A stretch of DNA of 45,277 nt from assembly GCA_019787685.1 (NCBI GenBank), contig JAHNUO010000082.1, forward strand, positions 1-45,277, given 5' to 3'. The position numbers and the translations under genes are program-made. This stretch comes from Chiua virens (taxonomy: Eukaryota > Basidiomycota > Agaricomycetes > Boletales > Boletaceae). A model generated the notes under the pieces. It worked only from the letters and a program-made list of their open reading frames with translations. It was not told where the DNA came from and did not search any database. The first letter of the stretch is position 1. Each line of letters begins with the position of its first letter. Below, in pieces: positions 1 to 45,277 of this stretch.

Positions 1-1424
1 AGCCACTCTCATTGCCCTCGTCCTTCCTCAACAAACCGCCATCTCTGCAATTACAACCGTATCCGAGGATGAGCACCTCACCGGTTCAATCGGTTTCCGG
101 CCATGGATTGAAGCTAAATGCACTCTTCTGCGCAGTTCCTATGCACCATGAAGTGCGCACATTGCAGCCATGCCCATCACCCTCGTCCTTTTTCAACAAA
201 CCGCCCTTGCTGCTATCGACCTCACCCCTCATTTCTGCAACCATACCACCACTCATCTCATCCGAGCCGCTACCTCTACGTTTACGGCCGTATCCAAGGA
301 CCCATACCTCACCGGTTCAATCGGTTCTGAGCCGGTTATCGAAACTATGCATGCCCTTCGCTGCTCTCCCAATCCGTTTCCCTCTCTCTCAATTTTACAC
401 TAATGCACACATCTTTTCGTTTCAGTTTATGCTTCAGCTGTCTTTGCCCACATCAGGTTTATTCGACGACCCGGCCGACACTGTTCGGTCACATTTTCCC
501 TTCGATCCGGGAATCTGACCATTTCTTTGTTTTACTATCATCGAGATTCCCTCACCCTTTCTCCACAGCATTATCCGGATGACCGGGAGGTCACCAGATA
601 TGACCTACCCAGGGGGGAGGGGTCTACAAGACCACCTCGGTTTCTACACGCAACTTTTCGCGTTTTCACAATTTCAGTCATTGAAATTATTCTTTTGATA
701 TCCGTTTCATCTCTGTTTTGTCCCCGGTATTCGTCCGGCAGATCTCTATCTCACCCCGGGTTTAGTCCGGTGATCGATCATTACTCATTGAACAAGAAAC
801 CATTGCAGAAAAGAAAAGAATACCGTATAGAAAAACCAACACACAATTGTATAGTCCTTTCATTTCTTCTACCACTCAATTCACCACTTCGTTATTGCAA
901 CCATCTAGAATTCGTGCCCTCATCCGCTACGTACCACTTCTGCTCTTCGAACGCGCATGGGCACAACGCACTTTATCCGGTCGTATCTGGATCATTTCCG
1001 GACGTTTTTAGGTATCACAAAAGGGCATCCGTTGCAGGTATAGACGTGAAAGACGCACGACAAAGACAAGCTGAGTCGGACACTCGTCAATTGGTTTCAT
1101 TTTGTTTTTCTCTTTCTTATCATCTCTTTCACATTCAACCATGCAGTTCTTTTCTTCGTATTCGGATCACACAGCAAGCAGCGGATAGCAAACTCGGCCG
1201 ACCGGATCACATTGGATCACACCGGACACATGCGGACAAGCAGAATTCACGCAGGACGATCGACGCATACCAGAGATGCTATCACTGCAATGAACACGAA
1301 ACCATCACACACACTTCGCATCGCAGATTACGGCCATCCTTCATCCATCGTGCCTCCATGTGCGAGACTATAGACAACAGACACACAGAAAAGCCACACA
1401 TCACACCGTCGCGATCACTATCTG

Positions 1425-1625
1425 ATCCTGTCATTTGCGGATCATCGTCACTGTGCCGCTATCACCAGTCGTCATTGTCGTTCTTGTCGTTTTCGGGTCA
1501 TCATCACTGTGCAGCCACCATCACTCTCATTGTCATCATCATCATCTCTGTTGTCATCTCTGTTGTCGTCTCTGTCATTACTATCATCACTCTCATCGCT
1601 GTCGTTGTCTCTGTCGACGTATCCG
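1425..1625. repeat. imperfect TCATCA/TGTCGTCTC low-complexity tract
   Basis: Degenerate tandem TCATCATC, TGTTGTCATC and TGTCGTCTC blocks alternate for about 200 bp. The bias makes both strands open (His/Ser/Val-rich on one, Asp-rich on the other), which explains the long spurious frames here. Confidence 0.6.
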
Positions 1626-1706
1626 TCACCCTTGTGTATCCGGACCCATCCACTGCCATCTGCAACTGTCACATTGAACCACCGATCGCATCCCCATACA
1701 CATCGG

Positions 1707-1726
1707 GCTGACTGGGGACAGTCAGC
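1707..1726 (+). repeat. 8-bp-stem hairpin just upstream of an LTR
   Basis: Arms GCTGACTG and CAGTCAGC are perfectly complementary around a GGGA loop. The hairpin ends 19 nt before the family A LTR. A related hairpin at 25515-25534 sits at the same distance from a second TGTAGG start and differs by a compensatory change of the terminal pair (G-C to A-T). Confidence 0.6.
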
Positions 1727-1745
1727 ATCTAAAGTCCCCGTCGGG

Positions 1746-2358
1746 TGTAGGGAATAGGTATTCCCTGTGCTCGCATAGCACGTTTCCGCACCCTGTTGTC
1801 ACCCGACCCCGATCCTGATCTGTCTGCTTGTGCGAACTCATCCGGATTGCTGTATCCACGCCCGATTTGCCTTGGACTCTTTTATTTTATTTTTGATGCT
1901 CCTTATTCGTACTTAGCATTGGCTAGACCATGTCACGCAGCCCTTGCAGGGACGTTCGGGTGCCTCTCGAACTTTATACCGTACGAAAACCTTCTTTTTA
2001 TTATTATCCTTACTTAGGACGAGTCTGAGGGTATTCCCGAGGACTATAAATTCACTGTATTGACAAAATACAGTAGCTTTTGCCCGTGTGCATCTGTCTC
2101 ACATCGTTTTCGGTCGACGTTCGTTTTCTCTCGCTCTCCTCGTATTTTCTCAATCCGGATCGGACTGCCGTGTCCGCTTTTCTATCCGTTTTAATCCGGA
2201 TTCGCCCCGGATTCATCTCGGACTACTCAAAAACCACTATTTGTCGTTCACCAACTCAGTGTTGTCCCTGGGTCGAACGGAATCGCATTCCTTCACCCTC
2301 TTTCTATTTCTTTCAATCCCCCTGAGTATTGCACTACAGCCGGGATATATTACCATCA
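1746..2358 (+). repeat. LTR family A, left copy
   Basis: About 613 bp, starting TGTAGGGAATAGG and ending ATTACCATCA, so the ends are TG...CA if one mismatch to the other copy is allowed. It is clearly homologous over its full length to 22928-23542; most differences are C/T or G/A. It contains a TATA-like GACTATAAATTC. It abuts gypsy-1 in the middle of the protease, so it is either a solo LTR or the 5' LTR of gypsy-3 displaced by rearrangement. No target-site duplication is visible. Confidence 0.75.
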
Positions 2359-5300
2359 GCGGAGTGCTCCAGTGAATTAAGTTCCACATCATCCACTGTG
2401 GTTCTGAAAACGTTATCCTAGGACTCCCCTGGCTTAAGGCAACCAATCCGATCATTGATTGGGTTGCCAAAACCATCACCGTATCTGCTCCCGAGCCGGA
2501 CATTCCCCCCATCACCACAGATGAACCCAAACACTCTGCCAGACTCGCTCACCTGCCTCCCTTCCATCCCGTCCATCATCTTGATGTCAATCCCATCTGG
2601 GACAGCAAACTCTACGACTACCTCAGCACAGAAACTGGACATCATTTTACAACCCAATCTGTGCAACACTCCGTCAACCGCATCATGCGTGCAGGACAAC
2701 GCTTCGTTTGGACCACACAACCCGAGAAGCTCACCAATGCTACCGCCCTCGCGGCCGCAGCAAAGAAACCCAAGGTTACCCTCCCTTCGGAATACTTGGA
2801 ATTTGAATCCGTATTTGCAAAGGAACCCTTCAATCAGATGCCTCCCTCTAGGTCTTGTGACCATGAGATCCATCTGAAAGATACCTTCCAACTGAAGGTC
2901 GGAAAGGTCTACCCCTTGTCTCCTGATGAGCGCAAGGCCACCAATGACTTCATTGACAAACATCTCGCCAATGGCAAGATCCACCCCTCGAACTCCCCTC
3001 AGGCCTCCCCCTTCTTCTTCGTCAAAAAGAAGGATGGCAAACTCCGTCCTTGTCAAGATTACCACTACGTCAATGAACACACCGTTCGTGATGCCTATCC
3101 CCTCCCTCTCATTTCCGACCTCGTCAACAAACTGAAAGATGCCAAACTGTTCACCAAGTTCGACATCCGATGGGGTTACAACAATGTTTGTATCAAGGAT
3201 GGACACCAATGGAAAGCCGCGTTTATCACCTATCGTGGCCTCTTCGAACCAATGGTCATGTTCTTCAGACTGACCAACTCTCCCGCAACATTCCAGCGTT
3301 TCATGAACAACTCCTTCCACGACATGATCGCTGAGGGATGGCTTGTCATCTACATGGACGATCTCCTCATCTTCTCTGAAGATGAGGCAACCCACACCGA
3401 ACGCACCAAACGCGTTCTCGCCCGCATGAAGGAACTCGACCTTCACTTGAAACTCGAAAAATGCCACTTTGCCACCACCGAAGTAGAATACCTTGGCATG
3501 ATCGCCTGACCAGGTGAACTCGCCATGGACCCTGTCAAAGTAGCTGGTATCGCAGACTGGCCAACCCCCGCCAAACTCAAGGACGTCCGATCATTCATGG
3601 GTTTTGCCAACGTCTACCGTCGGTTCATCCCCAACTACTCGACCATCACCCGACCCCTTGTCGATCTCACAAAGAAAGACACCCCTTGGACTTGGGGACC
3701 AACCCAGATCTCTGCCTTTGAACGCCTGAAAAAGGCCTTCATCAATGATCCCGTGCTCCAGTTTCCCAACACTTCCAGACCCTTCGCCATCGCTACAGAT
3801 GCCTCTAAATACGCAACCGGCGGTGTACTCCTCCAGACCGATGTAAACGGCGACTGGAAACCCTGTTCCTATCTCTCACAGTCGTTAAACGCTGCCGAGA
3901 GAAACTATGACATCTATGATCACGAACTCCTCACAGTCATTCGCTCCCTCAAGGCTTGGCGTCACCACCTCTGTGGCAGCGCGCACCCCGTCATGGTCTT
4001 CTCCGACCACAAAAACCTAACATACTTCCGTCAACCCCAAAACTTGAACCGCTGACAAGCTTGTTGGCTCCTTGACCTTGCCGACTTTGACCTCACATTT
4101 TCCCATGTTCCTGGGAAACTCCTTGACAGTCCTGACGTGCTTTCCTGTTGCCCAGACCATATCTCTTCTGACTTGGACAATGAGAATGTCACCCTCCTCC
4201 CTGATGATGTCTTCGTCAACCTTGTGACATTGGACTTGCAGTCCTTGATTGCCAAATCCTTGGTCAACGACCCCTTGGTCTTGGACACCCTCAATGCCCT
4301 GGATGGCAGCCTTCCTTCGTCATTCCGTGCCCGCCTCTCTGACTGGAAATACGACGCTGGTGTCCTGACCTACCAGGGCCACGTCTACGTCCCCCCTGAC
4401 CTCGAACTCTGGCAACAAGTAGTTGCTCATCACCATGACTCTCACTCCGCCGGTCACCCCAGCTTCCTGAAAACTTGCCAGCTCATTGCCACCAAATTTT
4501 GGTGGCCCGGGCTCACAACCTTTGTCCGTTCCTACGTCTCCGGTTGTGCCATGTGTCAGCAACACAAGGTCAACACTCACCCGACCACCCCTCCGTTGTC
4601 TCCGATCCCCTCCGCATGCTTGAGACCCTTCCAGAACATTTCTGTGGACCTTATCACCGATCTTCCCGTCTCCGCAGAGGGCTACGATTCTCTCATGGTT
4701 GTGGTTGACCACAGCCTTACAAAGGGGGTAATTCTTTGCCCCACAGTGAAAACCGCAGACTCGGCAGGTATAGCCTGTCTCTTTTTCCACAAAGTCTACA
4801 CTTGATTCAGCCTCTACGACAAAATCATCTCCGACCATGGTGCGCAGTTCGCTTCTGCTTTTGCAAAAGAGCTCTCCCGACTAATCGGATACCGTCTTTC
4901 CCTCTCCACCGCTTACCATCCCCAATCAGATGGCAAAACGGAACGAGTCAACCAAGAAGTCAAGACCTATCTCCGCATGTATTGCCAAAACAACCCAGAA
5001 AAATGGGCCGACTTACTCCCTATGGCCGAATTCACGCACAACCACCGCCCTCACTCCGTCACCGGCAAGTCACCGTTCTTCTTGATGATGGGATATGAAC
5101 CCTGTCCCCTCCCCGCTATCATCGCGGATACCAAACTCCCTGCCATTAAAGAACGTCTCCAAACTCTCTCCGCCACCCGTGACGAAGCACTCGCCTCTCA
5201 CGAACTCGCCTGTCAGGCCATGAAAGCCCGATCCTTCCACAAATTCAAACCATTCGCCAAAGGAGACCAAGTATGGCTAGAAGCCCACAACCTGAAACAG

Positions 5301-6089
5301 GAGCTTATCTCCCCAAAACTTGCATCTTGCCAAGAAGGACCCTTCTCCATCACGGAAGTCCTTTCTCCCCTCACCTACTGACTCTGTCTTCCCAAGACCT
5401 GGAAAATCCACCCGGTCTTCCATGCTTCCCTGTTATCACCCTATCACGAAACAGAAACCTACGGCCCGAACTTTCTGAAACCTCCACCTGACCTTATTGC
5501 TGGGGAAGAAGAATATGAAATTGAGTGAATCTTGTGCCACACACGGAACCCGCGTAACCACAAGTTCCTGATCCGATGGAAAGGGTACTCTGCCGCCAAT
5601 GACTCATGGGAACCCAAATCCAACTTGGGAAATGCTAAAGACACAGTAAACGCTTATAAGCGGACCCATCCGAAGGATTTCCCCTCCATCCACTCCCTTT
5701 CCACCCAACCACCACCACCAAGACCACCTCACTCTCCGCTCAGACCTCCCCCACCAGTCTCCATCAAAGTGATAATGACCTACCGCTCTTGCTCAACCCC
5801 AGACTTCGAAAACAAAATCATCCACTCCATCCCCATCTTCACCCCAACCGTGTCCATTCCCCACTTGCCTCTTCCACCACTGGCTACGCCCGCCTCCAAT
5901 GTCTCCACCCTCTCCACAGAGTCCTCCCTTACAGAGTCCACCCGACCCCCTTCTCCTGTTGTTTGGGATGAGTCATACTCACACCCATCCCTTTTCTTTC
6001 TATCTGACCGTTCCACTAATCCTGGTCCTGTCACACCAGCCCGTTTTATAGTTCTTCAACTGGAGCCCACTGCAAGGGGTTCTTTTTAG
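2355..6089 (+). pseudogene. gypsy-1 pol polyprotein (PR-RT-RH-IN-chromodomain)
   Basis: One frame carries the whole polyprotein with no frameshift. In order: protease C-terminus with ILGLPWL (about 2418), RT with FDIRWGYNN and the active site YMDD (about 3350-3364), RNase H with ATDASKYATGG (about 3790), integrase HHCC zinc region (about 4430-4560), integrase core with ISVDLITDLP and IISDHGAQF, and a chromodomain with FLIRWKGY (about 5560-5670). Six nonsense codons at 2373, 3507, 4053, 4803, 5379 and 5526 interrupt it. All are TGA at places where Arg (CGA) fits the family, and neighbouring Arg positions have become Cys or His. The Ser/Pro-rich tail stops at TAG 6087-6089. Gag and most of the protease are lost. 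Confidence 0.92.
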
Positions 6090-6520
6090 ATTGTCAAGAC
6101 AAGATTGCTCAGGCCTACACCAGAGCGACTAGAGGTAGACGAGCTACTCTCAAGTCTTAGAAATCCGGATATCTCTGCCGACACCGAGCTTTTTACTTCG
6201 GTTACCCCAGATAGAGCGTGGCATAACCACATTGACTCCTTCACACTATGTTCACCCGATTCACCCATTTTCCCAGGCAGTTTTACTAATTTTCCTTCTG
6301 AACCAGAAGCCTCTTTTACTTGATACCGTTCACCCGACCCTGATCTATCTCCTCTAACAACTCTTCCTTCGTTACCGTCCTCACATTCCTCTACCCCTTC
6401 TAAACCATCTTCTAAATCCTCTTTGTCCATTTCTTTATCTTCTCTACTTAATCCGTCCCCTACATCCCCTTCTCGAACTGTATCGTCACCTTCGCAACTG
6501 TCTTGTCCTACCCCACCTCC
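2359..6520 (+). mobile_element. gypsy-1: 5'-truncated, CpG-decayed Ty3/Gypsy chromovirus
   Basis: The remnant starts inside the protease at the edge of the family A LTR, runs through reverse transcriptase, RNase H, integrase and chromodomain, and ends in about 430 bp of untranslated tail where element 2's 5' LTR begins. Gag, the 5' LTR and the 3' LTR are missing. It is dead by truncation and nonsense mutation. A 92-bp fragment of a relative of its 3' coding end recurs at 26339-26430. Confidence 0.9.
6090..6520 (+). other. gypsy-1 3' tail
   Basis: Pyrimidine-rich sequence after the gypsy-1 stop with no gene seen. It ends ...CCTCC directly against the TGTTACG start of element 2's 5' LTR. Confidence 0.5.
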
Positions 6521-6816
6521 TGTTACGATATCAACTTTTCCTCACTTCATAACTCCAACTTTCGATCTATTCTAAAGATACACGCCTCATGTCAAGGCTG
6601 TCCAAAGGATCATATCCGATTGGCTGCCACAATAACACAGCATCCATCAACACATGCCCTTATCATTTCATTTCCCTTATCACTGACTCATCATCGGCAG
6701 TGCAAGGCTATGCTCTTATCTATGACTCATACCGATTCACACCTTATCATCCAATAGGATACATTAGGCTTATCTACGTAGTTCATACTCAGATTAGAAC
6801 TCCGATATCCATGTAG

Positions 6817-6824
6817 TATATAAA
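6817..6824 (+). promoter_or_regulatory. TATA box of element 2
   Basis: TATATAAA lies 35 nt upstream of AACAAAGTTCT (6852), the sequence expected at the RNA 5' end if the element self-primes. The same box is in the 3' LTR at 13293-13300. Confidence 0.75.
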
Positions 6825-6851
6825 CCCCATGAATCACAGCCAGAGAGCTCT

Positions 6852-6862
6852 AACAAAGTTCT
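6852..6862 (+). promoter_or_regulatory. putative RNA 5' end and self-primer
   Basis: AACAAAGTTCT is the exact reverse complement of the 11 nt at 6954-6964 just after the LTR. In the Tf1/sushi group of chromoviruses the first bases of the mRNA fold back onto the primer-binding site and are cleaved to prime reverse transcription. The position relative to the TATA box fits a transcription start. The match is seen directly; the mechanism is inferred from the family. Confidence 0.7.
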
Positions 6863-6953
6863 CTTGGAGTTTTCGCCTCTTCACTGGACTGAACCCCCTC
6901 TTCACTACACCACTACAACTTTAACAGTCTAGGTTGTTCTAGGTTGTTTCATT

Positions 6954-6964
6954 AGAACTTTGTT
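6954..6964 (+). other. primer-binding site (self-priming type)
   Basis: AGAACTTTGTT begins 2 nt after the LTR end and is perfectly complementary to 6852-6862. I see no obvious match to a tRNA 3' end ending in TGG. Confidence 0.7.
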
Positions 6965-7185
6965 GTTTAAACTTCGCCGTTGATCGACTACTGTCAAGTC
7001 CCAACCTCGTCGTAGCCCCTACTACAAAATAACACAACCGGGCCCAAGTAAGTCCCAAGTTTGAAAAGTAGTTGGAACATTTGCTACCAATAAGCCGAAT
7101 TGCAAAAGACTCAAGGTCTAGCAATCGCAGAAGCAGATAGCGCACCCTTGACCAGAAAGGAGGACTTAACTGACCTGCCCAATCA

Positions 7186-7752
7186 GTGTCTCATTTACCC
7201 CTCTCTGCCATCGCAGCAGCATCAGAGGCTTACCCTGACCTCGTCAACGAACCCTACGTCTTCGACGCAGCTTATCTCGCAGAAGTCGTCGCTCTCGAGG
7301 ACCTTGATCCCGAAGACCGTACCGACACAGAAATCTTCCACGCCTTATTAGGCCACTTCTTAGGAGACGATTCTTCGCTCCCAGACTACTCTAGTGAACG
7401 AGAGTCAACCCGGTCCGACAGCCCGGAATTGAGGTATCCAACCGAGGAACCTGAGGTTAAGCGCGAATACTTTCCCGCTCCCATTCCCGAAAGAGAACCA
7501 TCCCCTTTCCCACCAGCTCCTTTGAGAGAACCATCGGAGGAAAGTCTAGGAGATCCAAACGATTGGCTCCCACCCAGAGAGATTGAGAGAAGGAACGCTA
7601 GGACGGATCTCGAGAGAAAGAGAATCCTGAGACGATACAAGGCTAACAGAGTACCTACTCGCATACGCCCCTACTCCCAATACGATCACCTCGAGTACCC
7701 TTACTTTAGGCCTCGAAACACTCTTAAAACCCCTAGGAGATACATCCAGTAG
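7186..7752 (+). CDS. element 2 ORF1, acidic/proline-rich protein of unknown function
   Basis: An open frame of 188 codons in the leader between the PBS and gag. The first half is acidic and the middle is rich in Pro, Glu and Arg (repeated EREPS/PLREPS-like runs); the end is basic with many Arg and Tyr. It contains no Met codon: it opens after a TGA at 7171, so translation must begin at a non-ATG codon or after splicing or frameshifting from an upstream exon. Its TAG stop (7750-7752) is immediately followed, in the same frame, by the ATG of ORF2, so readthrough would give one protein of about 270 residues. I recognise no family. The low stop density and skewed composition suggest real coding. 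Most Ty3/Gypsy elements have nothing before gag. Confidence 0.5.
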   Translation: MSHLPLSAIAAASEAYPDLVNEPYVFDAAYLAEVVALEDLDPEDRTDTEIFHALLGHFLGDDSSLPDYSSERESTRSDSPELRYPTEEPEVKREYFPAPIPEREPSPFPPAPLREPSEESLGDPNDWLPPREIERRNARTDLERKRILRRYKANRVPTRIRPYSQYDHLEYPYFRPRNTLKTPRRYIQ

Positions 7753-8001
7753 ATGCTTGCTTACTTCATCCTTGCAGCAATCTTTATAATTCTCCTTACG
7801 ATAACCTTTGTATTCTACCAAATCTCCAAAAGTCTTATCGACTACCAAAGGTCCCTGAACTTCAGATTTCAGTTCAACGAACACACGTTCATCTTTGCTC
7901 TTTACGCTCCCTACGAGCAACAAGAATATCAATACCAAGCACCCCCTGTTATCAACAACACCGCTGGTCCTTGGAACGCTCCAGTAAACGCAGGTGACTG
8001 A
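7753..8001 (+). CDS. element 2 ORF2, small single-pass membrane protein
   Basis: 82 residues starting at ATG 7753, directly after the TAG of ORF1 and in the same frame. Residues about 2-22 form one strongly hydrophobic segment (LAYFILAAIFIILLTITFVF), followed by a polar region rich in Tyr, Gln and Asn. This fits a single-pass membrane protein or a signal anchor. It ends at TGA 7999-8001, 23 nt before the gag ATG in another frame. Expression would need reinitiation after ORF1, readthrough of TAG, or a subgenomic transcript. It is not homologous to any envelope protein I recognise. It could also be the tail of a once-longer ORF1 product. Confidence 0.5.
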   Translation: MLAYFILAAIFIILLTITFVFYQISKSLIDYQRSLNFRFQFNEHTFIFALYAPYEQQEYQYQAPPVINNTAGPWNAPVNAGD

Positions 8002-8024
8002 GATAACGAATCCAACAACTAAAA

Positions 8025-9209
8025 ATGGATTACCACACCGCACTCGGAATCGTGAATGACACCTCTCGCACAAATGGAGATCGGCTACAAGCCGCATTCG
8101 TCCTCGTTGCAGAACAAGCTACCCTTATCGGTGCCCTAGAAGGGCAACTCAATGCTTTACCAGTCATACCCCCGCAGGCAGCTGCCTCATCTTCAAAAGT
8201 CGAAATCTTCGCAGACCCAGGGTCATATGACGGAGAAATGGCCAAATTCGAAGAATGGTGGGCCAAAATGAAAGGATGGCTCGAAGTAAACAACCTCGCC
8301 ATTCCCAAGGGCTCATACAGGGCCGTACAAGCCGTACTCTCACGGTTGAAAGGAAAGAAAGCCGCGCAGTTCGCAGAAACGCGCTTAGCTAAAGGCTCCG
8401 CTCTTACATGGGCAACATTAGTACAGGACATCGAAGGGATGTTCCGACAAAACAACAAGGTCGATTGGGCTAGATCCCAATTGGAAAATCTAAAACAAGG
8501 AACGATGAGAGTAGAAGACTATATCGTCCAATGGGAGGCTCTGTGGCTACAAGCACACATTGATCCTACCCATGCGATAAGACTCCTTGAGGCAAACACT
8601 GCCCACTCCATCATTTACCAAATCTTCCGTGACAGACACAGGGTAGACCCCTTCCACGCCATGTACACGGACCCCAAACACGCAGAATATGAACCTGATC
8701 GTGATCACGTGGTCATCACATACCTTTCCTGGATCCGAACAGTGGGAAATGCCATGGAAGCACTAAATTACGTGCGACCAGACCGCTATAAGAAGTATAA
8801 GGATCCCAATGCTATGGACATTGGCCAAGCCACTTACGCCGAAAGAGATGAAGACAGCTGGTTCACAGGAAAAGAAGTCAGAGCATTTGGACAGAAGAAG
8901 TCCAACAATAACAAATGCTACAATTGCGGCGGTGCAGGTCACAGAACCAACGAATGCACCAAACCTAAAAACCAGTGCAATGAATGCAAGTGGTACAGCA
9001 GATCTCATAAGACGCAATGTTCGCGCAAAGTCCGCTCGACAAACAAGGAAGAGAAGAAAACAATATCTTCTACTTCCACCACTTCCCCATCTGTACCAGC
9101 TAAAGACCCCTTTGCCGCCATCCGAGGGATGTCCCCTGAGGAAGTTCAAGCATATTACTTTGACATGTACGAAAACAAGAACGGAAAGGGAAAAGGCAAG
9201 GCGAACTGA
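8025..9209 (+). CDS. element 2 Gag
   Basis: 394 residues from ATG 8025 to TGA 9207-9209. The central region has the helical, Trp-rich capsid-like pattern of Ty3/Gypsy Gag (segments around FEEWWAKMKGWL and DYIVQWEALWLQA). Near the C-terminus is a CCHC zinc knuckle, CYNCGGAGHRTNEC (8916-8957; C-x2-C-x4-H-x4-C), followed by a second Cys/His cluster. It should form the virus-like particle and package the element RNA. The tail is Lys/Gly-rich and holds a GGGAAAA slippery heptamer six codons before the stop, from which pol can be reached. The frame has no nonsense codon, in keeping with a young element. Confidence 0.92.
   Translation: MDYHTALGIVNDTSRTNGDRLQAAFVLVAEQATLIGALEGQLNALPVIPPQAAASSSKVEIFADPGSYDGEMAKFEEWWAKMKGWLEVNNLAIPKGSYRAVQAVLSRLKGKKAAQFAETRLAKGSALTWATLVQDIEGMFRQNNKVDWARSQLENLKQGTMRVEDYIVQWEALWLQAHIDPTHAIRLLEANTAHSIIYQIFRDRHRVDPFHAMYTDPKHAEYEPDRDHVVITYLSWIRTVGNAMEALNYVRPDRYKKYKDPNAMDIGQATYAERDEDSWFTGKEVRAFGQKKSNNNKCYNCGGAGHRTNECTKPKNQCNECKWYSRSHKTQCSRKVRSTNKEEKKTISSTSTTSPSVPAKDPFAAIRGMSPEEVQAYYFDMYENKNGKGKGKAN
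9188..9194 (+). promoter_or_regulatory. putative -1 ribosomal frameshift site between gag and pol
   Basis: GGGAAAA lies in the gag frame as G GGA AAA, the X XXY YYZ pattern of -1 slippery sites. After slipping, the ribosome enters a frame that runs open without a stop from 9194 to 13051 through the whole pol. The gag stop is 12 nt downstream of the heptamer. I did not fold the downstream RNA. Confidence 0.7.
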
Positions 9210-12200
9210 GTAAACTGGGATCTCACGTTCGCACTACCCTTCCTAAAGAACATGAAAACTCTGTCTCTTTAAACTTTGATTTTACCTATTCAGAAATACC
9301 TCCCTGGCAAGAGGATAAACTACCCAAATCACCAAAAACAACAGAAAACGAAAGTGTTGACAGCGACTCTGCAGAGCGCGGCGGACACGATAGTTCCGTG
9401 CTTAATTCTGTCACAAAACAAATCCCCGATGGGTCTTTCATTAGATCTACATCGGTAGAAAAAGAAATAGTATTACCAATTTTGGTATCCCCAGTAAACC
9501 AAATTGGCTATGTTGGAGCAAAAGCGCTTTTAGATAGTGGAGCTAATGCGATCTTCATACACGAGGACTACGTCGCTAAGCATAAACTTCCCACTTACGC
9601 GCTACCCCATGCTATACAAGTCTTCAATGTCGACGGAACCAAAAATCAAGCTGGCTCCATAACTCACGCCACACGAATCCTGATTGATTACAAAGGTCAC
9701 AGGGAAATAGTGGATGCCGAAATTACCAACCTTGGAAAGAACGACCTTATCCTCGGATTCACATGGTTAAAGCACCACAATCCCCATATAGACTGGAACA
9801 CAGGATCAGTTGTAATGCGGAGATGTCCAGAATCATGTCATTCTCAAGAAGAAGACGATTTCTTGGATTCCATTATCGCAGAAGAACTCAAATATGCAAA
9901 CTCTATTGCGGAATCCCGCATTTTTACCGCAAACATGGAAACTCCACCTCCTCCTCCTAAGGAACGCACTCTTGAAGAGATGGTCCCACGAGAATATATG
10001 AAATATGCTAAAGTATTTGGAAAAACGGAGTCTGAAAGGATACCATTACGCAAACCATGGGATCACAGCATTGACCTAAAAGAGTCTTTCGTTCCAAAGA
10101 AGGGTCGCCTAATACCCCTCTCTGTCACAGAACAAGAGGAGGTCTCCGCATTCATTGATGACCAATTAAAGAAAGGTTACATCAGACCCTCTAAGTCCGA
10201 ACAGACATCTCCGGTCTTCTTCGTCCCAAAGAAAGATGGAAAGAAGCGCATGGTCCAAGACTACCGATACCTAAACGAACATACGAGCAAAAATAATTAT
10301 CCCTTACCACTCATATCACAGCTTGTGGATAAATTAAAAGACGCAAAGCTATTTACAAAAATGGATCTTCGATGGGGATACAATAACGTACGCATCAAAG
10401 AAGGCGACGAATGGAAAGCAGCATTTGTCTGTCACCGCGGGTCTTTCGAACCCATCGTCATGTACTTCGGATTATGTAACTCTCCAGCAACGTTTCAAAC
10501 CATGATGAACAAAATCTTTGCCGACATGAATGGCGTCGTTGTCGTCTACATCGATGACCTTATGATCTTTACAGACACCGATGATTATGAAACTCATGAC
10601 AAAATCGTACTCGAAGTGCTTAAATGCCTCGAAGAGAACGATCTATATGTAAAACCAGAAAAATGCTTCTTTCGTGTAAAAGAAGTCGACTTCCTTGGAA
10701 TGATCGTGGGAACTGACGGAATAAAAATGGACAATGAGAAAACTAAAGCGGTCGCTGAATGGCCCACTCCCACCTCAGTCAAACACATCAGAAGTTTCCT
10801 CGGACTTGCCAACTTCTATCGCAGATTCATTAAAGATTATGGAAAAATAGCACGACCTTTACACGACCTTACTAAAAAGGATCAGAAATTCGAATGGACC
10901 TTCGCTTGTGACGAGGCATTCACTATGCTTAAAAAGGCTTTTACGACAGCCCCTATCCTTGCTTATCCGGATCAGAATGCCAAATATCGCTTAGAATGCG
11001 ATTCATCGGATTTCGCTACAGGAGCAGTTCTATCTTTAGAAAAAGAAGGACTTTGGCACCCAGTCGCTTACAATAGCCACTCTATGACACCAGAAGAACG
11101 AAATTACCCAATAGCTGACAAAGAAATGCTCTCGGTTATCCGTTCTCTAGAACTATGGCGCCACTATCTTGAAGGTGCAAAATATGAATTTGAAATATGG
11201 AATGAGCACCAGAACCTTACGTGGTTTATGACACGCCAAGATCTTAACCGAAGACAAGCGAGATGGGCGCAATACCTCTCACGTTTTAACTTCACTTGGC
11301 ACCACAAGGCTGGAGTCACTATGGGAAAAGCAGATGCTCTAAGCAGAAGAGAAGATCACATGATCGGAATCGAAGATGATAACAAAGGAATCCTTCTCAT
11401 GGATCCATCTAAGATCAGATCAGCCGTCACTCTCCTATACAACGGTGATCAATTTCTATCTGACGTACAACATGAAACTATGAAGCTATCACCTAATGCC
11501 ATGAAACATCTTACCTCCATCGGATATAAAGTCGAGGACGCCTTCCTTAGAAAGGGGGATAGAATCTTCATTCCGGATGCATTACGCACCAAATCAATAA
11601 CCATGTTTCATGACACACCGGAAGCAGGACACCCCGGTTATGACAAAACTTTAGAACTTCTATCACGAACCTACATTTGGCCTCGAATGAACGAAGAAGT
11701 CAAAAATTATGTATCACATTGCGAAAGATGCGCTCGCTTCAAGGGTTCTAATCAGAAAACAGCAGGACTCCTGCAACCCTTAGAAACACTGTCATTACCA
11801 TGGGAAGATATCTCAGCAGATTTCATTACAGATCTCCCGCTCTCACACTCTTATGATTCCATTCTCACGGTTGTGGATCGATTCTCTAAAGAAGTCGAAT
11901 TCATACCCTGCCACAAAACGTGCACATCTATGGATCTCGCTAAACTATATCTCTCACACATATGGAAACATCATGGCCTCCCTAAAACCATCATCTCAGA
12001 TAGAGGACCACAATTCGCTTCCCAACTTATGAAAGATATATGCTCAGGGTTAAAAATAACACCCAAATTAAGCACCGCACATCACCCACAAACGGACGGA
12101 CAATCGGAACGGATGAACCGAGAAGTGCAGCAATACCTTCGCATGTTCTGTGCTGAGAAAGATAACACATGGGCCGATTGGCTCCCTCTCGCACAATTCT

Positions 12201-13051
12201 CATACAACAGCAAGAAACACACTGCCACTAAATTCTCACCATTCGAGATAACACGTTCCTACGTCCCTAGAATGGGAATTATGCCACAATCTATGAAAAA
12301 CCCGGCTGCTCAGAACTTTATCACGGATTTTTCCGAGGTTCTAGAACAAACCAAATCTAATATAGATAAAGCTGCGGAAAATATGAAAAACATTGCAGAT
12401 AGATCCAGAATAACACCCCCTTCCTATTCGGTTGGCGATAAAGTCTGGCTCTCTACTACAAATCTAAAAATAAAACAACACCCAAAATTCACAGACAAGT
12501 GGATTGGACCCTATGACATAATCTCTATGCACGGTCCGAATGCTTTAAAGCTTCGACTCCCACGCACTATGCGAATACACCCAGTCGTAAACATTTCTCA
12601 GGTCAAACCTTATAAGGAACATCTACCAGAACAGCCGGTTTACAAACCGCGACCTGTCGTAATTGGAGATGACCGAGAAGAAGAATTCGAAGCAGATTAC
12701 ATTGTTGATTCCCGAATGAAGGGACGACGCTTAGAATATCTCATACACTGGAAAGGCTATGATGATGACGAAAGAACTTGGGAACCACTAAAGAATCTAA
12801 AGAATGCACCGGATCTCATATCTGATTTCCACGAAGCACATCCAGATGCCCCAAGAAAACTAAAAGTCACACAAACCGAATTTAACTCTATGTTCCGAAC
12901 CTATGACGATAAAACTTCACACGAAGATGAGGATAGTCTCCATCGTCTCAATTATGAAACAGATCATTCGGAGTCTGATCATCAGAAGGGGGATAGTGTT
13001 ACGATATCAACTTTTCCTCACTTCATAACTCCAACTTTCGATCTATTCTAA
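9194..13051 (+). CDS. element 2 Pol (protease, RT, RNase H, integrase, chromodomain)
   Basis: About 1,285 codons in the -1 frame relative to gag, with no nonsense codon. In order: a linker; aspartic protease with LLDSGANAIF (about 9526-9555) and DLILGFTWL; reverse transcriptase with MDLRWGYNN and YIDD (10547-10558); RNase H with ECDSSDFATGA (about 10996); integrase HHCC zinc domain (about 11605-11730); integrase core with ISADFITDLP, IISDRGPQF and DGQSERMNREV giving D, D and E; and a chromodomain with YLIHWKGYDDDERTWEP (about 12735-12790) that should bias insertion toward marked chromatin. The last 18 codons and the TAA lie inside the 3' LTR. All catalytic residues are present, so the element may be active. 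Confidence 0.93.
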   Translation, partial: RQGELSKLGSHVRTTLPKEHENSVSLNFDFTYSEIPPWQEDKLPKSPKTTENESVDSDSAERGGHDSSVLNSVTKQIPDGSFIRSTSVEKEIVLPILVSPVNQIGYVGAKALLDSGANAIFIHEDYVAKHKLPTYALPHAIQVFNVDGTKNQAGSITHATRILIDYKGHREIVDAEITNLGKNDLILGFTWLKHHNPHIDWNTGSVVMRRCPESCHSQEEDDFLDSIIAEELKYANSIAESRIFTANMETPPPPPKERTLEEMVPREYMKYAKVFGKTESERIPLRKPWDHSIDLKESFVPKKGRLIPLSVTEQEEVSAFIDDQLKKGYIRPSKSEQTSPVFFVPKKDGKKRMVQDYRYLNEHTSKNNYPLPLISQLVDKLKDAKLFTKMDLRWGYNNVRIKEGDEWKAAFVCHRGSFEPIVMYFGLCNSPATFQTMMNKIFADMNGVVVVYIDDLMIFTDTDDYETHDKIVLEVLKCLEENDLYVKPEKCFFRVKEVDFLGMIVGTDGIKMDNEKTKAVAEWPTPTSVKHIRSFLGLANFYRRFIKDYGKIARPLHDLTKKDQKFEWTFACDEAFTMLKKAFTTAPILAYPDQNAKYRLECDSSDFATGAVLSLEKEGLWHPVAYNSHSMTPEERNYPIADKEMLSVIRSLELWRHYLEGAKYEFEIWNEHQNLTWFMTRQDLNRRQARWAQYLSRFNFTWHHKAGVTMGKADALSRREDHMIGIEDDNKGILLMDPSKIRSAVTLLYNGDQFLSDVQHETMKLSPNAMKHLTSIGYKVEDAFLRKGDRIFIPDALRTKSITMFHDTPEAGHPGYDKTLELLSRTYIWPRMNEEVKNYVSHCERCARFKGSNQKTAGLLQPLETLSLPWEDISADFITDLPLSHSYDSILTVVDRFSKEVEFIPCHKTCTSMDLAKLYLSHIWKHHGLPKTIISDRGPQFASQLMKDICSGLKITPKLSTAHHPQTDGQSERMNREVQQYLRMFCAEKDNTWADWLPLAQFSYNSKKHTATKFSPFEITRSYVPRMGIMPQSMKNPAAQNFITDFSEVLEQTKSNIDKAAENMKNIADRSRITPPSYSVGDKVWLSTTNLKIKQHPKFTDKWIGPYDIISMHGPNALKLRLPRTMRIHPVVNISQVKPYKEHLPEQPVYKPRPVVIGDDREEEFEADYIVDSRMKGRRLEYLIHWKGYDDDERTWEPLKNLKNAPDLISDFHEAHPDAPRKLKVTQTEFNSMFRTYDDKTSHEDEDSLHRLNYETDHSESDHQKGDSVTISTFPHFITPTFDLF
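12985..12994 (+). other. polypurine tract of element 2
   Basis: AGAAGGGGGA followed by TAG sits directly before the 3' LTR (12997), where plus-strand DNA synthesis of an LTR retrotransposon should be primed. It lies inside the pol coding frame. Confidence 0.8.
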
Positions 13052-13427
13052 AGATACATGCCTCATGTCAAGGCTGTCCAAAGGATCATATCCGATTGGC
13101 TGCCACAATAACACAGCATCCATCAACACATGCCCTTATCATTTCATTTCCCTTATCACTGACTCATCATCGGCAGTGCAAGGCTATGCTCTTATCTATG
13201 ACTCATACCGATTCACACCTTATCATCCAATAGGATACATTAGGCTTATCTACGTAGTTCATACTCAGATTAGAACTCCGATATCCATGTAGTATATAAA
13301 CCCCATGAATCACAGCCAGAGAGCTCTAACAAAGTTCTCTTGGAGTTTTCGCCTCTTCACTGGACTGAACCCCCTCTTCACTACACCACTACAACTTTAA
13401 CAGTCTAGGTTGTTCTAGGTTGTTTCA
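12997..13427 (+). repeat. element 2 3' LTR
   Basis: 431 bp, the same as 6521-6951 except T at 13059 where the 5' copy has C (CpG to TpG). The pol stop codon TAA (13049-13051) lies within it. The right flank GCTCT does not match the left flank of the 5' LTR. Confidence 0.97.
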
Positions 13428-14107
13428 GCTCTAACATCCCTCAAGTGCTGGGCAGACAATGTTTCAAGGACGGTGTCGACTACACATGGGCCAATAACCA
13501 ACTGGTTCACCCCCCTGTCGCATCCATGTCATCCAGCAGTACTACCAGGGACTTACCCCCACATATCATGACAGGCATTCTATCATCCGCACATCCAGGA
13601 ACACCAGCAGTCCTAGACATCGAACTGGCTGCCTTTGCACTCACGGAAACGGACGAGGAAAGCAAACCTCTATCCATAGTAGCTGACCTGGATTTCCAGC
13701 CCTACATTGCACAGGCTTGGGCTATGTTCCAGGCAGATAAGGCAACCAAGGACAAGGGTAAATGTGTTCAGTTTGACGGTGTATATATGCCACCTCAGAA
13801 ACTAAACAATCAGTCGGCCACGGTGTCTGAGGAGATCATCTCGCCAGAGTTACAGACCGCCAAAGAAGCTAACCCCCAATCATCATCATCATCTACACCA
13901 TCACACTCCCCACTGGCCTCATCACCCGCACCTGCATCTGCAATAGCCAGACCATCTGGTTCTTCTTCTTCTAGTTGTGCCAACGACAAAAGTAATCCTC
14001 CTTTTCCCGCAGCACAAACTAATCCTTCATTTAACCCTACGACACAATATAGGTACTTGTTTCCGCTTGAGAATGACTCAGCTCCACAACAAGTGTTGGA
14101 CCAAGTC
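13428..14107 (+). pseudogene. gypsy-3 Gag region, fragment
   Basis: A frame open from the element 2 border to the family B insertion encodes about 225 residues. It has an acidic first half, a segment with KDKGKCVQFDGVYMPPQK, then a long Ser/Pro/Ala-rich stretch, and resumes after the insertion at 16435 with a conserved-looking LFAVTPEFQKQF block. The upstream part is missing, with no LTR, PBS or start. The insertion falls within a Val-Leu-Asp context just before that block. The assignment to Gag or the Gag-protease linker rests on position before the protease and on low-complexity composition; I recognise no capsid or zinc-knuckle motif. Confidence 0.6.
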
Positions 14108-14773
14108 TGTTACAATAGTTCTGGGTAGGACCTAGCGTAGCCGCAAAAGTGCCAAGTACCAAGTGGCTGCGATAACTCAAACAACCACCACTTGATACGT
14201 GGTGCGCTGAAGAGTTGAACGAGGGTTTCTGGTCAGCGGATTGCTACCAGAGAGACGAGTGAAAACTCAGGTGTTGCTGAGAGTTGTCCAGTTGGGAATC
14301 TATACCCGAGGGACAGTCAAGGGTCGAGGGTTGACTACGATGAGTCTGAGTGTTCAAGTAGGACTAAGAGTAGTCCGGTTGAGTGGTCACAGGTGCTGAG
14401 GCGAGTGGAGCAGAGATACCCAGCTAGATTGCGGAAATCAAGACTAGTGTACAGGAGTATCACTGCGAGGTATTTATACTACAAGAATCGTGCATGGACC
14501 AAGTAACTAAAAGGGGGTGGCCAGAAGAGCGGAAGGGCGAAAGGCCAAAAGGGAAGTGCACGATACTAAAGGGGAATCGTACGATGCGAAGGCAACGGAC
14601 GATGACGAAGATGAAATGACAAATGCAAAGCCATCGGATGATGACGAGAAAGGAATGAGTAAGAGTGATGCCATCGGATGATGATGAGAAGAGAGGAATG
14701 TAAGCATCAGGTGAAGCCAGTGCAGAGTTATAAAGTTATAAGAGGAATGAGTATGGATGAACGTACGATGATA

Positions 14774-16360
14774 CAGTGGCTCAAACAACTGTCCCAATGT
14801 TTGCATGTTATTCACTAAATGCAATAAAACACGGTAACCACTAAACCTTACCCAAACCTGTGGGAATATGAAATATAGTACCTACTCCTGGCTTTCTATT
14901 GGCCCAAGGGTCAAATGATTTGAATAGGATTTGATGAAATGGCAATCATTTCAAAATGATCACTCATTGGGACAGTTTTTTGACTTTATATAAATGTAAG
15001 TTTTAATATTTGGTATGATCTCCTTTGGCCTTGATAACTGCTTCAAGCCTTCTATGCATGCTTTTAATCCATTTCTGATGCTATTCTGCACAAATATCCC
15101 CCCACTCCTCTACTAACCTCTCCTATAAATGATAAACTCCTTTAGGGGCACTTTTATAAGCTAAAAGTCATTTTTTGAGATAATTTCAGGTATGTTCAAA
15201 GGAAGTAAGGTCTAGAGACTGTGCAGGCCAATCTAAAGATCCAATCTCTTGATCTTTGACCCAGGTCTGAACTCTTTTACAGGTATGTTTGGGATCATTA
15301 TCTTATTGAAAAATGATATCACCTTCTGAAATTCAAAATTCTTCAATGTTTTCCAGCAACCCATGCTGTGAAATTGTCACATACTGCTCAGCATCCATCC
15401 TTCTGTACATCTTACTCTAAACTCCCACTCCATTCTATCCTATATAGGCCCATAGCCTCCTCTATGCTTGACTGTACCTCTAGCAATCAACTACTCTCCT
15501 GCCTTTTTCCACACATATGCTTGTTTATATGACCCAATCCTGTTGACTTTAGTCTCATTTAACTATACAACCATTTTCCCACCCTCCACAGTCCAATGCT
15601 AGTATTTGAAAGCATAGGCCAACCAACCTTTCTTGTGACTCTTGAAGAGAAGAGGTTTTTGTTCTCCACCACAGCTTTCAAAGAGGCTTCCTTGAGGGTA
15701 TTTCTGACTGTCTGAGGGTAGAGAGGAGTATCAATAATGGTATTGATAAGTATAGTGAGCTGAACAGCATTTTTGGCCTTGCCAGTAATAATCTATTGTA
15801 CAACAGCCCTTTTGCTGGTAAATGAAAATTTTGAAGGGTAACCACCAAGATGTTTAGTCTTGTCTAGCTGGATTTCCTGAAGGACCCTAGACACTGTAGA
15901 CTTGCCCAGACCAGTTTTAGAGGTTATTTTCCTGGAAGAAAGCTTCAGGAAAGGGAAGAAGACAGTATTTTCCCTTAAGAGCTGTAGGTAGGTTTCATAA
16001 TGATGATAGGAAAGTTAGTATGAAATGGTGGGGTTCATATGGTGCTAGCTGATGATAGTTACATAAATATAACATAATAGAACCATTATCAAATGTATGT
16101 AAGTACTTTCCAACATGTTAGGGTCTAATATGTGTAATCCAAACTTAAAGTCAAAGAACTGTCCCAATGAGTGATCATTTTGAAATGATTGCCATTTCAT
16201 CAAATCCTATTCAAATCATTTGACCCTTGGGCCAATAGAAAGCCAGGAGTAGGTACTATATTTCATATTCCCATAGGTTTGGGTAAGGTTTAGTGGTTAC
16301 TGCGTTTCATTGCGTTTAGTGAAAAACATGCAAACATTGGGACAGTTGTTTGAGCCACTG
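14774..16360 (-). mobile_element. Tc1-2: Tc1/mariner element with ~218-bp terminal inverted repeats
   Basis: It begins CAGTGGCTCAAACAACTGTCC and ends with the reverse complement, inside a TA duplication (14772-14773 and 16361-16362). The terminal inverted repeats are about 14774-14992 and 16143-16360. The interior holds a decayed reverse-strand transposase. From about 14834 to 16301 I see no CpG dinucleotide, as expected for an old methylated repeat. It sits inside a family B LTR, which sits inside gypsy-3. Confidence 0.93.
15005..15960 (-). pseudogene. decayed Tc1 transposase of Tc1-2
   Basis: Read on the reverse strand, N-terminal helix-turn-helix remains (GLGKSTVSRVLQEI, then a GGYPSKF linker like GRPxK) occur near 15930-15830, and TPLYPQTVRNTLKEASLKAV near 15700. 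The intact C-terminus MHRRLEAVIKAKGDHTKY ends at TAA near 15006 and closely resembles the C-terminus of the Tc1-1 transposase (MPRRVQAVVKAKVGYTKY). Several stops and frame changes lie between, and the catalytic D-D-E region is too decayed to read with confidence. It is plainly a relative of the Tc1-1 protein rather than a copy of it. Confidence 0.85.
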
Positions 16361-16434
16361 TACCTAAGTATCAAGTGAAAGAGAAGTAGTACGAGTGGAA
16401 TGAAAGAACGAAAGAAAGAAATTGTAACAAAGTC

Positions 16435-18916
16435 CTGGATACGAGTATACCTGTGCCTGTTAAAGATTTATTCGCGGTCACACCAGAGTTCCAAAAACAA
16501 TTTCGGGACCTTACTACCACTAAACAAGTTACGACTAACCAATCCACTCATGCTGTGCAGGTAAATGAGCTTGCGGGTCTCGACCTGTCTGCAATCGAAC
16601 ACGAATACAGTGACTGGATAAACAGAAACGACAACAGACTCATTGTGGCGCATCACAGTCTTCCCCTTCAGTCAATCGAGGCCAAGATAGGAGAATCCGG
16701 ATGACCCATCTGATGCGTCTTGGACTCTGGGTCCGAGATTGTTGCAATGCCCAAATGTATCTGGGAGACACTTGGTATCCCAATTCAATCAGATCACACA
16801 ATGAATATGTCATCCACCAACACAAGCATTGACAAAACAGTGGGGGTACTGGAGAACCTATCCGTAGACTTTGGTACGGGCGAAGTGATGCTTCAGGTCC
16901 AGATTCTGGCCAGGGCAAACTTTGACCTATTGCTTGGATGACCATTTCATTGCCTCATGAGTGTGACTACTGACAATTACCCGGATGGAGCACAGATGAT
17001 TATGCTGCGCAACCCTAACACGGGGAAGCAATTCTCTTTGTCTACTCAGGCATGGACGGAAGGATGCCCCTGTTGCCAAGAAAAGAAACAGTGTAACAGC
17101 CATCAGACTGTCGTTGAAATGGACTTGGGTTTTTAGCTATTGATGATCCATATACCAATTGGGGAGATTTCAATCTTCTATCTGCATCACATCCAGTTTC
17201 GTTTTTTTCAAAACCGCCATTCGTTTCATCTCTCTATTTCCCAACTTCTTACACACGGCTTCTGCCTCTTTTGATCGGACCAGTCCCACCTTCAACTGAT
17301 TACTCATTTTTATCATCCACACATACAGACCCTAATCCGGACGTTCTTTCCATTATCACTTCTGTTTATTTGTATGATACCACTTCACACGCGCTGGTTT
17401 ATAAACCGGTAGCACGTAAAGTTCGGTCGGTAGTTGTTCCTACCAGTGAGGAGTTTCGCATCACGCGATCTCTGCTGGACAATCCTATCACCGGACTGAA
17501 ACCTTTACCTACTTGTCCACCTGACTTTATCCCTGGACAATGTTTCACACAGGAACGCGCTGATGCTTTAGATCTCGACCTGGCTAACTGGCTAGGGCCA
17601 GAAGAAGTCAAATTAATCCAATGGATTGTCCATGAACACGAAATTCCCTTTGCTTGGATACCGACCAAGCGGGGCCGTCTCCTCGAACAATACTTCCCCC
17701 CTGTCAAAATTCCTACCATACCTCATACACCTTGGACACTGCAAAACATCCCAGTCCCCCTGCAATGTGGGCTGACACAATTCAGATTATCAAGGACCGA
17801 ATTGCGTCTGGCATGTATGAACCCTTGACATCTGCCTATCGATCGTGGTGGTTTTGCGTCCTAAAACAGGACAGTAAATCGCTATGACTTGTCCATGACT
17901 TGCAGCTGCTGAACGCAGTCACAATCCACGACTCTTCTACCCCACCCCTCGTCGAACACTTCACAGAATCTTTTGCTGGATACACAGTATACGGGATGAT
18001 GGACTTGTTTGCCGGATACGACCAATGTCCATTACACCCAGATTCACACGACCTCACCACTTTCAACAGTCCAATGGGTCCGCACTGGCTCACTACAGTA
18101 CCCATGGGGTACACAAACATGGTACAAATCTATCAGGCCGACATGTCATTTATTTTGCAGGACGAGATACTTCATTATACCTATCCATTCATAGATGATC
18201 TGCTGGTCAAAACAGTCTTGACCCGCTACCAGAATCTGGATGGCTCTTATGAAACCATTGCAGAAAACCCAGGTATTCGTCACTTCATCTGGGAGCACCT
18301 CCTCATAGTCCATCACATCCTACAACAACTACAAAACATCGGAGTAACAGTATCTGCTAAGAAATTCATACTCGCAGCACCAGACGCGACCATAGTCAGA
18401 CACAAGTGTATGGCTGATGGCCATATCCCTCACGAAAAGAAGGTACAAAAAATCCGCAACTGGCCCGAGTGTCAGAACCTTATGCAAGTATGTGGATTCT
18501 TAGGTGTGTGCGGTGTTCTTTGAATTTTTATCAAAAATTTTGCTACAATCGCTTGACCATTGGTCAACTTGACCTGAAAGAGCATCTCATTCGAATGGGG
18601 AGAACCCCAACAAATTGCTATGCTGCGTCTCAAGAATGCGATCTGTCATTCCCCTGCTCTTCGTCTGGATTATGAATCTGGGAACAAGGTTATCCTTGCA
18701 GTGGATACGTCATACATCGCAGTTGGCTATATCTTATCGCAGGAAGGAGATGACAGCAAGAGGTACCCGAACCGCTTTGGTTCAATTAGTCTCACAGAGG
18801 TTGAGAGCTGCTACTCTCAGGCCAAACTGGAGCTGTACAGACTGTTCTGCGCTTTGCAAGCAGTCTGGATATTCGTGTTTGGTGTTGCCAATTTCACAGT
18901 GGAAGTCGACACGAAA
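16435..18916 (+). pseudogene. gypsy-3 protease, reverse transcriptase and RNase H region
   Basis: After the LTR insertion the frame resumes and reaches an aspartic protease with VLDSGSEI (about 16717-16740). The RT includes DLFAGYDQCPLHP and the palm motif FIDDLLVKT (about 18190-18213), followed by a primer-grip-like LGVCGVL (about 18510). The RNase H start AVDTSYIAVGYILSQEG (about 18700) runs to the Tc1-1 insertion at 18917. TGA stops at 16702, 16711, 16939, 17885, 18521, 18554 and 18575 all fit lost CGA codons. A TAG at 17134 comes with a frameshift in a T run, and a second frameshift lies in a C run near 17758. The palm reads FIDD where YxDD is usual. Confidence 0.88.
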
Positions 18917-19271
18917 TACAGTGACTCCAAAAACCGTTCTAATAACTAACCCCAAACTGGGGTGCGAAGTGCCCTGCAATCACCCATGGGAATCACACCT
19001 CACTTTGGTGAGACCAAGCAAAGTACAAATTCTTGGCTACAAATTGGTCTCTGGGTCATGTGATTTGGCTCAAGGGCTATGGAGATATGCCTATTTTAAA
19101 TCAGGATTACCATTGGAACAGTTTTTGGACTTTTAATATGAGATATAGGATCTCAATATTGTAAGAGGTTATTTGCTGTTGTTTGGTGCTACAAACAAAG
19201 ATATACATGTAAACATGTCATCTGAGTTTTAAAACATTCACACACCTCTTTACTCTTTACCACTATCATCA

Positions 19272-20902
19272 TGCGATCTCTCTCTCTACTACTCAAAAGA
19301 ATACCATTCTTGCTCAGCTTGATTCTGGTCATTCCATTTGCTCTATTGCATCTAGCACTGGTGTGGGCCTTGCTACCATCTCCAGACTTTGTTCCAAGGA
19401 GCATTCTGACCTCCAAAAGTCTGTTGGGGGTCGTCCACCCAAGCTTTCCCCTACCAATATTCACCATGCTATTCATCTCATCTCTTCTCACAAGGCAGAG
19501 AATGCTGTCCAGGTGACCAAAGCACTCTCCAATGTCATTAACCAGCCTCTTCATCCTAACACCATTCGTCACCACCTGAAAAAATCTGGGTTGAAGGCTG
19601 TAGTCAAGTCCAAATGTCCTTTACTTTCTGCTAAACATCGCAAGGCTCACTTGGACTTTGCTATGGCTCACAAGGATTGGACTATAGAGGACTGGAAGAG
19701 GGTCATATGGTCTGATGAGACCAAAATCAATCGCCTAGGATCAGATGGGTGCAAGTGGGTATGGAAAAAGCCAGGTGAGGGCTTCAGTGACAGGCTAGTA
19801 CAAGGAACTGTGAAATTTGGAGGAGGATCTGTGATGGTATGGGGGTGTATGACTTGGCAGGGAGTTGGCTATGCTGCTAAGATTGATGGTAGGATGGATG
19901 GGGACCTTTACCTTCAGATTGTGAAGGATGATCTGCTGAATACTCTGCAGTATTATGGTCTTGATCCACCTGACATCATCTTTCAGCAAGACAATGACCC
20001 CAAGCACACCTTGTTACAATCACGATTTCCATGCTTCTAACTTTTCATGACACGTGTTTACCACATTGTCTAGGGTTACAACACAACCCTAAAGCATGTT
20101 ATTAATCTCCATGGGCTTCCATTTCATCACACACCTTAACAACGTGTACTCCCATGATAGATCCTTCCGTTGATGCACGTGCACTCCTCGAGTCACATCA
20201 TGACTCACCATGGCTTCTAACCTGACTCATACAGATCTAATCCTATTGGTCAATGTCATGCCTCATCCGCACACATCACCTCATGTAGCCGATACCTCGG
20301 ACTATTCGTAATTATGCTTACCTACTAGCATTCCTTATATAGTAGTGTACAGCCACCTGTATTTAGTATATATACTGGGACCAGCTTCACTCTAGATCCC
20401 CAGTTTGATAATTAACTCATTTCACCTTAACTCCTCTGCCCGAGTCTCTACACTCATGAATTACCTTCACCATTGGATTAAACGCACAGGTGTCTTCATA
20501 AGACACTAAACCCTGTACTCGAGCTGACCTTAGGGTCTATGCTCATTACAAGCTCTCTCACAACTGTTACACGTTGTATTCTGCCCTACTACGCACCTCA
20601 TCATATTCAGCTTGTTTCATACCTGTAGAAAGATAAAGGAGTGGTTGGAAGAGCAGGATTTTGAGACCATGGTGTGGCCTGCACAGTCCCCTGACCTCAA
20701 TCCCATTGAACATCTCTGGAGTTACCTCAAGAGAAGGCTGGCAGAGTATGAACATCCCCCTAATGGAATTTTGGAGTTATGGGAGAGGATTCAGGAGGTA
20801 TGGGAGGGAATACCAGTTGAGGAGTGTCAGAAGTTGATTGAAAGCATGCCAAGGAGGGTACAGGCTGTGGTTAAGGCCAAAGTAGGATACACCAAGTACT
20901 GA
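19272..20902 (+). pseudogene. Tc1-1 transposase, split by a solo LTR
   Basis: DD34E transposase of the Tc1 group. The N-terminal helix-turn-helix (ILAQLDSGHSICSIASSTGV, about 19307-19366), a GRPPKLS linker (about 19426) and a second HTH are followed by the catalytic D in WSDETKINRLG (about 19708) and the second D in FQQDNDPKHT (about 19981-20010). After the 608-bp LTR comes the Glu in SPDLNPIEHLW (about 20690-20722). Counting across the break gives 34 residues between the second D and the E. The C-terminus ends KAKVGYTKY at 20902. The likely ATG (19272) is out of frame by an extra CT in a (CT)n run; removing one CT would join it. It is dead through the LTR insertion but otherwise little decayed. 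Confidence 0.92.
20012..20619 (+). repeat. solo LTR family C inside the Tc1-1 transposase
   Basis: 608 bp, TGTTACAATCACG to CTTGTTTCA, with flanks CACCT (20007-20011) and TACCT (20620-20624): a 5-bp duplication with one C/T mismatch, or a perfect 4-bp ACCT. It contains TATA-like ATATATACT (about 20370). It shares the TGTTACxAT start with family B and element 2 but is otherwise different. No second copy is in this window. Confidence 0.85.
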
Positions 20903-21146
20903 TATATATCAAATACCCTTTCAGTATCAAAAGTCCAAAAACTGTTCCAATGGTAATCCTGATTTAAAATGGGCATATCTCCACAGCCCCTGAGTCAAAT
21001 CACATGACCAAGAGACCGAATTGTAGCCAAGCATTTGTACTTTGTTTGGTTTCACCAAAGTGAGGTGTGATTCCCACGGGTGATTGCAGGGAGCTTCATG
21101 TCCCGGTTTGGGGTTAGTTATTGGAATGGTTTTTGGAGTCACTGTA

Positions 21147-22895
21147 CATTAAGGGTATGATCAATAACCTGGACCTCCAGCCCAATGCGACCATTAATAG
21201 GTGGATCGCAGGCATTTTGTTATTCAATTTTTGCCTCGTTCACATCCCTGCTACCTGACATACTGGCGCAGACAGACTCTCTTGTTGTCCACCATCTGAG
21301 AATGACCCTCCCAAAGAGGATGATTTTGAGGATTGGTTGGACCAAGCATATTCCTTCTCTATGGCATTGTTAAACGACCAGTTGTCACCACTGGGTCAGT
21401 TTGCTCACATTAACAGACATTCCATCACACATTCCTTCCAATCTGTATCCGTATTTGTTTCTCCTATGGCAGAACCGGCAGAACCAGAACTGGTGATCCC
21501 CTGTTCCCCCAAAGCTCTGGCAAAGGAAGCATGCATTGATCAGATTCGCCTATTCCTTGACGACCATGTCCGTCCTCCAGATTTGACAGATTGCAACTTC
21601 ACCTCCTTTGTTAATTCCACGACCTGGTTCTTCCTTCTAAACAGATCTCTCTATTGTCGAGAACCGCACGGCTGACACCAGTTAGTTGTGCCAAGAGAAC
21701 GCCATTACAGACTCATTAAGGAGGCGCATGACGACCTTGGACACAAAGGTGTCTTCTTGGTTCAGACACGGTTACTGCTATGTTTCTGGTGGCCCCTGCT
21801 CATCGATGATGTCAAATGGTATACCCATACCTGCCATGAGTGTCAAATTTGACAGACGCAGAAGTTTCATATCCCTCCTACCGTACCAGTTATGGGCGGG
21901 CTATTTCACAAAGTCCACATCAACATGATGGTAATGCCTCGATCAGGCGGATACCGGTATATTGTTCAGGCCCGATGCGCTCTTACTGCATATCCTGAAT
22001 GGCGCATGTTGCGATCTGAGAATGCGTCCTCCATCACATCTTTTATTTTCAAAGATATCCTATGCCGTTGGGGAGCTGTCTCTGAGCTCATTACGGACAA
22101 CAGTCCGGCATTTGTACAGGCACTCAACAACTTGGCTACCCGATATGGTATCCACCATATCCGGATTTCCCCTTACAACTCTCAGGCAAACGGCATTGTC
22201 GAACAGCGTCATCTCGATGTCTGGGAGGCCATTGTCAAAAGTACCCTGGGAGGGGAAGTTTGCTGGCCGACAATCGCTCACTCCGTTTTCTGGGCTGAAC
22301 GCGTCACTATACTCAAAGCAACCGGTCTTTCGCCATACTTTATGGTACATGGTGTCGAGCCGCTTTTTCCATTCGATTTATCAGAGGCAACATTTCTTGT
22401 TCCCGTTCCTAATGCTGACCCAGTTTCTAGCGAAAGCTTGATAGCTTGGAGAGCTCGTCAGCTCCAAAAGCATCAAACAGATATCGATTCTATCCGAGAA
22501 CACATCTTGGCATCACGGTTTGTGTCCCTTAAAGATTTTGAGGTGTGATTCAAGAACTGGATATGGACAAAAGAGTTTAGTCCAGGTGACCTCGTCTTGG
22601 TTCGAAATACATGGATTGAGAAGGAGCTGAACTGGAAAATGAAGCCACGCTACCTTGGTCCAATGGTGGTCCTTCACAGGACTACTGGAGGATCGTATCT
22701 GCTAGCCAAGTTGGATGGCACCATTTCGAAACTGAGGTATGCGGCATTTCGCTTGCTATCTTACTTTCTACAGATGAAAATCACTATTCCGGTTACTGAA
22801 CTGACCGGAATAGGCGATGAGGAATATGACCACTCTGATGCTGAGGAAGATGTTGAGTATGAAGATGAAGATGAGGGCGATGTCTTGCAAGACTA
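21147..22895 (+). pseudogene. gypsy-3 RNase H end and integrase
   Basis: The frame resumes after Tc1-1 with the end of RNase H and a linker. An integrase zinc-binding region follows (HYRLIKEAHDDLGHKGV then CHECQI, about 21705-21852), then a core with TDNSPAFVQAL (about 22090) and RISPYNSQANGIVEQRH (about 22160-22210), giving the D and E of the triad. A C-terminal region with PGDLVLVRN and KPRYLGPMVV (about 22580-22670) precedes an acidic tail that stops at TAG 22893-22895. TGA stops at 21256, 21673, 21850 and 22546 fit CGA decay. No chromodomain is seen. Confidence 0.88.
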
Positions 22896-22927
22896 GCCTT
22901 CTGTCATTACCGCCTCCCTTATACCGC

Positions 22928-23542
22928 TGTAGGGAATAGGTATTCCCTGTGCTCGCATAGCACGTTTCCACACCCTGTCGTCACCCGATCCCAATCCTGA
23001 TCTGTCTGCTTGTGCAAACTCATCCGGATTGCTGTATCCACACCCGTTTTGCCTCGGACTCTGTTATTTTATGTTTGATGCTCCTTATTCGTACTTAGCA
23101 TTGGCTAGACCACGTCACGCAGCCCTTGCAGGGACGTTTGGGTGCCTCTCAAACTTTATACCATACAAAAACCTTCTTTTTATTATTATCCTTACTTAGG
23201 ACGAGTCTGAGGGTATTCCCAAGGACTATAAATTCACTGTATTGACAAAAATACAGTAGCTTTTGCCCGTGCGCATCTGTCTCACATCGTTTTCGGTCGA
23301 CATTCGTTTTCTCTCGCTCTCCTTGTGTTTTATCGATCCGGATTCAGACTGCCGTGTCCGCCTTTCTATCCGTTTTAATCCAGATTCGCCCCGGATTCAT
23401 CTCGGACTACTCAAAAACCATTATTCGTCGTTCACCAACTCAGTGTTGTCCCTGGGTCGAACGGAATCGCATTCCTTCACCCTCTTTCTATTTCTTTCAA
23501 TCCCCCTGAGTATTGCACTATAGCCGGGATATATTACCTTCA
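22928..23542 (+). repeat. LTR family A, right copy (3' LTR of gypsy-3)
   Basis: About 615 bp, TGTAGGGAATAGG to ATTACCTTCA, homologous along its length to 1746-2358. It follows the gypsy-3 coding end by 32 bp, the position of a 3' LTR. Compared with the left copy it has lost CpGs (for example TTCGGGTGCC has become TTTGGGTGCC). Confidence 0.85.
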
Positions 23543-24138
23543 CCGCCCAATACATATTTATTCTATCCTGGGTTTAGTCCAGTGCTCTCTATTTCACCCC
23601 AGGTTTCGTCCGGTGTACTTGATTTCAAAGAAAAATGATATCCAAGCAAATAAAAAGTCTTACAATACCCCATAGAACTGCACTCACTCACATCCTCCAC
23701 TTTCTTGCTCAGTCAGACCAAAAAGATCTAAAAAACTGTAAACAAAAAAAAAACCAGAAAAACAGAAAAACAGACATCTATCCATTTCCCCTCCTGCCCC
23801 AATGAACTAATACCTAGATTTTCATCTTTGAATGCGTGATGGGGCACACACACGTTTTGACCTGGTGATAGTTTTACCGATCCGCTTTTGACTGATATAG
23901 ACGATAAAGGCTACAAAAGTAGGCAAAGACGTGATAGATGACCAAAGAAAACAAGACGGGCGGAACCCCGCACTCCAGTGTCATTCGTTCAGATCTCTTT
24001 TCATTCATATTGTTTCGTTACCCTTCTAATCCTTGTTTTCGTACTTAGGGATCTCACTCGGACATGGGCACAGACATGGATATGGATACGGATATCAACT
24101 ATATGCTATCATACAAGTAGGGACGGGCTGGAAACAAC
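23543..24138. other. non-coding stretch after the family A LTR
   Basis: No gene seen. It starts with two CCxGGTTTxGTCC-type repeats like those at about 735-780 and contains an A-rich tract (about 23725-23775). It ends near the 3' end of the reverse-strand gene. Confidence 0.4.
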
Positions 24139-24248
24139 TCAAGACATTCCAAACGCCAGCTTTACCCTATCCAGTTCTCCCTGCTGCAAAGCAACGTACG
24201 ATTCCATGGCCAAAGCATGGGCCTGGAGCTCCTTGAAGAAGGACCTGG

Positions 24249-25391
24249 TCAACAGGAACTTCGCCTCCAGAGAGAGAATAGCACGTCAGATATCGTCCGC
24301 CCATTGTAAGGCTCAGACAGCGAGCCAGTCTTAGACATCTTCTTGGGCGACTCTACTTCTTCCCCCCCATCTTGAAAAGGGAGTGGAGACACAGGCTTGG
24401 ACTTGTAGAAGAGCGGCTCGGGCGCATCCGGTGTTGGAGGAGACACGGGTGAAGGATCGACCATGGCCTTGTGAGCTGGGATGATAACTGTGATAACGGG
24501 TAACGCTATGAAAAAGATCAGCCGAGTTGATGCAATCCCAGGAGAGAGGTCCTACCCGCAGCCTTGGCCTTCAGATCTGCTAGTTTCCACTTCTCAACTG
24601 ACAGCCCACTCTTAGCGCCCTGACCACTTGACTTGTTGCACTGGGCCTTGGCTTTGAAGCAAGGATCACAAGTGTGACCCGGAATCCCCACACACAACTT
24701 ACTAGTCCGAGTGCACATCTCGCATGCCGGGTCGTGAACCATACAATCTGGAATTTTAAGTGGACCCTCGACTACCACCTCCTCCTCATCATCACACAGG
24801 CTCTCATCCATAGCAGCCTTACGAGCGGACTGCTGAAAAGAACCGTTAACAGAGTGAAATATCTGAGGTAACAGCAGTCTCACCTTGCGCTTCCTGCCAG
24901 CCTCGACCTTGACGGTCTTGCCTGTCCCCACAACTGAATCACCCAGAAGCAAAGCAGATCCAAACGACCCGGCCCCCATTGCCTTGCCTGAGGCGGCTTG
25001 TTGTCTCTGAGCGTCCACGCGTTGAGCTACTTCCCCCTGCCATCTACGAAAAAATGTGGTTGCTTCATGCATTGTCTTCACCGTCTCATCACTGAGGCGG
25101 CAGGAAACACCATGCGATTTAGCCTGGCTAAGGGCGGTATTCAGATGCTCCTACAAATCCGGTTAATACCCGATCAACCCTAAGAAATTCATGAAGTACC
25201 AAAGCCCGTTGCCACTCCTGGCACCATCCCTCCTGTTCTTCTTGCAGCTCCTCCTTATCATCCAGCACCGCCAGCACCACAGCCACAATCTGATCCTTTC
25301 CTTGTGCGAGGTCCTTCTTGACCTTGACAGTCGCCTCATTGACAGGAGAGTCTGCGAATGCAAGGATGGAGTCGAGGGACATAAGAGACAT
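24249..25391 (-). CDS. hypothetical protein with a Zn(II)2Cys6-type cluster
   Basis: Spliced model on the reverse strand: exons 25391-25200, 25150-24884, 24832-24556 and 24505-24249, with introns of 49, 51 and 50 bp. All introns are GT...AG; the first has a TATTAACC branch site. The product is about 330 residues. Residues about 190-218 read C-x2-C-x6-C-x7-C-x2-C-x6-C (CEMC...CDPC...C), the spacing of the fungal binuclear zinc cluster. The cluster lies mid-protein rather than at the N-terminus, after a helical Glu/Gln-rich region, so a DNA-binding role is uncertain. Intron 2 is a multiple of three without a stop and could be retained. After 24290 another frame, open to TGA at 24139, encodes a helical LSLEAKFLLTRSFFKELQ segment, so the 3' end may be frameshifted or have a further intron. 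Similar short genes next to transposons are common in basidiomycetes; I cannot assign a role. Confidence 0.65.
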
Positions 25392-25514
25392 GGTGATGAG
25401 TAGTGAATTGGGAGGAGAGTAAACTTGTCAAAAGAACGGACGGCCAACGTGAGGCTTTAATGCGTGGCCGATCCCAGTCACCGGTTCAAGGTCAGTGTTT
25501 GTGGGTGTCACGTG

Positions 25515-25534
25515 ACTGACTGAGGACAGTCAGT
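25515..25534 (+). repeat. hairpin related to that at 1707-1726
   Basis: Arms ACTGACTG and CAGTCAGT around an AGGA loop, followed after 18 nt by TGTAGGAG. Similar flanking sequence (AAGTCC..GTC.GGTGTAGG) confirms homology with the first copy. Confidence 0.6.
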
Positions 25535-25552
25535 ATTCAAGTCCTTGTCAGG

Positions 25553-26335
25553 TGTAGGAGTCAATGACCCCTTGAGGTGATAAACCCATATTCCCGCTAT
25601 GTTTACAGGATGCCCAGACTGCCCACATCGATTGTCTTACCCATCCGTCGTGGTCCCGTGTCCATCCGAGTGGATCCAACCCATATTCGTATGTTTTGTT
25701 TTTTGTTCCTACACGTTTTCGCGTGAGGTGACCGAATCGGGTTGCTCAATCGGGATCACACGACGCACACTAATCAACTCTCTTTTGTCCAATTTCCATT
25801 TTATTTCGTACCTTCTTAGATTCTTTTCAGACGGTTCCATGTTATCGACACATATCTGATTGGTTATAATGTACAGATAGTTGGGTTGTATGACATTTTA
25901 AAGGTAGTCCATTGATTCATGGATCAAACCTTATCCCACCTTGACAGAACATTGTTTTCCTTTTCATGGGTCAATCTCTAAAAGAGATGGCTCCATATAT
26001 GTATGCTTTCCTTATTTATTTGATACTTTATCTGCTGTAAAAGTCCCAGGAATACCTGAGACTATAAAATTTGTGTTCATAAAGAAAATTTTCATCTTTC
26101 GATCCCCATTTCCCTTGCGTTCTAAGTCGCCTCGTCTGTTTAACTATCTTTTCTATCCATCCTTACTCGTACTTGATCACTGTTGTGCTCAAGTCTCTGC
26201 CTTGTTGCCGAACTATCTGACTGCCCACATTTTGGCCAGTTTTGTCGATCCTTGTATGGTTTCACCCGAGAACGCATCTGGATTGCTTTCAAAGCTCTTG
26301 TCAACACCTTGACACTTCGTCTCCAACCTCAGAAC
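25553..26335 (+). repeat. possible relic LTR related to family A
   Basis: It starts TGTAGGAGTC right after the hairpin, is pyrimidine-rich, and has a GAGACTATAAAATTTG block (about 26060) resembling the family A TATA region (GGACTATAAATTC). The 3' boundary is unclear. No gene seen. It could also be unrelated TE debris. Confidence 0.35.
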
Positions 26336-26338
26336 CCC

Positions 26339-26430
26339 TTGGGACGAGTCATACTCGCACCCATCCCTTTTCTTTCTATCTGACCATTCCACTAATCCTG
26401 GTCCTGTCACACCAGCCCATTTTATAGTTC
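26339..26430 (+). repeat. 92-bp fragment homologous to the gypsy-1 3' coding end
   Basis: It matches 5968-6059 with only a few differences (GAGTCATACTCGCACCC against GAGTCATACTCACACCC). It ends abruptly where hAT sequence begins, so it marks a breakpoint or an internal deletion. Confidence 0.8.
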
Positions 26431-26439
26431 TTCAGCAGG

Positions 26440-29012
26440 CAGGGATTGTCATGCCTGCATCATCAAAGGTACATCTGACACAGTTTGTCTGTCATTGATC
26501 ACTACTAATTACATCTGCTAGCTCTTCTGCATCACTGCTGACAACACCAGCAATAACGACATCACCTGCAATACTGTGGAATGCCTCCTGCAAGCTCGTC
26601 AAGTTTTCTCCTTCAACTCTTTTCAACACCACCTACCCTGCCTTGCTCATGTCGTCAACCTTGCCATCACAGCATTCATGTCCCACATCACAAAGATCTC
26701 AGCAGTCAAGATGACCACCGCAATTTGGGAGTTCAACCCCAGCCTTGATAGCAATCGCATCTTGGACGACTCCCTCGACGTAGTCTCTATGATTCGCACT
26801 CTTTCAATCAAGGTACATTGTGTCTGCTCATTTTGTTTGTCACTTACAATATCTCTGTTCATAGATTCAGTGCTCTGGCCAGCACATCGAGTACTTCGAA
26901 ACCCTTCAAAAGAAATGCAGTATTGATCCCATACTCTCTATTCCCCTGCACAGCAACATTAGATGGGGGATGGCTGATGGAATGCTGGGTCGATCATATG
27001 CATTACGCCAGGTACATTGTTACTGTGGACTCAGAAACCTGTGCTCTTGCTCACGCGAATTCTCAAGGCCATCAATCTCTTTGTCAACTCAGCCGATGAA
27101 TTATATGGACCCATCACAACCATTCTCCAGGATGGTCATGTTCGCAAACAAATTCCCTGGAAAGTGTTCTCACTCAAGCCATTGGACTGGGAATGTGTCA
27201 ATGATGCAAGGAGGATTGTCGCTGTGAGTACACTGATCTACTTCACTATCTATCTAACATCACATATCTAGGACGCGAACAAAATACAACAATGTTTTTC
27301 AGATGAACAATGCTCAACGTTGTGGCAAGCCATCCCCGTCCTCGAGGAGCTCCAGACAGCATGGGAAAAAAAACAGAAGAGTGGGAAATTCCTTCTTTTT
27401 CACACTGCAATCCAAGATGGCCTCAACAAGATCAACAAGTACTACAACCGCCTCGACGACAAGCCAGTTTATGTCCTGGCACTTGGTGAGTCATGATTTC
27501 ATTTATTCAGACTAGAACTAATGACGCTTGTAGTATTACATCTGTACTACAAACTGGACTACATCAAGATGGCTTGGGGTGGCACTGCTGAGCAAGCCAA
27601 AGAAATCGCTGCAGGTAACAAGCACACCAAGAACTGGCATGATGAGGCTCTGAAGGTTGTCGAAGCCACCATGCAGCACTACTGGGAAGACCTTGAAGCT
27701 GAGTCTGCAGCGGTGCATCGACCCCCAATGGCCCCCAATCTCAACCCGCTAGCCATCAGCTGACACACTCAAGTTAGAATTCGATCAACACTGCCATATG
27801 CTGATCCAACATGCCAATCACAACTCAAGCAATTTTGGTTGGGCCGCCGAATTGTGCCGGTTGTTACGATAGATCTGGGTAGGACCTAGTGTAGCCACAA
27901 AAGCGCTAAGGATTAAGTGGCTGTGATAACTCGAACAATCACCACTTGATACGTGGCGCGCTGTAAGAGTTCAAGGAGGACTGCTGTTAGCATAGTGCCA
28001 ACAGTGGAGACGAGTTAGAACTCAGGTGTTGCTGAGAGTGTCCTGTTGGGAATCTATACCTGAAGGACCAAGGGCTTCCTCTTGTAATCAAGGTGGAACC
28101 TAGGTGTTGGCCGTAGGTGTTGAGGGTCAAGTGTCGAGGGGTCACAGGGGGGTTCCCGAGTGGAGGCAGTGATACTCAGCTAGATTGCAGAGATCAAGAC
28201 TAGTGTACATGAGTATCGCTGCGAGGTATTTATACTACGAGAATCATGCACAGACCAAGTAACTAAAAGAGGTAGGCCAGAAGAGCGGAAGGGCCAAGGG
28301 CCAAAAAGGAAGTGCACAATATCCAAAAGGGGTGGCCAAGAAGAGTGGAACGGAAGAAAGGCCAAAAGGAGAATCATACAATGTGAAGGCAACAGACAAT
28401 GACGAAGATGAAATGACTAAGTGTGATGCCATCGGATGATGACAAGAGAGAAAAGAGTAAGCATGCAGGAGATGCTGATGCTGGTTATGTAAAGGTGAAA
28501 AGGAGACGAAGTACGGATGAACATACAAGGATACCTAGGTATCAAGTAAAGTGAAGTAGTACTAGTCGAAGAAAAGAAAGAAATTGTAACACCGGTATCT
28601 TGGTGAGGTGACTGAGAATGTGTCAAAGGACATTGATGTCCTTGCCTGGTGGTCAGTGAGTGGTTTTATTGCATCTGTTGCTTATCCACACATCTCAAAT
28701 CATATTCAGAGACATTCACAGCTATTTCCGACACTGGCTTGGATTGCTCACGACGTTCTTGTGATCCTAGCATTGTCGGTCCCTTGTGAACGATTATTTT
28801 CAGCAGGTGCTGAGATTGCAACCAGTCTCCGGTCCTGATTAGGTGTGGTATGCTTTGAAGAACTTCAAGTATTGAAGCACACTTGGCGTCTGTCAATTAT
28901 AGATCATGCAGCAAGGAACTCACAAGATGTGTCGAGTTTGGAATTGAATCTTCGGGAGTTTGAGGAGCTCTATGAGTATGACCAAGAACTTGCTGAGTCT
29001 GCCCAGCTGTGA
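26440..29012 (+). pseudogene. hAT-family transposase
   Basis: Exons are separated by five GT-AG introns (26469-26521, 26813-26864, 27012-27067, 27224-27271 and 27486-27533). The first readable block is CITADNTSNNDITCN, with the hAT catalytic Asp in TADN, then LPCLAHVVNLAITAFM and PLHSNIRWGMADGMLGRSY. Later come PVYVLALVLHLYYKLDYIKMAW and, after the LTR, the C-terminal dimerisation domain (DVLAWW, SVPCERLFSAGAEIAT, EELQVLKHTW). Breaks are a frameshift near 27758, the family B LTR at 27862-28591 and TGA at 28836, again where Arg (CGA) is expected. The N-terminal BED-type region is missing. The last codon is at 29012. Confidence 0.92.
27862..28591 (+). repeat. solo LTR family B, copy 2
   Basis: 730 bp, TGTTACGATAG to TTGTAACA, with a perfect 5-bp duplication CCGGT (27857-27861 and 28592-28596). 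Removing it rejoins the hAT frame in phase (LCR to YLGEV). Apart from the nested Tc1 it matches 14108-16429. Confidence 0.95.
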
Positions 29013-29094
29013 TGGTGGTGGGGTTGGTGAGATTATTTAGTGTTCTTCATGTTTGCAATGTCTGACTCTATTTATGTCGTGTACTTGTAGTAGT

Positions 29095-29294
29095 TCAAGC
29101 TTGGATGGTCCCTGACAGAAGACCAGTTGCAACCGGTCTTCTGTTGGTCTATTGAAATGTCAGAATTGTCAGGACTGCAACTGAGACCAGTCTAAGACCG
29201 GTTGCAACCAAGACTCACTAACCAGTCCAACTCAGTCTTGGTCTGGTTTGGTCTATGGTCTTTGAGCGGTCCTATGACCAGACCTGCAAACACT
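29095..29294 (+). repeat. subterminal repeats of the hAT element
   Basis: Clustered GACCAGTTGCAACCGGTCTT, AGACCGGTTGCAACC, GACCAGTCTAAGACC and TCTGGTTTGGTCTATGGTC motifs occur in both orientations, as at hAT ends where transposase binds many short subterminal sites. The outer end is CCAGACCTGCAAACACTA. Confidence 0.65.
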
Positions 29295-30690
29295 AATGAT
29301 GTGCACCACCAGGTTGGCAAGTAGGCAGGAGCAGGCACCATATAGCTGAACAAAGAAACAACAAGGCTGACATGAAGGTGATAGGTATCAGTGAAACTGC
29401 ATGACCAGGCAAGTTATGAGGTCAGTTTTCATAGAGAAAGAAAAGAACAACAACATACCTCAAGGGAATGTGTTGATGGACATACATTGGAGTGAGAGAG
29501 AGAAGGTGGCATGTAGGAGAAAAGAGGGTAAACACAGAAATGGATAAGGAAAGGTGAGGGAGAAGGTGTGCAATGAGCAATAGGGCACCTTGTCCATTTC
29601 AATACCATTAGCCTTGGGAGGATCAGTGGCCAATGTCATGCAAGGAGATCTGAGCACCCCATACTGAGCACTGAACATTAACATTGAACATTGATAGGAC
29701 TTTCCAATTGGCACTGAGTGCCAAAGTGGTTGGCTTAGCTATTTACCAATTAATGATGGTCCACTGTCAGGAAGGAGCGCGACACAGCCACGATATTAAA
29801 ACGCCGCTCAAGTGTCAGTTACTCCGCTCCGACGTGATGCAGCCGTACGTGATACGTTTAGAGTTGTTGGAGGTTGGAAAATACAATTCTGGGATGTCCT
29901 CCTTTGTTTTGGTTCCTCAGCCAGTTGAACCGACACAACGGCTGAGACTCGTCTCGTATCAGCTCGTATCAATGTCCACACACGACCCACTCCACCTCTC
30001 CTGTAACGCGCTAGTACGACGCGACGATGTGGCACCAAGACTGACGGTCACATGCGACCCATCTCGCCTCTGCTGTGATACACGACCCTGCGACGCACCA
30101 AGCTGGACGCCCACATGCACAGGCACGATTACACGTCAACGCATCGGCACGGCGGCGTGCCACTATGACGCGACGACGTTCCAATACTGGCATACCGCAT
30201 TCGCACACTCTGCCATTGCACCTGTGTCACATACCAATCACCCGTGTACCGTTGTGGAATATCAGTCTCGTCCCACAGCTAGTCACGAGTCTACACACAA
30301 AGTCTGGAGGTAAGCTAGTTAAATTTCCTCTCTTTCTGATTACTGACCTATTATAATATTCACACTATCTCTAGGTACAAATTTCTACAGTCTCGTCACT
30401 CTCGTGCCATCCGACTGGAGTTCGACCATATACATACATTTCCTTAGCCGTGCCGGATCTCAGGTGGCGGATCTTCCATTGCAAAACAGACGATACCGCT
30501 TCTCAGGTTCCGACGGCGCGCCATCCAAACGCCTCTTCCTTGGGCGTTTGCTCCTTGTCATCCGCCGTGTCGTCGTTGCATCCACTCCTTAGCGTAGCCG
30601 TGCAGTCTTCATCGTCAGTTCGTCGTCAGACATCTCGTTCTCTAGCCGTTGTCGTCTCATTCCTCCACTGTTCTCCGCTCTTTCACGATA
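29295..30690. other. intergenic, with one plausible intron
   Basis: No recognisable gene. 29295-29760 has very few CpGs; from 29770 CpG becomes frequent, marking the right edge of the TE island. An intron-like segment lies at 30310-30374 (GTAAGC...CTCTAG, with CTGAT and CTGAC motifs), so a spliced transcript may cross it. A frame open from about 29684 to 30313 has no ATG start and no domain. Confidence 0.35.
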
Positions 30691-30855
30691 GTGATGTCGA
30701 TTAAAATGCGCCGTAAACGGGAGGCACTGCCTCCGCTCGACACGGACATTGATTCCGCGGATGACGCTCCTCCAGATATATCAGCCCCCAATGCCAGAGT
30801 CGCAGTTGTAGATTCTGAGCTGGCTCCGGATGGTGCTCTCAGGCCGGTGGACTAG
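30691..30855 (+). CDS. small hypothetical ORF
   Basis: 54 codons from ATG 30691 to TAG. The start is basic (MSIKMRRKRE), followed by an acidic stretch with many Asp, Ala and Pro. It could be the last exon of a gene spliced from the intron-like signals at 30310-30374, or chance. No family is recognised and nothing else supports it. Confidence 0.25.
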   Translation: MMSIKMRRKREALPPLDTDIDSADDAPPDISAPNARVAVVDSELAPDGALRPVD

Positions 30856-31790
30856 GGAATAAACCTTGGAGTGAGTGCTTGAAATTGTCTCCGGTTTTCC
30901 CTCGCTTCAATCGATATCCCGACTTGAGCCTGACACGAGTCTACATCCGTCGTTGCAAAGCCCGTTGTTTTCATGGCTACGGCGGCGGACTGACGCGTCC
31001 GACCACGTCAACTGAAACTTGTGCACACCACTTAACCCTCCACACCGATGAATTCGTTGACGACTGCGGGCTCCATGGGGGGAGAGTGTGTGTTCGGACC
31101 TTTTTTCAGCAGATACACGTATCCTGCTGTGTAACATTGATGCCTTACTTGATATCATCTGGTGCCAGGTCACTCTGTTAACTCATGACTCGGTCATCAA
31201 CGGGGGGGTCTGCAGGCCAAACAGAGTATATCCTCGGAAGCATTTAATGCGCCAAGTTCACCTGAACTCAACTGAGACGCGCCGACGCTACCAATACTTT
31301 GACAACGCACTGGCATTCACAAATTCTAACATACCAACCAGGACACGTCTTCCTCCTCTATGGGGATGCGGAACAAACTCATCCATCCAAACGTCAGTTG
31401 AAACTCTGAAACTCATAGCCCTTACTCAGACAGTAGTCATTTCGCCACACTCGCGACGCACACTAACCCGGTTCCATGGATTTGGGAGACCAAATGGGGT
31501 GAGCATTCCCGACTTTTGCAACGGTGCATGTGTCCACCGCATTGCCCCATACCTCTGGTAAAACCATTAACAACAATAGCCGTCTCCATCGGAATTGGTA
31601 TTCTAGAAAGGTTTATTTTATTTTATTCTAAATCGTTGTTGGCGGACTTGTGACCACGAACTCGGGGAAAGATCTGGAACTCGCTCAAATATCACGAAAG
31701 CATAAATACGACGCCTGACTACCATCGCCTTCCCCCAACCACAATCCCACAAACAGCCCAACTATTCCTTATTAGTTTTTTAACTTCAAC
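30856..31790. other. intergenic, upstream of acireductone dioxygenase
   Basis: No gene seen. Frames on both strands are short and unlike known families. An A/T-rich segment (about 31605-31640) and AGCATAAATACGACGCC (31696-31712), TATA-like and about 80 nt before the next ATG, probably hold the promoter of the following gene. Confidence 0.4.
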
Positions 31791-32553
31791 ATGCGAGCCT
31801 ACTATTACGATGACATCCCTGGCGACCAACGCCTCCCCCATGACTCTGGTATACCCGTCGACGCAACCATCCTCGGTGTTGTTGGCCTCCGCCATACCTT
31901 TGTCCCTATTCCAGTGCCCATGATGGGTGAATATCCTACCATTGATGATATCTGCCGTGAGCGTGGCTACGTGATCAGGGATTGGATCGATGTCACCAAA
32001 GAAGGTCTCGGTGATATCTACGAAGCGAAAATCGCAAGTTTCTTCAAGGAGTACGATCCCTTTGTTCTCTCTCGGACCTTCCTCATGTTCGAATACAAGT
32101 ACTGATTACACATTATTTTTACAGGCATATGCACGAAGAAGAGGAGATCAGGTATGTCGTTGAAGGCAGCGGCTTCTTCGACGTTCGCGGTGAGGACTAT
32201 CAACGATGATGAATCTTTGTATTTGCTTCTTACATGAACCCTCTGTCATTGGCGCTTGTGGACACTCGTATAGAGCACCCCACGGACAAATGGATCCGAT
32301 GTGTAGTCGAGCCTGGTGACCTTTTAGTTGTTCCCTCTGGCATATACCACCGCTTCACGCTCGACAGTAAGGACAAGATCAAGGCAATGATGTTATTCAA
32401 GGCAAGATCCTATGTCACGCCATTCTTGCCACACACTCATCTACTGTTTACTTCTTACAGGAAGATCCCAAGTTCACGTACTTCCCCAGAAGCGACGCAG
32501 CGGAGAAAGAACCATTCAGGGTGGATTATTTGAAGCAAATTGCTGTTCAGTGA
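31791..32553 (+). CDS. acireductone dioxygenase (methionine salvage)
   Basis: Fe/Ni-dependent cupin enzyme that oxidises the acireductone of the methionine salvage pathway to the keto acid precursor of methionine and formate; cytosolic or nuclear in other fungi. Exons 31791-32050, 32125-32189, 32274-32401 and 32461-32553 give 181 residues, the usual size. The N-terminus [20 protein letters not shown] is typical of the family. Metal ligands fall at His88, His90, Glu94 (HMHEEEE) and His134 (GIYHRF), matching the three-His one-Glu site. Introns 1 and 2 are GT-AG; intron 3 begins with GC. Unspliced sequence contains stops, but the spliced frame is clean, so it is a functional gene and not a pseudogene. 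It lies alone in CpG-rich host DNA. Confidence 0.95.
32402..32460 (+). other. GC-AG intron of acireductone dioxygenase
   Basis: The exon ends ...TTCAAG and the intron begins GCAAGA and ends TTACAG. GC-AG introns usually keep a strong AG|GCAAG context, as here. Splicing gives MLFKEDPKF, matching the family's LFK-(D/E)-(E/D)-PK. A GT-AG alternative (GTCACG, 18 nt in... at CCTAT|GT) would insert extra residues not expected there. Confidence 0.8.
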
Positions 32554-33041
32554 GCCCCATCACTGGTTGACATGTTTATCAACCGATTGGTTTGTGAATA
32601 TATCCTTGGCGTGCAATTCAAGTAAAGTGCAACCTGTATAGCATGTGCTACACTGAGGGTCAAACCGTCCAAACGTGCTGTGTGACCGTCGTACAACTGC
32701 AATTTCCTGGTGATTTCAAACTCACAGCGGCGAGAAGTGCTAGTACCGTACTGCCGGTCCATCACTCGGGAATTGGGGTGCTTGGGCTGTGCGAAAAAAA
32801 AAAACAAAACCTAAAAGTTCTGAAGAGATGCGTGACGCGGAAAAACTGGTTCAAGAGGACGATCGATGATAAGCGGAGGTTTAAGGATAAGATAAACACT
32901 CGCCGATCATTCTTTTGCCACGTATGCCTGCACCAATAAGTACCGAATAACTTGAAAGAACATCAACAATAGTAAAGTCGGGGATTGGCGCCACACTCGA
33001 GGGGACGATCCGATGGTTCCGACTTTGTCTCACACTCCTCT
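32554..33041. other. intergenic after acireductone dioxygenase
   Basis: No gene seen. It includes an A-run (about 32796-32808) that may follow the polyadenylation region. Confidence 0.4.
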
Positions 33042-33311
33042 CACCGGCGTATGGTTGATACTCGTTGCAGCTCACGAAATCGTACGAACAGTTCAAAAAG
33101 CACAATTCGACGACGAGGTTGACATTGCGGGTCGCGTGTCATATCGCACATACGTATTACGAGTCGGGTAGATTTGAACTCAGTATTCGGTACGTGTAGT
33201 GAGCGTATGTTGAGACTGATGGGATACGATAGGTCCTCTGAACAGATCGCCAAGACGTACTGACGGGAATAATGGAATGGCGTGCTTCGTCTACTATTTG
33301 ACGTGGTACGC
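33042..33311. repeat. duplicated segment, copy 1
   Basis: 270 bp, similar along its whole length to 43763-44047 in the same orientation. The two indels between the copies are 9 and 6 nt. Two reverse-strand frames are largely open in both, including one sharing VPRQIVDEARHSIIPVS and the same final stop (PDS). No family is recognised. Confidence 0.85.
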
Positions 33312-35103
33312 GTGTACGAGGCAGGTAAACATGATTGGGTATGGTACATGGGCGGATGGGTCTATGTCGCCTACTGATTTTCCCCCTCGATAGGCAACAT
33401 GGATGAGCCCGGGACGCTGCGAAACGACCTACTCGCATTTCTCAAGGTAAGATGCGAGTCAAAGTGTACGAGTTTTCCAACTCAATATTCAAGATTAGAA
33501 TTCTGTTCCATTTCCCACAGAAGACTCGTCATTGTTGTCGGCCTCAAATCTATTCGCACGTGCTACTGTGGCAACCGACAACTTTTACGTAGTCAACATC
33601 TCGGCAGCGTGTTGGAAACCTGAATGGACGAAGAGCTGCCTCTCAGGGTTCGCTGTCCGCGCCGCCGGAGGCGATGATCGCTCGGCTCCCGATCGACTCT
33701 ATTATGATTCTCGGACGAATGTACACCAGTCGTCCTCACGACTGGACCCGGTGTGGTCGTGCCGCTGGGTCAGATACGGGGCGAGAAGCTGGTCGAGTTT
33801 GGGGTACTCTCGAACTGGCGACCACGGCAGAGCGCGCTTGTCTCAGACGTGCCCGGTGATGTCAGCGTAGATGTTCTCCCCGTCGCTTGAGCCGCGTGCG
33901 TCGCACAAGTCAAGTTTCGACTCACCTCGACAGCTTGCTGCGCGCGACCAGTGTTGTTTACTCCCGCGACGAGGGAGAATCCTGCGAGCGTCCTGTAAAT
34001 ATCTGAGCTCTGGAGAGGGTTCGTTGCTGATGCATGGGGGACATTCAGTATGGAACAACCTGCTCTAGCTGTCAGCTTCGTTTTCACACCAAGACCTGGT
34101 GGTGTTGAATCAGGCGTACCTCATCGCGGTCAAGATCACGAATATGGACCATCGCGCGCTGGACGTGGTCGTGATGTGTTCTTGTAGCTAATCGATGTGT
34201 ACGAGGCAGGTGCTTTGCCATGTCGTATCGGTGTTCCGATCCCGATTGCTGACCACGCACACCAGAGATCATTGGGCTTGATCAAGGGCCTTCAGTTTGG
34301 GAAGGTGTGGCCAGTGGTCTCCGTCGTGCAGACTACGCCGTTTCCGGATAATGGTGCGTCGAGGAGTCAGATGATGGATGTCTCTGTCCAGTCGAATATG
34401 ACCGGTAGGGGGTCTGGGGATCAACCACGACACTGGGGAAATTCCGAGGACTTGTTGATGCCTGATGTCAAGTGCGTATGTTTTTGGGCATCAGGATGTG
34501 GTGTACCAGCTATCATTGGGGGCGTTGCCGGGGCCAGTGGATTTCGGGGTGCTTCAAGATGACTTGGAGATGTGCGGGGAGGCATTGGTCGCGATAGTGG
34601 TGGAGTGTGTGACAACGTGTGGGGTTGAAGAGGTGGTGTTGCACCGCTGTTGCGTGCGTTCTTGTTATCTTTGGATGCTAGATGGGTGGGTTAGGAAGGT
34701 CAGCACTCTAAAGTGGTCAATACTGCGATAGAAGCGGGGTGGAAAGGGCGTTTCCTGTTGGTGAGTGATGCACCACTTTCGGGGATGCTGAACCAGAGGG
34801 TGTGTTCTGCAGAATATCTCGCCGTTTTGGGCGTTTGTCGGGTTACGCTCGCTTGAGACGAGGACGCGACGGTCATCAATCATCGGCGGGACATGGCAAG
34901 GATGTGTGATTGCGCTTGGGGAACATGTAGACGATGGATAGAGACGGACGGTGTTGTTTTAGTTGTCTAGATAGTAAATTGAGATGTCACGGTCACGGTG
35001 ACCAATGATGTTATGATATCGATCAATGGTGTTGTATGTTGTTGACACGGGCTCTTTCTCTCGCAGCATCTCAGTCGACAACGACAACGAACGAGCAACT
35101 AGA
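33312..35103. other. intergenic or unrecognised coding region
   Basis: No recognised protein. At 33399 an ATG opens 16 codons ending in a good donor (33447 GTAAGA) with an acceptor at 33520 (TTCCCACAG), so a spliced gene may start there, but the next exon soon meets a stop. Open frames on both strands at about 33674-34090 and 34190-34560 have coding-like composition with no identifiable domain. The 14-mer GTGTACGAGGCAGG occurs at both 33312 and 34196. Confidence 0.3.
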
Positions 35104-36675
35104 ATGAAAAGGCTTATAGCTCGCCTCCCGTGCTATCGATCCAAGGCTCCTGCGAGACCTTTCGCAGAACCTCCCATAGAACAATTCCCACCAGAACAAC
35201 CCCCCGTAGAACAATCCCCTTCAGAACCATCCCCCGCGGAACAATTCCTCGATGAACAATCTCTTGAAGAATCATCCATAGAATCACTCGGATCACTCGC
35301 AGAACAATCACTCACAGAATCATCCGCGGAATTATCCGTAGAATCACTCGAATCACTCGCAGAACTTCCCAGTGCAGAATTTATGCAGATCGACAGCATC
35401 AGAAAGAAATTCGGACGGTTTAGAATCCTTATCGTCGGCCGGGCCAACGCTGGGAAGACCACGATACTCAAGCAAATCTGTAACTCTACGGAAGATCCAG
35501 TGATCTATGATCCACGCGGAAAAAAGGTCTGCTTGAACTTCATGCGACAATATCTGTGATGATGAAGGCGTACTGATGGTCAGTAATCAGGTCAATCTGG
35601 CAAAGATCCAGGAATCCAAGGAGGTGAGTTGCATGGTTGTCCTTTATCAGTATCATTTGGTTGACACATCCCAAGCGCGGAATGCATGATATTGAGAATG
35701 AACTGGTCTTTCGAAGCAACCCGAATTTCATTTTTCATGACTCACAGGGCTTCGAAGCTGGGAGTATAGAAGAGTTTGAGCAGATGAAGCACTTTGTATC
35801 AGACCGTGCAAAGACAAGATTCCTCAAGAGACGAATCCATGCTATATGGTACTCAGGGGTAACAACATTTATGCCACACCATAATTGACATGTTGCTGAG
35901 TAGGTATTGTATTCCAATGGACCAATACCACCGGGCTGTGTTGGCTGCAGAGGAGAAGTTTTTTGGTGATTGTGACACAGGGAATGGTAAGACTTACAAA
36001 GATATAATGTGTCCTTTCTGATATTGTTTTCTCTTTGCACTGGCAGTGCCTGTTGTACTTGTATTCACAAAATGTGATGCACTCTTGTTGCAAGGGATTG
36101 CAGTCTTGACACCTGAGGAAAACATGCTACCTCAAGAGAAAAGGGTTGCAAAGGGACAGCACAATGCCAATATGTTGCTGAAAGAGAACCCTGCATGGGA
36201 GAGGGTACAAAGGATGAGATATCCACCAAAAATGTGTGTGGAGTTAAAGGGTATGTGGACATATATTCTGGATTGGTTGAAACTGATCTGAAATGAAAAG
36301 ACCTGCACAAGTCAAATGAGGGGTGTATACATCTCTTAGAAAGGACTGCAGTGGCCTTGGATGGAGAAGCATTGCAGATGCTGCTTGTGACTACACAGTG
36401 CACAAACCTCATGCTTTGCATTGAGTATGCTTTGAAAAGGTAATTAATGGGAACTGCATAACATTTTGGTTATATGGATTAAAATGTCTTACAGAGTTTT
36501 GATACCTTTCATTGTTGAGAGACATGAAAAGGATAAATCACTGACAGATACTAAACAGCAAGAGTTGGTGGAAGCAATTGGATCATGGTTTCCAAATGTT
36601 AAGGTGTGCAATCACCTATACAGTGTAAATGACAAACATGCTAAACAAAATCCCTCCCTGTTGTCTTATGCATAG
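35104..36675 (+). CDS. P-loop GTPase (AIG1/Septin-like G domain, basidiomycete type)
   Basis: Exons 35104-35526, 35591-35623, 35676-35848, 35904-35986, 36047-36250, 36301-36439 and 36495-36603 splice into one clean frame of 388 codons; introns are 50-64 bp GT-AG, several with CTGAT branch sites. Residues about 20-92 are a Pro/Glu/Ser-rich repeat region. The G1 P-loop is GRANAGKT (112-119), G3 is DSQG (174-177) and G4 is TKCD (245-248), so GTP binding is expected. Expanded families of such GTPases are common in agaricomycetes; their partners are unknown. If the last splice (36604-36675) is not used, the frame ends at TAG 36673-36675; if it is used, the frame enters the micro-exon array and the exon at 38713-39044. 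The upstream in-frame ATG at 35026 is an alternative start. Confidence 0.85.
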
Positions 36676-38712
36676 GGTGTAAGTTTTCTGATTATGAATG
36701 GGGTTCTGGAAGAATGCTCATCCATGGCCCTCTGTCTTGGCCTCTGTCCTCTCATTCACAGTTTGTAAGTGCTCTGATTGTGAATGGAGTTCCAGAAGAA
36801 TGCTCATCTATGCCTCTCTGTCCTGGCCACTGATCTCTCACTCATAGGGAGTAAGTACTCTGATTGTGAATAGGGTTCCAGAAGGATGCTCATCCATGCC
36901 CCTCTGTCCTGGCCTCTGTCCTCTCATTCATAGGGAGTAAGTGCTCTGATTATGAATGGGGTTCCAGAAGGATGCTCATCCATGCCCCTCTGTCCTGGTC
37001 TCTGTCCTCTCATTCATAGTTTGTAAGTGCTCTGATTGTGAATGGGGTTCCAGAAGAATGCTCATCCATGCCCCTCTGTCCTGGCCTCTTTCCTCTCATT
37101 CATAGTTTGTAAGTGCTCTGATTGTAAAGTTCCAGAAGGATGCTCATCTATGCCCCTCTGTCCTGGCCTCTGTTCCCTCATTCATAGTTTGTAAGTGCTC
37201 TGATTGTGAATGGGGTTTCAGAAGGGTACTCATCCATTCCCCTCTGTCCTGGCCTCTGTCCTCTCATTCATAGGGAGTAAGTGCTCTGATTGTGAATAGG
37301 GTTCCAGAGGGATGCTCATCCATGCCCCTCTGTCCTGGTCTCTGTCCTCTTATTTATAGAAAGTAAGTACTCTGATTGTGAATGAGGTTCCAGAAGAATG
37401 CTCATCCATGCCCCTCTGTCCTGGCCATTGTCCTCTCATTCATAGGATGTAAGTGCTTTGATCGTGAATGGGGTTCCAGAAGAATGCTCATCCATGCCCC
37501 TCTGTCTTGGCCTCTGTTCTCTCATTCATAGTTTGTAAGTGCTCTGATTATGAATGGGGTTCCAGAAGAATGCTCATCCATGCCCCTCTGTCCTGGCCAT
37601 TGTCCTCTCATTCATAGTTTGTAAGTGCTCTGATTGTGAATGAGGTTCCAGAAGAATGCTCATCCATGCCCCTCTGTCCTGGCCTCTGTCCTCTCATTCA
37701 TAGGATGTAAGTGCTCTGATTGTGAATGGAGTTCCAGAAGGATGCTTATACATGCCTCTCTGTCCTGGTCTCTAACCTCTCATTCATAGTTGGTAAGTGC
37801 TCTGATTGTGAATGGGGTTCCAGAAGGATGCTCATCTATGCCCCTCTATCCTGGTCTTTGTCCTCTCATTCATAGTGGGTAAGTGCTCTGATTGTGAATG
37901 GGGTTCCAGAAGAATGCTCATCCATGCCCCTCTCATTCATAGTTTGTAAGTGCTCTGATTGTGAATGGGGTTCCAGAAGGATGCTCATCCATGCCCCTCT
38001 GTCCTGGCCTCTGTCCTCTCATTCATAGGATGTAAGTGCTCTGATTGTGAATGGGGTTCCAGAAGGATGCTCATCCATGCCTCTCTGTCCTGGCCACTGA
38101 TCTCTCATTCATAGTGGGTAAGTGCTCTGATTGTGAATGGGGTTCCAGAAGGGTGCTCATCCATACCCCTCTGTCCTGGCCATTGTCCTCTCATCTATAG
38201 GATGTAAGTGCTCTGTTTGTGAATGGACTTCCAGAAGGATGCTTATGTGCTGTTTTATGATTTCTTTAATAATATTCATTATAGATGGTATGTATTCCAA
38301 ATCTATCATCTCTAAGTCTGTGAGTTGTTGTTCTAACATCTTTCAGGATGTGAGCTTCTTAGACACTCTTTTTACTCACTTTAATTTTTCAATATTTCTG
38401 TTCCTATTCCTCTCAATTAGAAGGTATGAGTGATTTTTTGATTTTTCTCTTATATTGACTTTTCATTTGACAGGAGGTTTGTGGTGCCTTTTAAATAATA
38501 ATATTATTATTATGTTAATATCACCTTTACAGATAATGGCTTGTTCAGGTGTATGTTCATTTTGTTTTGGTGTTCTCATTCCATTATTTTGATCAATTTA
38601 CAATATAACAAGCCCTCTACTATTTCCTCAAATGCATTCCCTCACTCCACATCCATTGTAGGTCCACTGATTTCTCAGTGATTTCTACCTCATATTGCAT
38701 TCTTTCATTTAG
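36604..38712 (+). other. micro-exon array: introns separated by 3-nt exons
   Basis: Starting from exon 7 of the GTPase, 24 consecutive intron-like units (GT...AG, 50-83 bp) are separated by exactly 3 nt. The 3-nt exons start at 36676 GGT, 36762 TTT, 36848 GGA, 36934 GGA, 37020 TTT, 37106 TTT, 37188 TTT, 37274 GGA, 37360 AAA, 37446 GAT, 37532 TTT, 37618 TTT, 37704 GAT, 37790 TTG, 37876 TGG, 37943 TTT, 38029 GAT, 38115 TGG, 38201 GAT, 38285 ATG, 38347 GAT, 38421 AAG and 38474 GAG. None is a stop. A 16-nt exon (38533-38548) and a 164-bp intron (38549-38712) follow. Whether any micro-exon is used cannot be told without RNA data. Confidence 0.6.
36679..38284 (+). repeat. 86-bp tandem repeat whose unit is an intron
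   Basis: About nineteen units, mostly exactly 86 bp (83-bp intron plus 3 nt); one has 82, one 67 and the last, degenerate one 84. The unit starts GTAAGTGCTCTGATTGTGAA and ends TCCTCTCATTCATAG, then 3 variable bases. Divergence between units is concentrated in the 3-nt spacer and at scattered sites; GTAAGT and the terminal TAG/CAG are kept in every unit. Confidence 0.95.
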
Positions 38713-39044
38713 TCTTCTTTGGAACATACTCCATGGATAAAAGCACTTCATCTGGGCATTGGTCAGTTTTCAGTAACATTCAATGGCCATATTCACTTGC
38801 ATTTGTAGAAATTCCCATCATCCTAGAACATGCCTTCTTTTTACACCAGCAAGGTATTGAAGACCCAATCACAATAGCAGCAAACATTTATGAATCATCT
38901 GGAACAATCCATAAAGTCAACAAAGCAATCTCTGAGCTTATTCCTCAATACAAATTTGAGGATCAAGAGAAAATGACACAGTTCATTATGTGTATGATTT
39001 CCCAGAATCTTATTTGTGAGCCATCTGCCCTTTCATCATTATGA
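38713..39044 (+). CDS. terminal exon after the micro-exon array
   Basis: An open frame that starts after a good acceptor (TTTCATTTAG) and runs 110 codons to TGA 39042-39044. Joined to the 16-nt exon ending in one extra base, it is in phase with the array and with GTPase exon 7. The sequence (EIPIILEHAFFLHQQGIEDP, then ANIYESSGTIHKVNKAISEL) looks like a folded helical domain, but I recognise no family. An internal ATG at 38733 could start an independent short gene. The segment contains no CpG, yet has no stop. Confidence 0.5.
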
Positions 39045-39884
39045 ATGTTTTTGACATGATTTTAGCTAAAAACATCCCCAAGTGAAATAGTGACTGTATC
39101 CTGAACAAGCATGAAACACAGCTTGGAATGTGTTTGCATTTGCTACTGCCAGTGTATAGATTAGCAGAAATGAAGTATGTCTAGTAGTTGTCTTGAAAAC
39201 ATAAGCACCCAGAGCATCAAGCTAAATACATAGAATTTCTTGATGCATGGTTGCTTGTTAACACATAGCACTGGCACTCATGATTGTAAAACACCAATGT
39301 CCTTGTGATGCCCTGAAAGCTCATGAATGTCATCTTTTATCTCATTACAACAAAAGGAAATGCTCAGAGATCATGAGCCTTTTCCACTCAGATCATGACC
39401 ACAATCTTCCAATCCTGTTGGATCTTTGACAACTGACTTGTCCCCACCTCACACATCTGCTCCAATGCCACCCCCACACCTCCTGCCATGAGCACTAGCC
39501 CTACTTGTCACACATTGACACCAACCATGACCACCTGCTTGACCCTGACATCCACCATCTTGAGGCCAACATGAAACCTGTTCTAGTTTGAATCATCAGT
39601 CACGTACTCCTGGGCATGAACATGACCAAGTGTGCAGTCCAAAACAGTCTATTGGCGAGAGAAATGGATCATTTGTGGCCCACATTCGACACCTTGCCAG
39701 TTACCCAGTGTCCTTATCAATGTTCATGGAATCATTCATATCCACCAGCATTGGCAAAGCTTCCCTTGAGACACGTCCTCCATCAGCATACACATCTTGA
39801 TGTGTGCTTCAACGACCACTTCTGCCACCCGCGTGCACATTGGTAATGCCTTGAGCTGAGAGCGCTACATACACGTTAACTATC
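39045..39884. other. intergenic, CpG-free on its left
   Basis: No gene seen. 39045-39602 has no CpG dinucleotide; CpG returns at 39603 and becomes frequent after 39830. Confidence 0.5.
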
Positions 39885-40810
39885 CTACCACAACGCAAAC
39901 ACCAATCGAAATCGACTCACAAGCGCGAATGAAGTCCCATGGTAGATGAATCCGAAAACATTCTTGAACTCAACATGTGAGCGAGGGACCCCACCTATTG
40001 GACCCCCAGTCTTCTTTTCAACACCTGTGACAGCACCAAATACGTCCGACCTAACCACTTGTTCTCCCGACACGCTTTGGCAGGGACCTCCGGTACTTTG
40101 AACACACCATCGTGCTGACTTGGACCCCGATCCTGATCCATCCCCCTGGACCGAAGTAAACACAGCATGGTTCCCGCGCACGCCGCACGATCTGGTCCTC
40201 TGTTTCCTTGCACTTGTCCGTGCCTGATATCCCATTCGAACGCGCACGCGGCTGGCGCGGCGTCGGATCGTCGGGACGCGGTGCACTGGCACAAGGGGAC
40301 CGTGGTCCGCACCACTCGCATGCTCAACGGGAGCAGCTCTCCCTGCCCGGACATGCCAGTGGACACGAGTTGCAGCGGCGGCTGATGCAATAACACGCTC
40401 GTCTCCCATTAGATGACGATACCCATCTGTATGCGATCGCAATGGATGAAATGTATATGCCATAGCACAGCACACCTGTATCCCCCGGCGACACCCCCAC
40501 CCCCACCTCCGTCCGCTTGTGCCCAGACACATCTTGCGGCGGCGCAGCCGGCTGGAACTGTAGCCATGTTCAAGCTGGTGGTTAGGAAGATGCGCCGAGA
40601 ACGCCACGGCGTCGAGCAGGAGGTAGGAGTCGGGGAGTGAGATTGCACCACGGCAGAGCAGACGGTACGACCATCTCGTACAAGCTGTCCTGCGCCGGAG
40701 GATACTAGCCCGGGCTGGGAAGTCCAATGACGAAGTGTAACGCGTCGGTCGTCTTTTGAAGCGTCGCATATGTGATCACCATAAAAGAAGGCAACATCTG
40801 AACTTGTCAT
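39885..40810 (-). other. GC-rich region with overlapping reverse-strand open frames
   Basis: Three overlapping reverse-strand frames are open, the longest from 40769 to 39885 and another from ATG 40810 to 40409. A reverse-strand gene with introns is possible (ATG 40810, MTSSDVAFFYG...), but I cannot choose a frame, and none shows a known domain. GC richness alone may keep the frames open. Confidence 0.25.
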
Positions 40811-41225
40811 GAGCTTGAACCTGTAGGGTGTCGCGAATCCTCGACGTCGAGGTCATCGTGGACGCGCCCACCGAACATGCGCTCTGCACTTATTTGGTTT
40901 CACCCCTATCTGATCCCTCAATGCTTCAAAAGTACTACGAAAAAGAAAACGAAGGTGATAACAGAGACATATGTGCTGCAAGAAGAAAAAGGGAACGACA
41001 TCATACAACGCAAGAGCAAGACTATTACTAGAAAGAAAAAGGAAAAGAGAGGGGGACAAAAAGATTCACATGCTGATTGGATTAGTATCAATGCCTCTAT
41101 CTCCCCATAGCCAAAAAAGGGGGGATCGACAAGACGAGGAAAGAAATTCGTGGCCTGGCGGACCTTATCAGGGGGCGAGCACGCCATCGAACGAGGAAGA
41201 CGTACCAGCGTCAACATGTCTCTCA
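40811..41225. other. intergenic
   Basis: No recognised gene. It contains an A/AG-rich tract (about 40930-41070), Lys/Arg-rich on one strand and Phe/Leu-rich on the other, probably untranslated. Confidence 0.35.
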
Positions 41226-42910
41226 CCAGCTTACATGTCGCATCCCCGACGTGCCCGTAATCGGTGATATATGTGGGTGTACAGGCACGGGAGGTCGACC
41301 CGGATAAATCGACACCCACATCCCTTGGCCTTGTGGTCCTTGATGCGGCGGCGGTCCAAGTCGGTACTGCGTGAAGGGTACATACATTGGAGGCGGGTAA
41401 GGCGAGACAGCGATCATCGCGGAGGGTGGCCCAAGAGGTGGCAGTGCATGTACTGAACGAGTTGGCGGCAGATGTAGGTGGTAATGCGTGTGCGCAGTTG
41501 GCGACGTACTGCCGTTCGGCGCGTTAGTCAAGTGCGGAAGGCCAGAGGTACGCCTGATGGGGGGGACGTCGCTACAGTCGTGCCAGTTTGACCCTGAGGG
41601 CGTGAAGGCTGCGACAGTCAGAATTAGGAAGGGCGTGATACCAGAGTTCGTCATCGCCTCACTTCTTGAAGCACTATGTGAACAATGCGTGTCCGAGCCC
41701 GATGTCGTTCCCTCCCGACGCAGACGAACTAATATCAGATGGTTTGACACTCGTTGCTTGACCCTGCTGAGTCTTTGCCAGGTCAGACACCACCCCTGGC
41801 GTCACATCCACGTCGGTCCTGGATGGTGGCGATGGCAATGGTTTCCCCCGTTCGCACCAGCATGAGCTGACCCAGATGACCCCTTGCCGACCGCGCTCTC
41901 CATCTCTCCTTTGGCGCTCGAACTGGCCTGCTGACCTAAACCCTCCAATCCCACACCACCCTTACCAGCGTCGACCGAACTCGATCTCAACTGGTCCACA
42001 ATCTCCCTCGTCCTCGACGTCTTCTTCCGCTTCACATTCGCCGCCGCTAGGAACGCAGGCAACAACGTCGTCGCATTCGCGGGTCCTTCAGAAGGCTCCA
42101 TTCGGTAGATGGTATACAAGGATCCGAGCTACCAAATGCAGACCCGGTCGCGGGCGGAGAGAGCGAGCTTGAAGATGGCGTAGATTCGTCGCCGTTGCTG
42201 CGGTTTGAGCCAAAAGAGAACGACCCAACCTTGACAGATGAAGTGAACTGCGAATTGGAGGAGCCTGCCGACGTGGCACCTTCTCCTAAAACTGGTGCTT
42301 TCTTCTCACCAATCCATCCGACTGCTGCAAGTCTCGCCCCCATCTTTTCTTCAGTCGGTGACAGGGGAAGTGAGGAGGAGGAGGACGGCGAGACGGGGAT
42401 CACAGACTCCCAAAACCCCTGAGGATCCTTGCGGAGCCCATTGCCAGGATTCATCGGTGGCGAGGCCCGCCTGGCAGCATCTTCGGAAGCAGAAAAGTCC
42501 GAATTGCCCATTCTGAAGTTCACCTTTGGCTTGCCTTGGTCGCCTAGGTTGAGGTCTTTTCCAGATGGAAACGACACCGAACTTGCCGGCGTGACCGTAC
42601 AGGCGTGGTTTGCACAGACATTCCCTCGCTGGACGAAGAGATGGATAGTCGCGACAAGGTCCCTTGACGGCAAGACCCATTTAATGAAGGGAACACCACA
42701 GCCTTTGAAGATCCAGGACGGGAGTCCGACGAGGTGGATGACATAGAGGGGGAACCAGACGCGGAGAATCGACCGAGGAGTTCGACTGGCGTGGTGAGAT
42801 CCGACATACCAATCGCGACAAGTTGCAACCGCGTGCGCATCATCGATCTCGATGTTATCCACGTCTACTCCATCGTCTCCGTGGACTTGTAGTCCTTCTA
42901 CACAATCCAA
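41226..42910 (-). CDS. candidate multi-exon Ser/Pro-rich protein
   Basis: Coding-like blocks follow one another on the reverse strand in different frames, as expected for several small introns. Near 42843-42600 is a Ser-rich segment (PSMSSTSSDSRPGSSKAV). From 42590 to 42150 comes VNFRMGNSDFSASEDAARRA, then WESVIPVSPSSSSSLPLSPT. From 42119 to 41900 comes a basic patch in AAANVKRKKTSRTREIVDQL. From about 41650 to 41225 there is a Pro/Tyr/His-rich tail (PYPPPMYVPFTQYRLGPPP). The mix of low-complexity Ser/Pro regions and a basic patch suggests a nuclear or regulatory protein, but no DNA-binding domain is recognised. Exon borders and the start are uncertain; 42910 is the left-most plausible ATG. 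Confidence 0.4.
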
Positions 42911-43762
42911 CGTCGTGCTCGCTCCGATGGGTGTATGCGGCGGCGGATCTGAGTCCGTCGTTGTCGTCGTCGATTCATGATCATGACCCTCCGTCTCTTT
43001 GTCGCGGTCATGACTCGGTTCGTACTCGGTCCCGACCTATTTGCGCGATGAGCTGGTGGTCGAGTCAGAGGTTGGAACGCGAGAGAGAAGGGAATACTTT
43101 TGGCATATGTTCCCACGCATCTTTCCTGATTCGGCGCTATGTTTTTCCATCGAATCCATAATCAACATTTTCAGAAAGCTTTTCTGAATTCACAAGCGGA
43201 GACAAAGCACCGCTCAAGTACGTTCAGACCGACACCTTCACGCACTTACCCACCGTATACAACCCTCGCGATCATGTTCTGCTGTCCTCGAACGAAGCGA
43301 GGCGCTCGCGGATAGTACCATCAACTCCAAGATTACACTGGAATATCTGTTCGAGAACTCATGTGCTTCCCGGATCACGAAACTTTGTATCGTCCCAACG
43401 CAACCTTCACATGCGCCTTTTTCGACTTTTCGCGGGGCTCGGGTATTGGCCAGGAGATATTTGAATATTGAAGCTGGATGACACCCCAGTGGGTTCTCAT
43501 CGTGCATCACGTCGTGACTGCTCTGCTCACTGACTCTCAGGCACGTGTTTACTACCACAGATCTTGCACCGCAGGGCATCGGGTGTGTTGCGGTGCTCGG
43601 GTCGGATTCGAGCCATGCATTGCAACATCCGCTGGCGCATTACACCAAAATCAAGCCCCAGGCTTCTTGGCGAGCGGGGTGTCGCCACCGCCTGGCTGTG
43701 CGAATGAGAAAAAAGTGGATCGTCTGAAAATCATGTTGGAAGTGTGTGACCGTCATTGATCA
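42911..43762. other. unrecognised region, possible forward-strand exons
   Basis: No family is recognised. A forward frame with ALADSTINSKITLEYLFENS (about 43300-43380) could splice through 43443-43540 (GTATTG...CTGACTCTCAG) into a frame with TTTDLAPQGIGCVAVLGSDS (about 43550-43610) ending at TGA near 43727. This is only a composition- and splice-site-based suggestion. Confidence 0.25.
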
Positions 43763-44047
43763 CACCGGCGTATGGCTGATACTCGTTGCAGGTCACGAAA
43801 TCGTAAGAACAATTCAAAAAGTACAATTGGACGACGAGTCAGGGCAGGTTGACGTTGCGGGTCGCGTGTCGTATCGCACATGCGTATTACGAGTCGGGCA
43901 TATTTGAGCTCAGTATTCGGTACGTGTAGTGAGCGTGTGTTGGTCTCAGGACTGATGGGATACGATAGGTCCTCTGAACAGATCGCCAAGACTTACTGAC
44001 GGGAATAATGGAATGCCGTGCTTCGTCCACTATTTGACGTGGTACGC
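43763..44047. repeat. duplicated segment, copy 2
   Basis: 285 bp homologous to 33042-33311, with 9- and 6-nt insertions. A reverse-strand frame from ATG 44120 to 43887 (77 codons) covers most of it and shares its C-terminus and stop with copy 1. Confidence 0.85.
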
Positions 44048-44486
44048 ATGCGCGAGAGACGATGTCATCGCCGTTTACACTGGTAGCCTTGGTAAAACAA
44101 ACGGGTAATTTCGCGTTCATGTGCGTTTACTTGACTTGAGTGCACAGGAACGGCTCGCCGGCGCACCGCGGTGAGGGCACATTGTAAGGTATCCGGATCT
44201 GGATGGATGAACCACAGGTTAACGGAGCGTCACGGGCTTGCCAGAAGGCCCCAAACAAGGAACGTGGCTCGCGGTGGGGGAGCCATCTGCGATTGGACTC
44301 CTCTGCCGATCAGTGGCAATGGTGCCTACCCGCAGTACTAGTGTCATCGTATCGAGTGTGGGATCTAACAGCAAGAAAGGAACAGCCGAGTTTGTCTTTC
44401 ATGGATTGGACGATCGCTGAAAATCTCGTCATCTTTGATGTTTTCCGCAGAATTTGTAACGTCCATATTTGCTATTGAAGCATTGA
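44048..44486. other. intergenic
   Basis: Nothing recognised beyond the upstream end of the reverse-strand frame that starts at 44120. Confidence 0.35.
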
Positions 44487-44912
44487 TTAGTCCCATTCGT
44501 TACTTACTACGGCTACTTTTCTCCCAGAGATCGAATAAAAAGTAAGGACCAAGGGTGATCCGGAGTCCATAGAATCAGCTGATGTGGATGGTCGGCTCTG
44601 CGTGTTCGTCGGGTTGAAGAGCAGTTCAAGCGGCCGAATCTACATCGAAGCCAAAATGGAAGGTTTGGTTCCGTCCGTATATCCTTCGTTGACACCATAG
44701 ACAAGACCCGTCTTTGGTTGTATCTGAGAAAGTTGAACTTTCCCGAACTTCTTCCAAGCATCGGATTCAGAAGCATAGAACATCATATGAGATGGACCCG
44801 GACTATGATAGATCCTCTCCATTAAGGAGAATTTACCTAAGAGTGTATCAATGTCATCATATGTCGTGGAAATTGCGATTTCATCTCCATTTTGTAGGTA
44901 TGTATGCGATAA
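44487..44912 (-). pseudogene. unidentified reverse-strand exon with one in-frame TAG
   Basis: On the reverse strand an acceptor-like TTTCATAG (just above 44912) is followed by 142 codons in one frame, interrupted once by TAG (44642-44640) and ending at TAA 44489-44487. The frame has protein-like composition (FSLMERIYHSPGPSHMMFYA, FGKVQLSQIQPKTGLVYGV, then RPLELLFNPTNTQSRP). Either it is a recent pseudogene or the TAG lies in an intron (a GTAGAT donor overlaps it). No family is recognised. Confidence 0.4.
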
Positions 44913-45197
44913 CTATGAAATTTCGCCAGGGACTTTGAAGCCATGATGTGACTCGGATTCAGAGCGGGAATGTCAACCATAAGCTAGTTCTGCATCATAA
45001 TCATATATTGTTCCGCACGCGGGGACCTGCTCGAATAAGATATACTTTAGCCGCGTAGCATAGACATTCAAGTTTGAAGTCTAGACCTCTAGCGAATAGA
45101 CCATCTGAATCGAAGTTCCGATCTCATCGGGGACCCGAATTTTCCGGTCCCCCACCTTTACCGTTTTCTATTGGCTCCAGCGCGGCGGCAATTGTGA
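44913..45197. other. short intergenic stretch before the tRNA
   Basis: Nothing recognised. Confidence 0.3.
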
Positions 45198-45270
45198 AGT
45201 TCAGTGGTCTAATGGTTATGATTTCGTCTCACACACAGAAGGTTCGGAGTTCGATCCTCCGCTGAAACTA
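45198..45270 (+). tRNA. tRNA-Val (CAC)
   Basis: The cloverleaf is readable: acceptor AGTTCAG pairs with CTGAAACT if one A is bulged; the D arm lies in GGTCTAATGGTTATGAT; the anticodon loop is CTCACAC with anticodon CAC (45230-45232 region); the T arm is a perfect CGGAG-TTCGATC-CTCCG (45245-45261). The discriminator A at 45270 fits tRNA-Val. The anticodon stem has one C-A mismatch. A T-run follows immediately. The weak acceptor could mean a decaying copy. Confidence 0.75.
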
Positions 45271-45271
45271 G

Positions 45272-45277
45272 TTTTTT
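45272..45277 (+). terminator. RNA polymerase III terminator
   Basis: A run of six T residues at the end of the window, one base after G45271, directly after the tRNA. The run may continue past the window. Confidence 0.75.

Follow-up and report, generated by a model that had tools for sequence, protein, structure and literature searches.

The closest described counterpart of the locus analysed here comes from Tuber melanosporum, in which, according to two of three published accounts, alternative splicing of codon-sized microexons, in multiple copies or in tens, diversifies an expanded NACHT-ANK (nank) family, a case credited to Iotti et al. 2012; the third account mentions 3-bp microexons in NLR sensor domains (PMC4986451, PMC10197012, PMC3689799). 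As portrayed in these accounts, the Tuber family has in common with the one from Chiua virens that it is an expanded fungal family with tens of 3-bp exons diversifying the protein, the latter as judged from sequence. Its members are ascomycete NLRs that carry ankyrin repeats and are reported to be alternatively spliced, whereas the Chiua protein is a basidiomycete GTPase whose gene has an 86-bp intron minisatellite and encodes a separate linker, and the likeness is one of working. The Tuber microexons precede the arrays described below and overturn the statement of the initial annotation that no fungal array like this was known; other parts of that reading, namely complete introns, frame-neutral one-codon exons and a variable linker, agrees with our results. 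No report of such arrays in Boletales was found in the literature searched, with most subscription papers and preprints outside its scope.

Other systems offer partial parallels. Schistosome micro-exon genes also combine many short frame-neutral exons with a variable protein, but their exons are longer and their introns are not known to be tandem repeats, and they are alike in working only. In PRDM9 the repeat units are alike save for a few diversified codons, and their number and order vary. The PRDM9 zinc fingers are a minisatellite according to PMC8925151, and PMC4986451 describes the repeats of Podospora NLRs (WD40, ANK, TPR) as units alike save for a few diversified codons and varying in number and order. 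These repeats and the Chiua arrays share a homogenised unit with the variation packed into few codons, in Chiua as judged by comparison of units and of paralogs; the Podospora and PRDM9 units are wholly coding, whereas the Chiua unit is an intron save for one codon, has a length of 86 nt, and comes with introns whose lengths fall into every class modulo 3. Fungal introner-like elements, as described in PMC4457414, are similar introns present in many copies; the Chiua introns differ in being arranged in tandem, at one position and, in the sample checked, within one gene family.

The window, a stretch of 45,277 nt from contig JAHNUO010000082.1 of C. virens, contains on the forward strand a gene for which we built a splice model, choosing the junctions from the sequence and from homologs. 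The model joins the seven exons of the GTPase part to 23 one-codon exons and to four exons further downstream, giving 1581 nt that encode 526 aa, with a frame that is open throughout (no internal stops) and with all one-codon exons in phase 0. The GTPase part (35104..36603), recognised by its stop-free translation and by Pfam MMR_HSR1, consists of seven ordinary exons (35104-35526, 35591-35623, 35676-35848, 35904-35986, 36047-36250, 36301-36439 and 36495-36603) and ends with ...GSWFPNVK. The P-loop GRANAGKT and the TKCD motif are legible in the translation, and the score against MMR_HSR1 (22.3 bits) lies just over the cut-off of 21.9, while that of the relative P0004 (21.8 bits) lies just below it; the gene had been annotated as a GTPase, and this identity is retained. 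MMR_HSR1 was the sole domain above cut-off in the Pfam scan of the window protein, NACHT and ANK being absent, which sets it apart from the NACHT-ANK proteins of Tuber. Downstream of the one-codon exons the model contains an 18-nt exon, IMACSG (38533..38550), a 45-nt exon, PSTISSNAFPHSTSI (38613..38657), a 49-nt exon, SSLEHTPWIKALHLGI (38713..38761), and a last exon of 236 nt (38809..39044), which was also identified by tblastn, encodes the conserved C-terminal region EIPIILEHAFF... and closes with the stop TGA at 39042-39044. The array is therefore internal, and not at the end of the gene as had been proposed, and the predicted linker junction reads WFPNVK-GFGGFFFGKDFFDLWFDWDMDKE-IMACSG. Protein searches with the window GTPase gave 542 matches at E <= 0.001, and those with two C-terminal regions matched 2 and 6 proteins. 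The four NCBI models of C. virens that we read (P0001, P0003, P0005 and P0007) stop before or just past the start of the array.

Ahead of the chain, the splice model places an intron of 72 nt (36604..36675, GTGTGC...GCATAG). TRF detected in the window a tandem array of 18.6 copies of an 86-bp unit at 36664-38243 (plus strand), in which each unit is composed of an 83-nt intron and a 3-nt exon. A 27-base core of this unit, allowing up to three mismatches, matched 19 times in the window and never in 100 shuffles, which excludes chance as the origin of the array. The window has 19 AG-NNN-GTAAGT sites, from 36674 to 38199, and of the 18 spacings between them 16 are 86 nt, as stated in the initial annotation, and the other two are 82 and 67 nt. 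GTAAGT opens all 19 repeat units; among the 20 chain introns listed, 19 have this donor, 18 end in ATAG and two in ACAG, so that donor and acceptor are indeed kept from unit to unit. The expected row of about 19 introns parted by single codons thus corresponds to 19 one-codon exons (36676..38203) supported by splice sites and the splice model, with first bases as follows: GGT 36676, TTT 36762, GGA 36848, GGA 36934, TTT 37020, TTT 37106, TTT 37188, GGA 37274, AAA 37360, GAT 37446, TTT 37532, TTT 37618, GAT 37704, TTG 37790, TGG 37876, TTT 37943, GAT 38029, TGG 38115 and GAT 38201. The chain does not end at 38284, where the array had been taken to finish, and runs on to 38476: the half-repeat intron 38204-38284 and three later introns that are wholly non-repeat each lead to one further codon (chain end 38204..38476), namely ATG 38285-38287, GAT 38347-38349, AAG 38421-38423 and GAG 38474-38476, giving 19 exons in the array and four beyond it. 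Several paralogs have chain ends like that of the window.

To place the window among its paralogs we searched the C. virens genome (48.3 Mb, 136 contigs). The exon preceding the array has 52 matches (E <= 1) and the TKCD exon 70 (E <= 0.001), probable alleles on separate contigs being counted in both cases. The array unit gave at least 1008 BLAST matches with 40 of the 98 candidates scored, and a 19-base core of it occurs exactly at 1029 places and with up to two mismatches at 1797, against 14 for the reversed control. All 48 array places sampled from the more than 1000 matches adjoin an exon of the GTPase family; the 44 NACHT places found in the genome are, on contigs that they share with the 52 exons, all more than 37 kb away from them. 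With 52 exons and more than 1000 unit cores, much of the linker diversity is found between gene copies. We read 30 loci including the window, and 28 of them have chains of 17-80 codons, the longest (80 codons) in L020; the exceptions are L017 with one exon and L023 with two. The C-terminal exon was matched by tblastn in 21 of 24 loci and in four of six shorter pieces, and was not found in five of the 30 (L012, L018, L023 and the 5-kb pieces L036 and L037). Among the 25 loci that have it, the window and L009 included, the 18-nt exon is present in 24 (with a pattern fixed at 18 nt), the second small exon in 22, with 45, 48, 51 or 54 nt, and the third, for which the pattern was strict, in 16 (46, 49 or 52 nt). 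Where these small downstream exons vary in length among paralogs, the frame is preserved.

If the one-codon exons are translated, they should be poor in stops. For this count the chain exons were chosen by splice-site score, blind to codons and with only 3-nt exons allowed. The final chain finder had widened limits, narrower versions having missed exons beside long introns, and it still skips some exons (21 against 23 of the model in the window); L009 was dropped because it is a probable allele of the window, leaving 29 distinct loci. Among 874 one-codon exons there is a single stop (TGA, in L014), where 78 are expected from base frequencies and 1000 within-locus shuffles gave a mean of 74 and a minimum of 52. 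Read in frames 0, 1 and 2, the joined chains give stop counts of 1, 3 and 74; in our reading the low count in frame 1 reflects composition, and frame 2 alone is an informative contrast. At the 1029 exact cores of the genome there are no TAA or TAG and five TGA, two of these in a distal part of L015, beyond the reach of its chain. By our estimate, from the roughly 9% of stops expected per codon, the 19 stop-free codons of the window array would not be significant alone, the significance being family-wide. Of 735 gaps between acceptor and GTAAGT, sought with the length left free, 733 measure 3 nt, the other two 2 and 5 nt, and none 0 nt, while the intron lengths other than 83 fall into all classes modulo 3 (123/113/75). 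Even in L020 the splice sites stay near consensus despite divergence (GTAAGT 68/79, ATAG 71/79). In the family, too, the spacer is nearly free of stops and nearly always 3 nt long, as the initial annotation had noted in one array.

The variation is concentrated in the codons. In the 15 arrays with at least 10 units of 86 nt, the three exon columns have mean entropies of 1.53, 1.50 and 1.10 bits, and the intron columns a mean of 0.12 and a maximum of 0.40 bits, in line with the annotated variability of the spacer; the difference per base ranges from 0.001 (L011) to 0.185 (L027) in introns and from 0.517 to 0.674 in exons. In L011, whose 32 introns have one substitution in 2656 nt, the pairwise difference per base is 0.517 in exons vs 0.001 in introns, and the codons between the near-identical introns include GGT, GAA, GGA, TGG, TTT and AGA. 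Residue composition differs across 25 arrays (G 1084 vs a permutation maximum of 507), with alphabets such as F/E in L033 and L034, Q/L/E/R in L020, K in L031 and Y/A in L016. The lexicon is restricted to nearly one codon per residue: Tyr is TAT in 73 cases and TAC in none (44 and 14 in flanking exons), Phe is TTT in 70 and TTC in one (75 and 61 in flanking exons), Gly is GGA in 161 of 169, Leu is CTT in 105 of 123, Arg (total 88) has CGA 59 and AGA 27, and Glu has GAA 73 and GAG 21. The third base is C in one of 874 one-codon exons vs 477 of 2820 codons in flanking exons. This lexicon might be due to constraint from the splice sites, to loss of CpG at C-GT or to the spread of few founder codons.

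Comparisons of closely related arrays point to the way in which they change. L009 is 97.7% identical to the window over 6423 nt and then 95.7% over 1458 nt, and is probably its allele; between the two arrays the introns have 20 substitutions and a 4-nt insertion, and the codons no change at all, which argues against rapid change. Neither this pair nor the scant synonymous variety supports codon-targeted hypermutation. L031 and L035 have an identical consensus intron and a downstream flank that is 98.6% identical over 2403 nt, and their linkers are K-rich and 31 long in the former vs P/Y/G-rich and 21 long in the latter, with six of 20 aligned codons alike. L013 and L014, which resemble each other in their flanks and share a consensus intron, have 13 of 26 codons alike, and L025 and L029 (98.3% over 2632 nt, same consensus intron, 57 vs 39 codons) 25 of 36; what separates L033 from L034 is the gain of units together with changes of single codons. 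Codon turnover thus appears to be abrupt, whole units or blocks changing at once. The tie between codons and variants of the adjacent intron is weak: of the 13 arrays with enough units for the test (a 14th, L019, had too few), association at p < 0.05 was found with variants of the downstream intron in four and of the upstream intron in three, with small effects. Simple copying of a codon together with its neighbouring intron does not predict so weak a linkage.

Short contigs of relatives, whose sources bear the labels 'jgi' and 'lgn' (of which 'lgn' probably denotes Logan assemblies), contain what may be the spliced counterpart. Six contigs of 1.1-2.3 kb picked for clear linkers (P0004, P0121, P0091, P0122, P0105 and P0071) code for the whole or a part of the GTPase, followed after WFPH/WFPN by a linker of restricted alphabet, and in all but P0071 by a C-terminal region. 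Identity between P0091 and P0122 is 13/34 in the linker vs 234/284 outside, and between P0004 and P0121 13/40 vs 172/239. The junction of P0121 reads WFPHTK-EKELLWLLGGLEEELLLERKRDRERN-...NLDE, and six of 30 Chiua chains likewise end in LDE. P0071 matches the gene P0074 of Pisolithus tinctorius up to WFPNTK and then has a Q/E/Y-rich linker that is missing from the annotated P0074 model. Other contigs that we read are less clear: in P0017, P0022, P0123 and P0126 the composition of the linker is closer to the ordinary, P0038 and P0052 stop soon past WFPHF, and the tail of P0033 is unrelated. Among the 120 of the 542 protein matches that were listed, no C. virens transcript was recognised. Length and open frame suggest that the contigs of relatives are cDNA; their linkers may stem from one-codon exons, although they could come from ordinary exons instead.

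Several other readings of the array were weighed against these data. The whole of 36604-38532 could be removed as one long intron, the array being a non-coding minisatellite; tandem repeats are common in introns, the four NCBI models omit the array, and the contigs P0038 and P0052 stop soon past WFPHF. Such an intron, however, predicts neither stop avoidance (one found, 74-78 expected) nor a 3-nt focus of variation with near-invariant 3-nt length (733/735), nor the variable linkers in contigs of relatives, and we regard it as very improbable and reject it as the main reading on stop counts and gap lengths. Another reading, offered by the initial annotation, is that of recursive splice sites, which would make the units steps in the removal of one long intron. 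A donor does follow closely after each acceptor, but in recursive splice sites AG is joined directly to GT, a configuration found in 0 of 735 gaps, and the three nucleotides that separate them in 733 cases avoid stops; we hold this reading to be extremely unlikely and rejected it as the main one. An introner-like burst that cut an ordinary coding exon at each codon boundary, leaving like introns in old coding sequence, would account for introns that are alike between codons that are not; it provides no rationale for the exact 3-nt spacing, and the almost complete lack of third-base C (1/874 vs 477/2820 in flanking exons) is unlike ordinary coding sequence. Introners moreover reach many genes, and all 48 array places in our sample of the more than 1000 matches adjoin the GTPase family. 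We rejected this scenario, a very unlikely one, as the main reading.

Different in kind is the view that the codons are mainly alternatively spliced, with skipping of units giving mixed linkers from each array, as has been reported for Tuber nank (PMC4986451, PMC10197012, PMC3689799). This is possible but rather doubtful: with all one-codon exons in phase 0 in the window model any subset of codons keeps the frame, and the Tuber precedent, as these accounts present it, favours it, whereas the prevalence of GTAAGT donors (19/20 in the window, 68/79 in L020) would fit better with constitutive inclusion. Mainly alternative splicing and the explanation that we prefer can both hold and are not opposed.

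In that explanation the GTPase gene contains a chain of 23 one-codon exons parted by introns, and these exons, as we conclude with good confidence from sequence analysis, are likely spliced residue by residue into a linker located between the GTPase domain and the conserved C-terminal region. Coding one-codon exon chains are very likely a property of the hypervariable GTPase family, because stops are nearly absent, the 3-nt length is nearly invariant, the predicted spliced frame is unbroken and the flanking exons are conserved in frame. The variable linker that the initial annotation had envisaged is likewise probable, given stop avoidance, the fixed 3 nt, the conserved in-frame flanking exons and the cDNA-like contigs of relatives. 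In the mechanism that we propose, splicing would join the array codons in C. virens, unequal exchange between like introns would add, remove and shuffle codons in a process of concerted evolution like that described for fungal NLR repeats and PRDM9, so that the introns would be the repeat by which codons get reshuffled, and selection would maintain the codon differences. The linker may serve as a recognition surface, perhaps in self/nonself or partner recognition, by analogy with what has been proposed for hypervariable fungal NLRs. More tentatively, and with less than even confidence, we suggest a heritable form of peptide writing, in which recombination between like introns would rewrite a recognition linker in about fifty GTPase copies and between alleles; each residue would have a cassette of its own, made up of one codon, drawn from a lexicon of nearly one codon per amino acid, and an interchangeable intron, and splicing would assemble the peptide residue by residue and may add isoforms.

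Should this be confirmed, a single protein (L020) would draw up to 80 consecutive residues from 80 separate exons, and the arrays would be an extreme test of the spliceosome on 3-nt exons between like introns. They would also represent a further case of diversification of a possible recognition protein by codon-sized exons, in a mushroom and in a protein class other than that of Tuber, and so indicate a way of making hypervariable proteins that escapes genome annotation. For the evolution of this family the puzzle is that the introns stay alike and the codons between them do not.

Matches to the GTPase exon that precedes the array are similarly spaced on three pairs of contigs of the Chiua virens assembly, C26/C8, C27/C6 and C82/C11, as judged from the match positions. 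This spacing suggests that the assembly retains parts of both haplotypes of a dikaryon; C82/C11 is the only pair for which the contigs themselves were aligned, while C26/C8 and C27/C6 were compared by match positions. Frames encoding a NACHT domain occur at 44 places in the same assembly, and none of these (0/44) lies less than 37 kb from any of the 52 GTPase exons (distances measured on common contigs).

In all arrays, e.g. at 36676-38203 of the window, each amino acid of the one-codon exons is specified by almost a single codon. A codon count found hardly any third-base C in the one-codon exons (1 of 874); in both respects they differ from the flanking exons of the same genes. Part of the predicted linkers at loci L033 and L034 exhibits F/E alternation (in L033, the stretch FEFEGFEFEEFERF), and the predicted 80-residue linker of L020 is rich in Q/L/E/R. 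The N-terminal coding part contains a degenerate, P/E/Q-rich 15/30-bp repeat (window 35168-35261), and models of other copies (e.g. protein P0007) possess a similar P/E-rich stretch of different length.

At L017 (1708-2056), the chain comprises a single 3-nt exon between the GTPase and C-terminal parts; this nearly empty site would be a useful model of an ancestor or of a deletion. Judging from the predicted sequences, the physical character of the linkers may be distinct from array to array.
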